Below, piece after piece: positions 1 to 64,000 of a DNA stretch of 64,000 nt. The notes below the pieces were generated by a model. The model was not told where the DNA came from. It did no database searches and was given only the letters and a program-made list of their open reading frames with translations. The stretch is taken from NCBI RefSeq assembly GCF_011516635.5, contig NZ_CP096255.1:6074501-6138500 (forward strand), written 5' to 3'. Each line of letters begins with the position of its first letter. The first letter of the stretch is position 1. The DNA is from Bradyrhizobium barranii subsp. apii. Its GTDB lineage: Bacteria; Pseudomonadota; Alphaproteobacteria; Rhizobiales; Xanthobacteraceae. Position numbers and translations under genes: made by a program.

Positions 1-242
1 GCCTTCACGGCCGGCAAGTTTTCCGGCCCGCCGACGGCTTTGGAGGCTTCCGCAACCTTGTTGATGTCGGGGACGCTCTTCTTCACGAACGCGTCGATGA
101 AGTCGGCGCCAGCGTACCCGGCCGCCAGGACGCTCAGGAGAAATTGCCGGCCGATTTCCTTCGGCTCGACCATAAGCCCCGCGGAGATCCCCGCCACGCA
201 TCCGATAACGATCGACACCAGAAACGCCGACCCGTCAAACAC
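1..242 (-). CDS. hypothetical small membrane protein, partial
   Basis: An open frame runs from a GTG near 242 off the left edge of the window, about 80 codons with G/C-rich third positions. The visible N-terminus has two hydrophobic stretches (about residues 5-22 and 32-50) separated by a short charged loop, followed by a polar segment. I do not recognise the family; the arrangement is compatible with a holin-like or other small two-helix membrane protein. No ATG lies in this frame upstream before a stop, so GTG is assumed. It follows the TctC-type gene on the same strand with a gap of about 80 bases. The call rests on an uninterrupted frame only. Confidence 0.35.
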   Translation of the reverse strand, partial: MFDGSAFLVSIVIGCVAGISAGLMVEPKEIGRQFLLSVLAAGYAGADFIDAFVKKSVPDINKVAEASKAVGGPENLPAVK

Positions 243-320
243 GTCCTTGAAGCGGCGGGGGCTCGTGAGGAAGCCGAGCCGACAGCGACCCGATCGTCAT
301 CTCCGGATAAGCTACCACCC

Positions 321-1292
321 CTATTCCAGCTTGATATTCGCCGCTTCGATCACCTTCTTCCACCGCTCCGTCTCGGAGGCGATGTAGGCCTTGAAAGGTT
401 CGGAATCGACCGCAACCGCGGCCGCGCCGAGCTCGGCCATCTTCTGCACCGTCTCCGGCTGCTGCATGAAGGCGCGGATCTCGCCCGACAGCTTTTCGAC
501 GATGGGCTTCGGCGTGGCCGCGGGAACGAAGAAGCCGTGCCAGGCCACGGCCTCGAAGCCCGGCAGGAATTCGGCGACGGCCGGGATTTCCGGATCGAAG
601 GCGGCGCGCTTGGGCGTTGCCGTGGCGAGCATCGCGAGCTGGCCGGTCTTCACCTGCGGCAGCAGCAGCGGCACGTTGTCGAAGGCAAGATCGATCTGGC
701 CGCTCAACAGATCCGTCAGCATCTGGCTGGAGCCCTTGTAGGGCACATGTACCATCTTGGTGCCGGTCATCTGTTGAAACAGTTCAGCGGCAAGATGCTG
801 CGAGGTGCCGACGCCGGCCGAGCCGAACGAGACCTTGTCCGGGTTCGCCTTCAGATAGGCGATCAGCTCCGGCACGGTGCGCACCTTGATCTTGTTCGGA
901 TTCACCACGAGCACATTCGGCACGACGCTGATCTGGGCGACCGGCACCAGGTCCCTGTCCGGCTGGTAGCTGAGCTTCGGACCGTAGAGCGTGGGGTTGA
1001 TCGCGAGCGCGGAGGTGCTGGCAAGGCCGAGCGTGATGCCGTCAGGCGCCGATTTCGCCAGCCGCGTCACGCCGAGGATCGAGCCGGCACCGCCGACATT
1101 CTCGACCACGAACGGCTTGCCCAGCTTCACTTGCAGCTGGTTCGATACCATGCGCGCGAAGATGTCGGCGGTGCCGCCGGCGGCGAAGGGCACGATCACC
1201 GTCACCTGCTTGGCCGGATAGCCGTCCTGCGCCTTTGCCGGCGACGTCGCCAGCAACACGGCTGACACAAGACCAAGCCACATCGATCTCAT
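321..1292 (-). CDS. TctC/Bug-family periplasmic solute-binding protein of a TTT transporter
   Basis: Encodes 323 residues, the usual size for tripartite tricarboxylate transporter receptors. A cleavable signal peptide (about residues 1-22, ending AKAQ) precedes the typical start of the mature protein, YPAKQVTVIVPFAAGG, and a later PYKGSSQM segment, both hallmarks of the Bug fold. These proteins bind small carboxylates in the periplasm and hand them to TctA/TctB membrane partners, which are not in the window. An AGAGGA ribosome site lies seven bases before the ATG. It is the last clear gene of a minus-strand operon with a DUF1537 kinase and PdxA2, so a sugar-acid ligand such as threonate is a reasonable inference. 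Confidence 0.9.
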   Translation of the reverse strand: MRSMWLGLVSAVLLATSPAKAQDGYPAKQVTVIVPFAAGGTADIFARMVSNQLQVKLGKPFVVENVGGAGSILGVTRLAKSAPDGITLGLASTSALAINPTLYGPKLSYQPDRDLVPVAQISVVPNVLVVNPNKIKVRTVPELIAYLKANPDKVSFGSAGVGTSQHLAAELFQQMTGTKMVHVPYKGSSQMLTDLLSGQIDLAFDNVPLLLPQVKTGQLAMLATATPKRAAFDPEIPAVAEFLPGFEAVAWHGFFVPAATPKPIVEKLSGEIRAFMQQPETVQKMAELGAAAVAVDSEPFKAYIASETERWKKVIEAANIKLE

Positions 1293-1350
1293 CGAAGTTT
1301 CCTCTACTGTTACTGTTTTGTTGATTGGGTGCCGCGCGCGGCGGAGGTGA

Positions 1351-2481
1351 CTAGAACGCGACCTCGTACATGTTCAGGATCGCATCCCGGCCGAGGTCGC
1401 GCGGATTGTTGTCAAGCAGGCGGCGAATGGCGTGCGCCTCGTCGGCCATGACGCCGAGATCGCCCTTGGGCACGCCGAGCGCGGACAGACGCATCTCGAT
1501 GCCGAGGTCCTTGCAGTACTCGTAAGTGGCGTCGAATGCGAGCTTCGCATCGTTCCGTGCCGGCAGGCCGAGCGCCGCCAGCACCGCGACCGTCTTCGCC
1601 TCGACTGCCGGCATGTTGAAGGCCAGCGTATGCGGGAAGATCACGGCACAGGCGAGCCCATGCGCGACATGATGGCGCGTGCCCAGCGGATAAGCGACGG
1701 CATGCCCGGCGGTGGTGTTCACTGGTCCAAGGCAATAGCCGCCATAGAGCGAGGCCAGGGAGAGACCCGCGCGTGCCTCGCGATCTCCGCCGTCAGCGAC
1801 CGCCCGCTTGAGATATTGCCCGACCAGCCGCGCGCCCTCGAGCGCATAAAGGTCGATCATCGGATGCGCCTTGCGGCTGGTGTAGGCCTCGACGCAATGC
1901 GCCAGCGCATCGACGCCGGTGGCCGCAGTGACCTCCTTCGGAACGGTCATTGTGAGATCAGGATCGACGATGGCGATATCAGCAAGCATGAAGCGGCTCT
2001 GCACCGCCTGCTTGTTCTGGCTGACGGGATCGGTGACGAGCGCGCGGGTGCCGGCCTCGCTGCCGGTGCCCGACGTGGTCGGGATCTGCATCAGCGGCAC
2101 GCTGCGGCCGGCGACTTTTTCCGGCCCAACGATATCGGCAAAGGCCACGTCGCTGGTGCAGAGCACCGCGACCAGCTTGGCGAGATCCATCGCGCTGCCG
2201 CCGCCGAAGCCGACGACGAGATCAGGCGCGACCTCTTTCGCCATCGCCACCGCCTTCTCCAGATTAGGCAGGTCCGGTTCAGGCTTGACGTCGCCAAACA
2301 CTTTCACTGCACCCGGCAGCGCCAGCGCATCGACGCGGCGCGCATTGAACGGATCGGAAATCACCAGCGGCCGCCTGGCGCCGATCCGCTCGGCGAAGCG
2401 CGCAGCAGCCGTGATGGTGCCGTTGCCGAATTCCAGGATGGTGGGACGTTGGATTTCGATGGGCGTGAAGGCGTTGGTCAT
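1351..2481 (-). CDS. iron-containing alcohol dehydrogenase family protein
   Basis: A 376-residue group III alcohol dehydrogenase. The NAD-binding motif GGGSAMD is near residue 95, the metal-ligand region DALAHCVEAY near 190, and the HHVAHG region near 260 supplies further histidines. The family includes maleylacetate reductases and various hydroxyacid or aldehyde dehydrogenases. It lies 13 bases downstream of pdxA2 in the same operon, so it probably handles an intermediate of the same sugar-acid route, but the substrate cannot be read from the sequence. Length and motifs are complete. Confidence 0.85.
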   Translation of the reverse strand: MTNAFTPIEIQRPTILEFGNGTITAAARFAERIGARRPLVISDPFNARRVDALALPGAVKVFGDVKPEPDLPNLEKAVAMAKEVAPDLVVGFGGGSAMDLAKLVAVLCTSDVAFADIVGPEKVAGRSVPLMQIPTTSGTGSEAGTRALVTDPVSQNKQAVQSRFMLADIAIVDPDLTMTVPKEVTAATGVDALAHCVEAYTSRKAHPMIDLYALEGARLVGQYLKRAVADGGDREARAGLSLASLYGGYCLGPVNTTAGHAVAYPLGTRHHVAHGLACAVIFPHTLAFNMPAVEAKTVAVLAALGLPARNDAKLAFDATYEYCKDLGIEMRLSALGVPKGDLGVMADEAHAIRRLLDNNPRDLGRDAILNMYEVAF

Positions 2482-2494
2482 CGTGCGCTAGATC

Positions 2495-3528
<1,034 letters not shown>

Positions 3529-3532
<4 letters not shown>

Positions 3533-4641
3533 GTCGGGCTCCCCGTATTGAGCAAATGATTGTCCCGGAGCAGATCGCGCCACAGCTCGCTGGTGCCGAA
3601 CGCGCCGGATTTCGAGATGACATCCACGCCGGCCCAGCGGCCGCCTTGCAGAATCGAGCGCGGCAGCCCCGGCACGATACGCCCCGTCACCTGGAGCGCA
3701 TGCGCGCCGAGCGCAACGCATACGGCCTTCAAGGTCTCACCGCCAGCAACGATCAAGGTTCCGGGCGGATTGAGCACTGCAATCAGCGCTGTCAGCTCGC
3801 GCGCGATGCGCTGGGCGGCCTCGGCGCGCGAAAGGCCATCCGCGAACGCGAATTTCACCAGCGCCACGCCGTCGTCAGCCAGCTTGCGTTGAACGCCTGC
3901 GCCCCCCTCACCTTCGGCCAACGCGATGGTGGCTTCGCCACATGCTGCGAGCTGGGAGGCAGTGGTGGCCTGGTCGGAACCGAACAGCCCCAGCACCGGC
4001 CGCTTCAGCCGGCTAGGCGCATCGGCGCGATGGCCGCGGGCGAGCGCACCGGCCAGCCCGCCGCTTCCGCACCACAGCACGGGCCCCGGCATCTGCCGCG
4101 CCATTTCGACGACGCGATCGAGATCGATGTCGCTCTCGGCATCGAACACCTGAACGCCACCTTGCGCGAGCGTGTCAGGGCCGCCCTGCCACGCCTCGAT
4201 ACCTTCCAGTTTCAATTGGTCCAGCAGGTTGTCGCCGACGCGATGCCAGTCCCCCTGTACAGTGCGCGCGAATTGCTGGCCCTCGACGGTACGGCGTCCC
4301 TGATAGTCGAAGGCCGGTGCGACCACGCATGACGCCCAAGGGCCGCCGCGCAGGCAGGCGCCGAGCTCGGCCGCCCAGGCACCGCGGAGCAGGCTGTCGA
4401 CCTTCTTGTAGGCGATCGTCCCACCCTGAAGCTGCGGCGCCAGCCGTCCGACGATCTCGACGCTGTCGGCTTTCGACCGCTCGCGGGTGCCGCTGTCGAT
4501 CGCGAGGCTTTGCGCGCCCGGAGCCGCGGGCGAATCCGCCCAGGTGACGTCGAACGGTCCGCACAGGCCGACGAACTCCGCCGCGGTGTCGAGCGCGCCG
4601 GTGAGATCGTCGGCAAGCAGGCGCACGAACGTCGTCGTCAT
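3529..4641 (-). CDS. four-carbon acid sugar kinase (DUF1537, DtnK/OtnK-like)
   Basis: 370 residues, somewhat short for the usual 400-430. The N-terminal substrate-domain signature LLADDLTGALDTAAEF starts at residue 8, and the C-terminal nucleotide-domain motif VAGGETLKAV is near residue 290. Members phosphorylate four-carbon sugar acids (threonate, erythronate) at the 4-hydroxyl with ATP. It is translationally coupled on both sides: its ATG overlaps the stop of the FAD-dependent dehydrogenase gene and its TGA overlaps the start of pdxA2. That gives a direct kinase-to-dehydrogenase order. D-threonate is the best guess for the substrate, but D- or L-erythronate cannot be excluded. Confidence 0.87.
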
Positions 4642-6077
4642 GCTGCTCCCGCGCCAAAGATCTTGCCGGGGTTCATCAGGCCGTTCGGATCGAGCAAGCG
4701 CTTGATGCCGCGCATCAGCTCGATATCGAGCGGATCGGCGACACGGGCCAGCCGGACGCGATTGGTGATCCCGATGCCGTGCTCGGCACTGATCGCCCCG
4801 CCCTGCGCCGCAGTCTCGTCGTCGACGATCTCATTGATTTGCGCCACCAGGGCGGCCGTCGTCGCCGGCTCCTGACAATGCGCACGGTCGATCAGGGCGA
4901 TCACGTGGATGTTGCCGTCGCCGATATGGCCATGCATCACCACGCGGGCATGCGGTACCGCGGCCACAATTCGCGCTTCGACATTGGTGACGAAGTCCGC
5001 CTGGTGCTCCAGCGGCACAACGCTGTCGTGCGAGACGACATAGCCGCTGCGCTTGTTGCCTTCGGACACGCTGTGCCTGACGGCCCAGATTGCCTTCGTC
5101 TGCGCGAGGTTGGAGGCCAGGATGACGTCTTCGGCGATGCCGGCCTCCATCGCATCCGCCAGCGCCGTGGCGAGCGGCTCGTCGAGATCGACGCCCGCGA
5201 GCGTGTCGGTCAGCTCAACGATCAGGTACCACGGCGTCGTCAGCTCGAACGGGATGGTGACATGCGGCACGGTCTCCGCGATCGCCTCGATCTGCGAGCG
5301 CGACATGATTTCGAGGCTGCCGAGCCGGTCGCCGACCACGCCGCGCAGGCGCGCCATGATCTCGAGTGCCTGCGCGACACCCTGCAATTTCACCAGCGCC
5401 AGCGCCGAGCTGCGCGGCGGCGAGAACAGTTTCAGCACCGCCGCGGTGACGATGCCGAGCGTGCCTTCCGCCCCGATGAAGAGCTGCTTGAGCGCGTAAC
5501 CCGTGTTGTCCTTGCGCAGCGCGCGCAGGCCGTTGAAGATACGCCCGTCGGGCAGCACGGCTTCGAGCCCGAGCACGAGATCGCGCGTCGGGCCGTAGCG
5601 CAGCACGGCCGTGCCGCCGGCATTGGTCGAGATGTTGCCGCCGATCTGGCAGGAACCCTCGGCACCCAGGCTCAAGGGAAAGTAGCGATCGACGCTACGC
5701 GCCGCATTCTGGACCTCGGCGAGAATGCAGCCGGCCTCCACCGTGATCGTGTTGGCGAGCGGACTGACGTCGCGCACGGCTCGCATGCGGTCGAGCCGGA
5801 CCACGACATTGCCCGCGTGATCGTCCGGCGTCGCCGCTCCGCACATGCCGGTGTTGCCGCCTTGCGGCACGATCGCAAGGCGCTTGTCGGCGCAGTATCT
5901 GACGATTGAGGCGACCTCGGCAGTCGAGCCGGGCTTCACCACCGCGACCGCGCGGCCGCGATAGCGCCCGCGCCAGTCCACCACATAAGGCTCATGGTCG
6001 GCTCCGGACGCAATGACGTGCTTGTCGCCGACGATCGCGGCGAGCCCGGCCAATGCATCCTGGAATGAGTCGGACAT
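4638..6077 (-). CDS. FAD-linked 2-hydroxyacid dehydrogenase (GlcD / D2HGDH-like)
   Basis: A 479-residue FAD-binding type 4 oxidoreductase with an FAD-oxidase C-terminal domain. Motifs: PQGGNTGMCG (about residue 75), GGNISTNAGG (about 148), the MHGHIGDGNIH metal-binding cluster (about 380) and the C-terminal SAEHGIG and LDPNGLMNPGK. Such enzymes oxidise D-2-hydroxy acids (glycolate, D-lactate, D-2-hydroxyglutarate) and pass electrons to the membrane chain. It overlaps the kinase start by four bases and follows the DapA-type gene by 27 bases. In this operon it could oxidise the C2 hydroxyl of a sugar acid, which is an inference from context. Confidence 0.88.
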   Translation of the reverse strand: MSDSFQDALAGLAAIVGDKHVIASGADHEPYVVDWRGRYRGRAVAVVKPGSTAEVASIVRYCADKRLAIVPQGGNTGMCGAATPDDHAGNVVVRLDRMRAVRDVSPLANTITVEAGCILAEVQNAARSVDRYFPLSLGAEGSCQIGGNISTNAGGTAVLRYGPTRDLVLGLEAVLPDGRIFNGLRALRKDNTGYALKQLFIGAEGTLGIVTAAVLKLFSPPRSSALALVKLQGVAQALEIMARLRGVVGDRLGSLEIMSRSQIEAIAETVPHVTIPFELTTPWYLIVELTDTLAGVDLDEPLATALADAMEAGIAEDVILASNLAQTKAIWAVRHSVSEGNKRSGYVVSHDSVVPLEHQADFVTNVEARIVAAVPHARVVMHGHIGDGNIHVIALIDRAHCQEPATTAALVAQINEIVDDETAAQGGAISAEHGIGITNRVRLARVADPLDIELMRGIKRLLDPNGLMNPGKIFGAGAA

Positions 6078-6104
6078 CAGATCGCCTCGTCGTGCGTACC
6101 GGGC

Positions 6105-7025
6105 CTAGGCTGAGGCTGCGAATGCCGCAGCATTCGCAAGCAGCTCTTTCAGCTGGTCCGGCGGCAAGGACTCCAGTGGCGGCCGCAGGCGCTGCCAACC
6201 GGCATGCTTGGTGCGATCAGCCGCAAGCGCCTTCAGCGAGGCCATCTGCGGAAATTGCGAGACCAGCTCGCGCGCCTTCACGATGCGCGCCTGCGCCGCC
6301 TTGAGCGCCGGATCGTCGTCGCTGTCGCCAAAGTGCTTGAAGACATAGGCAAGACTGCGCGCGACGACATTGGAGGTCGCGGTGATGCAGCCCGCGCCGC
6401 CCTTGCGCAGCAGCGGCAGCATCAATGGATCGGCGCCGCCGAGGACAGCGAAGCCCGGGAAGCGCTCGACCATCGCCGTCATGTTGGCGAAGTCGCCGGA
6501 CGAATCCTTGATGCCCGTGAACGTGGCCGGATAGGCCTTGCGCAGCCGCTCGATCAGCGCATGCGAGATCGGCTGCGCCGACATCTGCGGGTAGTGATAG
6601 AGGACGACTTTCAGACGCGCATCACCGATACGCTGAACCACCTCGCTGTAGGAGGCGAAGATGCCGTCATCGGTGACGTTCTTGTAGTAGAACGGCGGCA
6701 GCATCACCACGGTGTCGACGCCGACCGAGAGTGCGTGGCGCGTCAGCGCGATGGTGTCGCTGAGCGCGGCAACGCCGGTGCCGGGCAAAAGCCGCCGCGG
6801 CGCGATGCCGGCAGCCACCACCGCCTCGAGCAGCGCGGTGCGTTCGGCCACCGAAAAGGAGTTCGCCTCACCCGTCGTGCCCAGCATCGCGATGCCGTCG
6901 CAGCCTTCGTCGAGCAGATAGCGACAATGGTCCACAAAGCGCGCATGATCGGGAGCAAGCTCGGCGTCGAGCGGCGTCAACGCGGCGGAGAACACGCCAT
7001 GAGGGTGCAGCGATGATGTCGACAA
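6105..7025 (-). CDS. DapA / N-acetylneuraminate lyase family aldolase
   Basis: 306 residues, a class I aldolase TIM barrel. The N-terminal LGTTGEANS pocket motif, the tyrosine of LYHYPQMS and the Schiff-base lysine in GIKDSSGDF (about residue 170) are all present. It is the first gene of the minus-strand operon and is divergently transcribed from an IclR-type regulator across a short gap. True DapA is unlikely given the catabolic context. A retro-aldolase or dehydratase for a 2-keto-3-deoxy sugar acid fits better, although the substrate is unknown. Confidence 0.87.
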   Translation of the reverse strand: MSTSSLHPHGVFSAALTPLDAELAPDHARFVDHCRYLLDEGCDGIAMLGTTGEANSFSVAERTALLEAVVAAGIAPRRLLPGTGVAALSDTIALTRHALSVGVDTVVMLPPFYYKNVTDDGIFASYSEVVQRIGDARLKVVLYHYPQMSAQPISHALIERLRKAYPATFTGIKDSSGDFANMTAMVERFPGFAVLGGADPLMLPLLRKGGAGCITATSNVVARSLAYVFKHFGDSDDDPALKAAQARIVKARELVSQFPQMASLKALAADRTKHAGWQRLRPPLESLPPDQLKELLANAAAFAASA

Positions 7026-7053
7026 AACTTCCTCCGATCGTCAGAACGATGTT

Positions 7054-7068
7054 GTTCGGAATGCGAAC
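7054..7068. promoter_or_regulatory. candidate IclR operator in the divergent dapA-like/iclR gap
   Basis: GTTCG-gaatg-CGAAC is a perfect inverted repeat with 5-base arms, placed between the divergent start of the aldolase gene (7025) and the IclR gene. Position and symmetry suit a dimeric regulator. No binding data support it. Confidence 0.4.
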
Positions 7069-7130
7069 ATTTGTTATTTGCTGGTGCACTCGTAAAATCA
7101 GCTCGGCCCGACGTCAAGGGCATGGCTGTC

Positions 7131-7982
7131 ATGGCGGGGCATTCGAGCATGACCAAGGCTGCAGGGAAGGCCGCGAAGCGCGTATCGGAAACTAGCGCCA
7201 AAAATCCCAAGAATTATGTGGCCTCCGTCGGCAAGGCCTTTGCCGTGCTCAAGAGTTTCACCAGCGAAACCTTCGAGCTGACCCTGAGTGAGATTGCCGC
7301 ACGGGCTGATCTCGATCGCGGGACGGCGTTCCGCCTGATCCAGACCCTGACCGAACTCGGCTATCTCCAGGCCGTTCCGCAAAGTCGCCGGTTCCGTCTC
7401 GGCATCGCCTGTCTCGACCTCGGCTACACCGTGCTGTCGCACGGCTCGTTGCGGCCGATCGTCGAGCCGCTGCTGCGCGACCTCGTCCCTGATGTCGGCG
7501 ATGCGGCATCGCTCGGCATTCTCGATGGCGGCGACGTGGTCTATCTCGCGCGCGTCGGTGCCGGCCTCGACCGTCACAAGATGGACCGCCGGCCGGGCAC
7601 GCGCATTCCCGCCTACAGCGCCGCGCTCGGCCATGTCATGCTGGCGCATCTGCCACGCGACCAGCAGATCGAGCGGCTCGAGTTGCGTCCTCGCGTCAAA
7701 CTGTCGGAGCGAACGCTGACCGATCTCGATGCACTGCTCGCCCGGCTCGATCAGGTGAAGAAAAAAGGCCATGCCGTCTCCGACGGCGAGAATGCCTATG
7801 GCCTGCGCACGCTGGCAACGCCGATCTTCGACGCTCAGGGTTTTGTGATCGGCGGCCTGAGCGTCACGGTCGATGCGATGCGCATGGACATGGCGGCCTT
7901 CCGCGACCAGGCGCTGCCGCGGCTCATGCAGGCGGCGGCCCAAGTCCAGGATCTCGCGATCAAGTCGGGATTGACGAGCTAA
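7131..7982 (+). CDS. IclR-family transcriptional regulator
   Basis: About 283 residues: an N-terminal winged helix (LSEIAARADLDRGTAFRLIQTLTELGYL, positions about 45-75) and a C-terminal IclR ligand domain with RPGTRIPAYSAALGHVMLA and the late GLRTLATPIFD motif. An AAGGG at 7116-7120 sits ten bases before the ATG at 7131 and only one base before the in-frame ATG at 7122, so 7131 was chosen; the true start could be either. It is divergent from the six-gene sugar-acid operon and probably controls it in response to a pathway metabolite. Confidence 0.88.
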   Translation: MAGHSSMTKAAGKAAKRVSETSAKNPKNYVASVGKAFAVLKSFTSETFELTLSEIAARADLDRGTAFRLIQTLTELGYLQAVPQSRRFRLGIACLDLGYTVLSHGSLRPIVEPLLRDLVPDVGDAASLGILDGGDVVYLARVGAGLDRHKMDRRPGTRIPAYSAALGHVMLAHLPRDQQIERLELRPRVKLSERTLTDLDALLARLDQVKKKGHAVSDGENAYGLRTLATPIFDAQGFVIGGLSVTVDAMRMDMAAFRDQALPRLMQAAAQVQDLAIKSGLTS

Positions 7983-7997
7983 GTGCGGTGATGGCGA

Positions 7998-8900
7998 TTA
8001 GATCGCGATGTGATCGAAGTCGGCGGCGATCCGCGTATTCGGAAACACCCTTGTCGCCTCCGCCAAGATCTCTTCATCCTCGTATCGTCCCGACATGTGG
8101 ACCAGCACGAGCTGCTTGACGTTGCTGGCGGCGGCAAACGAAGCGGCTTCGGTTGCCGTGAGATGGCCGTAGTCCCGCGCGGTCGCGGCGTCACGATCGA
8201 GGAACGTCGCCTCGATCACCAGCATGTCGGCGTCGACGACATGTCGGGATAGACCATCCGTGGTTTCGGTGTCGCCGACCACGACGAGCTTCCTGCCGCC
8301 GCCCGGCGAGCCCAGGACGTCCTCCGGATCAATCGTTCGGCCGGCGATCACGACCGGCCGTCCGGCGGCCAGCTCTCCGCGCATCGGCCCGTCCGGGACA
8401 CTGAGCGACGCAAGCCGCTCGGGCAGAAGGTGGCGGCGCGCGGGGCTTTGGAAAGAGAAGCCAAAGCTGTCGGTGTCGCGGTGGCGAACCGGAAAGCAGT
8501 CGATGGTGAAGTCGCCGGCATCGATGACCTGCCCCTCGCTCAGCGGCGCGAACGCCACGGGGATCGGCGCCCTGCCCGCGCCCCACAAGCCCGCGAGCAT
8601 GCGAACGACGATGTCGAGCGTGCCCGGGCCCGCATGAACAGTCATCACTTCGGAGGTCTGCCGCAGCCCCAGCGTCGAGAAGAGACCGGGGATGCCGAGT
8701 ACGTGATCGAGATGCCCGTGCGTCAGCAGGATGCGGCCGAGCCGGCGAAAGCCGGCGCCGCTGCGCAGCAACTGGCGCTGCGTGCCCTCGCCGCAATCAA
8801 CCAGGATACGCTTGCCCGCGGCCTCCACCAGGAGGGCCGGATGGTTGCGCTCCACTGAGGGAACGCTTGCCGAGGTGCCGAGAAATGTCAGGGCGAACAT
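7998..8900 (-). CDS. metallo-beta-lactamase fold hydrolase, RNase Z-like
   Basis: 300 residues. The zinc site THGHLDH lies at about 65-71, followed by a VLGIPGL segment typical of RNase Z; GDTETTD (about 215) and the HLTATEA histidine near the C-terminus complete the site. The first residues, FALTFLGTSASVPS, match the usual RNase Z beginning, so the start was moved to the ATG at 8900. Canonical RNase Z has HxHGDH, whereas this protein has HGHLDH, so tRNA 3'-end processing is likely but not certain. It converges with the IclR gene with 15 bases between stops. Confidence 0.8.
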   Translation of the reverse strand: MFALTFLGTSASVPSVERNHPALLVEAAGKRILVDCGEGTQRQLLRSGAGFRRLGRILLTHGHLDHVLGIPGLFSTLGLRQTSEVMTVHAGPGTLDIVVRMLAGLWGAGRAPIPVAFAPLSEGQVIDAGDFTIDCFPVRHRDTDSFGFSFQSPARRHLLPERLASLSVPDGPMRGELAAGRPVVIAGRTIDPEDVLGSPGGGRKLVVVGDTETTDGLSRHVVDADMLVIEATFLDRDAATARDYGHLTATEAASFAAASNVKQLVLVHMSGRYEDEEILAEATRVFPNTRIAADFDHIAI

Positions 8901-8966
8901 GGTCGTCAGCGTCCAGAGACCGACCTCTCCCCGACAGCACCGCAACGGTCCGCACGGTGGGTGGCC

Positions 8967-9950
8967 TCACCGTCCCCAATGCCATGCGAGCAGCAGCGCG
9001 TACAGGCCCATCGAGCCCGCATAGAGCGCGGCAAGCAGTGCATATCCCGCGATCTGGCGGCCGAGCGCTGCCTTCGGCTTGATCCACCAGTCGAGCGCCC
9101 TGAAGGCGGCCGGCACGAGAAACCAGCCGAGCAGCTGGGTACTCACGAGATTGCCGACGAACAGCGACAGCCAGACCGGCACGCCGTGGCTGTCGATCAG
9201 CGGCGCGCTGACGAAATAACCCCAGAGATAGACCACGGGATAGAGCACCAGCAGGACGATGAGGTTGCTCTTCCAGATCAGGCCGGGCCCTTGCTCCGGA
9301 GCCTGCGTCTTGCCGGCCGGGAACCAGAAATTGAAGCCGTAGCTTGCCCGCTTCACGTTCATGCCGGCGTTGAAGCGCGCGCCTTCCTCAAGCAGCGTCT
9401 GCCGCAAGGGCGAGTCCAGCCATGCATTGAGGTTGGCATCGCTGTCGAACGACAGGATGACGATCCACTCGTCGTGCAGGCCCGGGATAGGCCGCTCGAT
9501 CTTGTGGCGCAGGAACCCCCTGAATTCGGCCTCCGCGGCCTGGATGCGCTGTTGCCATTTGAGGAACGCATCCTCGAGTCCATCCGGCACCTTGAAGGAG
9601 ATGACGGCGGAGACCGCGCTGTCGCGCTGAACGCCGGTGTCGGGAAGGATATGAACGTCCTCCGACCCGACGAAGAAGCGCTGCACGTCCGCGATCAGCC
9701 GCGCCCGTACATCGCTCTGAAGCCAGGCGCGGGCAGCGGCCGGGTTCGCGAAACGCAGGATGGTCACCCAGTCCACATGCGCCGGCGGCTGCGGCGGCAC
9801 GACCTCCTGGCTGAGGAAGCCGGGCCACGCCTTCAGCGCCTCGCCGACCTCGCCGTTCCACCGCGCGAACGCGGCAAAGCCGTCGTCGGCGATGCGGCGC
9901 TGGATGACGAGGGCGACCGCCTGGGCCGCTGGATCCGGAGATGCGCTCAT
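8967..9950 (-). CDS. tandem ABM-domain protein with C-terminal membrane segments
   Basis: 327 residues. Two ferredoxin-like antibiotic-biosynthesis-monooxygenase-type repeats (about 10-100 and 110-205) can be seen, each with an ALVIQRRI- or AVISFKVP-like first strand and a WVTILRF or WIVILSF strand. After residue 215 come about three hydrophobic helices (LIVLLVLYPVVYLWG, LFVGNLVSTQLLGWFLV, YALLAALYAG). The start MSASPDP at 9950 was chosen because the longer frame reads through guaD. It lies 14 bases after guaD on the same strand. Function unknown; ABM domains in other proteins act on quinones, haem or polyketides. Confidence 0.75.
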   Translation of the reverse strand: MSASPDPAAQAVALVIQRRIADDGFAAFARWNGEVGEALKAWPGFLSQEVVPPQPPAHVDWVTILRFANPAAARAWLQSDVRARLIADVQRFFVGSEDVHILPDTGVQRDSAVSAVISFKVPDGLEDAFLKWQQRIQAAEAEFRGFLRHKIERPIPGLHDEWIVILSFDSDANLNAWLDSPLRQTLLEEGARFNAGMNVKRASYGFNFWFPAGKTQAPEQGPGLIWKSNLIVLLVLYPVVYLWGYFVSAPLIDSHGVPVWLSLFVGNLVSTQLLGWFLVPAAFRALDWWIKPKAALGRQIAGYALLAALYAGSMGLYALLLAWHWGR

Positions 9951-9964
9951 CGCGACCGTCCGCT

Positions 9965-11293
9965 TCAGCTCTGCTTGTAGAGGCGCTTGCCCATCACCCA
10001 GGTCTCGTCGACGCACCGGTCGTCGCCGACCATCATGACGGCGAACAGCATGTTCGCGGCGTCGTCGACCGTGCGCGGACCAGCACCGTCGGCGATCAGC
10101 GACTGGTGCCAGGGTTGCGCCAGCTGGCCACCATTCGGATCGAGTGCGACGAAATCGGCTTCCTTGCCGGGGTCGAAATTGCCGAGCTTGTCGTCGATAT
10201 AGAGGCCTTCGGCGCCGCCGAGCGTGACCGACCAGAAACCGCGATAGGGCGAGAGCTTGTTGCGCTCGGCTTCCGCAAGATCCTTGCGCGCCGGATCGAT
10301 GCTGCCGTCGAGCATCGTGTTGTTGCACATGCCGACCTTGTAGGCGTCGTCGAGCACGGAGATCATCGAGAAGCGGTTGCCACCGCCGACGTCGGTGCCG
10401 AACGACATCTTGACCCGATGCTCGGGATCGGTGGCACGGCCGAGGCGGAACAGACCGCTGCCGAGGAACAGGTTCGAGCACGGGCAGAACACCACCGCGG
10501 CGCCCTTCTTGGACATGCGGCGGAACTCGTTGTTCGAGAGATAGACACCGTGGCCGCCGGAGAACTTTGGCCCGACCAGGTCGAACTTCTCGTAGACGCC
10601 GAGATAGTCCTCGCAGTCCGGATGCTCGTGCTTGAGGCGCTGACATGCCTTGAGCAGCTCCGGCGAAGCGCCGAAGGCGAAGCGCGGCGTGATGGCGTAG
10701 AGGTTGCGGCCCTTGTTGTGGTACTGCGCGATCAGCCGCTTGCTGTCGCGATAGAAGTTTTCGGGCGTGTCGATGAACTCGGCCGGCGCGTTGCGGTCGA
10801 TCCCGGTGAGGCCCGCGATCACGCGCATGTTGCGGCGGGCCGCCTCCTCGAACAGCTCTTCGGTCGCGACCGGCGAGGAGCTGGTGAAGGCCTGGCAGGT
10901 GGTGGTGCCGGCGGCGAGCAGTGCGTCGAGAAAACGCTTCACGCCGTCGCGCGCGTAGTTGCGATCCTTGTACTTGATCTCCTCGGGGTAGATCGACTTC
11001 TGGAGCCACGGCAGCAGCTGTTCGCCATAGGCGCCGAGCACGCGGGTCTGCGGCAGATGGATGTGGCCGTCGATGAAGCCCGGGACGATGATGCGGTCCT
11101 TGATATGGGTGATCTCGACGCCCGGATGCGCGGCGGCAATCTTGTCATGGGGACCGAACGCCTTGATGACGCCATCCGTGACGACCATCAGACCGTCCTG
11201 ATGGAAACGCGCGGCCGCCTGCTCGTTGCCGATGTGCTTCCAGGGATCGTCGACGAAGTCGAAGAACGTGCCGCGAATACCAACGGTGGTCAT
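9965..11293 (-). CDS. guaD: guanine deaminase
   Basis: 442 residues, the full length for guanine deaminase. The metal site PGFIDGHIHLPQ (about residue 70) is followed by the family-specific YGEQLLPWLQ, and the GTDVGGGNRFSM motif lies near residue 318. It hydrolyses guanine to xanthine and ammonia in the cytosol as part of purine salvage or nitrogen recovery. A GGAAGGAAC ribosome site precedes the start. A drug-type MFS gene sits 15 bases upstream on the same strand and the ABM-membrane gene downstream, so the three may be cotranscribed. Confidence 0.93.
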   Translation of the reverse strand: MTTVGIRGTFFDFVDDPWKHIGNEQAAARFHQDGLMVVTDGVIKAFGPHDKIAAAHPGVEITHIKDRIIVPGFIDGHIHLPQTRVLGAYGEQLLPWLQKSIYPEEIKYKDRNYARDGVKRFLDALLAAGTTTCQAFTSSSPVATEELFEEAARRNMRVIAGLTGIDRNAPAEFIDTPENFYRDSKRLIAQYHNKGRNLYAITPRFAFGASPELLKACQRLKHEHPDCEDYLGVYEKFDLVGPKFSGGHGVYLSNNEFRRMSKKGAAVVFCPCSNLFLGSGLFRLGRATDPEHRVKMSFGTDVGGGNRFSMISVLDDAYKVGMCNNTMLDGSIDPARKDLAEAERNKLSPYRGFWSVTLGGAEGLYIDDKLGNFDPGKEADFVALDPNGGQLAQPWHQSLIADGAGPRTVDDAANMLFAVMMVGDDRCVDETWVMGKRLYKQS

Positions 11294-11308
11294 GAATGGG
11301 TTCCTTCC

Positions 11309-12526
11309 TTAGGTCTGTGTGGCGTGGCGCGCCGAAGGCAGCGAGATCGCAAGCAGCGTCCCTGCGACGGCGCAGAGGCCGAGATAGAGCCAGCCGATCG
11401 GCGCCTGGGTCGCTTCAGGCAACACCGCCGCGATCGCCATGGCGCCGCTCACCGCGAGATAGCAGAGCGCGCTGATGAGGCCGCCGATCAGGCCGTGGTC
11501 GCGCTCGAACAGGCCGAGCGCCATGCCGTACATCATCGGGCACAGCACGCCGCAACCGCCGAGCACCAGCGCACCGCCGATCGTGATCGACATGAAATCG
11601 AGACCAAGCGTCATGCCGGTCGCGGTCAAGACCACAGCGCCGGCGAGAAACAGCGCGAAGGCGCCAAAGCCCATCACGCGGGCCGGCATGAAGCGCGCGA
11701 AATGCGCGCAGCCGAGTTCGCCCGCGAGATTCACGCCGCCAAGGCCGAGCGCGACAAGGCCGTAGATGGCCGCGGAATAACCGAGGCCGGTCTGGTAGAA
11801 GAACGGCGCGACGACGCCGAACGCCAGTTGCGCGCTGGCCGCGGCGGCGAACACCAGCACGAAGGCCAGGAAGCCCGGACGGACGAGCGCCTCGCGGAGA
11901 ATGCTCGCCGTGCGGCGCGGATCGAACGGCGCGCGTCGCTCGGCCGGCAGCGTCTCGGGCAGAAGCAGCACGACGATCGCAGCGACGATGGCCGCGGCGA
12001 TGGCGATAATGACGAAGACCCCGCGCCAGGATGTCAGCTCGACGATGAAGCCGCCGGCGGCCGGCGCGAGCACGGGTGCAAGCCCCCAGGCGGCACCAAG
12101 CAGTCCAGAGATCGCCGTGAGCTCGCGGCCGCGAAAGCAGTCGGCCGCAACCGCATAGGCGACGACGAGGCAGGTGCAGCCGCCGACGCCCTGCAGGAAG
12201 CGCAGCGCGAGCAGCAGCGATGCGCTGGTGGCGAGCGCACAGGCGATGCTCATCGCGATGAGAACCGATAGCCCCGCGAGCAGAACGTTACGGCGGCCGA
12301 GCGTGTCGGAGGCGATTCCAACGGGCACCAGCGCCAGACTCATGCCGAGCATGTAGGCGGTGACGGTGTTCTGCATCGACGCGGAATCGGTTGCGAGGTC
12401 CACCACCATCTGCGGCAGGCCCGGCGTATAGGCATCGAGCGGAATCTGACTGAACGGCACCACGCATAGCAGGATCGGCACGATCCCGCCCTTCGCGCGA
12501 CCAGCGTCCGAAGCAACTGCAGTCAT
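11309..12526 (-). CDS. MFS efflux transporter, Bcr/CflA family
   Basis: 405 residues with about 12 membrane segments. The loop 2-3 motif GIASDTLGRR (about residue 77) and the GxxxGP-like region around residue 155 (LGAAWGLAPVLAPAAGG) point to a 12-TM drug/H+ antiporter of the Bcr/CflA group. It is first in a possible operon with guaD and the ABM protein, which suggests purine-related or toxic-compound export, but the substrate is not evident. An IS5-type insertion lies about 120 bases upstream and may affect its promoter. Confidence 0.87.
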   Translation of the reverse strand: MTAVASDAGRAKGGIVPILLCVVPFSQIPLDAYTPGLPQMVVDLATDSASMQNTVTAYMLGMSLALVPVGIASDTLGRRNVLLAGLSVLIAMSIACALATSASLLLALRFLQGVGGCTCLVVAYAVAADCFRGRELTAISGLLGAAWGLAPVLAPAAGGFIVELTSWRGVFVIIAIAAAIVAAIVVLLLPETLPAERRAPFDPRRTASILREALVRPGFLAFVLVFAAAASAQLAFGVVAPFFYQTGLGYSAAIYGLVALGLGGVNLAGELGCAHFARFMPARVMGFGAFALFLAGAVVLTATGMTLGLDFMSITIGGALVLGGCGVLCPMMYGMALGLFERDHGLIGGLISALCYLAVSGAMAIAAVLPEATQAPIGWLYLGLCAVAGTLLAISLPSARHATQT

Positions 12527-12646
12527 GGCTCACGCCCCCTCGATGCCCGCGGGTCCTGTCTTTTCGTGCGTGCAATGAGAGGCGACGATGCAGGTTGCGG
12601 ATATTGACGCGCGGAGCGTGCCAGAACTGTGTATAAAAACTCTTAG

Positions 12647-13580
12647 AGTCTGTCCGGAAAGATTACCTTGGATTGCATAGCTTTCGCAGCATGAGTCGGA
12701 TGGAGGCCAGCTTGAGAAAGGCGAGCGCCCTGTGATTGAAGCATTCCCAATCTTTGGACAGTCTTCGGCATCGCCCGAGCCAGGCAAAGGTACGCTCGAC
12801 GATCCAGCGTTTGGGCAAGACGACGAAACGGTGAGCCTGATCGGAGCGTTTGACGATTTCGAGGTTCACGCGCTTCAGAGCGCTACGCAGCCCCTTCTGG
12901 AAATGTGGCCCTTGATATCCGCCGTCGGCGTAGAGCTTCAGAAGAAAGGGATAGAGGCCGAACAACGTTGCCATCAGGAGCACGCCGCCGTCGCGATCCT
13001 GGATGTCCGCCGCATGCACGATGGCGTGCATCAAGAGGCCTTGCGTGTCGACGAGAATGTGCCGCTTCTTGCCCTTGATCTTCTTGCCCGCGTCGTAGCC
13101 ATGGAGATCATGAGGCCCCCTTTTTCAGCGCTTTTCACGCTCTGGCTATCGATGATGGCGGCGGTGGGAGAAGCCTCGCGCTCGGCCCTTTCGCGACATT
13201 CGACATAGAGGGCGTGATGAATTTTATCGAGCGTGCCGTTCCAGCTCCACAGATCGAAGTAGCCATACAGCGTCGAGCGCGGCGGCAGGTCCTTGGGGAT
13301 CGCGCGCCACTGGCAACCTGTGCTCAGGATGTACATCAGCCCGTTGGCAATCTCGCGCAGGTCCACCGTACGCTTGTTGCCGCCGCGCTTGGCCGGCGGG
13401 ATGCGAGGCGCGATCAGCGCCCACTCCTCGTCGGTCAAGTCGCTCGGATAGCGCAGGCGGCTGCGGTCGTAGCGTGCACGGTTCTCGGTAGTCCACATTG
13501 GCGGCGCGTCCCCATCGAATCAGGCCGCTCACCTTGAATCACAACCGATTCATTCGACTCAACATGTTTTGGAACAGACA
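12647..13580 (-). mobile_element. IS5-family insertion sequence, about 934 bp
   Basis: The ends are imperfect inverted repeats: AGTCTGTCCGGAAA at the left against TGTCTGTTCCAAAA read inward from the right. The element is flanked by the direct repeat CTTAG at 12642-12646 and 13581-13585, which contains the YTAR core favoured by the IS427/IS1031 subgroup. It carries a two-frame DDE transposase on the minus strand. Intact flanking repeats suggest a recent or undisturbed insertion. Confidence 0.85.
12663..13498 (-). CDS. IS5-family transposase in two frames (programmed or mutational frameshift)
   Basis: The upstream frame (from 13498) carries the N-terminal helix-turn-helix region DLTDEEWALIAPRIP and the first catalytic aspartate in AAIIDSQSVKSAEKGG. 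The second frame, ending at 12663, carries YADGGYQG (second aspartate) and RWIVERTFAWL (glutamate). The frames join at an A5G5 run on the minus strand (13116-13125), where a -1 slip restores HGYDAGKKIKGKKRHILVD. IS427-type elements often use such a slip to make the full transposase, so this may be functional. Loss of one G is the alternative. Confidence 0.83.
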
Positions 13581-13585
13581 CTTAG

Positions 13586-13867
13586 ATTAGGAGGCCCGCT
13601 TCAATGCGGGCGGCTGATGCTCTGGTCCTCGCGGCCTGGGGATGCTCCAACAAAAAATGCGAAAACAACCCCATGCACAGTACAAATCATTGAAGAATTT
13701 CGCTCCGGCATGGCGCTAGCGTGGCCCCCGAGGACGTTTGACACGTCGGGCAAAACAGGCGCAGGACTGCATCATCCCCGCTTGTGAATTCCCGCCGCAC
13801 AGAAGCCATTAACCGTTCGGAAGGCATCGCCGTTTCGAGCGCAGGATCGGCATCGACCAGGCGCAGA
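13586..13867. other. intergenic stretch after the IS element, no gene seen
   Basis: No convincing coding frame. GCCCGC-ttcaat-GCGGGC at 13594-13611 forms a perfect 6-bp hairpin just outside the element but lacks a T run. The remainder, including CGTCGGGCAAAACAGGCGC around 13746, looks like degraded sequence. Confidence 0.4.
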
Positions 13868-14641
13868 TCAAAGCAGGAAGCCGTTGAGAGCTACCAGAAA
13901 CTGCCGCGGCGACTGAAGCTGCGGCACGTGCGCGCAGCCTGGAATGACCTTGAGTTCGGCGCGCGGCAAACCGGCGGCCAGCTCGCGCGACATTGGCGGA
14001 GGGGTCGCTTCGTCGTGCTCACCAACCAGAACGAGGGCAGGAACTTTCACCGCGGCAAGTTCGGCGCGGAGATCGAGGCTTGCCAACGCGTCGCATGCGC
14101 TGCGAAACACATCGGGATCCGTCTGCAGAAAAGCTTCACGACGATCCCGCATCAGTTCGGGATGCCGCTCCTGAAACTCCGGCGCAAACAAGCGTCGCAT
14201 CGCAACGTCAGTGATCGCCTCGAGTCCCTTCTCCCGCGAGACCCTCGCCATGTTGCGAAACGCCTCGCGGCCGGGCTCCGAAAACGCCGCGCCGCAATCG
14301 GCGAGAACGAGCTTGCTGGCGATCTCCGGGTGCCGGATCGCCATCTGCAAGGCGACGAAGCCGCCATAGCCATTGCCGAGCACGATCGCCGGCGCACCGC
14401 CCGCAGCCTCCTTCACGGCCTCCGCCATCCTGTCCGCGACAACGACGAGCCCGCCTTCGACCGCGCGTGAACGGCCGAACCCCGGCAACTCCGGCACGAT
14501 GGTGCGAAACGATCCCTCAAGCTCGGGCACGATCGCATCGAAGCTCGCACGGTCCGACAACAGCGAGTGGAAGAGAAACAGCGGCGGCCCCTCGCCCGAT
14601 TGCGCGGCGTTGACGGTCCCGTTGGCAAGAAGCCTGTCCAT
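13868..14641 (-). CDS. alpha/beta hydrolase-fold protein with glycine at the nucleophile position
   Basis: 257 residues. The fold is clear: oxyanion region LFLFHSLLSD, the strand-5 elbow VLGNGYGGFVALQ, the acid in LVGEHDEATPP (about 213) and the histidine in GCAHVPQLQSP (about 238). The elbow reads G-N-G-Y-G, so residue 91, normally Ser, Cys or Asp, is Gly. The protein is therefore unlikely to be an ordinary serine hydrolase. It is divergent from a GntR-ALDH-MFS operon; the nearest families by pattern are enol-lactonase and carboxylic-ester hydrolases. Function unassigned. Confidence 0.85.
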   Translation of the reverse strand: MDRLLANGTVNAAQSGEGPPLFLFHSLLSDRASFDAIVPELEGSFRTIVPELPGFGRSRAVEGGLVVVADRMAEAVKEAAGGAPAIVLGNGYGGFVALQMAIRHPEIASKLVLADCGAAFSEPGREAFRNMARVSREKGLEAITDVAMRRLFAPEFQERHPELMRDRREAFLQTDPDVFRSACDALASLDLRAELAAVKVPALVLVGEHDEATPPPMSRELAAGLPRAELKVIPGCAHVPQLQSPRQFLVALNGFLL

Positions 14642-14705
14642 GTCCGGTCTTTCCTTAACTTCGTCGGCGGGATCACACCCGTTTGCGTGCCGTGGAGGCC
14701 CCCGA

Positions 14706-14717
14706 TTGATAAATCAA
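14706..14717. promoter_or_regulatory. candidate GntR operator
   Basis: TTGAT-aa-ATCAA is a perfect inverted repeat in the divergent gap between the alpha/beta hydrolase gene and the GntR gene. The two-base spacer is too short for a typical FNR/FixK box (four bases), so autoregulation by the adjacent GntR protein is the preferred reading. Confidence 0.35.
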
Positions 14718-14797
14718 CTGTCAGGGAATTCAAGCATTTGGCGCTTGACGTGAAATATCAGGATTGCCAAATTGGAGCCAATGAGGTCCCTAGAATC

Positions 14798-15448
14798 ATG
14801 CTTTTGCGCGAAAACATCTACGATCTTCTCCGATCTGATATTTTAGCCTGCCGTTTTGCTCCGGGCGATGAAATGCGGGAGCAGGATCTGGCCGAACGCT
14901 ATTCGGTGAGCCGCCAACCGGTTCGGGATGCGCTTTTGAGGCTGCAGCGCGAGCATTTGGTGACGGTGCAGCCGCGCCAGGGCTACCGGGTCACGCCGAT
15001 CTCGCTGTCGGACGCCCGCGACCTCCTCCGCTTCCGTCTTACTCTGGAGCCGGCCTGCGTCGCCGAGGCGATCGAGAGCGCTCCGGACAGCGTTCTGAAA
15101 TCGCTCGATGAATTTCGCCGCTTCTCCGGCAACCACGAAGACTTCATCGCCTACAACCGCGGCTTCCACTCCGCGCTGGCTCATGCGTCCGGCAATCGCC
15201 GCATGGCGACGGCGCTGTGCGACCTGATCGGCCAGGCCGACCGGCTGGTCCGCGTCAGCGTGTCCAATCTGAAGGGTCACGATCCGGCAAAGCTCGTCGC
15301 CGAGCACGTCGCCCTGATCGACGCCATGCAGAGCCGCGAAACGCGAACCGCGGCGCGCATCATCAAGGCCCATATCGGGGCCACCGAAAAACGCGTTCTG
15401 CCGGCGCTCAAGCGCAACGCCGTCATCGTCGAGGAGAGATCATCATGA
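14798..15448 (+). CDS. GntR-family regulator, FCD (FadR-type) domain
   Basis: 216 residues: an N-terminal winged helix (EQDLAERYSVSRQPVRDALLRLQREHLV, about 27-55) and an all-helical FCD domain with the metal-binding pattern of an early aspartate region, FHSALAHASGN and the late EHVALIDAM. The ATG at 14798 was chosen because upstream residues of the open frame overlap the divergent gene and lack homology; GAGG lies 11 bases before it. Its TGA overlaps the ATG of the aldehyde dehydrogenase gene, so the regulator and its likely target are one transcript. Confidence 0.87.
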   Translation: MLLRENIYDLLRSDILACRFAPGDEMREQDLAERYSVSRQPVRDALLRLQREHLVTVQPRQGYRVTPISLSDARDLLRFRLTLEPACVAEAIESAPDSVLKSLDEFRRFSGNHEDFIAYNRGFHSALAHASGNRRMATALCDLIGQADRLVRVSVSNLKGHDPAKLVAEHVALIDAMQSRETRTAARIIKAHIGATEKRVLPALKRNAVIVEERSS

Positions 15449-16974
15449 ACATTCCGTCAAAACCCGCGTCGATCGACGTCGAAACCCACGGCAATTTCAT
15501 CGACGGACGTGAAGTCGAAGCCGGCAACGGCGTGATGCTCGACGTCCGCAATCCCGCGACCGGCGACGTCATCGCCCGCATCCCCAATTCGACCGCCGAG
15601 GACATCGACCGCGCGATGAAGAGCGCGCGCGCGGCGTTCGAAGGCAAAGCCTGGGGCGGCATGGACACACGCGCGCGTGCCAGACTGGTCAACAAGCTCG
15701 CCGATGCTTTCGAGGCCAATCTCGACAGCCTGTACCGGCTGGAAACCCTCAACAACGGCCGGCCGGTCAACGAGACCCGCGCCCAGCTCTCCCGCCTGCC
15801 CGACTTCTTCCGCTACTTTGCCGGCGTTGCGCTGGCGCGCCGCGACTCCGTCATCCCGGTCGAAGGCGCCTATCTGAACTACACGCTCCGCACCCCGATC
15901 GGCATCGTCGCCAATTGCACGCCGTTCAATCATCCACTGATGATCCTGTGCAAGTCGCTGGCCGTGGTGCTGGCGACCGGATGCGTCACCGTGGTCAAGC
16001 CGTCCGAATACACGCCGCTGACGACGTTGAAGCTCGCGCAGATCTTCACCGAAGCCGGCCTTCCGCCCGGCGTCTTCAACATCGTTCTCGGCCTCGGCCA
16101 GAACGCCGGCAAGATGCTGGCCGAGCATGGCGACATCAACAAGCTGGTCCTGACCGGCGGCACCGAGGCAGGCCGCATCGCCGGCAGCGCGGCCGCAAAA
16201 GTGTTCGCGCATCAAACCATGGAGCTCGGCGGCAAGACGCCGGTGATGGTGTTCGACGATTTCGACGTCGACCGCGCCGTCAACTACGCCGCATTCGGCG
16301 CTTTCATCGGCGCCGGCCAAACCTGCGTCTGCGCCTCGCGCCACATCGTCCAGGCTTCGATCTATGACGAATTCGTCGAGAAGCTGCAGGCCAAGACCCG
16401 CACGATCCGCGTCGGCGATCCCTTCGATGCGAACACCCAAATGGGCCCCGTGATCTCCGCCCGGCAGCGCGACCGCGTTCTCACCTACGTAGGCTACGGC
16501 CACGAGGATGGCGCGCGTCTCGTCACCGGCGGTGTTGCCGCGAAGGTGCCGGGTCACGACAACGGCTATTTCGTCGAGCCGACGGTGTTCGCCGACGTCA
16601 CATCCGACATGCGCATCTTCCAGGAGGAAGTGTTTGGTCCCTTCACCTCGGTGACGCCGTTCAAGGACGAGGCCGATGCGCTTCGGCTTGCCAACAACTC
16701 GCCGTTCGGCCTCGCCGCAGCCATCCGCACCCGCGACGTCGCGCGCGCGCATCGTGTCGCCGCCTCCGTCAAGGCCGGCATCGTCTGGATCAATGATCAC
16801 CACCGTCTCGACCCGGCCTCGCCCTGGGGTGGCGTCGACGATTCCGGCATCGGCCGCGAATGCGGCACCGAGAGCTTCAACGACCACTTCAACACCAAGA
16901 GCGTGATGGTCGCGACCCACGAGCAGCCGTTCGACTGGTATCGCGACACGGCCAACCAACAGCGCCTGAACTAG
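15445..16974 (+). CDS. NAD(P)-dependent aldehyde dehydrogenase
   Basis: 509 residues, the full ALDH superfamily. The catalytic glutamate lies in MELGGKTPV (about residue 260) and the catalytic cysteine in GAGQTCVCASR (about 296); the Rossmann-type VLTGGTEAGR loop and the C-terminal WINDHHRLDPASPWGG segment are intact. It oxidises an aldehyde to the acid in the cytosol. Coupled by a four-base overlap to the GntR gene and followed by an MFS importer, it probably acts on an imported aromatic or aliphatic aldehyde or on an intermediate. The exact substrate is not evident. Confidence 0.9.
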   Translation: MNIPSKPASIDVETHGNFIDGREVEAGNGVMLDVRNPATGDVIARIPNSTAEDIDRAMKSARAAFEGKAWGGMDTRARARLVNKLADAFEANLDSLYRLETLNNGRPVNETRAQLSRLPDFFRYFAGVALARRDSVIPVEGAYLNYTLRTPIGIVANCTPFNHPLMILCKSLAVVLATGCVTVVKPSEYTPLTTLKLAQIFTEAGLPPGVFNIVLGLGQNAGKMLAEHGDINKLVLTGGTEAGRIAGSAAAKVFAHQTMELGGKTPVMVFDDFDVDRAVNYAAFGAFIGAGQTCVCASRHIVQASIYDEFVEKLQAKTRTIRVGDPFDANTQMGPVISARQRDRVLTYVGYGHEDGARLVTGGVAAKVPGHDNGYFVEPTVFADVTSDMRIFQEEVFGPFTSVTPFKDEADALRLANNSPFGLAAAIRTRDVARAHRVAASVKAGIVWINDHHRLDPASPWGGVDDSGIGRECGTESFNDHFNTKSVMVATHEQPFDWYRDTANQQRLN

Positions 16975-17050
16975 CAAAAAACGACGAGCGGCCGACCGCC
17001 CATAGAAGGCGGGCCGCATCGACCAGAACAACAGTCAGGGGAGAGCGTAT

Positions 17051-18418
17051 ATGTCGACATTGGTGAACGCAGGCAGCCGTCTGGATCGGCTGCCGATCGG
17101 GCCATTCCACCGCCGCATCATGCTGCTGATCGGCATCGGAATGTTTTTCGACGGTTTCGACATCTATATCGCCGGGACCGTGCTCAGCGTCACGCTGAAG
17201 ACAGGCTTTTCAACCCTCGCGCAGAATGCGGTTTTCATCTCCGCGACCTTCGTCGGCATGATGCTGGGATCATTCGGCACCGGCTTCCTCGGCGACCGCT
17301 ACGGACGCCGCTTCACCTATCAATTCAATTTGCTCCTTTTCGGCGTTGCCTCCCTGGCCGCGGCGTTCTCACCGAACATGGCCTTCCTGATCGCCTGCCG
17401 TTTCGTGATGGGCGTTGGGCTCGGGGCGGAGAACGTCGTCGGCTATTCGACGATGACGGAATTCGTGCCCGCGCGCACCCGTGGCAAATGGCTCGGCTTC
17501 ACGACCGTGTGCGTCGTCACCGGTCTGCCCGTGGCGCTATTGATCGCGTCCGTGGTGGTGCCGCAATTCGGCTGGCGCTCCATGTTCGTGCTCGGCGGCG
17601 TCGGCGCGCTCGTGGTGTGGTACATGCGCAAGTCGCTGCCGGAATCGCCGCGCTGGCTGGAAGCTGTGGGACGCACCGCCGAGGCGGAAGCGCTGATGCA
17701 AGCCATCGAGAAGGAAGCCGCGCAGGGTCAGCCTCTGCCTCCTCCCGCGGCCACGACACCGGTCCCGGCATCTGCGGATCTCGGCACGCTGTTCACCGCG
17801 CCCTTGCTGTCGCGGATGATCGTCGGCGCCGTCTGCCTGATCACCATCAACACCCTGCTCTATGGCTTCGTGACCTGGCTGCCCGTGTTCTTCGTCAAGC
17901 AGGGCCTCTCGATCGCGACCTCGTTCGGCTATTCGCTGCTGATGGCGCTCGGCGCGCCCGTCGGCTCGGCCATCGGCGCGCTGACCGCCGACCGCTGGGG
18001 CCGCAAGCCGACCATCATCGGCGCATCCCTGATCACGGTGGCGCTCGGAATCCTCTACCCGATGATCTCCGACCCGATCCTGCTGCCAGCTGTCGGCTTC
18101 GCGCTGACGGTACCGATCTACGTCCTGGTCGCCCTTCTGTTCGGCATCTATATCCCCGAGCTGTTTCCGACCGAGGTCCGCCTGCGCGCCTCCGGCATCG
18201 TCAACACGCTGGGGCGCGGCGCCACGATCGTCACACCGTTCCTCGTCGTGTCGCTGTTCGAGACGCGCGGCGTGGCCGGCGTGATGGCGCTGATGATCGG
18301 ACTGCTGGTGGTGCAGATCATCACGGTCTGGGCGCTGGGCATCGAGCCGCGGCATCGCAGCCTCGAGGAGCTCAAGGCGGAGGAATCTGCCGCGCCGGTG
18401 CTGAAGGAGGCTTCCTGA
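17051..18418 (+). CDS. MFS transporter, aromatic acid / sugar-porter-like
   Basis: 455 residues with 12 predicted membrane segments and a central loop of about 70 residues. The first helix carries the DGFDIYIAG motif typical of AAHS-type aromatic-acid:proton symporters, followed by GFLGDRYGRR in loop 2-3 and PESPRWLE before the central loop. GGGGAGAG lies about seven bases before the ATG. It follows the aldehyde dehydrogenase by 76 bases and is probably in the same operon, giving a small uptake-and-oxidation unit. Confidence 0.87.
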   Translation: MSTLVNAGSRLDRLPIGPFHRRIMLLIGIGMFFDGFDIYIAGTVLSVTLKTGFSTLAQNAVFISATFVGMMLGSFGTGFLGDRYGRRFTYQFNLLLFGVASLAAAFSPNMAFLIACRFVMGVGLGAENVVGYSTMTEFVPARTRGKWLGFTTVCVVTGLPVALLIASVVVPQFGWRSMFVLGGVGALVVWYMRKSLPESPRWLEAVGRTAEAEALMQAIEKEAAQGQPLPPPAATTPVPASADLGTLFTAPLLSRMIVGAVCLITINTLLYGFVTWLPVFFVKQGLSIATSFGYSLLMALGAPVGSAIGALTADRWGRKPTIIGASLITVALGILYPMISDPILLPAVGFALTVPIYVLVALLFGIYIPELFPTEVRLRASGIVNTLGRGATIVTPFLVVSLFETRGVAGVMALMIGLLVVQIITVWALGIEPRHRSLEELKAEESAAPVLKEAS

Positions 18419-18430
18419 GGCTCTCCACCG

Positions 18431-18517
18431 CGTCATGGCCGGGCTTGTCCCGGCCATCCACGCCTTGCGACGCCGCACTGAGAACGTGGATGCCCGGGAC
18501 AAGCCCGGGCATGACGA
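18431..18517. repeat. palindromic intergenic repeat (BIME-like)
   Basis: Two opposed copies of a unit with the core CCGGGCTTGTCCCGG / CCCGGGACAAGCCCGGG are separated by about 30 bases, and can fold into one long hairpin just after the MFS stop. This form is common between genes in Bradyrhizobium. It may act as an mRNA 3'-end stabiliser or terminator. Confidence 0.7.
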
Positions 18518-18538
18518 CCAGATGCGATAGCGTCGTCG

Positions 18539-18621
18539 CCCGGATGAAGCGATAGCGTAATCCGGGTCATGCATCCGCGTCGGGATATCTCCTGGATTGC
18601 GCTGCGCTCCATCCGGGCTAC
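18539..18621. repeat. second intergenic inverted repeat family
   Basis: CCCGGATGAAGCGATAGCG followed by TAATCCGGG, and then an opposed copy ending GCTGCGCTCCATCCGGGC, pair as an imperfect long hairpin. It differs from the repeat immediately upstream and ends about 20 bases before the amidase ribosome site. Confidence 0.6.
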
Positions 18622-18653
18622 AAGGTCTCAGTCGGGATACAATGGAGCTCGTG

Positions 18654-20141
18654 ATGACCGCAGATGCCGCTGAGCTGGACTACGGCTCGATCAGCACACT
18701 TCTGACCGCCCTGCACGCTCGCAAAGTGTCCGCGTCCGACTTGCTCGCGCATACGATCGCGCGCATCGAGGCGCTGGACGGGCGCATCAACGCGATCATC
18801 GTTCGCGATTTCGATCGTGCGAGAGAGGCCGCACGCGCCGCCGATGCCGCGCTTGGTCGCGGCGAGCGGCTGCCGCTGCTCGGCATCCCCGTGACCCTCA
18901 AGGAACCGTTCAACGTCGCCGGCCTGCCGACGACATGGGGCTTCCCGCATTTCAAGGACTTCCAACCGGCGGAAGACGCCCTTGTCGTCGCGCGGTTGAA
19001 GGCGGCAGGCGCCATCATCATCGGCAAGACCAATATCCCGATCGGCTTGCGGGACTTCCAAAGTTACAACGACATCCACGGGACGACGAACAACCCGTGG
19101 GACCTCGGCCGGTCACCCGGTGGCTCCTCGGGCGGATCGGGCGCGGCGCTGGCGGCTGGTTTCGGTCCGCTTTCGATCGGCTCGGACATCGGCGGCTCGA
19201 TCCGGGTGCCCGCGCATTTCTGCGGTGTGTTCGGACACAAGCCGAGCCTCGGCCTGGTGCCGCTGCGCGGCTACAGCCTGCCGCCTGCACTACCCGTCCC
19301 CGGCCAGGGCGATCTGGCTGTCGTCGGGCCGATGGCGCGCACTGCCTCAGACCTCGCGCTGGCGCTCGACGTGATTGCCGGCCCCGACGAGACGCGCGAC
19401 GGGATCGGCTATCGCCTTGCGCTACCTGCCCCGCGGCACAACGATCTCAAGGATTTCAGGATCCTCGTGATCGATACCCATCCGCTGATGCCGACGGGTG
19501 ATGCCGTGCGTTCAGCCATCGGGCGATTGGCCGACCGGCTCGACAAATCTGGCGCGCGGGTCGCGCGCGCGAGCACCTCGCTGCCTGATCTCGCCGACTC
19601 CGCGCGGCTCTACATGAAGCTGTTGAACGCAGCGCGAAGTCCGCGCCTGACACCGGCCGCTCTCGCAGAGGCGCAAGGAGTTGCCGCGGCACTCTCGCCC
19701 GACGACCGCAGCCTGCAGGCCGAGCGCGCCCGCGGCTGGGGCATGATCCATCGCGAATGGCTGGCGACCGACGCGGCGCGCTTGCAGTTGCAGCAGCGGT
19801 GGCAGCAGTTCTTCCGCGAGTTCGACGCCGTGATCTACCCGGCCGCCGCCGTGCCGGCCTTTCCGCACGACCAGTCCGAACCGTTCGACGCGCGGCAACT
19901 GGACATCGACGGAAAGCTGCACCCTTACGCCGATGCGTGCTTCATCTGGGCGGACCCGGCCTCGACCTGCGGACTGCCGGCGACCGCCGTCCCGGTCGAA
20001 CGAACGCCGTCGGGCCTTCCAGTCGGGGTTCAGATCATCGGGCCTTATCTCGAGGACCGCACGACGATTGCGCTGGCCGGGTTGATTGAACGCGAGTTCG
20101 GTGGCTTCGTCGCGCCGCCGGCGCTGCAATCGTCAAATTGA
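18654..20141 (+). CDS. amidase signature family hydrolase
   Basis: 495 residues. The Ser-cisSer-Lys triad is visible: Lys in PVTLKEPFN (about residue 82), the glycine/serine-rich SPGGSSGGSGAALAAG (about 158-173) and GSDIGGSIRVP carrying the nucleophile serine. GGAG at 18644-18647 sits six bases before the ATG at 18654; the longer frame starts inside the repeat. Such enzymes hydrolyse amides to acid plus ammonia in the cytosol. It may belong with the ALDH/MFS unit, although two repeats separate them. Confidence 0.88.
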   Translation: MTADAAELDYGSISTLLTALHARKVSASDLLAHTIARIEALDGRINAIIVRDFDRAREAARAADAALGRGERLPLLGIPVTLKEPFNVAGLPTTWGFPHFKDFQPAEDALVVARLKAAGAIIIGKTNIPIGLRDFQSYNDIHGTTNNPWDLGRSPGGSSGGSGAALAAGFGPLSIGSDIGGSIRVPAHFCGVFGHKPSLGLVPLRGYSLPPALPVPGQGDLAVVGPMARTASDLALALDVIAGPDETRDGIGYRLALPAPRHNDLKDFRILVIDTHPLMPTGDAVRSAIGRLADRLDKSGARVARASTSLPDLADSARLYMKLLNAARSPRLTPAALAEAQGVAAALSPDDRSLQAERARGWGMIHREWLATDAARLQLQQRWQQFFREFDAVIYPAAAVPAFPHDQSEPFDARQLDIDGKLHPYADACFIWADPASTCGLPATAVPVERTPSGLPVGVQIIGPYLEDRTTIALAGLIEREFGGFVAPPALQSSN

Positions 20142-20157
20142 CAACGGCGGGCGGCCG

Positions 20158-20763
20158 TCACGTTCTGTCGGCCGACTGCGCCTCGACCGCCTGCACGGCA
20201 ACGCTCGCGACCTGACGCAGCGCCTCGCGGTCGGAGCCTGAGGACGCCATCACGCCCATGCCGACCGAGACGGCCGAGACGTAGCGCGCGAGCGCGGCGG
20301 GATCAGAGCTCGGCTTGAGATCGCCTTCGGCCTTGGCGCGAACAAAGCGCTCGCGGAGCTGGTCTTCGTTCTCGGCGCGGCGGGCGGCGAGCTCGAACGG
20401 GACGTTCTCGGAGCCGCTGCCGCAGGCGATGCCGCCCTGCACGAGCAGGCAGCCGGGCGGGTTGGCGGGATCGGTCTGCTTGTCGGCGATGCCCGTCAGC
20501 ATCCGCTCGGCGACGTCGCGGGCGGTCGGTGCGGCGACCACCTCGTTCATCCAGACGCCACGCAATTTGGTGTAACGGTCGAGCGCGGCCTTGAGCAGGC
20601 CTTCCTTGTTGCCGAAGCAGGCGTAAAGGCTCGGCGGATTGATGCCCATGGCCTCGGTGAGCTGGGCAATGGTGGCGCCCTCATAGCCATGGCGCCAAAA
20701 CACTTCCATCGCCTGGTCCAACGCCGTTTCGGCGTCGAATTCGCGGGGGCGTCCCATGCCCAT
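20158..20763 (-). CDS. TetR-family repressor
   Basis: 201 residues: N-terminal helix-turn-helix (ATIAQLTEAMGINPPSLYACFGNKEGLL, about 30-58) and a C-terminal helical ligand domain with the GCLLVQGG motif of the TetR_C_33-like group. It is divergent from the RND adaptor gene; a perfect inverted repeat lies just upstream of the latter. It very likely represses the efflux operon and is released by a pump substrate. Confidence 0.88.
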   Translation of the reverse strand: MGMGRPREFDAETALDQAMEVFWRHGYEGATIAQLTEAMGINPPSLYACFGNKEGLLKAALDRYTKLRGVWMNEVVAAPTARDVAERMLTGIADKQTDPANPPGCLLVQGGIACGSGSENVPFELAARRAENEDQLRERFVRAKAEGDLKPSSDPAALARYVSAVSVGMGVMASSGSDREALRQVASVAVQAVEAQSADRT

Positions 20764-20932
20764 GTGCCTGTCTCCTCGGAATTCACGTTCTGCCTGAAGC
20801 TTAACGCCGAATCCTATCTATTTGTTCTAGCTTTATTTTCTCTGCCGTCTTCCAATTCTTGCGGTATGCCGCTACAATTTTCTTAGTGAATGGTACATAA
20901 GTATCTTGCACTGCGACATCCAGCTCCACATC

Positions 20933-20948
20933 TGTAGTGAACACTACA
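20933..20948. promoter_or_regulatory. probable TetR operator of the RND efflux operon
   Basis: TGTAGTG-aa-CACTACA is a perfect 7-bp inverted repeat with a two-base spacer, ending 16 bases before the adaptor ATG and in the gap between the divergent tetR and efflux genes. Size, symmetry and position are those expected for a TetR-type operator. Confidence 0.6.
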
Positions 20949-20964
20949 TATCTGGAGCGCGCAA

Positions 20965-22209
20965 ATGCATCCCTCGCAAAACTCCCCCCGCACCGGCCGT
21001 TTCCGCCGCCTCCTCGGCGGCGTTGCCATCGTGGGCGCCCTCGCCGTGGCCGGCTCGATCGCGACCGGCCATTACTTACGTGCCGCGCAGGCGACCGCAA
21101 CGGCTGCGGCAGCTGAGCAGGCCGTCCCTGTCACGGTCGCGCTGATCGAACCGAAGCAGACCGTGCTGTGGGACGATTTCTCCGGCCGGCTCGAGGCCAT
21201 CAACCGTGTCGAGCTTCGTCCCCGCGTCGCGGGTGCGATCCTTGCGACCAACTTCACCGAAGGCGCGCTGGTGAAGGCCGGCGACGTGCTGTTCAAGATC
21301 GATCCGGCGCCTTACGCAGCAGAGGTCGACAAGGCCAACGCCCAGCTCGAGGCTGCCAAGGCGCGCGTCGTGTTCACCCAGAGCGAGCTCGAGCGCGGCG
21401 CGCAGCTGGTCGGCAATGCCGTGGTCACTCGGCGTGACTACGACCAGCGCGACAATGCCAATCGCGAAGCCATCGCCAATGTGAAGGCGGCCGAAGCGAC
21501 GCTCCAGACCGCAAAGCTCAATCTCGACTACACCGAGGTGCGCGCGCCCGTGGACGGCCGCGTCGGCAAGTTCGAGATCACGGTCGGCAATCTCGTCGCC
21601 GCCGGCACCGCCTCCCCCGTCCTGACCTCGCTGGTGTCGGTCAATCCGATCTACGCCTCGTTCGATGCGGATGAAGAGGTCGTGCTGCGCGCGCTGAACT
21701 CGATCGCGGATGCCTCCGGCAAGCGCGGCAATCTCGACCAGATCCCGGTGGAAATGACGACATCCGGCGGCCTCTCGGCGAGAGGTCATATCCAGCTGAT
21801 CGACAACCAGGTCAACGGCCAGAGCGGCACCATCCGGGTCCGCGCGGTGTTTCGGAACGAGGACGGCCGTCTCATCCCCGGCCAGTTCGCCCGCGTACGC
21901 ATGGGCCAACCGAAGCAGCAGACGCTGGTGATGATCGACGAGCGCGCGATCGGCACCGACCAGGACAAGAAGTTCGTGATGGGGGTCGGCGACGACAGCC
22001 GCGCGGTCTACCGGCCGATCACGCTCGGCGGCTCGGTCGACGGCCTTCGCATCGTGACGGCGGGACTGAAGCCCGGTGATCGCATCATCGTCAATGGCCT
22101 GCAACGCGTGCGTCCCGGTGCGCTCCTCAAGACGGAGGTCGCGGCGATGGGTGCGCGCGGGCCGCAGCAGGCCTCCAACCACAGCAACCAGGACGTGGTG
22201 CAACGCTAG
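20965..22209 (+). CDS. RND efflux periplasmic adaptor (MexE/AcrA-like)
   Basis: 414 residues. A signal-anchor helix (about 15-35) precedes the membrane-fusion domains: the lipoyl half-motifs VELRPRVAGAI and LDYTEVRAPVDGRVG flank a coiled hairpin (about 120-170), followed by a beta-barrel with LVSVNPIYASFDADE. GGAG lies eight bases before the ATG. It connects the inner-membrane pump to an outer-membrane channel; no channel gene is present in the window. It forms an operon with the downstream RND gene. Confidence 0.92.
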   Translation: MHPSQNSPRTGRFRRLLGGVAIVGALAVAGSIATGHYLRAAQATATAAAAEQAVPVTVALIEPKQTVLWDDFSGRLEAINRVELRPRVAGAILATNFTEGALVKAGDVLFKIDPAPYAAEVDKANAQLEAAKARVVFTQSELERGAQLVGNAVVTRRDYDQRDNANREAIANVKAAEATLQTAKLNLDYTEVRAPVDGRVGKFEITVGNLVAAGTASPVLTSLVSVNPIYASFDADEEVVLRALNSIADASGKRGNLDQIPVEMTTSGGLSARGHIQLIDNQVNGQSGTIRVRAVFRNEDGRLIPGQFARVRMGQPKQQTLVMIDERAIGTDQDKKFVMGVGDDSRAVYRPITLGGSVDGLRIVTAGLKPGDRIIVNGLQRVRPGALLKTEVAAMGARGPQQASNHSNQDVVQR

Positions 22210-22216
22210 TTACATC

Positions 22217-22308
22217 ATTCCGGACCGCGTGCCCGGAATAACGACGTCATAGAGCTACCAAGACATCGCATCTCGATTCCGGGCTCGCGGGCGTTTCCCG
22301 CGTCCCGG
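22217..22308. repeat. two hairpin-forming inverted repeats between adaptor and pump genes
   Basis: ATTCCGG (22217-22223) pairs with CCGGAAT (22233-22239), and a stronger stem combines CCGGG/CCCGG with CGCGGG-cgttt-CCCGCG (22279-22308). Both lie in the 135-base gap inside the efflux operon and may set differential expression of adaptor and pump. Confidence 0.5.
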
Positions 22309-22344
22309 TAACGGGAGAGCTGTCTCTCTTGCAGGGGCAAGGCC

Positions 22345-25300
22345 ATGAATCTCTCAAAGTTCTTTATCGACCGTCCGATCTTCGCCGGCGTGCTATCCGT
22401 CCTGATCTTCCTCGCAGGCCTGATCTCGCTGTTCGCGATGCCGATCTCCGAATATCCGGACGTGGTGCCGCCCTCGGTGCTGGTGCGCGCGACTTATCCC
22501 GGCGCCAACCCCAAGGTGATCGCCGAGACGGTGGCGACCCCGATCGAGGAGCAGATCAACGGCGTCGAAGGCATGCTCTACATGTCGAGCCAGGCGACCA
22601 CTGACGGCGCCATGACGCTGACGGTGACGTTCCGGCTCGGCACCGACCCAGACAAGGCGACACAGCTGGTGCAGAACCGCGTGCAGCAGGCCGAGCCGCG
22701 CCTGCCGGCCGTGGTGCGCCAGCTCGGCATCATCACCAAGAAATCGTCGCCCGACCTCACCATGGTCGTGCATCTGCTGTCGCCGAACAACCGCTACGAC
22801 ATGACGTATTTGCGCAACTATGCCGTGCTCAACGTCAAGGACCGGCTGGCGCGCATCGACGGCGTCGGCGACGTCCAGCTCTACGGTGCCGGCGATTATT
22901 CGATGCGGGTCTGGGTCGATCCGCAAAAGGCGGCCGAGCACGGCCTGACCGCGAGCGACATTGTCAAGTCGATCCAGGCCCAGAACGTCGAGGCCGCCGC
23001 CGGCGTGGTCGGCTCCTCCCCGAACGTCAGGGGTATCGACCTGCAAATGTCCGTCAATGCCGAAGGCCGGCTCGCCAACGAGGAGCAGTTCGGCGACATC
23101 GTGGTCAAGACCGGCACCCGCGGCGAAGTCGTGCGGCTGCGCGACGTCGCACGCATCGAGCTTGGCGCGTCCGAATACGGCCTGCGCTCGCTGCTCGACA
23201 ACAAGCAGGCGGTGGCGATCCCGATCTTCCAGGCACCGGGCTCCAATGCGCTGGAGATTTCCGACCACGTCCGCGCCACCATGGCCGAGATCAAGAAGAA
23301 CATGCCGGAGGGCGTGTCCTACCAGATCGTCTACGACCCCACCCAGTTCGTGCGCTCCTCGATCGAAGCTGTCATCCACACGCTGCTGGAAGCGATCGCA
23401 CTGGTCGTGCTGGTGGTGATCCTGTTCCTCCAGACCTGGCGCGCCTCGATCATCCCGCTGCTTGCGGTGCCGGTGTCGATCGTCGGCACCTTCGCGGTGA
23501 TGCATCTGTTCGGCTTCTCCATCAACGCGCTCAGCCTGTTCGGTCTCGTGCTCGCGATCGGCATCGTCGTCGATGACGCCATCGTCGTGGTCGAGAACGT
23601 CGAGCGCAACATCGAGGGTGGCCTGTCGCCGCGTGACGCCACCTACCAGGCGATGCGCGAGGTGTCGGGTCCGATCATCGCGATCGCGATGGTGCTGATC
23701 GCGGTGTTCGTGCCGCTCGCCTTCATCTCCGGCCTGACCGGGCAGTTCTACAAGCAGTTCGCGCTGACGATCGCGATCTCGACCGTGATCTCCGCCGTCA
23801 ACTCGCTGACGCTCTCGCCGGCCCTGTCGGCGCTGCTGCTCAAGGGACACAACGAGCCGAAGGACCGGCTGACGATCATCATGGAAAAGGGCCTTGGCTG
23901 GTTCTTCCGCGGCTTCAACAAGGCCTTCACGCGTTCGTCGGAGAACTACAGCGGCACCGTCACCAAGGTGATCTCGGGCAAGGCGGCCGTGATGGGCCTC
24001 TATGTGGTGCTGGTTGGCGTGACCGCTTTCCTGTTCCAGCAGGTGCCGAGCGGCTTCGTGCCGGGTCAGGACAAGCAATATCTCGTCGGCTTCTCACGAC
24101 TGCCCGACGGTGCAGCGCTCGATCGCACCGAAGAGGTGATCCGCAAGATGAGCGACATCGCGCTGACCCAGCCGGGCGTCGAGAGCTCGGTCGCGTTTCC
24201 GGGCCTGTCGATCGCCGGCTTCACCAACTCCTCCAACGCCGGCATCGTGTTCTCGACGCTGAAACCGTTCGACGAGCGCAAAGGTCCGGCCCTGAGCGGG
24301 AATGCGATCGCGGCCGACCTCAACAAGAAATATTCCGGCATCCAGGAAGCCTTCATCGCCATGTTCCCGCCGCCGCCGGTCAACGGCCTCGGCACCATCG
24401 GCGGCTTCAAGCTGCAGATCGAGGATCGGGCCGGTCTCGGTTATGAGGCACTGAACGAAGCGACCAAGGCATTTACGGCGGCGATGCAAAAGGCGCCGGA
24501 GATCGCCGGCGTGTTCTCGAGCTTCCAGGTCAACGTGCCCAGCTCTTCGCCGACATCGACCGCACCAAGGCGCTTCAGCTCGGCGTGCCCGTGACGGAGG
24601 TGTTCAACACCCTGCAGATCTACCTCGGTTCTTACTACGTCAACGACTTCAACAAGTTTGGTCGCACCTACTCCGTCTACGTCCAGGCCGACGCGCCGTT
24701 CCGCGCACGCGCCGATGACATCAGGCAGTTGAAGGTGCGCTCGTCCTCCGGCGACATGGTGCCACTGTCGGCGCTGCTGACGATCCGCCAGAGCGCCGGA
24801 CCTGAGCGCGCCATCCGCTACAACGGCTTTTTGTCGTCCGACATCAACGCGGCCGCTGCGCCCGGCTTTTCGTCGGGCCAAGCGCAGGAAGTCGCGACGC
24901 GGATCGCGGCGGAGACATTGCCCCCCGGCTTTGCCTTCGAATGGACCGACCTGACCTATCAGGAGTTCATCGCCGGCAATTCCGGCCTCTGGGTATTCCC
25001 GCTGGCGATCCTGCTGGTGTTCCTGGTGTTGGCGGCGCTCTACGAGAGCCTGACCCTGCCGCTCTCGATCATCATGATCGTGCCGATGGGCCTGTTGGCG
25101 GCGATGTTCGGCGTCTGGATCTCCAAGGGCGACAACAACGTCTTCACCCAGATCGGATTGATCGTGCTGGTCGGACTCTCTGCCAAGAACGCGATCCTGA
25201 TCGTCGAATTCGCGCGTGAGCTCGAATTCGCGGGACGCACGCCGATCCGGGCCGCGATCGAGGCGAGCCGCTTGCGGCTGCGTCCGATCCTGATGACGTC

Positions 25301-25547
25301 GATGGCGTTCATCATGGGCGTCTTGCCGCTCGTGCTCTCGACCGGCGCGGGCTCGGAGATGCGGCGCGCGATGGGCGTCGCGGTGTTCTCCGGCATGATC
25401 GGCGTCACCGTGTTCGGCCTGTTCCTGACGCCGGTGTTCTATGTGCTGCTGCGGACCGTCACCGGCAACAAGCCGCTGGTGCATCACAGCAGCGACACCA
25501 GCGCGGCGCCGGTCCAGGGTCTCAAGCACGAAGGCGCAGGCCACTAG
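22345..25547 (+). pseudogene. RND-family multidrug efflux pump (HAE1), frameshifted
   Basis: The frame from 22345 encodes 749 residues, and a second frame ending at 25547 supplies the remaining 318 or so. Together they make a normal pump of about 1068 residues. Visible parts include YPGANPKVIAETV, the porter sequence MRVWVDPQKAAEHGL, proton-relay region IGIVVDDAIVVVENVERN in TM4 (about 400) and the second-half motif KNAILIVEFA. The break lies at 24535-24541: VNVP is followed by a wrong frame, and adding one C (GTGCCC to GTGCCCC) restores QLFADIDRTKALQLGVP. Conservation on both sides suggests a very recent lesion or a read error. Confidence 0.88.
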
Positions 25548-26272
25548 ATCAGGGAGATCCCCGAGAGCAGCAACAGAACGAGCACGGTCTTGCGAAAGAC
25601 CGTCTCGTTGACCCGGTGAAAGGCGATCACGCCGAGCGCTGAGCCTGCGAACAGCGCCGGCAGGCTGATCGCGAGGTCGACGAACACCTTGGACGACAGG
25701 TCCTGGTGTCCGACCAGCAGCGCGATCGCAAAGACCTGCATCGCGGCGATGAAGGGCTGCACCAGGCCGCGCTGCTCGCTCTTGGGCATGCCGCGCATGT
25801 CGCACCAGATCGTGGGGATCGCGCCGGGCATCGCGGTCAGGCCGCCGACCAGTCCTCCCCCGAACCCGATCAGTGCGACCCAGGGCCGGCCAACGGCTTC
25901 GCCCGCCGTGACCAGCGTCGGCCGCAGCAGCGTGTAGGCCGCATAGAGCGCGACGATGATGCCGAAGCCGCGCCGGAGCAGATGCGTGTCCGTGGATTGC
26001 AACAGCGACACCGCGATGGGAACGCCGATCAATCCGCCGACGATCAGCAGCAGACTGCCCTCCCACCGGATGCTGCGCCGAAGCGCCCACAGATTGGTAG
26101 CCTGCACGCCGATGCTGCACGCCATCATCAGCGGCACGGCCTCCAGCGGCTGAAACACGCGGAGCAGAATCGCGCCCGCCACGGCCGAGAACGCGAAGCC
26201 CGAGAGCCCCGAGACGAAGGCGCCGGCGAACACGGCGACGCTCACGAGAAGGCTGGTCGTGATATCAGGCAC
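25544..26272 (-). CDS. TauE/SafE-family permease
   Basis: 242 residues with about eight membrane segments. N-terminal FAGAFVSGLSGFAFS and the second-repeat GLVGGLTAMPGAIPTIW are the two family half-motifs. Members export or import sulfite, sulfoacetate and other organosulfonates or carboxylates. It converges with the RND gene and the two stop codons overlap by four bases. No sulfur genes are adjacent, so the substrate is unknown. Confidence 0.83.
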   Translation of the reverse strand: MPDITTSLLVSVAVFAGAFVSGLSGFAFSAVAGAILLRVFQPLEAVPLMMACSIGVQATNLWALRRSIRWEGSLLLIVGGLIGVPIAVSLLQSTDTHLLRRGFGIIVALYAAYTLLRPTLVTAGEAVGRPWVALIGFGGGLVGGLTAMPGAIPTIWCDMRGMPKSEQRGLVQPFIAAMQVFAIALLVGHQDLSSKVFVDLAISLPALFAGSALGVIAFHRVNETVFRKTVLVLLLLSGISLI

Positions 26273-26287
26273 GATGCGTTCTCCGGC

Positions 26288-26527
26288 TCAGTCGTAGGGT
26301 GTCTGCGTCGCCGGGACATCGGCAGTCCCGGTGCAGAGCTCCGCATCGTGCGAATTCAGGAGAGGCCGAGAGACCGGCTGCGCGTGCGAACGCTCCAGCA
26401 TTGCCAGTCCGACCAGTTGAAGCGTGACGAGCGCCGCCGTCAGCGCGGCGGCGACAACATTGACGTTACGCGCGTTCGAACGTGGTGCGGCCGGCCGCGC
26501 GCGCGCGCGGATCAACTCCGTTGGCAT
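26288..26527 (-). CDS. hypothetical single-span membrane protein
   Basis: About 79 residues from the ATG at 26527: a basic, Arg/Ala/Pro-rich N-terminus, one hydrophobic helix (VVAAALTAALVTLQLVGLAML, two residues shortened here to VVAAALTAALVTLQLVGLA) and a polar tail with one Cys. It overlaps the preceding small gene by about 60 bases in another frame and could be translationally linked to it. Starts further upstream (26548, 26569) are possible. Not recognised. Confidence 0.4.
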   Translation of the reverse strand: MPTELIRARARPAAPRSNARNVNVVAAALTAALVTLQLVGLAMLERSHAQPVSRPLLNSHDAELCTGTADVPATQTPYD

Positions 26528-26723
26528 TTTCAAAAGTATCCTCTTCATTGCAGACGGGAATAATTTCATTCAAACGCGACGTTTCATGCGGCGGCTCCAG
26601 CAAATGGCCGTAGCGCCGCAACGCGCGCTTCGCGTCGATCTCGCGCTGCGCGCGGAATGCCGCGCCGATGCGGGCGACGATGTCGCGGAACTTGCCGGCC
26701 GGAGCTGGTGACGCATTTGGCAT
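26466..26723 (-). CDS. small conserved hypothetical protein
   Basis: 85 residues, basic helix-rich N-terminus (FRDIVARIGAAFRAQREI, RALRRYGHLL) then NEIIPVCNEEDTFENA. AGGAGA lies six bases before the ATG on the minus strand, a strong ribosome site. It resembles small soluble alphaproteobacterial proteins of unknown role found near regulators. No function can be assigned. Confidence 0.55.
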   Translation of the reverse strand: MPNASPAPAGKFRDIVARIGAAFRAQREIDAKRALRRYGHLLEPPHETSRLNEIIPVCNEEDTFENANGVDPRARAAGRTTFERA

Positions 26724-26948
26724 GACAATCTCCTCTCAACTTGTGCGAGAGATTGATGAGGTTCACTTCCGCTTGCTGTGAGCACACGAAGATCGAACGC
26801 GTCGAGCAAGACAACGCGTGAGTTCTCGTAGAAGAGAGCGCGGAGAATCGCGTCATTCGATCGAACGACCCGCGATAACTTTCTAATGATTCTGCTGTTT
26901 GAACCTATCGCGAGCCGGAGCGACTCGCCTGCGCCTTCGCAAAGCGCG

Positions 26949-28067
26949 TCAGTGCAGAACCGGATTGGAGAATCCAGCCGCGAGCTTGACGAGATCGGCC
27001 TGACGCGAGACCCCGGTCTTCGCGAACACCCGATGCAGATGCGTCTTCACCGTCGTCTCCGCGATGCCGAGCGCCACGGCCGTCTCCGGCACACCGCCGA
27101 CCTCGACGATCGATTGCATGACCCTCAGCTCCGCAGGGGTCAACTCGAACGCGCGGTCGATGAGGCCGGCACATGAGCGGCCGTCGAGTTCCGCCTTCCA
27201 GATCAACAAGGCGCCGACCGCCGACATGCGCTCCGCCGCGCCTTCACGCAACAACGACGGCAGCGCGATGACGTGCGCGACGTAGTAGGAGCCGTCATGC
27301 GACATCAGGGGAATCTTTCGTCCGGCGGCGGCCGCGACGGCAACCTCGCCTGCGTCACGGAAGATATCGCGCAGCGCCGAATTTGCCGCGGAAGATCGTG
27401 CCGCCAGCCGGCCCGCGACAGACCGCAGGACGTCATCTGCGGCGAGCAACGTGTCTGCGGCAGGATTGCTGTGGACGATGTTGCAGGCCGTATCGAGCAG
27501 GATGACGCCGGCATTCAGCCGATCCACGACATCGGCGAGCGCGATCGCCCGCTGCTGCTTCCGCTCGATCGCCCGGTTGATCAGCAGCGCCCGGCTCGCA
27601 TGCGGAACCAGGAATTGCATCCGCGCCCGCTGCTCCGCATCGAGCATCCCCTTGCCGGGAATCACGGTGATCAGCATCGGACACGGCGACTTCGACTGTT
27701 CCAGAACCACGCTGGCGACATCGACGCAGCCGTGGGGCCGCAGCCATTCCTGATAGAACCGGCCGCGACGATATTCGTCGAAATTCACGAGATCGGGGAT
27801 GTTACGAACCTCGCCATAGCGAGGCAGCCGTGCCAGCGGATCGTACTGGGCGTAGGTCTCGGCATAGAGCTGGATGTAGTGCGGATCGACACCGCAATAA
27901 TAATGCGTCGCGCCGGACTTGCTGACGGGATCCTTCGAAATCAGCCCGCAAGCCTGGCTGCCGATGAACGCATTGAGCTTGACGACAACATCACTCCACA
28001 ACTCAGGGTGGAGACCTGCGTCATATATGTTCTCGATCAACTCGGACTGTTTGGGAGGTCGGGACAT
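26949..28067 (-). CDS. LuxR-type HTH regulator, paralogue 1
   Basis: 372 residues. A long N-terminal region starts with a helical ELIENIYDAGLHPELW segment, a GAF/PAS-like middle contains ILLDTACNIVHSNPAA (about 195), and the C-terminal LuxR helix-turn-helix is ELTPAELRVMQSIVEVGG followed by IAETTVKTHLHRVFAKTGV. No AHL-binding or receiver-domain signature is visible. The longest frame starts with a TTG at 28079; the ATG at 28067 gives the same length as the next paralogue. It lies 96 bases downstream of that paralogue on the same strand. Confidence 0.82.
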   Translation of the reverse strand: MSRPPKQSELIENIYDAGLHPELWSDVVVKLNAFIGSQACGLISKDPVSKSGATHYYCGVDPHYIQLYAETYAQYDPLARLPRYGEVRNIPDLVNFDEYRRGRFYQEWLRPHGCVDVASVVLEQSKSPCPMLITVIPGKGMLDAEQRARMQFLVPHASRALLINRAIERKQQRAIALADVVDRLNAGVILLDTACNIVHSNPAADTLLAADDVLRSVAGRLAARSSAANSALRDIFRDAGEVAVAAAAGRKIPLMSHDGSYYVAHVIALPSLLREGAAERMSAVGALLIWKAELDGRSCAGLIDRAFELTPAELRVMQSIVEVGGVPETAVALGIAETTVKTHLHRVFAKTGVSRQADLVKLAAGFSNPVLH

Positions 28068-28175
28068 CAGAACAGCCAATGGTGACTTGGAGATCGCGAA
28101 ATGTTCGTCATGCCCGGCGGCACTAGTGAGTCTATCGTGGGAGCAAAAGGTTCAACCCCGACAGCGATTGACCGA

Positions 28176-29294
28176 TCAGTTGACGAGCGGATTGGAGAAT
28201 CCCGCCGCGAGCTTGACGAGATCGGCCTGACGCGAAACGCCGGTCTTGGCGAACACCCGATGCAAATGCGTCTTCGCCGTGGTTTCTGCGATACCGAGCG
28301 CTGCCGCCGTTTCCGGGACGCCACCGACCTCGACGATCGACAGGAACACGCGCAGCTCGGCCGGCGTGAGGTCGAAGGTCCGTGCGATCAGCTCGCCATA
28401 GGACTGCCCGCCAAGCGACACCTTGCGCAGGAGCAGCGCACCGGCGGCATCGACCACCTGCTCGCTGCCATTTCGCAGCACGGACGACAGCGGCAGAATA
28501 TGCGCGACATAACGCTCGCCGCTCGGCGAAAGCAGCGGGATCGCATGGCCCCGTGTGGCAAGCAGGGCAATTTCGCTGCGGGTCGCAAGCGCCTCGCCCA
28601 GCGTCTGATTGGCTTCAGCGCTGCTGGTCACGAGCTGCCCGGCAACGGACCGGACCACGTCGTCGGCGGCAAGCAAGGCGTGGCCGGCCGAATTCGCATG
28701 CACCACCCGGCAAAAGGCATCGAGCAGGAAGATGCCGGACGCCAGATTGTCCAGGACATCCGCCAGCGCCGTCGCCAGCGTCAGTTGCGAGGTGATGGCG
28801 CGGTTGATCAGCAGCGCACGGCTGGCGTGCGGCACAATCAGCGAGAGCCGATGCTTCATCGCCGGGTCCACCATGCGCCGGCCCGACAGCACTGTCATCA
28901 TCACGGGGCAGCTCGCATGCGATGTCTCGAGCACGACGTTGGCCGCGTCGCTGCAACCCTGCGGCTGCATCCACTCCTGGTAAAAGCGCCCTTTCCGGTA
29001 TTCACCGAAATTGACGAGATCGGGGATGCTGACGATCTCGCCATGCGGCGGCAGCACCGTCAGCGGGTCGAACTTCGAATGGGTCTCTGAATAGAGCCGG
29101 ATATAGTGCGGGTCGGCCCCGCAATAATAATGGGTGACGCCGAATTTGCTGATCGAATCCTTGGAAAACAGCCCGCAGGCCTGCCCGCCAACGAAATCGC
29201 GAATGCCGGCAACGGCGTTGTTCCACAGCGAGGGATCGAGCCCCGCGTCATAGATGGACTCGACCAGTTCGGGCAGCTTCCGTAGTCCGCGCAT
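28176..29294 (-). CDS. LuxR-type HTH regulator, paralogue 2
   Basis: 372 residues, collinear with paralogue 1: ELVESIYDAGLDPSLW start, shared THYYCGxDPHYI and EYRKGRFYQEWMQPQGC blocks, PAS-like ILLD/FLLDAFCRVVHANSAG, and an HTH with IAETTAKTHLHRVFAKTG. The HTH C-terminal stretch QADLVKLAAGFSNP is identical in both. The sequences have diverged in the PAS-like part while the HTH is nearly the same, so they may share DNA targets but sense different signals. Confidence 0.82.
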   Translation of the reverse strand: MRGLRKLPELVESIYDAGLDPSLWNNAVAGIRDFVGGQACGLFSKDSISKFGVTHYYCGADPHYIRLYSETHSKFDPLTVLPPHGEIVSIPDLVNFGEYRKGRFYQEWMQPQGCSDAANVVLETSHASCPVMMTVLSGRRMVDPAMKHRLSLIVPHASRALLINRAITSQLTLATALADVLDNLASGIFLLDAFCRVVHANSAGHALLAADDVVRSVAGQLVTSSAEANQTLGEALATRSEIALLATRGHAIPLLSPSGERYVAHILPLSSVLRNGSEQVVDAAGALLLRKVSLGGQSYGELIARTFDLTPAELRVFLSIVEVGGVPETAAALGIAETTAKTHLHRVFAKTGVSRQADLVKLAAGFSNPLVN

Positions 29295-29372
29295 GGCTTG
29301 AAATGGCCTGAGTGATCAATATCACCAAACATACTACAACCACAGCATGCGGCGTCCTCCGATCGGAGGAGG

Positions 29373-29403
29373 CGCCGGCCGGGCGGATGGGGCCCGGCCG
29401 GCG
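29373..29403 (-). terminator. strong GC hairpin, likely terminator
   Basis: CGCCGGCCGGGC and GCCCGGCCGGCG form a perfect 12-bp stem with a seven-base loop. It lies downstream (minus strand) of the outer-membrane remnant that ends at 29439. A second 16-base palindrome, TCCTCCGATCGGAGGA, is at 29355-29370. No long T run follows. Confidence 0.5.
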
Positions 29404-29438
29404 GGCATCGCATTCGAGCCGCCAGGGCTGATACCGGC

Positions 29439-29889
<451 letters not shown>

Positions 29890-30024
29890 TCACAACTCCA
29901 ATTGCCGGCGCCGTCCGAAACACAGCGTCATCGTTCTACTCCGCGCGCCAGAAGACGTAGTCGGCCGAATACGCGCACTCCGATAGGCACCCGCCTGGTC
30001 GCGCGAGCCGCGCACCGCGCGCAG

Positions 30025-30999
30025 TCACAGAGCTTCGCCGCTCCTGACGCCGCTGGGCGTCGCGCCATAGGCCCGCCGGAAACAACGATTGAAATAAGAG
30101 AGATCGCCGAAGCCCACGTCGTAGGCGATCGAGCTCACCGGCCGCCCGGCGAAGTCAGGCTCGCGCAGCATGCGATGCGCGCGTTTGAGGCGCTGCCCGG
30201 TCAGGAAGGACGAGAACGTCTTGCCGTCGGCTTCGAACAGCCGCTGAAGGTAACGTGTGGTCACGCCGAACTCCTGCGCCACAGTCGCGACCGAGAGGTC
30301 CTGATGCCAGCAATTGTTGACGATGAAGGACTTCACCTTCCGCAGCCGCGCGGCCCGGACGCCTCGGCGCCCGGCCAGCTCGTGAACCTCATCCGTCGCG
30401 CCGAGAACACGCGCCATCAGATCGTGGAGATGTGCAACAGCGAGCTGGCGCAATGCGGGCACCGCGAACGCGCGCTCGCGCACCAGAGACGTCGCGTAGT
30501 CGACCAGCAGGCGAAGTCCGGTGGCGCGCTCCGGAATGATTCGCATCACGGTGTCGTCGATGTCCACGATCATGGGCGCCAGCACCCGCCGCGGCACGCG
30601 CAGCGACAGACAATTTCCAAGCGAGAGGCGTTCGTAGATCGTCGCGTCCTCCGCGCTCGTCAGAACCGCGTCACCGGGATGAAGCCTCAGATCTCGTCCT
30701 CGCGCAGATACTTCGACGATGCCGGATCGGTTGATCATCAGGCCAAGGCTGTCGTTGCCGTCGACGACCAGTTGCTTGGTACGGATGACCCGCGCTCCGA
30801 CCAGCCCGCCGATCACCAGCTGGACGTCCGGCAAACCATGGGATGTGAGGCTCGCCGCGAACGGTTTTTCGTCCGTCGGCTCGACCTCCGCCTTGAGCAC
30901 GCCGCGGCAATAGAATTCGCGCAGCAGCGGCACACGCTCGTCTTCGGGAATGTGGTCCGTCGAAACATTGAGAATGGAAAATTCGTCCTTGCCGCTCAC
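30025..30999 (-). CDS. AraC-family transcriptional regulator
   Basis: 324 residues from a GTG at 30999, chosen because GGAGA lies seven bases before it; an upstream GTG at 31053 would add 18 residues. The N-terminal cupin-like region resembles the AraC_binding_2 group (LRLHPGDAVLTSAED), and the C-terminus has two helix-turn-helices (LSVATVAQEFGVTTRYLQRLF and PVSSIAYDVGFGDLSYFNRCFRRAYGATPS). Likely activates a nearby catabolic or efflux gene, but its target is not apparent. Confidence 0.83.
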   Translation of the reverse strand: MSGKDEFSILNVSTDHIPEDERVPLLREFYCRGVLKAEVEPTDEKPFAASLTSHGLPDVQLVIGGLVGARVIRTKQLVVDGNDSLGLMINRSGIVEVSARGRDLRLHPGDAVLTSAEDATIYERLSLGNCLSLRVPRRVLAPMIVDIDDTVMRIIPERATGLRLLVDYATSLVRERAFAVPALRQLAVAHLHDLMARVLGATDEVHELAGRRGVRAARLRKVKSFIVNNCWHQDLSVATVAQEFGVTTRYLQRLFEADGKTFSSFLTGQRLKRAHRMLREPDFAGRPVSSIAYDVGFGDLSYFNRCFRRAYGATPSGVRSGEAL

Positions 31000-31227
31000 T
31001 GCAATTTCTCCAACCGACAGGCAGGCTCGCTCACGCGCTGTCGTCTCCCGCACCCGCGTCCGGTGCCGGCGCGCATTGTTCCGTGGCGCACGCTGCCCTT
31101 CTCATTCAAGTGGCGCCATATACGAAAGTATCAAATGACGCGCGTCGTACGTTCGGAGGACCAGACGATCCTGCTCATCACAATGGATTGACATTGCATC
31201 GCCGCGCGGCTTGCGCCGTCAAATGAA

Positions 31228-32385
31228 TCACATGGTGTCGTCGTCGCGGCGCGTTCGCTGTACAAACGGCGCGGTGAAGCCGGCCGCGATCTTCACGAGG
31301 TCGGCCTGCCTGCCGGCACCGGTCTTCTCGAACAGGCGACCGAGATGCGTCTTCACCGTGGTCTCGGCAATGCCGAGCTTTGCCGCGATATCGGGAACGC
31401 CGCCGACCTCGACGATGGCCATCAGCACGCGCAATTCGGACCGCGTCAGCCTGAAGGCCGCAGCAATGGCGTCGGGCACGAGCGATGGCACCATCGCGGC
31501 CTTCTGTACGAGAAGCACCGTGGCCGCGACGTCTCGCGGCAGGCTGCGCTCCCGCTTCAATGGAAGGACTTGGACGAGATAGTGCTGACCGTCCGCCGAC
31601 GTCGCGAGCCCGATGCGGCGGCGACCGGCCGGGTGAGTTTCACCATCTGCGGCAACTTCGAACAGGCCGCGGAATATTTTGTCGGCCTGGGTGCTACGGA
31701 CCACGATCCGGTCGCCGACCATCGCGAGCAGGTTTGCATCGACGAACAGCTGCCGGCACGCCGCGTTGGCGTGGACGACCCGGCCATCCGCATCGAGCAG
31801 GCAGATCGCCGTGCTCAGGCCGTCGAGCACATCGGCAAGATCGTCCACGGTGTGCGAGCGAGCCCTGATCTGCCGGCCCATGATCCTGGAACGCTGGATG
31901 TGGGGTGCGAGCAGCCGCATGCGTTCGCGCATCGCCTCGTCGACGGTTCCGCGGGATCGGTGGCGCAACACCTGCAAGACCGTGGTACGCGCGTCCGATC
32001 TCTCGAGCGCGACGGTCGCGAGGTCTATCGCGCCCTGCGGCTCGACCCACTCGCGATAGAAGCTCGTCGCCACGAAGTCCGCGTGCGGCATGATATCGGT
32101 CACGCCGATGGCGTGCCCGGCCGCAAAAGCGAGATGACGATCGAGCAGAGGATCCTGCTCGACATATCTGTCGCGGTAGAGCTGGCGGAAGCGGGATTCG
32201 GTGCCAAAATGCTGGTGAATCTCGATCGAGAGCCTTGCCGCATCGCGGGACAGGATGGTCGCGGCACACCCGCCGACGAAATGGGAAACCTGTTCCAGCG
32301 CGCCGCTGCGCAGCGCAGGATCGACCGCCGCATCGTAGATCTCGCCGACGAGAGACGAGAACCGGTTTGCCTGGAGGATCGTCAT
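31228..32385 (-). CDS. LuxR-type HTH regulator, paralogue 3
   Basis: 385 residues from the ATG at 32385, where homology with paralogues 1 and 2 begins (SSLVGEIYDAAVDPAL). It shares the FYREWVEPQGAIDLA block, the PAS-like ICLLDADGRVVHANAA segment and the HTH with IAETTVKTHLGRLFEKTGAGRQADLVKIAAGF. More distant than 1 and 2 are from each other. The frame stays open to 32544; that extension contains a cysteine cluster (CRLCQC) and lacks a good ribosome site at either start. Confidence 0.78.
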   Translation of the reverse strand: MTILQANRFSSLVGEIYDAAVDPALRSGALEQVSHFVGGCAATILSRDAARLSIEIHQHFGTESRFRQLYRDRYVEQDPLLDRHLAFAAGHAIGVTDIMPHADFVATSFYREWVEPQGAIDLATVALERSDARTTVLQVLRHRSRGTVDEAMRERMRLLAPHIQRSRIMGRQIRARSHTVDDLADVLDGLSTAICLLDADGRVVHANAACRQLFVDANLLAMVGDRIVVRSTQADKIFRGLFEVAADGETHPAGRRRIGLATSADGQHYLVQVLPLKRERSLPRDVAATVLLVQKAAMVPSLVPDAIAAAFRLTRSELRVLMAIVEVGGVPDIAAKLGIAETTVKTHLGRLFEKTGAGRQADLVKIAAGFTAPFVQRTRRDDDTM

Positions 32386-32674
32386 CGGAACGACGATGCG
32401 ATCGGCGTGCGGCCCCGGTGACGAAGGGAGCTTGCGCATTGGACATTGGCAGAGCCGACAGAGCGGTCGATCGTCGCCGTCGGCGTAGAAAAAGCAGTGC
32501 AACGAGATGCTAAAATATCGAACATCGTCCTTGCGTAACGTCAACCGCAGGGTGCGGCTTGGACGTTTTCGCCAAAGACTAGGATAAAAGCGAACAGCAC
32601 GCGGGCTGTGTGCTGTGGGTCACGCGCCCTCGCGCTGCTTGCTCGATCGCGCGCGCTGTGCGCGGCGCAGCACT

Positions 32675-33187
32675 TTATTTCCGGTTCTCCTCGCAGAACT
32701 TCAGCGCGGCCAGCGCCTCGCCGGCGCGCGGGATCTGCATCTCGATGCTGTCCTCGTCATCATCCTCGAAATCGAGCGAGAGACGCCTGGCCTTCGACAG
32801 CCGGTCCATGATCGTCTGGTCGTATTCGAAGATGCCGCGCACGGTGGTCTTGTCCATGACCTCCCACTTCGCCTTCTTCATGATGTCGGCGTCATCGGTG
32901 CCGACGTCGGCCCGGAGGATCTCGCCGACCTTGTCCCACTCCCAACCGTCATAGATCATCACGATCACGATGGCCTTCTCGGAATAGGTGATCACGATGA
33001 CGTAGTTGCGGTTCTCGTCTTCCTTGTCCTTGTAGCCGCGGCTCGCATTGCAATGCGTGTCCTGCGCGCGCTTCTCGATGGTCCAGTCGCCGACCCTGGA
33101 TTGCTGCGCGAACGCCGGCCCTGTGCTCGAGACGGCTGCGCCTAGGGCGCCCGCGGTCAGCAAAGCGGCAAGAAGGAATCGTCTCAT
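32675..33187 (-). CDS. hypothetical periplasmic protein
   Basis: 170 residues from the ATG before RRFLLAALL. A signal peptide ending AFAQ (about residue 25) is followed by a mature domain that starts GDWTIEKR and contains two cysteines, one early (THCNAS) and one at the end (KFCEENRK), which could form a disulfide. Many acidic residues occur in the last third. The WxI...C start is reminiscent of IalB-like proteins, but the match is weak. No function assigned. Confidence 0.6.
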   Translation of the reverse strand: MRRFLLAALLTAGALGAAVSSTGPAFAQQSRVGDWTIEKRAQDTHCNASRGYKDKEDENRNYVIVITYSEKAIVIVMIYDGWEWDKVGEILRADVGTDDADIMKKAKWEVMDKTTVRGIFEYDQTIMDRLSKARRLSLDFEDDDEDSIEMQIPRAGEALAALKFCEENRK

Positions 33188-33287
33188 GTCAGCCTCCAGC
33201 GTTCCCCACGCGGAGATGACCACCTCAGCCTGCGGCCCGCAAGGGCTCGAGAAGGTTGATCCGGGCCGATGCTGAACGTCGCCGGCC

Positions 33288-33734
33288 TTACACCCGCCTG
33301 GGGATGATGGCGATCGGGGTGAAGGTGTAAACCTCCTCGCCGTTCTGGTTGAACATGGTCCATTTCACCAGCGCGATGCCCTGCGGCTTCGACTTCGACG
33401 GCGTCAGGCTCATGACCTCGCCGACCAGATGCAGGCGGTCATTGGGCCGTACCGGGATGGTCCAGCGCAGACCGTCGACGCCCGCGCCGATCAGCGGATG
33501 CGGGCCGAACGGGCGGGCCTGGATCGCGAGGTTCATGGCGATCGCGGCGGTGTGCCATCCTGATGCGGCCAGGCCGTTGAACAAGGTCTGCTTGGCGGCC
33601 TCGTGGTCGAGATGCATCGGCTGCGGATCGAACTCGGCTGCAAAGCGCTTGATATCGGCTTCGGTGACTTGCACCTCGGGGGATTTGAACCGCATTCCGA
33701 TGGTGAGATCGTCGAACCACTCGACCTGCGCCAT
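33288..33734 (-). CDS. MaoC-like hotdog hydratase/dehydratase
   Basis: 148 residues. The MaoC hydratase 2 pattern is present: FAAEFDPQPMHLD with the catalytic Asp/His pair, then ASGWHTAAIAMNL. The start was moved five codons in to the ATG before AQVEWFDD. Members hydrate enoyl-CoA or related thioesters; several stand-alone members have undefined substrates. It is monocistronic here. Confidence 0.83.
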   Translation of the reverse strand: MAQVEWFDDLTIGMRFKSPEVQVTEADIKRFAAEFDPQPMHLDHEAAKQTLFNGLAASGWHTAAIAMNLAIQARPFGPHPLIGAGVDGLRWTIPVRPNDRLHLVGEVMSLTPSKSKPQGIALVKWTMFNQNGEEVYTFTPIAIIPRRV

Positions 33735-33929
33735 GATTTTGCCTCGCAATATGACTTGCCGTCCGCCGGAAAGGCGCGGCTGAAGGACTGAGCAGCGCGG
33801 GATGTAGCGGGTCTGCGGTGCACAAACCAGCCCCGGGTTCCCCGCGAAACCCGTTTCCCAAAACGACGAAACACGCCTGAAACAGATTGCCGGTTATCTG
33901 GTTGTCAAAATCATACAGGGACGGCCACC

Positions 33930-34013
33930 ATGCAATTCTTCCTCGACCTCATCCTGGATTATGCCTGCTGCCAAAATCTCGTCTCCCAGCCGCTACGGGA
34001 GGATGAGCTATGA
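33930..34013 (+). CDS. tiny ORF (27 aa), coupled to the next small gene
   Basis: The ATG at 33930 has AGGGA about nine bases upstream and encodes a short peptide with an amphipathic start (MQFFLDLILDYACC) and a polar end. Its TGA overlaps the ATG of the next ORF as ATGA, a common translational coupling. Small size makes the call uncertain. Confidence 0.4.
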   Translation: MQFFLDLILDYACCQNLVSQPLREDEL

Positions 34014-34102
34014 TCGAGCTGATCTCAGCCGTGCTCGCGCTTTGCAGCGTCGCTGTCTTCGCGGCACATGCTTTGGATGCCTACCGCACCACGCACTCCT
34101 GA
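34010..34102 (+). CDS. 30-residue single-span membrane protein
   Basis: MIELISAVLALCSVAVFAAH is one hydrophobic span, followed by a short polar tail ALDAYRTTHS. GGAGG at 33998-34002 sits seven bases before the ATG, a strong ribosome site. The AHALDAYR end closely resembles AHAIDAMR of the small gene at 46318-46398, so both seem to be members of one small-protein family. Role unknown. Confidence 0.55.
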   Translation: MIELISAVLALCSVAVFAAHALDAYRTTHS

Positions 34103-34121
34103 TCTGTACGCCCTCCGGCCG

Positions 34122-34544
34122 CTAGAACGGGCGCCGGTAAAAGTGCTCCGAGTGCGTGGCCGGCGGAAACCGGTTGGCGAGCGCGATTGCCGCGTTCTCG
34201 TCAGTCTCGAGGGCGACCTTCTGCGCCAGCATCACGTCGCCGGGCACGAGAAAGCCTGACGGGACGAAGCACCATCCCATCGCCGCACGCCCCTCATCGT
34301 CGATCTCATGGACATTGGCGGCCGTGCCGTAGTGGATGCGGTACCTTTTGCCGGTATCGCAGCCGATGACATCGAAATACCGATGCTGCTCGAATTGCGC
34401 GCGCTGCGCCGGCGACAGCCATTCGGCCAAAAGCCGGCGGCCGCGGGCATCCGGCGTGTTCTCGCCGAAGAAGCGCCGATAGAGCTCGCGCAGCGCATGC
34501 AGCCGCGCACGCGCCGGCGCACGGAGCCAAATTGCCGCGATCAT
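34122..34544 (-). CDS. conserved hypothetical protein
   Basis: 140 residues: an Arg/Ala-rich helical N-terminal half (LRELYRRFFGENTPDARGRRLLAEWLSPAQRAQF) and a C-terminal half with YRIHYGTAANVHEID and GWCFVP. The pattern resembles small bradyrhizobial proteins without a known function. It is 12 bases downstream of another small gene on the same strand and probably cotranscribed. Confidence 0.55.
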   Translation of the reverse strand: MIAAIWLRAPARARLHALRELYRRFFGENTPDARGRRLLAEWLSPAQRAQFEQHRYFDVIGCDTGKRYRIHYGTAANVHEIDDEGRAAMGWCFVPSGFLVPGDVMLAQKVALETDENAAIALANRFPPATHSEHFYRRPF

Positions 34545-34556
34545 GAGCAGCTCAGA

Positions 34557-34778
34557 TCAACCGCCGACCAGGCGGGGATAGAACAGCGTTTCGTGCGCGG
34601 TCGGATCGAATGACTTGATGCGGGTGACTTCACCGGGTCCAGTACGATAGGCGGCGGTGAAGCCCGCTCCGGTCAGCTCACGAAAGCGCCGTTCGGCTCG
34701 CGCCAGCGCTTCAACATTGTCAGGATCAAACTCGTGGCGCGTGTCGCCCGTCTGGTCCATCACGATCTGGGTAGCCAT
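34557..34778 (-). CDS. small hypothetical protein
   Basis: 73 residues from the ATG before ATQIVMDQ. It is highly polar and has an RAERRFRELTGAGFTAAYR segment followed by PGEVTRIKSFDPTAHETLFYP. That last part resembles short soluble proteins seen beside the preceding hypothetical gene family. Function unknown. Confidence 0.55.
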   Translation of the reverse strand: MATQIVMDQTGDTRHEFDPDNVEALARAERRFRELTGAGFTAAYRTGPGEVTRIKSFDPTAHETLFYPRLVGG

Positions 34779-34919
34779 ATTGAGTCTCCTCATGCCAGCC
34801 CTGCCCCCGATCAAAGCAAACCTCGTGCCGTCAGTTCCTCAACGCAAGAACTTTCTCGTGCGCGGCCGAGCCTTCATGCGGCCTCAACGCAACGCGGCCG
34901 CCCCTCCTCCCTCGTCGAT

Positions 34920-35717
34920 CTACCGTCCCATCAGGGCGATTGCCTTCTGATAGACGCCGGCAGTATTCCAAGCCTCGATAGCGGCAAAATTCGGTTCGCC
35001 CGGCTGGTAACCGGCTCCTGCGCGCCAGCCATGAGCTTTCAGGAAATTCGCCGTCGAGTTCAGCGCATTGGCGGCAACCTCGAGATTGCCGGTGCCATAG
35101 GCCAGGATGTTCTTGGGCATGAACTGGGTCTGGCCGACCTCGCCGTGCATGGAGCCGCGGGTCGCCCCCGACAGCGTGCCGCGGTCGATCAGCTTGAGGG
35201 CGGCATAGAGCTGGTCGGTGAAGAATTCGGGACGGCGGCAGTCATAGGCAAGGGTCGCGATCGACGACAGCATGTTCTGGTTGCCGCGCTGGCTGCCGAA
35301 ACCGGTCTCCATGCCCCAGATCGCGATCAGCGGCCCGGGCGGGACGCCGTAGCGCTGCTGGATCGAGGCGAACAAGGCGGCCTGCGATTGCTTGAGCTGC
35401 CGCCCCTTGGCCACGATGGTGGTGGCGCCGCGCTTGGCGAGGAACTGGTCGAGCGTCAGCGAGAAGCTGCGCTGGCTGCGGTCGGCCGCAATCGTGGCAC
35501 CGGCGTAATTGGTCTGCATCAGCGCCGAGAGCGCGGCCTGGCCTACGCCCTTGCCCTGCGCCTCCGCGCTGAACTCGCGCTTCCAGGCCTCAAAGCCCGC
35601 CGGCGAGCTGCCGCATTGCGCGGCCTCGGCCATGGATATCAGGGACAAGGGCGCCAGCGAGAGAAGCAGCGCTGCAGCGCCGATCATGGCCGTCGCAACG
35701 GTCCTGCCCTTGGTCAT
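34920..35717 (-). CDS. lytic murein transglycosylase (MltB/SLT_2-like)
   Basis: 265 residues with a signal peptide (about 1-32). The catalytic glutamate is in IAIWGMETGFGSQRGN (about residue 135), followed by GEVGQTQFMPKNILAYG, a hallmark of the SLT_2 group. These enzymes cleave the glycan strands of peptidoglycan in the periplasm. It lacks a C-terminal peptidoglycan-binding domain, as do many short alphaproteobacterial members. No operon partner is evident. Confidence 0.9.
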   Translation of the reverse strand: MTKGRTVATAMIGAAALLLSLAPLSLISMAEAAQCGSSPAGFEAWKREFSAEAQGKGVGQAALSALMQTNYAGATIAADRSQRSFSLTLDQFLAKRGATTIVAKGRQLKQSQAALFASIQQRYGVPPGPLIAIWGMETGFGSQRGNQNMLSSIATLAYDCRRPEFFTDQLYAALKLIDRGTLSGATRGSMHGEVGQTQFMPKNILAYGTGNLEVAANALNSTANFLKAHGWRAGAGYQPGEPNFAAIEAWNTAGVYQKAIALMGR

Positions 35718-35836
35718 TCCCTGGTCCTCTCACATAAACGTGCGCGACCGGCTCGCGCGCGCCCATGATCCTACGTCGGCCCCGATCGCTCAAGCCCCAT
35801 CCGGCGCAACCTGTGCCTTGACACCGGAACGACTGC

Positions 35837-36643
35837 CTAGCCTTCCCCGTCGCGGCCGAGCAGGAAATCCACCATGATGCCCTGGTGCTGCTCGTACATG
35901 TCCGTACCGGTCCCGGTCACGCAGCCGACCCTGCGGGCGGCCGCGACGAAGGGCGAGACTTCGGGTTGTGTGATGACGCAGCCGCAATAGGCCGTCGGCG
36001 CGAGCCGCGCGACATCGACCGGCAGCGGATCGCCCTCCTTCATCCCGGCGGGTGTCGCATTGGCGACGAAATCGAAGCCCGCGGGATCCCTGGTGCCGAC
36101 CCGCACAGGCTTTCTGCCGAGCCCGTTGAGCCGGCCGATCAGTGCGTCACGGCGCTCGGTCGCGCTGTCGTGAATCGCGAGATCGGTCACGCCGGCCTCG
36201 ACCAGCGCCAGAGCGATCGCCGATCCTGCGCCGCCGGCGCCGACGAGCAGCGCCCGCATGCCCCGGGGATCGATCCCCTTCGCCCGCGCAGCACCAACGA
36301 AGCCGAGGCCGTCCACCATGTCGCCATGCCATGAGCGGTCGGCGCGCCGGCGCATCAGGTTCGCGGTGTGCAGGAAATGTGCGCGCTCGGTCGCACTGGC
36401 GCAGGCCTGATAGCAGGCAAATTTGTGCGGGATGGTCACGACGATGCCGTCGAGGTTCTTCAGCCGCGTTGCCACCGAGAGGAAATCCGGCAAATCCGCT
36501 GGCGCGACCTGGACCGGCACGAGAATGCCGTCATGGCCGCGCGCGGCGAAGGCGGCTGTTACGCCTGCCGGCGAGCGTACCTGCGCGATGGGATCGCCGA
36601 CGATGACATGGAGCCGCGTCGCGCCTGATGGGGCCGGGATCAT
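35837..36643 (-). CDS. shikimate/quinate dehydrogenase-like protein
   Basis: 268 residues. The catalytic lysine lies in [13 protein letters not shown] (about 75), the NADP-binding loop is [13 protein letters not shown] (about 130) and the DGLGF motif is preceded by HGDMV where classic AroE has DNT. The substitution suggests a specialised rather than housekeeping enzyme, such as quinate oxidation. Its ATG overlaps the stop of the monooxygenase gene by four bases, so the two are translationally coupled. Confidence 0.83.
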
Positions 36644-38502
36644 GCCGTTGAAGCCGGAACCAGAGAGCCGCCCGCCTCGGTCCCCTCAGTCAATTCCAGG
36701 CCATCCAGATTGCCTTCCTTGCGCCATTTGTCGAGCAGCCGCAGGAAAGCCACCGGTCCGCGCCAGTACTGGCTGTTTCTTGCCGCGATCGGATCGAACA
36801 CGCCCTCGTTGTTGTAATAGCCCGGCGTGCACTCGGCCAGATAGGTCTGGCGGCCGAGCGCGGCCTTGACGACTTCGTCGACCCAGGCGTTCTCGGCGGC
36901 GAGCGTCGGCTCCAGCGTCCGCGCTTTGCGCTTGCGCGCCTCCGCAATCACATAGGCGATGTGCTGCGATTGCTCGTCGATGATGTGCGGAAAATTGGCG
37001 CTTTGGCCGGCCTGCACCGTGACGATCAAGAAGCAATTCGGGAAGCCGCGGCTGTAGAAGCCATGCAGCGTCTTGACGCCATCGCGCCATCGCTCGGACA
37101 GGCTCACGCCGTCGCGGCCGTAAACCTCGAAGCCCATGCGGCGCGCATAGTCGGTGCCGACCTCGAAGCCGCTGGCATAGATCAGGCAGTCGAGCTCATA
37201 GGCCTTGCCGTCAACGACGACGGCGTTCTCGGTGATGCGCTCGACGCCCTCGCCCCTGGTGTCGACCAGATGCACGTTGGGGCGATTGAAGGTGTCGAGA
37301 TATTCGTCGTGGAAGCATGGCCGCTTGCAGAACGCCTTGTACCAGGGCTTGAGCGCCGCAGCGGCTGCTTCGTCCTTCACAACGGTATCGACGCGCGCGC
37401 GGATCTCTTCCATCTTGCGATAGTCGGCCTGCTCGATGACCTTCAACGCCTCTTCGAGCGAGGTCACCGGCTGCGGCTGGCGGCGCGGCGCCAGCAGGAT
37501 CTCGCCAAGCAGGCCGGTCCAGCCGTCCTGTACCAGGTCCCGTTCGAACGGCTCGCCCGAGATCACCGCAGTGAAATTGTCCATGCGCTCGCGCTGCCAG
37601 CCGCGCTTGAGGCTCTGCGCCCAGCTTGCGTCCGTCGGACGGTCATCGCGCACGCCGATCGCCGATGGCGTGCGCTGGAAGACGTAGAGCTCCTTCGCCG
37701 ATCGGCCGAGATGCGGCACGCATTGCACGGCGGTCGCGCCGGTGCCGATGATGCCGACGCGCTTGTCGGCGAGACCGGTGAGACCGCCTTCGGCCGTGCC
37801 GCCGGTGTAGCCATAATCCCAGCGGCTGGTGTGGAAGCTGTGTCCCCTGAAGGTCTCGATGCCGGGAATGCCCGGCAGCTTTGGACGGCTCAGCGGGCCA
37901 CCGGCGAGAATGACGAAGCGTGCGCGGATGCGATCGCCACGATCGGTCTCGACCAGCCAACGTCCTTCCTGCTCCTGCCATTCCATCCGCGAGATGATTG
38001 TCTGAAACAGCGCGCGCTCGTAGAGGCCGAAGTGACGGCCGATGCGGCGGGAGTGTTCGTAGATCTCGGGCGCCCGCGCATATTTGCGCACCGGCATGTA
38101 GCCGGTCTCTTCCAGCAGCGGCAGATAGATGTAGCTCTCGGTATCACAGGCCGCACCAGGATAACGATTCCAGTACCAGGTGCCGCCGAAATCGGCGGCC
38201 TTTTCCACGATACGAAAATCCTCGATGCCGGCCTCGCGCAGGCGCGCGCCGCAGAGCAGGCCGCCGAAGCCGCCGCCGACGATGAGAACTTCGGTCTCCT
38301 CGCTGACAGCTGCGCGCGCAAATCCTGGATCGGCCCAGGGATCGTCGAGGTAGCGGCCGAAATCGCCTGCGACCTCGACATATTGCGCCTTGCCCTCGGC
38401 GCGCAAACGCCGGTCGCGCTCGTCGCGATAGCGCGCGCGGAGTGCGGAAATATCGACCGTAGATTCGCCGGCTGCACCGGTCTTGTGTCTTTCCGCTGAC
38501 AT
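36640..38502 (-). CDS. Baeyer-Villiger-type flavin monooxygenase
   Basis: 620 residues from the ATG at 38502. The first Rossmann motif [12 protein letters not shown] (about 93), BVMO fingerprint [12 protein letters not shown] (about 205) and second Rossmann [11 protein letters not shown] (about 240) are present. The fingerprint matches FxGxxxHxxxW followed by D. Type I BVMOs oxidise ketones to esters or lactones using NADPH and oxygen. It precedes a shikimate-dehydrogenase-like gene in a coupled pair and faces an acyl-CoA synthetase, so cyclic-ketone or cyclohexanoid breakdown is a reasonable inference. Confidence 0.88.
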
Positions 38503-38666
38503 CGATTTCCTCCACGGCGGACGCTGCTTCGGATCAGTTAGCCCCGAAAAAGTGACGCATGCAATCGCGTCCCTCGCTTTTTGCGTGAACGTCCCGTGAC
38601 GTTCCGCTAACCTCGCACGAAAATCACAAGCATACGCCACGCAACGACGTGGCTGCGGAGGAGACC

Positions 38667-40297
38667 ATGCAGGGATTGATGATGGATATGCCGCTCCTGA
38701 TCAGCGGCCTGATCCAGTATGCCGCGGACTATCACGGCGAAGCCGAGATCGTCGCGCGCGAGATCGAGGGCGACATCCATCGCTACACCTACGCCGACGC
38801 CCATCCACGCATCAAGCGCATGGCGCTGGCTCTGAAGCGGCTCGGCATGAAGCAAGGCGACCGCGTCGGCACCCTGGCCTGGAATACGCACCGCCATTTC
38901 GAGATGTTCTATGCCGCGCCGGGCATGGGCTATGTGCTGCACACCATCAATCCGCGGCTGTTTCCCGAGCAGCTCGTCTACATCATCAACCACGCCGAAG
39001 ACCGGCTGCTGTTCATCGACCGCGCCACGCTGCCGCTGGTCGAGGCGATCGCGCCGCAGCTGAAGACGATCGAGGCCTATGTCGTGATGTCCTCGCGCGA
39101 GCGGATGCCGGAGACCAAGCTTGCGAACGTGCATTGCTATGAGGATCTCCTCGCCAGCGAGAACGACGCCGGTTTCGTCTGGCCGGAGTTCGACGAAAAA
39201 TCCGCATCGACCATCTGCTACACTTCAGGGACGACGGGCAATCCCAAGGGCGTGATCTACTCGCACCGCGCCGCCATCCTGCAGACCATGACTTGCTGCA
39301 ATTTCGACTTCCTGCCGGGACATCTCGAAGGCGTGCGCGAAGTCATGATGCCGATGGCACCACTCTTCCACGGCAACGGCTGGAACATGCCGTTCACCGC
39401 GCCTTACACGGGATCAAAGCTGGTGCTGCCCGGCCGCAACTATGAGCCCGACAAGCTCTATGAGCTGCTCAAGGCGAGAAGGTGACGCTCTCCGCAGGCG
39501 TGCCGAGCTTCTGGCTGATCCTGCTCGATTGGCTGGGTCGCACCGGCAATAAATTCTCGACCCTGCGCGCGACGCTGTCGTCCGGCTCGGCGCCGCCGCG
39601 CGCGATGGTCGAGAGGCTCAAGCGCGACTATGACATCGACTACATCCAGGCCTGGGGCATGACCGAAGCCCTGGGCTGCTCGATGCCGGGCTTGCGGCCC
39701 GGCTCCGAGCTCCTCGGCGACAAGGAGAAATTCGACCGGCGCCAGGTGTCTGGCCGCGCCTGCTTCGGCACAGCCTTGCGCATCGTCGACGACGGCGGCA
39801 ACGAGCTGCCGCGCGACGGCAAGACCGTCGGCCATTTGCGCGCCCGTGGCCCCTGGGTCGCCTCCGGCTATATGAAGCTCGACGAAGGTCTCGACCGTGA
39901 CGGCTGGCTGATCACCGGCGACATGGCCGTGATCGATCCACAGGGCCACGTCACGCTGACCGACCGATCCAAGGACGTGATCAAGTCCGGCGGCGAATGG
40001 ATCTCCTCGATCCAGCTCGAGGACGTCGCGTTGTCCCACCCCGACGTGCTGCAAGCCGCGGTGGTCGCGATCAACCATGAGAAATGGCAGGAGCGTCCGC
40101 TGCTCCTCGTCGTCCGCAAGAAGGGCGCGACCGTCGACGGCAAGACCTTGCTCGACCACATGCGCCCGAAGATCGCGAGCTGGTGGATGCCGGATGCGGT
40201 CGAATTCCTGGACGAATTTCCGATGACCGGCACCGGCACCGGCAAGGTGCTCAAATCCGCGCTGCGCGAGAAGTTCAGGGAGTACCGCGTCGCCTGA
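38667..40297 (+). pseudogene. acyl-CoA synthetase (AMP-forming), frameshifted
   Basis: The first frame (38667-39485) holds the N-terminal AMP-binding domain with the P-loop YTSGTTGNPKG and HGNGWNMP; the second (to 40297) holds the remainder with GMTEALG, the GDMA loop, TLTDRSKDVIKSGGEW and the C-terminal GTGTGKVLK. Reading switches at 39471-39480: LLKA is followed by RR and a stop, whereas one additional G gives AEKVTLSAGVPSFW. The restored length is 543 residues. GGAGGAG precedes the ATG at 38667, better than the GTG at 38649. A fatty or aromatic acid substrate cannot be told apart. Confidence 0.85.
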
Positions 40298-40390
40298 AGT
40301 ACGCGCGCCCTGCCGTGTGCGGTCTTCATCTTTTGGTAGATTCGACGGCGATATATCGAGGTGTCGCTAACTCCAGGGATCGAGGACAGC

Positions 40391-41509
40391 ATGGCGTTTT
40401 CCGGATTGGGCCTGCATCTCGGCAATCTGTCGCGCCTGTCGAATGCGCAGACGCGCTCGATCAGCCCCGAGAATTTCACCGGCGAGAAGGGCAAGGGCGG
40501 CATGTCCGTCGACGGACCCGCCGCACGCCAGGCTCGCGATCTCGGCCAGGGCTGGAAGATCTCGCCCTATGTCATCATCGAGCCCGGCGCTACCTTTACG
40601 CTCGGCGACATTCAGGGCCAGGGCGCGATCCAGCAGATCTGGATGACGCTGGCGCGCGGGCGCCTTCGTCACTCGATCCTGCGCGTCTACTGGGACGACC
40701 AAATGCTGCCAAGCGTGGAATGCCCGGCCGGCGATTTCTTCGCCTGCGGATGGGAGGAGTTCGCGCAGGTGTCCTCGCTCGCGGTCTGCGTCAATCCCGG
40801 CCGCGCGTTCAACTGCTACTGGGAAATGCCGTTCCGCACGCGCGCGCGCTTCACGCTGGAGAACCGCAGCGAGGAGCAGCTCACCGTCTACTACCAGATC
40901 AACTACACGCTCACTGAGGTGCCCGAGGACTGCGCCTATTTCCATGCGCAGTTCCGGCGTACCAATCCGCTGCCGTACAAGGAGGTCTACACCATCCTCG
41001 ATGGCGTAAGCGGTGCGGGCCATTATGTCGGCACCTATATGGCCTGGGGCGTCAACAACAATGGCTGGTGGGGCGAAGGCGAGATCAAGTTCTTCATCGA
41101 CGGCGACGGTGCATTCCCGACCATCTGCGGCACCGGCACCGAGGATTATTTCTGCGGCGCCTATAATTTCGATCCCTATGTCGCGCATGCCGGCCAGGGT
41201 CCGGCGCAACAATCCCGCTACCAGGAATTCACCACGCCCTATGCCGGCCTACCGCAGGTGATCCGTCCCGATGGCGTCTACAAGTCGCAGCAACGCTTCG
41301 GCCTGTACCGCTGGCACATCCCCGATCCCGTGCGCTTCCGCTCCGATCTGCGCGTGACGATCCAGGCGCTGGGCTGGCTGCCGGGCGTCAAGGAGGCGAA
41401 GTATCTTCCATTGCAGGACGACATCGCCTCGGTCGCGTTCTGGTACCAGACGCTGCCGACCCCGCCCTTCCCGACATTGCCCGGCCCGGATTATCTCGAA
41501 ATCGGCTAG
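40391..41509 (+). CDS. DUF2961 / GH172-like protein
   Basis: 372 residues. The region GTGTEDYF (Glu at about residue 251) with the surrounding FIDGDG and FCGAYNF matches the DUF2961 hallmark, a family now recognised as glycoside hydrolase GH172 (difructose dianhydride synthase and arabinofuranosidase activities). An earlier WEEF and RTRARFTLEN strand fits the jelly-roll repeat. There is no signal peptide, so it is probably cytosolic. It lies downstream of the acyl-CoA synthetase and is followed by a strong terminator. The substrate is unknown. Confidence 0.78.
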   Translation: MAFSGLGLHLGNLSRLSNAQTRSISPENFTGEKGKGGMSVDGPAARQARDLGQGWKISPYVIIEPGATFTLGDIQGQGAIQQIWMTLARGRLRHSILRVYWDDQMLPSVECPAGDFFACGWEEFAQVSSLAVCVNPGRAFNCYWEMPFRTRARFTLENRSEEQLTVYYQINYTLTEVPEDCAYFHAQFRRTNPLPYKEVYTILDGVSGAGHYVGTYMAWGVNNNGWWGEGEIKFFIDGDGAFPTICGTGTEDYFCGAYNFDPYVAHAGQGPAQQSRYQEFTTPYAGLPQVIRPDGVYKSQQRFGLYRWHIPDPVRFRSDLRVTIQALGWLPGVKEAKYLPLQDDIASVAFWYQTLPTPPFPTLPGPDYLEIG

Positions 41510-41536
41510 CCGCCCTTCCCTGCACTCACAGCATTT

Positions 41537-41574
41537 GCGCCGCCCGGACGTCGTGAAGATCGTCCGGGCGGCGC
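41537..41574. terminator. bidirectional intrinsic terminator-like hairpin
   Basis: GCGCCGCCCGGAC and GTCCGGGCGGCGC form a perfect 13-bp stem with a 12-base loop, between the converging DUF2961 gene and the short porin-motif gene. It can act on both strands; T runs are weak. Confidence 0.65.
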
Positions 41575-41592
41575 CTTCGTGTTCGGCGCCGG

Positions 41593-42126
41593 CTACCAGG
41601 AATACTGGAGCCCCACGCGTCCAAGGGCGCGCACGTCGCTCCACGACTGCGCCGGAAGCGCCACGCCAAACTCCGTCGCGGTCCGGTTGGACGTGGACGT
41701 CAAGCTGCCGCGATCGAGACCGAACGCGATGCCCATGGTCAGTGACAGGTTTCCCTGGATCCTGATCATTCCGACCACACCGGCGGCATGCTGCCCGTCG
41801 AAGACGGCCCAGTGCGTCGAGATCGCATAGTTGGTCCCGTCGGGCAGGAACGGATTGACGAGCGAAGTCGCCATGGCCGTTCCCGTCGCTGCACGGGTAA
41901 TCTGGCGTGCGAGATCGAACTGGCTCTGCACCGTCTGCCCCGCGTTCACGCAGGTGTCAGTACCCGGTATGTAGAAGAAGTTGGCACCGTAGACTGAGCA
42001 GATCTTTTCGTACTCGACCGCAGCATGGCCGGGCGTCGGGATCGCCAGAACCAGAGCGGCAGTCGCAAGGATAGCGCGCAGGTGACGTCGGAAGACGTCT
42101 CGTGCCGCGTTGATTTGCTTCCACAT
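41593..42126 (-). CDS. short outer-membrane protein: Porin_2-type motif plus YadA-like anchor, copy B2
   Basis: 177 residues. Signal peptide (about 1-35, ending GHAA), then YEKICSVYGANFFYIPGTDTC, the signature that opens bradyrhizobial Porin_2 proteins. Instead of a large barrel it continues with a helical QFDLARQITRAATGTAMA segment and four amphipathic strands ending RVGLQYSW, the layout of a YadA-type anchor. The ATG at 42126 has GGAGAC before it; an ATG at 42138 is also possible. It pairs with the Omp25-like gene directly upstream and has a paralogue at 42969. Confidence 0.72.
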   Translation of the reverse strand: MWKQINAARDVFRRHLRAILATAALVLAIPTPGHAAVEYEKICSVYGANFFYIPGTDTCVNAGQTVQSQFDLARQITRAATGTAMATSLVNPFLPDGTNYAISTHWAVFDGQHAAGVVGMIRIQGNLSLTMGIAFGLDRGSLTSTSNRTATEFGVALPAQSWSDVRALGRVGLQYSW

Positions 42127-42157
42127 GTTTGTCTCCAATCAGTGACGTTGGCGCGGC

Positions 42158-42916
42158 TCAGTAACGAGCAACGATGGCATCGCCGTTGAAGCGGTAGTTC
42201 ACGCCGAGCTTCACGAGATGAAGGTCATGGTCGACGTTCTGGGTGCTGATCCGTGTGCTCAGCGCGATCGCGGCCGGACCGAAATACAGGTAGTCGTACT
42301 CCAGTCGCGCCGAGAGATTGCTCGTCAGCGCGTATTCAAGGCCGACGCCGCCGGTCAAGCCGGTCCGCTGGTGGTTCACGTCGAGCGGACCAACCGTGCC
42401 GACATAGGCCTGGTAGGCGACATTTGCCCAGGCAACCCCGCCTTTGGCGTAAGCCAGTACGTTATCAAACGCGTAGCCGATGCGACCGGTGCCCGTCGCC
42501 AGTGCCTGGTACGACACTGAAAGCCCGGACAAGATGGGGTTCGCGGGATCGAACGGCCGATTGCCCTTGATCGACGCCCAGGAGAGATCGAGCTCGGCAC
42601 CGACCACGATGTTGTCGAACTGCCAGTTGCCGCCAACCTGCGCACCTGCGAGCGCGCCCTTTGTGTCCATCGTGAAGCGATCTTGCGCGAATGCGAAGCT
42701 CGGGTCGACGAGCCGGCTGCTGCCCATGCCATAACCGCCATGAGCACCAATGTAGAAGCCGTTCCAGAGCGGCACCGGAGCGACGACCGGAGCCTTCACG
42801 GTCATGTCGGCCGCGTTCGCGGATGTGGCGGTGAGCGGCATGGCCGCGAGAAGCGGCGTGACGGCAGCAACGCAGGAGAGGAAGCGGCGCGCCGATCGCG
42901 AGAGAGAGATTGTCAT
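42158..42916 (-). CDS. Omp25-like outer-membrane beta-barrel protein, copy A2
   Basis: 252 residues with a signal peptide (about 1-40, ending NAA) and an OMP_b-brl barrel: repeated aromatic-rich strands WNGFYIGAHGGYG, GAQVGGNWQFDNIVVGAELDLSW, GRIGYAFDNVLAYAKGG, SARLEYDYLYFG and a terminal strand VNYRFNGDAIVARY. It belongs to the Omp25/Omp31-like small porin-type barrel family. The ATG at 42916 was preferred to a TTG at 42931. It sits just upstream of copy B2 and downstream of copy B1 on the same strand. Confidence 0.83.
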   Translation of the reverse strand: MTISLSRSARRFLSCVAAVTPLLAAMPLTATSANAADMTVKAPVVAPVPLWNGFYIGAHGGYGMGSSRLVDPSFAFAQDRFTMDTKGALAGAQVGGNWQFDNIVVGAELDLSWASIKGNRPFDPANPILSGLSVSYQALATGTGRIGYAFDNVLAYAKGGVAWANVAYQAYVGTVGPLDVNHQRTGLTGGVGLEYALTSNLSARLEYDYLYFGPAAIALSTRISTQNVDHDLHLVKLGVNYRFNGDAIVARY

Positions 42917-42968
42917 GGGATGATCTTTCAAATGTCAGAATGAATCTTAGGAGCGAGCGTCGCGTGCA

Positions 42969-43478
42969 TCACCAGGCGTACATGAAGCCCGCGCGGCCGA
43001 GGCCACGGACGTCACTCCACGATTGCGCCGGGATCGCCGTGCCGAATTCCGTCTGCGTGCGGTTGGTGAGGGACGTGAGGCTTCCCTTGTCGAGGCCGAG
43101 CGAGAAGCCGCCCGAGAACACGAAATTGCCGGAGACCCGCACGAGCCCTGAGAAGCCCGCTGCGTGCTGGCCGTCATAGGTCGCCCAGTGGGTCGAGACC
43201 GCGTAATTGGTGCCGGTCGGAAGCCACGGCGCGACGAGCGACGCGGCCATCGCGGTGCCGGTCGAAGCGCGGGTCTGCGCACGCGCGAGATCGAACTGGT
43301 TCGTCGCGATCTGGTTGGCGTTGGTGCAGGTGTCGGTGCCCGGAATGTAGAAGAAGCCGGCGCCGTACAAGGAGCAGACCTTGACGTACTCGACTGGAGC
43401 GGCGGCGTGGCTTGGTGCGGCGATCATGGCGCCGAGGCCGGCGGTGACGACTGCGGCGATCTTGGACATGGTGGACAT
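42969..43478 (-). CDS. short outer-membrane protein: Porin_2-type motif plus YadA-like anchor, copy B1
   Basis: 169 residues, clearly paralogous to the gene at 41593 along its whole length (YVKVCSLYGAGFFYIPGTDTC, GTNYAVSTHWATYDGQHAAG, RTQTEFGTAIPAQSWSDVRGLGRAG). Signal peptide about 1-26. GGAGAC precedes the ATG exactly as in the paralogue. The end RAGFMYAW is the final barrel strand. The fusion of a porin N-terminal signature to a trimeric-autotransporter-like anchor, with no passenger between, is unusual. Confidence 0.73.
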   Translation of the reverse strand: MSTMSKIAAVVTAGLGAMIAAPSHAAAPVEYVKVCSLYGAGFFYIPGTDTCTNANQIATNQFDLARAQTRASTGTAMAASLVAPWLPTGTNYAVSTHWATYDGQHAAGFSGLVRVSGNFVFSGGFSLGLDKGSLTSLTNRTQTEFGTAIPAQSWSDVRGLGRAGFMYAW

Positions 43479-43529
43479 GATGTTGTCTCCGAGGATTTCT
43501 GTTGAATGTTGTTTCGATGTGCCGGGGAA

Positions 43530-44270
43530 TTAACGCGGGAGGCCGCCGTCGCCGTTGAAACGGACGTTGATGCCGGCCTTCACCACCTGGACGAAATGCT
43601 TGATCTCGGAGGTCGTGTCCTGGCTCACCCAATGCAGCGTTTCGGTGGGGAGAAAGATCGCGTTGTATTCGACCTTGGCGGAGACGTTGCGCAGGAAGGC
43701 CACTTCCAGGCCGACGCCGCCGACGGCACCGAACAGCTCGCGGTTGTAGTTGGTGATCTCCGGGGTGAACCGCGACGAAAGCACCATGCGGGCATAGGCG
43801 GCACCGCCCTTGGCATAGGCGAGCCATTGGCCCGATGCGTAGCCGACACGGCCCGTCGCGGTCGCGAGGGCGGTGTAGCCGACCCCGTTGGTGGTGCTCG
43901 ACGTGAGAAGGGGCGAGGTGCTGGTGTTGCCCTTCACGAAGGACCAGGAGCCGTCGACCTCGGCACCAAGGACATAGTTGCCCAGCTGCCAATTGTAGCC
44001 GAGCTGCCCGCCCGCGAGCGGTCCGTTGTAGTAGGCAAAGAACGGATTGTTGGCGGGGCTGTTGAGGGGATCGCGAAACTCCGACTTCCCCCATCCCCAG
44101 CCGCCATGGACACCGGCGTAGAATCCAGACCAGGAGACGACGGGTGCAGGCAGCGGACCGCCGGCGAAAGCAGGTGAAGTGATAATCGCGCTCACCGCTG
44201 CAACGGCGGCGGCGAGTCTGATGCGGTGAGTGACGGAGCGTTCTGATTGCGTGTGCATGTCGATGTCCAT
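43530..44270 (-). CDS. Omp25-like outer-membrane beta-barrel protein, copy A1
   Basis: About 246 residues. Signal peptide (ending AFAGG) then barrel strands WSGFYAGVHGGWGWG, LAGGQLGYNWQLGNYVLGAEVDGSW, GRVGYASGQWLAYAKGGAAYA, SAKVEYNAIFLPTETLHW and a terminal INVRFNGDGGLPR. Paralogous to copy A2. AAGGA lies directly before the ATG at 44270, and ATGs at 44258 or a TTG at 44288 are alternatives. It heads the four-gene outer-membrane run after a gap of more than 500 bases. Confidence 0.82.
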   Translation of the reverse strand: MDIDMHTQSERSVTHRIRLAAAVAAVSAIITSPAFAGGPLPAPVVSWSGFYAGVHGGWGWGKSEFRDPLNSPANNPFFAYYNGPLAGGQLGYNWQLGNYVLGAEVDGSWSFVKGNTSTSPLLTSSTTNGVGYTALATATGRVGYASGQWLAYAKGGAAYARMVLSSRFTPEITNYNRELFGAVGGVGLEVAFLRNVSAKVEYNAIFLPTETLHWVSQDTTSEIKHFVQVVKAGINVRFNGDGGLPR

Positions 44271-44828
44271 TTCCTTTTTCGAATTCAAGAGTGTGTTTCT
44301 TTATATTTATCTATTTTAGATTGCGCCTTGAGATGCAACGTTTGGATCAAGCCCTTGCTTGCTTTTGAACGAACGAAACCGGCGACCGCGCAGCTTGCGG
44401 ATCGACGGGACGAACTATCGGTTGTTGGAAGAACCCGCGCGCAGTCTAGGACAATGCGCTCCGCGTCCTATCGACTGGCGAACTAGGGGCGCGCGATCCG
44501 TAAGGAAGTGCTTCCGTAGTCCCCTTGTGTTGTCATGACTGCTGCCCCCACTTTTGATTGAGGCCGATCTTAGGCACGACCTTTCGGATTGCCAGTCGCG
44601 TCAAAGTCACAGTTGCTGATTGTTTCCCACGCGCTTCTCATTCGGTGCACAAACGCAAGACAACGCATGAATGGACGTTAATATCGCTACGCAACAGGTG
44701 AGCTCTGACGCGATTTGCGCAGAGCCGCGCCGATGAAAATGCGATGAGGCAAGCGCCGCTATCGCCGACTCGATTCTGATGCAGGCCGGCCCCGCGTGCA
44801 GGCGCTGCTTGATCTACAGGAGGTCCAG
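44271..44828. promoter_or_regulatory. long divergent upstream region
   Basis: No supported gene in about 560 bases between the outer-membrane cassette and the acyl-CoA dehydrogenase. It includes an AT-rich tract close to the outer-membrane start (44290-44325), a small palindrome GGAAG-tg-CTTCC at 44504-44515, and AGGAGG (44818-44823) that serves the dehydrogenase. It probably holds both promoters and regulatory sites. Confidence 0.4.
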
Positions 44829-46040
44829 ATGCTCTACCCGATGTCGCCCAAAGTCGTCGAGCTCAAGCGCAAGCTCGAAAGTTTCATGGACCGGCACATC
44901 TATCCGAACGAGGAGCGCTTCTATCGCGAAGCGGAAGAGCTCGGACCGTGGAAGGTCTATCCCGTCGTCGAGGAGCTGAAGCCGCTGGCGCGCGCCGAAG
45001 GTCTCTGGAATTTGTTCCTGCCGGAGTCCGGCCACGGCGCTGGTCTCACCAATCTCGAATATGCCCCGCTCTGCGAGGTGATGGGGCGCACGCATCTGGC
45101 ACCCGAAGTGTTCAACTGCTCGGCGCCCGACACCGGCAACATGGAGGTGCTGGAGCGCTATGGCACGGAGAAGGACAAGGAGCGCTGGTTGAAGCCGCTG
45201 CTCGCCGGCGAAATCCGCTCCTGCTTCGCCATGACCGAGCCCGCGGTCGCATCATCCGATGCGACGAACATCGAAAGCTCGATCGTGCGCGATGGCGACC
45301 ATTACGTCATCAACGGGCGGAAATGGTACACGACCAACGCGACCGACCCGCGCTGCAAGATCTGCATCTTCATGGGCAAGACCGATCCGGACAATCCCGA
45401 CCGCCACAAGCAGCAATCCATGATCCTGGTGCCGATGGACACGCCGGGCATCGAGGTCAAGCGTCCGCTGCCCGTGTTCGGTTTCTACGGCGTGCCCGAC
45501 CGCGCTTCCGAGGTCGTCTTCACCAATGTGCGCGTGCCCAAGGAGAACATGCTGCTGGGCGAAGGCCGTGGCTTCGAGATCGCACAAGGCCGCCTCGGCC
45601 CCGGCCGCATCCATCACTGCATGCGGCTGATCGGCCTTGCCGAGCGTACGCTGGAAAAGATGTGCCGCCGCGTGCGCAGCCGCGTCGCCTTCGGCAAGCC
45701 GGTCTCGGAGCAGACCGTGACGCAGGAGCGAATCGCGGAAGCCCGCATCATGATCGAGCAGGCCCGGCTGCTGACACTCAACGCCGCCTACGCGATGGAC
45801 ACGGTCGGCAACAAGGTCGCGAAGGCCGAGATCGCGATGATCAAGGTCGCCGTGCCCAACATGGCCTGCCAGATCATCGACTGGGCCATCCAGGCGCACG
45901 GCGGCGGCGGCACCTCGAACGATTTTGGCTTGACCCAGGCCTACGCGACCGCGCGCCTGCTGCGGCTTGCCGATGGGCCGGATGAGGTGCACCGAAACCA
46001 GATCGCGCGATTCGAGCTGAAGAAATACTCGAATGACTGA
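44829..46040 (+). CDS. acyl-CoA dehydrogenase
   Basis: 403 residues. Family segments: [16 protein letters not shown] (flavin site, about 135), [21 protein letters not shown], the subunit-interface helix and [34 protein letters not shown] at the C-terminus. AGGAGG sits five bases before the ATG at 44829, which beats upstream ATGs of the same frame. It introduces a double bond next to the CoA thioester using FAD and ETF. Chain-length preference cannot be read. Confidence 0.9.
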
Positions 46041-46087
46041 GCAGACGTTGGTTCGTCAGTCCCTAACCGACGCCTGAGCATCGGGGT

Positions 46088-46192
46088 CTAGTCGATGCTT
46101 GGCGGCTCCTGGATGGGTGCAGAGACATTTTGCTTCGAAATCGCTTCGAGCATCGCTCCGAAAATGATGATCGGCAGATAGAACGCAAGCAT
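46088..46192 (-). CDS. 34-residue small membrane protein
   Basis: MLAFYLPIIIFGAMLEAISK is one short hydrophobic helix followed by QNVSAPIQEPPSID. AGGAGG lies about eight bases upstream of the ATG on the minus strand. Too short for usual gene-calling limits. It is one of three tiny minus-strand genes in a row. Function unknown. Confidence 0.55.
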   Translation of the reverse strand: MLAFYLPIIIFGAMLEAISKQNVSAPIQEPPSID

Positions 46193-46317
46193 GATCGTAT
46201 TCCTCCTGCTGTGAAAACCTTGGCCTGCAGGACCAGGTTCCTCAATTTGACACTCGCCCGCCTCGGAACAATTTCGTCGCCTACCTAGCTACCGACGAAA
46301 CCGAGTCGCATGCAGTA

Positions 46318-46398
46318 TCAGGAACGCATCGCGTCAATCGCATGGGCGATCAGAACGACTGCGCTCGCGGCAATGAGAAACACAAACAACCAGCTCAT
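46318..46398 (-). CDS. 26-residue small membrane protein
   Basis: One span, MSWLFVFLIAASAVVLIAHA, then IDAMRS. GGAGG precedes the ATG by about seven bases. The ending AHAIDAMR matches AHALDAYR of the gene at 34010-34102, about 12 kb away. This conservation in a second place is the best evidence that it is translated. Confidence 0.55.
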   Translation of the reverse strand: MSWLFVFLIAASAVVLIAHAIDAMRS

Positions 46399-46519
46399 GT
46401 CCGCCTCCGATCCCGGAAGTGAACGCGGTCATCCATGCACAGTCAAAAACCATCGGTCTGGAACCGCTATTCAACGGCTGGCTGATGCTTCGCAGCAACA
46501 TTTGCGTCCGCTGTCGGCT

Positions 46520-46591
46520 CTATCGGCAGAATGCCAAAAGGAGCAACGCGCCGACGACGCAGGCTGCCAGGACTAAAAACCAAACGCCCAT
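46520..46591 (-). CDS. 23-residue small membrane protein
   Basis: MGVWFLVLAACVVGALLLLAF plus a short end; nearly all of it is one hydrophobic helix. GGGGGA lies about four bases before the ATG. The evidence is weaker than for its two neighbours because length alone makes an open frame cheap. Confidence 0.4.
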   Translation of the reverse strand: MGVWFLVLAACVVGALLLLAFCR

Positions 46592-46699
46592 ACGGTCCCC
46601 CGACTCACACAAGCGCGTCAGGATTAGCCCTGCGATTTGGCATTGAAACGCCTGTTGGCGGTTTTCCCCAAGCCAGGCGCGATCCATGGGCTCGTTGCG

Positions 46700-47566
46700 T
46701 TAGTCCAATACCTCTACCGTCGCGGAGCGGCCGGCGACGAGCGAGATGGTGTCGGGGACATTGTCCAGCGCGATGCGCACCGGGACGCGCTGGGCGAGCC
46801 GCACCCAGCTGAAGGTCGGGTAGACATTGGCAAGCAGGTTCGCGCCCTCAGCGCGGTCGCGGTCCTCGATGCCGGCGGCGATGCTCTCGACATGGCCCGA
46901 CAGCGTGACCGTTTCGCCCATCAGGCGGACCCGCACCTTGTCGCCGGTGCGGATGCGCGCGAGCTTTGTCTCTTCGAAATAACCCTCCACGTGCAACGTA
47001 TCCGTGTCGACCAGCGCCATCACGCCCTTGCCGGCCGTGACGTAAGCGCCGGGACGCAGATCCATATTGGTGATGACACCGTTCACGGAGGCGTGGACCT
47101 CGCTGCGATCGAGGTTGAGCTGGGCGACCGCGCGGTCGGCGACGGCCTGATCGAACGCCGCCTTGGCCTGGAGCTGGGTGGCCAACACCTGCTCCTGCTT
47201 CTGCTGCGATACCGCATCGGTGGTCAGCGCGCTGTAGCGCTTCAAATCGGAATTGGCCTGGTCGAGCGTGGCCTGATGACCCGCCACGGATGCATCGGCT
47301 TGCCGCAAGGCCAGCGCGAAACGTTCACGATCAATCCGGAACAGCACATCGCCGCGATGGACTTTCTGGTTGTCCTTGACCAGCACCTCCGTGACGAACC
47401 CGGAGACGTCAGGCGCGACCTGCACCACATCGGTGCGGACGCGACCGTCGCGGGTCCAGGGCTGCTCCATGTAATAGACCCAAAGTTCACGGCCGACCGC
47501 GAGCGCGGCCACGACGGCGAGAACGGTCAGCGCAAGGCGGCCAAACCAGGCGAAATTCCCCTTCAT
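46700..47566 (-). CDS. HlyD-family efflux adaptor (AaeA/EmrA-like)
   Basis: 288 residues: an N-terminal anchor helix, then TRDGRVRTDVVQVAPDVSGFV and a matching LDRSEVHASVNGVITN lipoyl half, with a coiled hairpin between and a LARIRTGDKVRVRL barrel segment. It overlaps the DUF1656 stop by four bases and belongs to the AaeAXB-type operon with that gene and the FUSC pump. Such systems export hydroxylated aromatic acids and other amphiphilic acids. Confidence 0.88.
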   Translation of the reverse strand: MKGNFAWFGRLALTVLAVVAALAVGRELWVYYMEQPWTRDGRVRTDVVQVAPDVSGFVTEVLVKDNQKVHRGDVLFRIDRERFALALRQADASVAGHQATLDQANSDLKRYSALTTDAVSQQKQEQVLATQLQAKAAFDQAVADRAVAQLNLDRSEVHASVNGVITNMDLRPGAYVTAGKGVMALVDTDTLHVEGYFEETKLARIRTGDKVRVRLMGETVTLSGHVESIAAGIEDRDRAEGANLLANVYPTFSWVRLAQRVPVRIALDNVPDTISLVAGRSATVEVLD

Positions 47567-47769
47567 GGCAAAAACTCCGAGAGATAGACGACGCCGCCGA
47601 GAAGACAGACGAAAATCGCGAAATCGAACAGCGCACGGTGCCAGACCAGCCGGTAGAGGTCGAAGCGCTGCATGAGCCGGCGCAGGATCGCGCTCAGGAC
47701 ATAGGCGACGATGATCCACAGCAGTAACGCCGGCACGAGCACGCCATAGATGTCGATCACGTATCTCAT
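47563..47769 (-). CDS. DUF1656 (AaeX-like) membrane protein
   Basis: 68 residues with two helices (VLVPALLLWIIVAYVLSAIL and FDFAIFVCLLGGVVYL). Size and gene position match AaeX, the small partner of aromatic-acid efflux operons. Its start overlaps the pump stop and its stop overlaps the adaptor start, each by four bases (ATGA). Confidence 0.82.
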   Translation of the reverse strand: MRYVIDIYGVLVPALLLWIIVAYVLSAILRRLMQRFDLYRLVWHRALFDFAIFVCLLGGVVYLSEFLP

Positions 47770-49812
47770 GCTGCAACACTCGCGCCTGTACGCGGCCGGT
47801 AGGCCGGTGCGTCCGGGAACAGGCCGCGGCGGATGCCGACGAGGCCGATCAGAGCGTCTTCGCGCGCGCGGTCATTGGAATCCGTCACCGCCTTGGCCAG
47901 CGCCCGATCGACGCTGGTCAACAGCTCGGTCGGCATTCCTCCACCGGCATGGCTGCGGCAAGCGATCGCGAGCTGATCAAGCATGTCGTCGATGACGGCA
48001 ATGGTGGTTGCGGCAAGCCCATAGCGGGCGCGGCGCAGGTCGATGATATTGATCCCGATTCGAAGCTGCACGAGGCTGTCGGCATCGTGGCGATCGCTCT
48101 CGGAGAGGAAGGCGATCCGCTGCACCAGAAGGCCCAGACGATGCAGCATGAGGCCCGCAAACTCCGCCCGATCATGCTTGCCACGGCGCTCGGCAGCGAC
48201 CGCGAGCGTCTTCCAGCTCGACAGCACCAGGCGATTGGCGATCCACTCCGCGCCCACGCCGCGCGCGATCCGCGTCACGAGCTCGGCGATGACGACGCCG
48301 ACGAAGAAGGCGACCGCGGAATTGGCATAGGATGCGAAATCCGCGCTGTAGGTCGATTGCAGCGCCAGCAGCGTGGCGGTGTTGGCCGCGAGCGCCATGC
48401 CTGTTCCCGCCGTTGCCGGCCGTCCGATCAGGAAGCCGTAGAGCAGAAAGGTCGGCGCCAGCGCAACGATCCTCGATATGGGAGATCGCGGGCACCAGCG
48501 CGAACAGATAGATCGCGACGACCACGATGGCGACCAGCGACCACAGGCCGAAACTGCGGATGAAACGTGCGGGCTCGTCCTGCGCCGCAAAGAAGGAGCA
48601 CGCGACCGCCGCCATCATCGGCGCCGAGGCGCCGTCCGGCCAGCCGGTCCCGATCCAGAACGCGCAGCAGATCAGGATGGCCGTGGCCGCGCCGGCCGCC
48701 GACCACAAGGCAAGGCCGCGGTCGCGATGGCGCACCGGCGCGGCGCCGGCCTCGGAACGGAAGGCCAGATCGAGCGTCGAAACATTGCGGCTCTCGGCGA
48801 TGGCCTCGCTGAGCACGCGGCAGTCGCGCGACAGGTCGACCAGCTCGCGCAGCCGCAACAACAGGCTCGTGGTGATGATCCGCTCCCATGAGGCGCTGTC
48901 ATCGAGCACCGCCTGTCGCTCTGCAATCATGGCGCGGATCGGCTCGGCCGGTTGCCTCGCACCGACATCGCTCGCTATCCATTGCGCAAGATCCTCCAGC
49001 AACCGCTTCAGCTCGGGCTGCCGGCGCATCGCCTCCTCCCCCAGCGCTGCCAGCCGATCCTCCAGCGAGGCGATCACCGGCAACAGCATCAGCATGCGCA
49101 GCCGGATCTCGCCGAGGCCAGTCACCACATTGCGATCGGTCAGCCGGTCATACGCGAGATGGGTGGAAAGCGTGTCGATCTCGACGATGTCGGTCGCAAG
49201 CTTGAGTCGCCTGCCACGGCGCGTTTCACTCGTTCCCTGACGAAGCAGCACCGCCTGGCTCAGGCGCTGCGCATCCGACAGCCAGGCGTCGACGCGATTG
49301 GCAACGGCTGGCGCGACGCTGCGGGGAAAGACGATGGTGGAGACGAGGCTCGCGCAGATGATGCCGAGGGAAATCTCCTCCACCCGCGCAATGGCGGTAT
49401 CGAAGATGGCGCCGGGCTCCGAGACGGAGGGAAACCCGATCAACGCGACCGTGTATCCCGCCAGCATGAAGACGTAGCTGCGCGGCGTGCCATCGAGCAG
49501 CGACAGATAGAGGCAGAGCCCGACCCAGAGCGCGATCGCGAGGCAAAGCAATTCCGGCGCATCAATCAGGTTCGGCACCAGCGCTACCGTCATGGCGGCG
49601 CCGACCAGCGTGCCCATGACGCGGAAGAACGCTTTTGAGCTGGTCGCGCCCGCCAGCGGCTGCGAGGTGATGTAGACCGTCGCCATCGCCCAATAGGGCC
49701 GCGGCAGGTCCATGGCGAAGGCGATGACGAGCGCCAGCATCGACGCGGCAAACGTCTTCAACGCAAAAATGACGTCCGCGTTGCGGACCAGGAACGGCTC
49801 GTCTGCGCGCAT
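47766..49812 (-). pseudogene. FUSC-family (AaeB-like) efflux pump, frameshifted
   Basis: Restored length is about 680 residues. The first frame (from 49812) contains the N-terminal six-helix bundle (RPYWAMATVYITSQPLAG) and the soluble region, up to a second bundle with LWSLVAIVVVAIYLFALVPAIS. The second frame, ending at 47766, continues with IVALAPTFLLYGFLIGRPATA and the C-terminal domain. The switch is at about 48466-48478; either an extra base or loss of two bases would repair it. Both halves look well conserved. Confidence 0.82.
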
Positions 49813-49813
49813 G

Positions 49814-50287
49814 CTATTTCGTCTCTGGACCGGTCTTGGCGTCCTGCAGGCGACTGGCCCGCTGCTCGATGCGCTGAAGAGTTTCGAAGGTTATCGCAAG
49901 TTCGTCCGCGCCGATATCCTTGAGCAAGCTCGCCCGTACCCGGCGCAGCACCCGGTTGGTCTCTTCGACCTTCGCCTCGCCCGCTTTGGTCAGATGTAGC
50001 GTTTTGGCACGGCGGTCGCTCGGATCCTCGCGACGTTCAACCAGCCCCTCGGCCTCGAGCAGATCGATCAACCGGACCAGCGACGGCCCCTCGATGCCGA
50101 GTTCGTCGGCGAGCACGCCCTGGCGCACGTTCTCGCCCTGCCGCGACAGCACCAGCAGCGGAATCGCGGTCGCATAGGACAGGCCGTGATCGGACAGCGC
50201 CTGATCCGACTCGCGGCGCCAGATGCGGGCCAGACGTGCGATGAGCCGGCCGATCTCGCCGTGGATATGCGCCTGCGAGGGAGCCAT
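49814..50287 (-). CDS. MarR-family regulator
   Basis: 157 residues: a helix-turn-helix with GVLADELGIEGPSLVRLIDLLEAEGLVER and the wing DPSDRRAKTLHLTKAG (about 75-105). The start was taken at 50287, because the longer frame overlaps the divergent gene region. It lies one base from the FUSC pump start on the same strand and is divergent from an MFS pump, so it probably regulates both in response to an aromatic acid. Confidence 0.85.
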   Translation of the reverse strand: MAPSQAHIHGEIGRLIARLARIWRRESDQALSDHGLSYATAIPLLVLSRQGENVRQGVLADELGIEGPSLVRLIDLLEAEGLVERREDPSDRRAKTLHLTKAGEAKVEETNRVLRRVRASLLKDIGADELAITFETLQRIEQRASRLQDAKTGPETK

Positions 50288-50305
50288 GCAATTTGATAGG
50301 ACGCG

Positions 50306-50325
50306 AACTATTAGCTTGCAACTAT
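50306..50325. promoter_or_regulatory. AT-rich candidate MarR site
   Basis: AACTAT occurs twice, 14 bases apart (50306-50311 and 50320-50325), around TTAGCTTGCAA in the divergent marR/MFS gap. AT-rich paired repeats suit MarR-type binding. Weak evidence. Confidence 0.3.
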
Positions 50326-50378
50326 ATAATCCGACGTATCGCAATCGATCACGCAAATGCGAACGAGGACAACGCTGG

Positions 50379-51605
50379 ATGGGACCGGGTTCCGCGACCG
50401 AGGCAAGGGAGACAATAGCGGGCGAGAGCACGCTGACGCTGGTCTCGACTTTCGTGGTCGTCGCTGTGGACGCCACGGGCATGGGAATCATCCTGCCGTT
50501 GCTGCCGTTCTATTCGCAGCGGCTCGGCGCGACGCCGTTCCTGCTCGGCGCGCTGATCTCGGCTTATGCCGTCTGTCAGCTCGTTGCCGGCCCCGTGGTC
50601 GGCATGCTCTCGGATCGTTACGGCCGGCGGAAGGTTCTGGTCGTCAGCCAGATCGGGACTTTCATCGGCTTCATCCTGCTCGCATTGGCGGGCAACCTGA
50701 CGCTGGTGTTCCTGGCACGCATCATCGACGGCCTGACATCAGGCAACATCTCGGTCGCTCACGCCTATGCCGCCGAGCACAGCGCGCCGGCAACGCGCAA
50801 GCAGGCACTCGGCATGACCAGCGGCGCGATCGGAACCGGGCTGCTGCTCGGCCCCGCTCTCTCGAGCTTCCTCGTGCATTACGGCCAGACCGCGCCGGTG
50901 TGGGCCGCGGCCGCGCTCTCGCTGATCAGCATCGTTGCGACGATCGCCCTGCTCCCGCCTGATCACCCGGCGTCCGAGCCGCTCTACCAGCATCGCGTGC
51001 CCGAGCCGACGTTGGCCCGCAGCCTGCTCGGCATGCGCTATGCTTGGCGGCTGCTCGGACTGCTCATCGTATTCTTCTTCGTCAACTCGATGTTCCTGTC
51101 GCAGATCGGCCTGTTCCTGTCGGCGCGGTTCTCCTGGGACGGACATCCCTTCGGCGCGCGCGAGCTGGGCTGGATGTTCGCCTATGCCGGCTTCATCAAC
51201 ATGGTGGTTCAGGGACTGCTCATCACGCGTGTGAGCATCATCGCGTCAGACCGCAGCATCGTGATGGCCGCGTTCGCTTGCATGGGTCTCGGATTTGCCG
51301 GACTTGCGGCCCGCGACAATGTCGGCCTGCTCGCGATCAACCTGACACTGATCATCGTCGGCACCATGTTCGCGCGCAGCACGCTGACGGCCGAGCTGTC
51401 GCGCTCGACCGCGATCAATCGTCAGGGCATGATTATGGGCCTGAACCAGTCGCTGATGTCGGGCGCGAATATCAGCGCGCCGCTCCTGAGCGGCGCGCTG
51501 ATCGGTCATCGGCTGTTCGTTCCGTGGGCGCTTGCTATGGCCGCCATCGCGGCGATCGGCGCGGCGCTGGCTGGCCAGCTGCTGGATGCACCGCGGACGC
51601 GCTAG
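50379..51605 (+). CDS. MFS transporter (drug/metabolite efflux, TetA-like)
   Basis: 408 residues from the ATG at 50379, with GAGGAC upstream. Twelve spans; the first helix has ATGMGIILPLLPFY, loop 2-3 is GMLSDRYGRRK and helix 5 carries GAIGTGLLLGPALS (antiporter motif C). This arrangement is that of TetA-type drug antiporters. It is divergent from the marR/FUSC operon and may share its control. Confidence 0.86.
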   Translation: MGPGSATEARETIAGESTLTLVSTFVVVAVDATGMGIILPLLPFYSQRLGATPFLLGALISAYAVCQLVAGPVVGMLSDRYGRRKVLVVSQIGTFIGFILLALAGNLTLVFLARIIDGLTSGNISVAHAYAAEHSAPATRKQALGMTSGAIGTGLLLGPALSSFLVHYGQTAPVWAAAALSLISIVATIALLPPDHPASEPLYQHRVPEPTLARSLLGMRYAWRLLGLLIVFFFVNSMFLSQIGLFLSARFSWDGHPFGARELGWMFAYAGFINMVVQGLLITRVSIIASDRSIVMAAFACMGLGFAGLAARDNVGLLAINLTLIIVGTMFARSTLTAELSRSTAINRQGMIMGLNQSLMSGANISAPLLSGALIGHRLFVPWALAMAAIAAIGAALAGQLLDAPRTR

Positions 51606-51614
51606 CTCCTCGCC

Positions 51615-52523
51615 TCACTTCACCAGATAGACGTCGGGGTCAGCGCTCGAGCTCGGCGACTTGAAAGCATTGCGCAAGGCCGCCGACATCGGGACATTGT
51701 AGTTGAGGCCGTTCGGCGGCGTCGGCGATTCCAGCCAGCGCTTGTAGAGCACCTCGATCTCCGGGCTCGCGTAGAGCTCCGCGGTCGCGCGGTCGGCCAG
51801 CGCCTTGAACGGCGCGTCTTCCCGCCGTAGCATGATCCCGAAGGGCTCGGCCTTCGAGAACGTCTCTTCGCTGATCATGAACAGCGCCGGCTCCTTCGAG
51901 CGCGCAATCGCGACCGCAAGCTGGACGTCGTCGAGCGCGTAAGCCTGAGCGCGGTCGGTTTCCAGCAGCAGGAACGCTTCGGCTTGATCCACGGCCGGCA
52001 TTATTCTGATGCCGAGATTTCGCTCGGTGTTGACCTTGGCAAGCTGATTCAGATTGACCGAGCCTGCCACCGCCGTAACGGCCTTGCCCTTGAGATCGTC
52101 AATGGTGTTGATCTTCGCGGCCTTCTTGGCCGCAAACCGAGTCGCGCTGAGGAAATGCGTGTTAGTGAAGGCGACCTGCTTCTGGCGGTCGGCGTTGTTT
52201 GTTGTCGCCGAGCAGTGCAGATCGAGGGTGCCGTTGACCATCAGCGGAATCCGGTTCGACGACGTCACGGCGAGCGTGTCGACGGCGATGTCGGGCATGC
52301 TGAGCTGCTTCTTCACGGCATCCACGATCTTGAGGCAGATATCCATGGCGAAGCCGATCGGCTTCTGGTTGCCGTCGAGATAGCTGAACGGAACCGAGGC
52401 CTCCTGATAGCCCAGCGTGATCTTCTTGGTCTCCTTGACCTTCTGGAGCGTGCCCGACAGGTCCTCGGCTGAAGCTGCGCCCGCAAGACATGTGACGGCC
52501 AGGATAATTGTGGGAAGACGCAT
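51615..52523 (-). CDS. amino-acid ABC transporter binding protein (GltI-like)
   Basis: 302 residues from the ATG before RLPTIIL, with a signal peptide (about 1-20, ending ASA). SBP_bac_3 features: VPFSYLDGNQKPIGFAMDICLKIV, VTSSNRIPLMVNGTLDLHCSATTN and a CSATTNNADRQKQVAFT-type segment typical of glutamate/aspartate receptors. It converges with the MFS gene. There is no dedicated permease next to it, so it may serve a transporter encoded elsewhere. Confidence 0.87.
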   Translation of the reverse strand: MRLPTIILAVTCLAGAASAEDLSGTLQKVKETKKITLGYQEASVPFSYLDGNQKPIGFAMDICLKIVDAVKKQLSMPDIAVDTLAVTSSNRIPLMVNGTLDLHCSATTNNADRQKQVAFTNTHFLSATRFAAKKAAKINTIDDLKGKAVTAVAGSVNLNQLAKVNTERNLGIRIMPAVDQAEAFLLLETDRAQAYALDDVQLAVAIARSKEPALFMISEETFSKAEPFGIMLRREDAPFKALADRATAELYASPEIEVLYKRWLESPTPPNGLNYNVPMSAALRNAFKSPSSSADPDVYLVK

Positions 52524-52866
52524 CGCAGGGCTCCTCAAGGGGGTCATGGGCTGCGCCGCAGCGCAACTCCAGGGTTCATAGCCCACAGCCCGGATGATCG
52601 CCAGACGAGGTTCCGTCTATCAGCTATTGCGGTTTTGTATGTACCACTGCGGGAGAAAATACCGTGCCGCGCCGTCAGGGTTGAGCGCGCTGCAGCGCAG
52701 GCGTCTCTGGTCTGACAACCAGTCAGCACAAGTTTTCAGAGTTGGCGCGCAATACCTTGCCTCTCGCGAGGCTGCCTCTCTCCTGCGGTTTGATCCCACA
52801 TCGATTGCCGTGCGCTGCCTCGCCAAAAAGGACCGGTTGCCGTAAGCGCGGCCGGGACAACAAGGG
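52524..52866. promoter_or_regulatory. divergent region upstream of the liv operon
   Basis: No supported gene in about 340 bases. CTGGT-ctgaca-ACCAG (52707-52722) is a perfect 5-bp inverted repeat and could be an operator for the downstream operon, and GCGCTGCAGCGC at 52687-52698 is a palindrome. The rest shows nothing notable. Confidence 0.3.
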
Positions 52867-53673
52867 ATGGACGGCCGGGTGGCAAGTTCCGGGGAAACGC
52901 GTCGCGGCGCGAGCGAGGTGCTGCGCGTCGAAGGGCTGACCGTGCAATATGGCGCGCTCGTCGCCCTGCGCGACGTGAGCTGGTCAGTCCATAACGACGA
53001 GATCCTCGGCATCATCGGCCCGAACGGCGCGGGAAAAAGCAGCTGCTTTGCCGCCGTCACCAATGCCGTCACCCATCGCGGCCGCACATTCCTCGACAAG
53101 GCCGACGTCTCGGCGCTCCGGACGTTCGACCTCGCCGGCCGCGGCCTGCGCCGCACCTTTCAGCAGAACTCGTTCTTCGGCGAGCTGACCGTCCTGCAGA
53201 ACGCGGTCTCGGCCATCTTCCGCGATTTCTCGACCGATCTCGCCACATCCCTGTTCGCGCCCTGGCGCGAGGCCACCACGCGCCGCGCAGCCGAACTGGC
53301 GGCCGCACAACTGCTCGACTTCTTCGGCATCGCCCGACAGTACCACGACCACCTTCCCGGCGACATTCCCTACGGCGTGCAGCGCCTGCTCTCGGTCGCA
53401 CTCGCCTATGGCACCGGCGCAAAGGTGCTCCTGCTCGATGAACCCGCGGCCGGCCTCAGCGGCGGCGACATGAAGAAGCTCGCCGACGTCCTGATTGGCC
53501 TCCGCAAGCGTAACCTCGCCCTCGTCGTCATCGAGCACCACATGGACCTCATCATGTCGATTGCCGATCGCATCGTCATGATCGACCAGGGTGCCATGCT
53601 GGCGACGGGAACGCCTGTTGACATCCAGCGCGATCCCCGCGTGCGCGAAGCCTATCTGGGACGCGACGAATGA
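52867..53673 (+). CDS. livG: branched-chain-type ABC transporter ATP-binding protein
   Basis: 268 residues. Walker A is GPNGAGKS (about 56), the signature region is IPYGVQRLLSVALAYGTGAK, and Walker B is LLLDEPAAGL, as in LivG. It energises import together with LivF. AAGGG directly abuts the ATG; a GTG four codons on (52879) is an alternative start. Gene order GFHMK differs from the classic order, and each gene overlaps the next by four bases. Confidence 0.88.
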   Translation: MDGRVASSGETRRGASEVLRVEGLTVQYGALVALRDVSWSVHNDEILGIIGPNGAGKSSCFAAVTNAVTHRGRTFLDKADVSALRTFDLAGRGLRRTFQQNSFFGELTVLQNAVSAIFRDFSTDLATSLFAPWREATTRRAAELAAAQLLDFFGIARQYHDHLPGDIPYGVQRLLSVALAYGTGAKVLLLDEPAAGLSGGDMKKLADVLIGLRKRNLALVVIEHHMDLIMSIADRIVMIDQGAMLATGTPVDIQRDPRVREAYLGRDE

Positions 53674-54413
53674 GCGGCGTACTCCAGAGCGACGGTCTCT
53701 CAGTCCGCTACGCAGGCAATGTCGCGGTGTCAGGCGTCAATATCGGCGTGCCCGCGGGGCGAATGGTCGGCCTCGTCGGCGCCAACGGCGCCGGCAAGAC
53801 CACGCTGGTCAATGCGCTCGCCGGCTGGTCCCGTGGCCGCGCCGTGGTCACCGGCAGCGTCCAGCTCGAAGGACGCAGCATCGAGAAACTCGCCGCGCAC
53901 GAGCGGGTGGCGCGCGGCCTTACGCTGGTGCCGGAAGGCAAGAACATCTTTGCGGAGCTGACCGTCGACGAGAACCTGGCACTGGTGCGGCCGCCCGCGG
54001 ACACGACCGGCCGGCATCTCTTCACCATCCCCGAGGTTTTCGAGTTCTTCCCGCGCCTCGCCGAGCGCCGTTCGCACAAGGGCGCAGCACTCTCCGGCGG
54101 CGAACGGCAGATGCTCGCGGTCGGGCGCGCCTTGCTCGCCGGCCCGCGCGTGCTGATGCTGGACGAGCCTTCCGCGGGCCTCGCGCCCCGGCTGATCACC
54201 GACCTGCTCTCCCGCATCCGCCTGCTGGTCGATCGCGGCCTGCCGGTGCTTCTGGTCGAGCAGAACGTCAAGGCGGCGCTGAAGGTGGTCGACCACCTCT
54301 ACCTGCTCGAACGCGGCAAGATCGTCGGCGAAGGTCCTGCCGACGTCATGGCCGCGGACCATCGCATCATCGAGGCCTATCTCGGCACCATCGCCGATGG
54401 AACGCCGGCATGA
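53670..54413 (+). CDS. livF: branched-chain-type ABC transporter ATP-binding protein
   Basis: 247 residues: Walker A GANGAGKT (about 36), VPEGKNIFAELTVDENL (typical of LivF), signature LSGGERQMLAVGRALLAG and Walker B LMLDEPSAGL. Starts in the stop of livG (ATGA). Confidence 0.88.
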   Translation: MSGVLQSDGLSVRYAGNVAVSGVNIGVPAGRMVGLVGANGAGKTTLVNALAGWSRGRAVVTGSVQLEGRSIEKLAAHERVARGLTLVPEGKNIFAELTVDENLALVRPPADTTGRHLFTIPEVFEFFPRLAERRSHKGAALSGGERQMLAVGRALLAGPRVLMLDEPSAGLAPRLITDLLSRIRLLVDRGLPVLLVEQNVKAALKVVDHLYLLERGKIVGEGPADVMAADHRIIEAYLGTIADGTPA

Positions 54414-55264
54414 ATATCGCGCAGCAGGTCATCAACGGCATCGTGCTTGGCTCCGGTTATGCCTGCATCGCGCTGGGCTGGACCATTTTGCTCGGCGTCG
54501 CACGACTGGTGAATTTCGCCCATGGCCAGCTCTACATGCTCGGCGCCTTCGTCACTTGGTACGCCATCACCAAACTGGGCCTGCCCTACCCGCTCGCCAT
54601 TCTGGTGGCAGTCATCGTGCTCGGCGTCATCGGCCTACTGATGCAGAGCGCGATGATGCGCCTGGTCATGACGCAGAACCTCACCAGCCTGATGATCGTG
54701 ACGCTCGGCCTCGGCTACGTCCTGCAGGGCGGCAGTGCGCTGATCTTCGGCGGCAATCCGCAGACGCTGCCCGGAACATTGGCGCGCGCCAAGATCGACA
54801 TCGGTCCGCTCTGGTTCACCTGGCAGGACGTGCTGGTGCTGATCGTAACCCTTCTTCTTTATGGCGCAGTCTGGCTGTTCACCCAGCGAACCCGCTTCGG
54901 CTCGGTCATCCGCGCCGTCGCCGAGGACCCGAAGCTCGCAGAGCTGTTTGGGATCAACGCAAAGTTCGTCTATCTCGGCGTCTTCGTGTTCGAATGCTCC
55001 GCGGTCGCGCTGGGGGCGGCGCTGGTGGCGCCCCGCTCGCCGATCCTGACCAGCATGGGCTTCAACGAGGTCATCATGACCTTTGTCGTGGTCGTGCTCG
55101 GCGGCATCGGCTCGATCGGCGGCGCGCTCGCAGCCGGGCTCGGGCTCGGCCTGTTCACCGCCTTCTTCGGCGCGTTCGTCGCGCCGGCCTATACGACGGC
55201 GGCGGCCTTTGCGCTGTTGCTGGCGCTGCTCGTGATCCGTCCCGCGGGGCTTGCAACCAAATGA
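54410..55264 (+). CDS. livH: branched-chain-type ABC transporter permease
   Basis: 284 residues with eight or so spans. LivH features are NGIVLGSGYACIALGWTILLG, RLVNFAHGQLYMLGAF and the EAA-like GGIGSIGGALAAGLGLG near the C-terminus. Starts in the livF stop (ATGA). Substrate specificity in this family follows the binding protein. Confidence 0.88.
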   Translation: MNIAQQVINGIVLGSGYACIALGWTILLGVARLVNFAHGQLYMLGAFVTWYAITKLGLPYPLAILVAVIVLGVIGLLMQSAMMRLVMTQNLTSLMIVTLGLGYVLQGGSALIFGGNPQTLPGTLARAKIDIGPLWFTWQDVLVLIVTLLLYGAVWLFTQRTRFGSVIRAVAEDPKLAELFGINAKFVYLGVFVFECSAVALGAALVAPRSPILTSMGFNEVIMTFVVVVLGGIGSIGGALAAGLGLGLFTAFFGAFVAPAYTTAAAFALLLALLVIRPAGLATK

Positions 55265-56238
55265 CCGCGATCGAATCCCCGCAACCCGCCTCGATCCCGT
55301 TCCTGCGCCTCGCCGCAGTCGCGGCCTTCGTCGTGATCGGCTTCCTCCTGCCGCGCCTGCTCGGCGGTACCTCGGTCGCATATTCCACGCTGACCACGAT
55401 CGCGATCTTCGCGGTGATGTGCTACGGCGCCGACATCGTGCTGTCCTATCTCGGCGAGGTCAGCCTCGGCCACACCGTGTTCTGGGCGATCGGCGGCTAT
55501 GCGGCCGCGAACCTCTCGGTCAAATACGGCCTGAACGGCTGGGCGACGGCGGCCGCGACGATCGCGCTGTGCCTCGCGGCCGCGGCCTTCCTCGGCGCCG
55601 TCACTTTGCGGACTCGCGAGTTCGTGTTCTCCCTCGTGACCTATGCGGCCGCCGTGGTCGCCTACGAGATCGCGTTCAACTGGGACGCCGTCGGTGGGTC
55701 CGACGGCATCGTCGGCATTCCGTCGCTGAAGCTCCCATTGCTCGTGACCAACTTCTCCGGCGCGATGCAGGAAGATCTCTGGCCGATCGCCTTCGCGCTG
55801 CTGCTGCTCACTCTCGCCTTCATCGCGCGCTTCCGCCGCTCGCGGCTGGGTACCACCGCGCTGATGGTACAGATGAACCCCGCGCTGGCCGCAAGCCTCG
55901 GCGTCGATCCGCGCCGGATCAGGCTCTCCGTGTTCGTGATCTCGGCACCGATCACCGGGCTTGCCGGCTGGCTTTACGCCTATCAGCGCGCCTATGTCGG
56001 CCCCGACATGTTCGAGTCCTACTTCCTCGTCATGATGCTCACCGCGATCGTGCTGGTCGGGCGCCGTATCCTGCTCGGCCCCTTGATCGGCACCGCCCTC
56101 CTGATTGTCCAGCAGAACTTGCTGTCGCTCGGCGGCGACTGGAACAAGATCGTGTTGGGATCGGTGCTGGCGCTCGTCCTGATCTTCTGGCCCGCCGGGC
56201 TCGTGGGCCTCTACCGCCGTATCACCAAGAAGACGTAG
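55261..56238 (+). CDS. livM: branched-chain-type ABC transporter permease
   Basis: 325 residues, about ten spans. LivM motifs include YLGEVSLGHTVFWAIGGYAAA and the later GLAGWLYAYQRAYVGPDMF, and it has the GSDGI motif found in LivM proteins. It begins in the livH stop. Confidence 0.87.
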   Translation: MTAIESPQPASIPFLRLAAVAAFVVIGFLLPRLLGGTSVAYSTLTTIAIFAVMCYGADIVLSYLGEVSLGHTVFWAIGGYAAANLSVKYGLNGWATAAATIALCLAAAAFLGAVTLRTREFVFSLVTYAAAVVAYEIAFNWDAVGGSDGIVGIPSLKLPLLVTNFSGAMQEDLWPIAFALLLLTLAFIARFRRSRLGTTALMVQMNPALAASLGVDPRRIRLSVFVISAPITGLAGWLYAYQRAYVGPDMFESYFLVMMLTAIVLVGRRILLGPLIGTALLIVQQNLLSLGGDWNKIVLGSVLALVLIFWPAGLVGLYRRITKKT

Positions 56239-56258
56239 AACGCATTGGGAGGAAGCGC

Positions 56259-57397
56259 ATGCACAAGACGAAACTGGCTCTCGCGCTATTATTGGGTCTC
56301 GCATCTGTGCCTGCCGTGGCACAGGACATCAAGGTCGGCACCATCTTTCCACTCAGCGGCGGCGCCGGCCCTGATGGCCAGACCGTGACCAACGCCGTCA
56401 AGCTGATGGTCCAACAGATCAACGACAAGGGCGGCCTGCTCGGCCGCAAGCTGACGGTGATCTCCAAGGACGACGAGAGCACGCCCGCGGTCGGCGTCAG
56501 CCGCGCCAACGAGATGGTTGCCGAGAAGGCGGACATCGTCATCGAAGGCTGGAACTCACCGGTCACGTTGGCGATGCAGCCGATTCTCGCCCGCGGCAAC
56601 ATTCTCGACTTCACCGCGGTCTCGAAGTCGGATCTGATCCTCAGCGGCGAGACGAACCCTTACGCGATGCGCATCAACAGCTCGAACGGCTTCGACGCGG
56701 AAGTCATCGCAAAATACGTCGCCCAGACGATGAAGGCGAAGAAAATCGCGTTCCTCACCCAGAACGACGTCTATGGCAACGGCTTCCAGACCGCCGTCGA
56801 GGCCGAATTCAAGAAGATGAACTTTTCGGGTGAAGTCATCATGACCGAAAAATTCGCGTTCAAGGACACCGATTTCCGCGTCCAGCTGACCAATATCAAG
56901 GGCGCCAATCCAGACGCCGTCATCGTCACTAGTTCGTCGAATTCCTCAGGCCTTCCCGCGCTGGTCGACCAGTATCGCCAGGCCGCATAAAATCCACCTT
57001 CGTCGGCGCCGTCGGCATCATGCTGAGCACCGTGTACAAGGTCGCCGGCGACGCCAACAACGGCGTGATATCGGCCGACATCTTTTTCCCCGATCTGCCG
57101 CCGTTCACGACGCAGCCGGAGAGCGTAGCGTTCGTCGCCGCCTACAAGAAGGCCTACGGCGTTGATCCGGACAAGAGCGCCGCGCTCGGCGCCGCCGCCG
57201 TGCAGGTGTGGGCGCAGGCGGTCGAACAGACCAAGTCGCTCGATCGCAAGATCGTGGCAGAGGCGATCCGGGGCAAGCCCGTCAAGGGCACCGTGTTCGG
57301 CGACGTCCAGTTCCTGCCGAACGGCCAGATGCAGCCGCGCTATGTCGTGTTCGAAGTGGTCGACGGCAAGAACACCAAGCTCAAGGCATTGCAGTAA
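56259..57397 (+). pseudogene. branched-chain-type ABC substrate-binding protein (LivK-like), frameshifted
   Basis: Signal peptide (about 1-21, ending VAQ) and a peripla_BP_6 domain: IKVGTIFPLSGGAGPDGQ, then a second lobe DAVIVTSSSNSSGLPALVDQYRQA. The frame breaks at 56981-56987, where QYRQAA is followed by a stop. One more G (GCCGCAT to GCCGGCAT) gives QAGIKSTFVGAVGIMLS and joins the second frame to 57397. Restored length is about 379 residues. GGGAGG precedes the ATG. Ligand unknown; the family takes amino acids, urea, amides and aromatic acids. Confidence 0.86.
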
Positions 57398-57421
57398 CGA
57401 CGGTATTCGAGCCTTTGGGAG

Positions 57422-57449
57422 CGCCCGCCTGGTCGTCAGGCGGGCGTTT
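57422..57449 (+). terminator. intrinsic terminator after the liv operon
   Basis: CGCCCGCCTG-gtcgt-CAGGCGGGCG is a perfect 10-bp stem followed by TTTCCC. It sits between the liv operon end (57397) and the converging amidohydrolase gene. Confidence 0.75.
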
Positions 57450-57462
57450 CCCTGGTCGCCTC

Positions 57463-58902
57463 CTACTCGCAGGTGAGCTGTTGCTCGAACCAACCGGAGA
57501 CGCGCTCCGATAGGGACGGCCACATGCGCTGAAAACTTCCGAGCTTGCCGACATTGACGCGGTACATCGCCCGCAACTCCTGCTCGATGGCCGGCAGGTC
57601 AACGCCCATGCAGGCCCCGTCCTTCGCTATCGTCTTGCCGGCGACGACGACCTCCTTCACCAGCGACGCATTGCCCCGCGCGAACAGAAGCGCCATGGGG
57701 TCGACGGGCATGATCTGATCTCGATCCAGCCGGTCGAGGTCGATCACGACGAAATCGGCGGGATTGCCTGCGACGAGCGCGCCGCTCCCAGGCGCGCCGG
57801 TGGCACGGCGCCCATTGCGGACAGCAAGCGCGAACAGCTCGGCCGGCGCCCAGGTCGCCTTGAAGCCGAGGCCGCCATGGGCCATCTGCACCAGCCGCAT
57901 CTCGCGCAGGATGTCGTCGTCCTCGTCCAGCGCCAGCCCGACGACGCCGACCGCGATGGCGCAGCCACATTTGTGTGCGGCGGCGATCGGGGCGAGCCCC
58001 GAGCGCAGATGCATGTTCGAGCTGAAATTGGTGACGATGCGCGCGCCGGAGGCCGCGATCATCTCCAGCTCATCGGGACGGGCGTGGATGCAGTGCGCCA
58101 GCGTCAGCCGCTCCGAGAGGAAGCCGATATCGCGCAGCCAACGCACCATGTCCGGAAAGTTTTGGTCGGCCCAGGCGCGCTGATAGACGGTCTCCAGCAG
58201 ATGCATGTGAATGTGGCGGCCCGTCTGCGCCGAGTTCTCCGCCACCGCCTCCAGCAGCGGCTTCGAACACCATTGCACGCCGGCGGGCCCGAGCTGCACG
58301 TCCACCATCGGGCCGGCGATGGCCGCGGCGATCGCATCGGTCAACTCGATATACGCCTTGGGCGACATCGGCGCGCGGACGAAGAGGTCTTCGATCGTCT
58401 TGCGCTCATCGCCGGAGAGCCCCGAGAGCACTGGCCCGGCGTCACCATAGACGATCGGATTCTGGTCGCGCACGGCGATCGCAAAGGCGATGCGGATGCC
58501 GACATCGGCAGCTGCCGTGGCGATGGCCTTCGCCTCGTCAAGCAAGGGCATCGTCCCGCTCGGGCGCGTGTAATGCACCATCATCGCCGCGCAGCCGGCC
58601 TTGGCGGAACGGGCCAGTGCAGAGGCCGCGGTCAGATATGGATCGACCGGCGAACCGAGCGCGGTGCGCAGGATCCAGCTTTCGAGGGGCATGCCGACCG
58701 CCCCGAAGGACGACGCGGTCGCGCGCGCATGGTCATGGGCGTTGACGAAGGCAGGAATGACGAAGGAGCGAGGCCCGCCAGCAGGCCCCGCTCCTTCGAG
58801 AATGTCGGTGATGATACCGTTATCGTGCCGCAGCACGACATTGTCGGTCACACCGAGATCAAGGCCACGGAACAGGCTGGTTGCCGCAATCTCCGTGGCC
58901 AT
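57463..58902 (-). CDS. amidohydrolase (TRZ/ATZ or cytosine/guanine deaminase-like)
   Basis: 479 residues with a TIM-barrel metal site: FVNAHDHARA (about 52), HIHMHLLET (about 230), TLAHCIHARPDELE (about 270) and a late GLALDEDDD aspartate. The first motif is HDH rather than the usual HxH with a hydrophobic or aromatic middle residue. It hydrolyses a C-N bond in an N-heterocycle or amide. It shares a strand with the ABC genes 27 bases upstream, and a second amidohydrolase lies at the end of the window, so both may act in one pathway. Confidence 0.85.
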   Translation of the reverse strand: MATEIAATSLFRGLDLGVTDNVVLRHDNGIITDILEGAGPAGGPRSFVIPAFVNAHDHARATASSFGAVGMPLESWILRTALGSPVDPYLTAASALARSAKAGCAAMMVHYTRPSGTMPLLDEAKAIATAAADVGIRIAFAIAVRDQNPIVYGDAGPVLSGLSGDERKTIEDLFVRAPMSPKAYIELTDAIAAAIAGPMVDVQLGPAGVQWCSKPLLEAVAENSAQTGRHIHMHLLETVYQRAWADQNFPDMVRWLRDIGFLSERLTLAHCIHARPDELEMIAASGARIVTNFSSNMHLRSGLAPIAAAHKCGCAIAVGVVGLALDEDDDILREMRLVQMAHGGLGFKATWAPAELFALAVRNGRRATGAPGSGALVAGNPADFVVIDLDRLDRDQIMPVDPMALLFARGNASLVKEVVVAGKTIAKDGACMGVDLPAIEQELRAMYRVNVGKLGSFQRMWPSLSERVSGWFEQQLTCE

Positions 58903-58929
58903 GACGGTCTCTCCAAAGATCTGTGAAGA

Positions 58930-59955
58930 TCAGTTGGCAGTATACACCAGCTCCCGCTCCGCACGCGGCGGCAGGAATTCGCGCGAGAACACCTCTGCGG
59001 GCGTCGGCGCGCGGGCGAGCTGATAGCCCTCGACCACGATGCCGATGGCGCGCGTCATGCGGTCGTCCTTGATGTCGCCGATGCCGATCTCTTTCATCTC
59101 CGGCGAGACGATCAGCTTGTCGAAGGAATATTGCAGCCGGCGTTTCTCGACGGCGACGTCGATCAGATTGTCGTAGTTCAGCGCCGCCTTCATGCCGGCG
59201 TTCTGGTCCTTGGCCACCGCGATCGCGCCCTTGTTGATGGCGCGCACGAGCCCGGCCACGGCCTTCGGGTTCGACGCGATCAGCTTCTTCGAGACCATCA
59301 CGCCGTTGGAGTAGAGGTCGAGGCCGTACTCACCGAACGAGAACCATTTGAAATCCTTGTCCGGGTCCTGGCGGTTCAGCACCAGGTTGAAATAGCTGGT
59401 GATGTTGAACACGAGCGCGGCGTCGATGTCGCCCTTGATCAGCATCGGCTCCTGGAGGTTCGGGGCCATGTTGGAGATCTTGATCTTCTCGCCGTCGAGC
59501 CCGTTCTTGCGGGTGAACACCGGCAACAGGCGCGTCGTCGGCGTGCCCTGCGCGCCGCCCAGCGTGTGGCCTTCAAAATCCTTGATGGTGTTGATGCCGC
59601 TGGTCTTCTTTGCGACGATCGCGAAGGGCGGCTGGTTCCACATCATGTAGACCATGACGGGCGCCTCCTGCGGCTTGGTCGAGGCGTTCTGGATGATGGC
59701 GTTGACGTCGCCGAAGCCGGCGTCATAAGCTCCCGACATCACGCGCGTGACGGTGGCGCCGGAGCCCTCGCCCTGATCGATGACGACGTTGAGGCCTTCC
59801 TCATTGAAATAGCCGTTGTCCTTGGCATAGAAGAATGCGGCATCGCTGCCTTGCGTCTTCCAGCCCAGCGTGAACTTGATCGTGGTGTCCTCGGCCGTGG
59901 CAGCGCCCGCGGACAGAGCCAATCCCAGCAGCGCGACAGTTACTTTTCTCAACAT
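58930..59955 (-). CDS. ABC transporter binding protein (NMT1/SsuA/THI5-like)
   Basis: 341 residues with a signal peptide (about 1-21). NMT1 signature features: FTLGWKTQGSDAAFFYAKDNGYFNEEG, then VTRVMSGAYDAGFGDVNA. The family binds pyrimidine precursors, taurine, nitrate and similar small ligands. It is first in the transport half and lies between the amidohydrolase and permease. Confidence 0.88.
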   Translation of the reverse strand: MLRKVTVALLGLALSAGAATAEDTTIKFTLGWKTQGSDAAFFYAKDNGYFNEEGLNVVIDQGEGSGATVTRVMSGAYDAGFGDVNAIIQNASTKPQEAPVMVYMMWNQPPFAIVAKKTSGINTIKDFEGHTLGGAQGTPTTRLLPVFTRKNGLDGEKIKISNMAPNLQEPMLIKGDIDAALVFNITSYFNLVLNRQDPDKDFKWFSFGEYGLDLYSNGVMVSKKLIASNPKAVAGLVRAINKGAIAVAKDQNAGMKAALNYDNLIDVAVEKRRLQYSFDKLIVSPEMKEIGIGDIKDDRMTRAIGIVVEGYQLARAPTPAEVFSREFLPPRAERELVYTAN

Positions 59956-59995
59956 CGAGACCTCCTCAAGCTTCGTTGCATAACGGTTCAGAAAT

Positions 59996-60772
59996 TCAGG
60001 TGGCGATCACGTCGTTCTTGCGCGTGGCCCAGCCGGTGACACGGCCTTCAATCAGCGAGAACACGGCGTAGAGCGCGACACCGAGGCCGGCGAGCACAAA
60101 CAGCCCGGCGAACACCAGCGGTACGTTGAAATTCGAGGACGCGGTCATCATGACGTTGCCGATGCCGCGGTTGGAGGCGACCGTCTCCGACAGCACGGCG
60201 CCGACGAAGGCATAGGAGATCGCGACCTTCAGCGAGGCGAAGAAGAACGGCATGGTCCTGGGCAGGCCGACGTTCCAGAGGATGTCGAACTTGCTGGCGC
60301 CGAGTGCCTTCAAGACGTCTTCCAGCTCGGGCTCGGTGGTCGCAAGGCCCGTGGCGATATTGACGACGATCGGGAAGAAGCAGATCGACAGCGCCGTCAG
60401 CACCGCCGGCACCGTGCCGGAGCCGAACCACAGTACGAAGATCGGCACCACCGCGACCTTGGGGATCGAGGAGAAGCCGATCAGCAGCGGATAGCAGGTG
60501 TCATAGGCCGTCCTGGAGACGCCGATGATGGCGCCGAGGGCGACCCCAAGCGCAACGCCGAGGACGAAGCCGAACATGGTGGTCGCGAGCGTCTGCACGA
60601 TGTGCGGCCACAGCACCGGAAAGCGCTGGAACAGCGTGACAAAAACCTGCGACGGCCGTGGCAGCACCAGGTCGGACATGCCGGTCATCAGGCAGAACAG
60701 CTCCCAGGCGACAAAGAACAACACGATCAGCCCGGCCGACCACGCCTTCTGCCTGACATCGATCCCGAACAT
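59996..60772 (-). CDS. ABC transporter permease (SsuC/TauC-like)
   Basis: 258 residues from the ATG before FGIDVRQ, six spans, with the EAA-loop EDVLKALGASKFDILWNVGLPRTMPFFFASLKV (about residues 135-165). The ATG shares one base with the stop of the ATPase gene (TGATG), so they are translationally coupled. Confidence 0.88.
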   Translation of the reverse strand: MFGIDVRQKAWSAGLIVLFFVAWELFCLMTGMSDLVLPRPSQVFVTLFQRFPVLWPHIVQTLATTMFGFVLGVALGVALGAIIGVSRTAYDTCYPLLIGFSSIPKVAVVPIFVLWFGSGTVPAVLTALSICFFPIVVNIATGLATTEPELEDVLKALGASKFDILWNVGLPRTMPFFFASLKVAISYAFVGAVLSETVASNRGIGNVMMTASSNFNVPLVFAGLFVLAGLGVALYAVFSLIEGRVTGWATRKNDVIAT

Positions 60773-61635
60773 CAGCCTGTCCCCTGTTGGGCCGCACTGC
60801 GCGCATCCTCGATGAAGGCGCGCAGCTTCTGGTTCAGCGCGACGAAATCCGGCTCGAAGGTCATAGCGACGGTGCGCGGCCGCGCGAATTCGACGCGGCT
60901 GTCGTCGAGGATGCGGCCGGGGCGCGCACTCATCACGCAGATGCGGCTGGCGAGGAAGCCGGCCTCGCGCAAATCGTGCGTGACGAGCAGGACTGTCGGC
61001 TTGTGCGTCATCCAGAGGTTCTGGAGGATCGCCCACAGCTCCTCGCGGGTGAACTGGTCGAGCGCGCCGAACGGCTCATCAAGCAGCAGCATGCGCGGCT
61101 CATGGATCAGCGCACGGCAGAGATTGGCACGTTGGAGCATGCCGCCGGATAGCTGCCAGGGATAGCGACTGCCAAATCCCTTGAGGCCGACCTGCTCCAG
61201 CAGCGCATTGGCCTTGTCGCGAAACTCGGTCTTACGCAGCTTGCGGAAGTTCGAGCGGAACGGCTCGACGATCTTCAGCGGCAACATGATGTTCCGCTCG
61301 ATCGTCATCCACGGCAGCATGGTCGTGTTCTGAAAGGCCATGCCGACCCGCAGCGCCCGCGCCGCGACCTCGCGGCCGCCGACGATGACGACGCCGCTGG
61401 TCGGCTGCACCAGGCCGCTGACGAGACGCAAAATGGTCGATTTGCCGCATCCGGACGGGCCGACCAGTGCGACAAACTCGCCGTCGGCGATCCGCAACGT
61501 CGTCTTCGACAAAGCGGGCACGGCGCGGTCGCCGCGCCCGAAGGTCACGGAGGCCTCGGACAGCTCGATGGCAACAGGGCCGGAGCCTTCGGGAACAGGC
61601 TGGCCGTCAAATTGGGCGTTGGGTTGCATGCGCAT
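60772..61635 (-). CDS. ABC transporter ATP-binding protein (SsuB/TauB-like)
   Basis: 287 residues: Walker A VGPSGCGKST (about 58), signature LSGGMLQRANLCRAL, Walker B LLLDEPFGALDQ, and VTHDLREAGFLASRI. The start was taken at 61635; 61629 and 61713 are alternatives. It is divergent from the GntR gene and its promoter region holds a TGCATGCA site. Confidence 0.87.
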   Translation of the reverse strand: MRMQPNAQFDGQPVPEGSGPVAIELSEASVTFGRGDRAVPALSKTTLRIADGEFVALVGPSGCGKSTILRLVSGLVQPTSGVVIVGGREVAARALRVGMAFQNTTMLPWMTIERNIMLPLKIVEPFRSNFRKLRKTEFRDKANALLEQVGLKGFGSRYPWQLSGGMLQRANLCRALIHEPRMLLLDEPFGALDQFTREELWAILQNLWMTHKPTVLLVTHDLREAGFLASRICVMSARPGRILDDSRVEFARPRTVAMTFEPDFVALNQKLRAFIEDARSAAQQGTG

Positions 61636-61646
61636 CACAGCCAAAG

Positions 61647-61758
61647 TGCATGCAAGCTGGGTGCCAGTCGGCCGGTCCCGCAGAATCAATGATTTGGCCA
61701 AACGACGCACCAAACGGCCGGATTCGATTTAGGCAATCCGGACGCCAAACTGCATGCA
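61647..61758. promoter_or_regulatory. two TGCATGCA sites in the divergent ABC/gntR region
   Basis: TGCATGCA occurs at 61647-61654 and at 61751-61758, flanking the centre of the divergent region. The same palindrome occurs upstream of the cytosine-deaminase-like gene (63046-63053). Consistent with sites for the adjacent GntR/FCD regulator. Confidence 0.5.
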
Positions 61759-61827
61759 ATTGGAGCGCTGGATTGGCGCGGGGCTGTGCTAAAGAGAGCT
61801 TTCGACCCTCCCCGCAAGGATTCGCCG

Positions 61828-62586
61828 ATGGCGGCGCGCACCACCAGCAAGACGTCTGAATCATCGGACAAGGTCGGCGTGATCTGCCGCGCACTCAGGC
61901 GCGCGATCATCGAGCAGGCGCTGGAGCCCGGTGCAAAGCTGCCCGAGGATGCGCTGGGCGAACGTTTCGGCGTCAGCCGCACCATTGCGCGCCATGCGCT
62001 GGGACAGCTTGCTGCCGAAGGCCTCGTCGAGCTCCGCCGCAACCGGATCGCGGTGGTGGCAACGCCGAGCTGGCAGGAGGCGCGCGACGCATTTGATATC
62101 CGCATCCAGCTCGAGGGCCTTGTCGTCCGCCAGCTCGCGGGCAAGCTGAGCAAGAGCCAGATCGCCGAGCTGAATGCCCATGTCGATGCCGAGGACCGCG
62201 CACGCGGCGGCACGGATGCAGTTTCGATCCGGCTCGCCACCGAATTCCACATCCTGCTCGCGCACATGACGAACAGCCCGATCCTGGTGCGCTATGTCAG
62301 CGAGGTCGCCTATCGCTGCTGCCTGACGCTGTCGCTCTACAGCCGACCGCACTCAACCGAATGCGCGATCAACGAGCACCGCGCCATCATCGCATCGCTC
62401 GCCAAGGGCGACGAAGCCAAGGTGATGCAATTGATGCATCATCATCTGGATTCCGTGGCCAATCGCGCATTGGTGGCCCCTACCCCGCAACGTGGCCGCG
62501 ACCTGCTCGATATTCTCGCGCCCTATGCGGATGAAGTGACGAGCGACCGCGTCGTCAAGCTGCCGAAAGTGGCCCGCAGGGGTTAG
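61828..62586 (+). CDS. GntR-family regulator, FCD domain
   Basis: 252 residues: helix-turn-helix LPEDALGERFGVSRTIARHALGQLAAEGLVELRRN (about 40-75) and an FCD domain with EFHILLAHMTNSPIL and the ECAINEHRAIIASLAKGD metal histidines. The ATG at 61828 has AAGGA eight bases before it. It is divergent from the ABC operon and convergent with an NTF2-like gene whose stop overlaps its own by four bases. Likely pathway regulator. Confidence 0.87.
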   Translation: MAARTTSKTSESSDKVGVICRALRRAIIEQALEPGAKLPEDALGERFGVSRTIARHALGQLAAEGLVELRRNRIAVVATPSWQEARDAFDIRIQLEGLVVRQLAGKLSKSQIAELNAHVDAEDRARGGTDAVSIRLATEFHILLAHMTNSPILVRYVSEVAYRCCLTLSLYSRPHSTECAINEHRAIIASLAKGDEAKVMQLMHHHLDSVANRALVAPTPQRGRDLLDILAPYADEVTSDRVVKLPKVARRG

Positions 62587-62999
62587 GCCTCAATCCCGCG
62601 CTGGACCAGAATGCGCTCGGCACTGTCGTTCCAGACGTCCATCTTCACGATCTGTCCGCCCCGCACGACGAAGCGATCGACATACCGATTGCCCTCGAAC
62701 GGCGTGCCGTCCATCCACTCGCCATAGAGCGTGCCAACGCTGTAGACCACGGTCTCGTCCGCGCCCGGACAGACGTCGAACCGGTCCATCTTCTTCTTGA
62801 CCCAGCGATAGCGTTTTGCGTTGAAGCCGGTCGGGCCGCGCGGATGATCGAACTCGCGCCCGCCGGTAAACGTGATCACGGTGCCCGGCTTCATATAGGC
62901 CGCAGCCGCATCGGGATCGGGTATCATCGACGCGGTGAGATAGGCCCCCACGATCTCGGCGTCGGTCATCGGGCGTTCGGCTTTTGCGGGGGCGGACAT
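62583..62999 (-). CDS. NTF2-like (SnoaL-type) protein
   Basis: 138 residues with the cone-shaped NTF2-like pattern: DAEIVGAYLTASMIPDPDAAAAYM helices, then GTVITFTGG and WMDGTPFEGNRYVDRFVVRGGQIVKMDVWND. The late WND ending fits the SnoaL/limonene-epoxide-hydrolase-like group. It is divergent from the cytosine-deaminase-like gene and could be a small hydrolase or isomerase in the same pathway. Confidence 0.8.
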   Translation of the reverse strand: MSAPAKAERPMTDAEIVGAYLTASMIPDPDAAAAYMKPGTVITFTGGREFDHPRGPTGFNAKRYRWVKKKMDRFDVCPGADETVVYSVGTLYGEWMDGTPFEGNRYVDRFVVRGGQIVKMDVWNDSAERILVQRGIEA

Positions 63000-63045
63000 G
63001 CTGGGCTCTCCGAGGTACCGGCATTCTACAATTCACACCCAAAAG

Positions 63046-63053
63046 TGCATGCA
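63046..63053. promoter_or_regulatory. TGCATGCA site upstream of the deaminase gene
   Basis: TGCATGCA within GTGCATGCAC, in the divergent gap between the NTF2-like gene and the cytosine-deaminase-like gene; the same element as at 61647 and 61751. Suggests coregulation by the GntR protein. Confidence 0.5.
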
Positions 63054-63147
63054 CATTTTTTGAACAATTTTGTGGCATAACTGCACACAATCTGGAGCTG
63101 CCCACTTCCCCAGCTTCCGCTAGGCTACCACAGCTGAATCCGACGCC

Positions 63148-64000
63148 ATGACCGCCCAACCCGCCTTCGACCTGATCTTCCGCAACACGCTGTTGCGATC
63201 ATCCGCCGCACCCGTCGATATCGGCGTGAAGGGCGGCCGCATCGCCGCGATCGAGCCCAAGCTAACGAGTGAAAAGCTTGCCTGCGAGGCCGTCGAGGTC
63301 GATGTTGGCGGGCGCCTCGCCCTGCCCGGGTTCGTCGACACCCACATCCATCTCGATAAGGCCTGCCTGCTCGGCCGCTGCGGGCACAATCACGGCAACG
63401 TCTCGGACGCGATCCGCGCCGTGGCCGGGATGAAAAAGGATTTCACGGTCGAGGACGTCTACGCGCGCGGCGCAAAAGTGCTCGAGCGCGCCATCGTGCA
63501 CGGCACGACGCGCATGCGGACCCATGTCGAGATCGACCCCCGCATTGCCTTGCGCGGCTTCGAGGCGGTCAAGGCGCTGAAGCGCGACTATGCCTGGGCC
63601 ATCGACCTCTCCCTCTGCGTCTTCCCGCAGGAAGGTCTGACCAACGATCCCGGCAGCGAAGAGCTGCTGGTGCAGGCGCTGCGCGACGGCGGTGAGGCGA
63701 TCGGCGGCTGTCCCTACATGGACACCGACCCGAACGCCCATCTCGAGCGCATCTTCGATCTCGCGCAGGAATTCGACGTCGACGTGGATCTCCATCTCGA
63801 CTTCGATCTCGATCCCTCCTGGTGGCATCTCGACGAGGTCTGCCGGCAGACCGAGCGGCGCAACTACGGGGGACGCGTCGCCATCGGCCACGCCACAAAA
63901 CTCTCGGCGCTGCCGCCCGAGCGGATGAAGGCGGCCACCGCGCAACTGGCGACATCAGGCGTTGCCGTCACCGTGCTGCCGGCAACCGATCTCTATCTGA
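63148..64000 (+). CDS. cytosine deaminase-like amidohydrolase, partial at the window edge
   Basis: About 284 codons to the edge without a stop. The metal-site motif FVDTHIHLDKACLL (about 70), then RTHVEIDP, DVDLHLDFDLDPS and AIGHATKLSALP (about 253) are those of CodA-type deaminases, in which the first histidines, a middle histidine and a later one bind the metal. It probably deaminates cytosine or a related N-heterocycle. With the NMT1-type transporter it suggests uptake and hydrolysis of a pyrimidine-like ligand. Confidence 0.85.
   Translation, partial: MTAQPAFDLIFRNTLLRSSAAPVDIGVKGGRIAAIEPKLTSEKLACEAVEVDVGGRLALPGFVDTHIHLDKACLLGRCGHNHGNVSDAIRAVAGMKKDFTVEDVYARGAKVLERAIVHGTTRMRTHVEIDPRIALRGFEAVKALKRDYAWAIDLSLCVFPQEGLTNDPGSEELLVQALRDGGEAIGGCPYMDTDPNAHLERIFDLAQEFDVDVDLHLDFDLDPSWWHLDEVCRQTERRNYGGRVAIGHATKLSALPPERMKAATAQLATSGVAVTVLPATDLYL

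What the first reader, a model, noticed from the sequence alone, without database searches (positions are those of the whole stretch)
41593..44270. Duplicated outer-membrane cassette: Omp25-like barrel plus short porin-motif protein with YadA-like anchor
The order A1-B1-A2-B2 repeats on the minus strand. B proteins carry the Porin_2 opening signature with two cysteines but then a short helical stretch and four strands like a trimeric autotransporter anchor, with no passenger or large barrel. The shared GGAGAC start sites support unit duplication. Such a pair could make a mixed outer-membrane assembly not yet described. The domain reading is mine; no structure has been seen.
Basis: partly seen in the sequence, partly recalled or inferred. 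Interest (0 to 1): 0.6.

Follow-up and report, generated by a model that had tools for sequence, protein, structure and literature searches.

The report
Miniature trimeric autotransporters with porin caps
A Bradyrhizobium-type operon carries two small outer-membrane proteins that look like the membrane anchor of a trimeric adhesin with its long passenger replaced by a tiny porin-type cap, each next to an OmpA/Omp25-like barrel protein; this is a stripped-down variant of a known secretion family rather than a wholly new machine.

Summary
A1-B1-A2-B2 (41593-44270, minus strand) form one tight gene run. A1 and A2 are OmpA/Omp25-like barrels. B1 and B2 are hybrids: 23 residues of the Porin_2 opening with two cysteines (B1 21/23 identical to the genome's own porins), then a trimeric-autotransporter (TAA, type Vc) anchor. 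Evidence: a profile of the B C-terminal part finds the C-termini of long YadA-head TAAs; 6 of 7 short relatives scanned pass Pfam cut-offs for both Porin_2 and YadA_anchor; the B1 model has one helix plus four strands, and its five best PDB matches are Hia, AtaA and YadA anchors. The window proteins themselves miss the YadA_anchor cut-off. Full-length B was found in 14 genomes, always two copies (one split in one genome), 13 in A-B-A-B order; dN/dS is near 0.2. Unit duplication is supported by the A tree, not by the GGAGAC sites. A is not obligatory: B-type proteins stand without detected A in other loci. Best reading: a miniature TAA whose passenger is a porin-type cap. Trimerisation, cap side and A-B contact are untested. 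New variant of a known kind.

The parts
43530..44270 (-). A1: OmpA/Omp25-like outer-membrane barrel (ORF from 44288; ATG at 44270)
   Evidence: OMP_b-brl 44.8 bits; one clan with A2, 100/99; no Ala-Asp after the signal-peptide-like stretch (sequence); A1 was not modelled
42969..43478 (-). B1: signal-peptide-like stretch, porin-type cap with Cys 7 and 23 (numbered from VEY), one helix (26-52), four strands (TAA-type anchor)
   Evidence: Porin_2 51.8 bits, YadA_anchor 13.8 bits below cut-off; model pLDDT 74; top five PDB matches are TAA anchors
43326..43394 (-). B1 porin-type cap, 23 residues from VEY to the second Cys
   Evidence: 21 of 23 identical to own porins L001 and L002; exactly two Cys, 16 apart, in 20 of 20 rows of A4
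42972..43319 (-). B1 helix plus four-strand anchor (residues 26-141), with a long beta3-beta4 loop (residues 105-125)
42158..42916 (-). A2: OmpA/Omp25-like 8-stranded barrel with Ala-Asp just after the signal-peptide-like stretch (ORF from 42931; ATG at 42916)
   Evidence: OMP_b-brl 57.2 bits; eight strands of 17-19 residues, pLDDT 75; Ala-Asp in 10 of 10 aligned rows
41593..42126 (-). B2: second cap-plus-anchor protein (ORF from TTG 42138; ATG at 42126)
   Evidence: Porin_2 49.3 bits; 63% identical to B1; not modelled
41537..41574 (-). strong G+C-rich hairpin just after B2; possible end of the transcript, but without a T run
   Evidence: fold of 41481-41600, minus strand; the terminator scan found none there

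Best explanation
B1 and B2 are miniature trimeric autotransporters. Each chain has a signal peptide, a 23-residue porin-type cap closed by one likely disulfide, a 27-residue helix and a four-stranded outer-membrane anchor ending in Trp. Three chains would build a 12-stranded barrel with three helices filling the pore, so that the caps, with three long beta3-beta4 loops, sit at the cell surface in place of the long adhesin rod. The gene most likely arose by joining the 5' end of a porin gene to the 3' end of a TAA gene. In this Bradyrhizobium group it travels with an OmpA/Omp25-like barrel gene and the pair was duplicated; A2 carries the Ala-Asp start used in this order to tether such barrels to peptidoglycan, so A2 may anchor or brace the B trimers. 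Shown: architecture, sequence kinship, conservation, monomer fold class. Inferred: fusion event, trimer, disulfide, surface location of the cap, a role as short surface structure or adhesin, A-B contact.
For: Cap: Porin_2 51.8 and 49.3 bits; 21/23 (B1) and 19/23 (B2) identical to own porins. Anchor: a profile of the B part after the cap hits 21 of 21 long ORFs fetched as L051-L071 near their C-terminus at 42-51 bits; the three of these scanned carry 8, 12 and 15 YadA_head stretches. Seven short relatives scanned: 7 of 7 over the Porin_2 cut-off, 6 of 7 over the YadA_anchor cut-off. PDB sequence search with the 14-row alignment A5: best hit YadA anchor 2lme, E 0.008; with L089 alone E 5e-4. Model of B1: helix 26-52, strands 64-73, 76-88, 91-104, 126-139; Foldseek ranks 1-5 are TAA anchors; VIA-align Z 8.9-10.7 for these five, next row 5.9. 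Selection: median dN/dS 0.20 (B1) and 0.16 (B2), 28 of 28 pairs each among eight genomes. A2 Ala-Asp in 10 of 10 rows; tether motif from passages of PMC12729407.
Against: Window B1 stays below the Pfam YadA_anchor cut-off and B2 has no match (16.3 bits for B1 in the genome search, no place in the genome over the cut-off); but two of three long TAAs with YadA_head repeats also show no YadA_anchor match. B1 alone finds nothing in the PDB by sequence. NCBIfam gives only a weak BimA match for B2 (12 bits, E 0.07, far below its cut-off) and none for B1. Trimerisation could not be modelled. The cap part of the model is poor (pLDDT 49-65) and pTM is 0.55. In a relative of these porins the N-terminus ahead of the cap is wall-attached, which argues for a periplasmic cap there. 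No stalk beyond one helix; no [YR]xD stalk motif in residues 25-90 of 20 of 20 B rows. In-out alternation of hydrophobic residues is clear in strands 2 and 3 only, weak in 1 and 4.
Confidence: 0.72

Rival explanations
1. Inverted topology: B has a TAA-type barrel, but the disulfide-closed porin cap stays in the periplasm, as it probably does in porins, and the helix hangs below the membrane or only plugs it; B would be a non-transporting anchor.
For: The cap is nearly identical to that of own porins; a porin of this kind, Omp2b, is peptidoglycan-attached, and N-terminal Ala-Asp motifs do this in the order (passages of PMC12729407; that Omp2b is a Porin_2 protein is recalled). A disulfide is described as stopping passage through an outer-membrane transport pore in two-partner secretion (PMC3297439 passages). 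B has no stalk beyond one helix.
Against: In four of the five TAA-anchor alignments the matched part of the model starts at residue 3-13 and covers 95-103 residues, against 75 for the shortest Hia piece, which suggests that the helix lies as in the pore of TAAs. The GxAMA stretch of the helix is shared with the long TAAs L051-L053 and L065. L089 has 42 more residues between cap and anchor, as expected for an outward rod. B lacks the Ala-Asp leader that precedes the cap in own porins.
Confidence: 0.17
2. Mixed outer-membrane assembly: A and B chains combine in one complex.
For: A-B-A-B in 13 of 14 genomes; cassette A proteins form their own clan. A periplasmic peptidoglycan-binding partner of a TAA anchor is known (TpgA with AtaA, PMC13082670 abstract and passages).
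Against: A2 is modelled as a complete 8-stranded barrel by itself. B-type proteins occur without detected A in six other loci. No contact evidence.
Confidence: 0.2
3. B is a truncated or decaying porin or autotransporter.
For: Short length; a truncated porin ORF with the same opening exists elsewhere (L026, 183 aa). One same-species genome (G450) has B2 split by a frameshift.
Against: Constant 141 residues from VEY to the end in 20 of 20 rows and dN/dS near 0.2; the truncated porin L026 keeps the Ala-Asp leader and first porin strand, which B lacks; the C-terminal part matches TAA anchors.
Confidence: 0.04

Closest known systems
Type Vc trimeric autotransporters (YadA, Hia, AtaA)
   Same: C-terminal anchor: helix, four strands, terminal aromatic residue; sequence profile and fold match
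   Different: No long passenger; a 23-residue porin-type cap instead; a beta3-beta4 loop about 25 residues longer than in L084, L085, L089 and one L108 protein (the other L108 protein shares it); encoded in tandem pairs with barrel genes
Porin_2 (rhizobial and Brucella-type porins)
   Same: N-terminal 23 residues with the two cysteines
   Different: No Ala-Asp leader, no porin barrel; only positions 8-53 of 357 of the profile match
OmpA/Omp25-like small barrels (A1, A2)
   Same: OMP_b-brl match; eight strands in the A2 model; Ala-Asp start in A2
   Different: A separate clan from 24 other such proteins of the genome; A1 lacks the Ala-Asp start
AtaA-TpgA (TAA anchor with a periplasmic, peptidoglycan-binding partner)
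   Same: Idea of a TAA anchor braced by a second envelope protein (PMC13082670 abstract and passages)
   Different: A proteins are predicted membrane barrels, not periplasmic TpgA-type proteins; contact with B is unproven

Membership tests
Type Vc trimeric autotransporter | C-terminal membrane anchor of helix plus four strands (called the domain that defines the family in PMC3297439, type Vc section) | tested here: met
   Model of B1 and PDB matches; profile hits to C-termini of YadA-head proteins
Type Vc trimeric autotransporter | Homotrimer forming a 12-stranded barrel | not testable with these tools
   Only single chains can be modelled
Type Vc trimeric autotransporter | Pfam YadA_anchor over the cut-off | tested here: inconclusive
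   Window B1 13.8 bits against 22.7, B2 none: not reached. 6 of 7 short relatives reach it; 2 of 3 long TAAs with YadA_head repeats show no match either
Type Vc trimeric autotransporter | Long passenger with head and coiled-coil stalk (typical, not defining) | tested here: not met
   141 residues: cap, one helix, anchor
Type Vc trimeric autotransporter | C-terminal aromatic residue for Bam recognition | tested here: met
   Trp last in 20 of 20 rows of A4 (sequences listed) and 14 of 14 rows of A5
Type Vc trimeric autotransporter | Sec signal peptide | tested here: inconclusive
   Hydrophobic stretch and AXA-like site visible in the sequence; no predictor was run
Porin_2 | N-terminal opening motif | tested here: met
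Porin_2 | Full porin barrel | tested here: not met
   Only positions 8-53 of 357 match; the rest matches TAA anchors
OmpA/Omp25-like barrel (A1, A2) | OMP_b-brl domain, eight strands | tested here: met
   44.8 and 57.2 bits; eight strands in the A2 model; A1 was not modelled
Peptidoglycan-tethered barrels of Hyphomicrobiales | N-terminal Ala-Asp motif | tested here: met
   A2 only: 10 of 10 rows. A1 and B do not show it. Attachment itself untested

The most novel reading that the evidence does not exclude
B1 and B2 represent a separate class of capped mini-autotransporters in which a porin N-terminal module was transplanted onto a TAA anchor; the conserved B1/B2 pairs build hetero-trimers, and the disulfide-closed caps stay on the periplasmic side next to peptidoglycan-tethered A2, turning a secretion pore into an envelope brace instead of an exporter.
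Probability: 0.12. Interest if true: 0.75.

Novelty: new variant of a known kind. Interest (0 to 1): 0.5.

Why it matters
It would show how small a trimeric autotransporter can become and that a porin N-terminal module can be moved onto an unrelated barrel. A natural 141-residue example with a cysteine pair at the tip gives a compact test object for open questions of type Vc biogenesis: which side the N-terminus ends on, whether a closed disulfide can pass the pore, and whether paralogous anchors form mixed trimers.

Tried and rejected
GGAGAC as evidence of unit duplication: only the two B genes have it, and the count in the window is not above chance. Sigma-70-like promoter and T-run terminator scans: 2 and 1 sites, within or near the shuffled expectation, none placed to help. 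A partner of B in other lineages: no A relative by BLAST with A1 and A2 at E 1e-3 among ORFs of 80 codons or more in L108 and L133-L138 (L138 is only 6 kb and ends inside a second B start); neighbouring ORFs were only looked at by eye, not scanned. Same cap on long TAAs: 0 of 43 ORFs with at least three YadA-head-like repeats, by a regular expression. Solved structure of a Porin_2 porin to place the cap: the one own porin searched found none. Trees: B1 and B2 labels are not each one clade, because the two B of L079 group together (96/97), so the age of the duplication, or gene conversion, stays open; the same script looked for the cap in L138 with a pattern and found none, so L138 is not in that tree. 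Foldseek rows other than the five TAA anchors had E of 0.086 or more and were not followed (50 of 465 rows shown). VIA-align rows at Z below 6 were treated as common arrangements. Counts are lower bounds, because at most 10-11 first-look candidates a genome were scored. Plasmid searches with B1 and with an L085 protein gave porin-type openings, and YadA-like proteins in two Sulfitobacter records, among the rows listed; no record covers 80% of the B1 query, and 3 records cover 80% of the L085 query at 28-33% identity, not followed. Papers: no paper held has Porin_2 together with trimeric autotransporter, with YadA_anchor, or with YadA and Bradyrhizobium; in the listings and the passages read of PMC7688925, PMC4070871 and PMC3297439 I saw no such short porin-capped protein. 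Only this open-access library was searched, and listings do not prove absence.

Full report
The window and its surroundings. The window lies in a 10.58 Mb genome in 3 contigs, G000:C1:6074501-6138500. Of nine named records with a close B relative, eight are titled Bradyrhizobium and one Xanthobacteraceae (L079); genes on both sides of the cassette are shared with several of them. So this is a Bradyrhizobium-type genome. The four genes A1, B1, A2, B2 lie head to tail on the minus strand with gaps of 51, 52 and 31 bases between stop and likely ATG (coordinates). They are flanked by plus-strand genes that I read as DUF2961-type at 40361-41509 and acyl-CoA-dehydrogenase-like at 44796-46040 (my labels, recalled, no scan run).

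What A is. A1 and A2 match the small outer-membrane barrel family OMP_b-brl at 44.8 and 57.2 bits (cut-off 28.7). A2 modelled from 10 sequences has eight strands of 17-19 residues (pLDDT 75). This genome has 34 matches to the family, A1 and A2 included. Of the 32 others, 24 entered a tree (dropped: L169 without an in-frame ORF, four with ORFs of 340 codons or more, three without a locus). There the nine cassette A proteins used (A1, A2 and seven from L075, L076, L077, L079) form one clan with support 100/99, which fits duplication of an A-B unit. A2 has Ala-Asp right after its signal-peptide-like stretch in 10 of 10 rows. A review says that members of this order anchor outer-membrane proteins to peptidoglycan through N-terminal alanyl-aspartyl motifs, with Omp25 and Omp2b as the cases in Brucella abortus (PMC12729407, passages). 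A1 lacks the motif.

What B is. From the VEY of the cap to the end, B has 141 residues in 20 of 20 rows, with exactly two cysteines, at 7 and 23. The first 23 residues are the Porin_2 opening: 21 of 23 (B1) and 19 of 23 (B2) identical to the genome's two full porins. Those porins have an Ala-Asp leader before it and a first barrel strand after it; B has neither. The Porin_2 profile matches only at positions 8-53 of 357.

The remaining 118 residues. A profile made from 12 B sequences without the cap was searched in 391 genomes of the family: 54 have a match at E 1e-3 or better, 9 of them with B itself. Nearly all other matches lie in long open frames (about 400-1150 codons). In the 21 long ORFs fetched as L051-L071 the best match lies near the C-terminus in all 21 (42-51 bits). 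Three of these were scanned with Pfam: all carry YadA_head stretches (8, 12 and 15), and one reaches the YadA_anchor cut-off while two show no YadA_anchor match. So a YadA-type adhesin in this group can miss the Pfam anchor model, as B does.

Short relatives. Searches in the family, order and class found short proteins with the same cap and an anchor-like C-terminus: L084 (two), L085 (two), L089, L092, L094, L108 (two), of 117-175 residues from the cap on, and one from outside the order (L138), whose cap I read from the DNA. I scanned seven of these: 7 of 7 exceed the Porin_2 cut-off and 6 of 7 the YadA_anchor cut-off. L089 has 42 more residues between cap and anchor. Within their own families these are rare: 4 of 28 genomes in the family of G855, three of them with two adjacent genes, and 2 of 15 in the family of G548, both single. 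In the class sample only G1180 (L138) besides the window's genome gave a B-type match among 385 genomes (a lower bound).

Fold. The B1 model (20 sequences, pLDDT 74, pTM 0.55) has helix 26-52 and strands 64-73, 76-88, 91-104 and 126-139, with a poor cap and poor beta3-beta4 loop. Foldseek against the PDB ranks Hia 3emo, AtaA 9vnj, Hia 2gr7, Hia 2gr8 and the YadA anchor 2lme first to fifth, E 7e-4 to 0.02. VIA-align gives Z 8.9 to 10.7 over 75-103 residues for these five, and 5.9 for the next row. Sequence search with the 14-row alignment A5 also puts 2lme first (E 0.008), and L089 alone gives it E 5e-4. B1 alone finds nothing.

Conservation. Full-length B occurs in 7 of 146 genus genomes and 9 of 391 family genomes, 14 different genomes in all, each with two copies. 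Thirteen of the 14 show A-B-A-B; the exception, G255, has two adjacent, more divergent B and no detected A within its 14 kb contig. In the same-species genome G450 B2 is split by a frameshift, either an assembly error or a loss. Median dN/dS is 0.20 for B1 and 0.16 for B2 over 28 of 28 pairs each among eight genomes, L079 and L080 left out. Fifteen of 141 positions are disjoint between nine B1 and nine B2 sequences, L079 left out, which suggests different jobs or fixed partner contacts. In the tree the L079 pair groups together (96/97), so the labels are not two clean clades.

Mechanism. By established type Vc knowledge (PMC3297439, type Vc section read whole), three chains give four strands each, a part of the chain occludes the pore, pore-facing residues are small, and different chains sharing an anchor can form mixed trimers. 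B has the helix, the four strands and the terminal Trp. I therefore infer a trimer that displays three porin-type caps and three long loops at the surface. Because the same cap in porins probably sits close to a wall-tethered N-terminus, a periplasmic cap is the main rival. A2 could brace the assembly to the wall, as TpgA does for AtaA (PMC13082670, abstract and passages), but no contact was tested.

Verdict. What it called a possibly undescribed mixed assembly is best described as a miniature, porin-capped trimeric autotransporter with an accompanying barrel gene in one clade: a new variant of a known kind.

Noticed in passing
window 38649-40297: Two overlapping plus-strand ORFs (278 and 271 aa) match one uninterrupted ORF in other Bradyrhizobium loci, so this gene, which I read as a CoA ligase (recalled label), appears split by a frameshift in the window.
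   Followed up: no
L110 5541-6085: In the same-species genome G450 the B2 gene is split into two frames while B1, A1 and A2 are open.
   Followed up: partly
L026 1390-1941: A short ORF with the porin opening, leader and first strand but no anchor: looks like a truncated porin, useful as a contrast to B.
   Followed up: partly
whole genome G000: 34 matches to the small barrel family OMP_b-brl in one genome, but only two full-length Porin_2 matches.
   Followed up: no
L138 5780-5988: Outside the order, a B-type gene is followed at the contig end by the start of a second one with the same opening, so tandem pairing seems to recur there.
   Followed up: partly
L083: The long autotransporter-like ORF contains two successive blocks of YadA-head-like repeats separated by a linker.
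   Followed up: no
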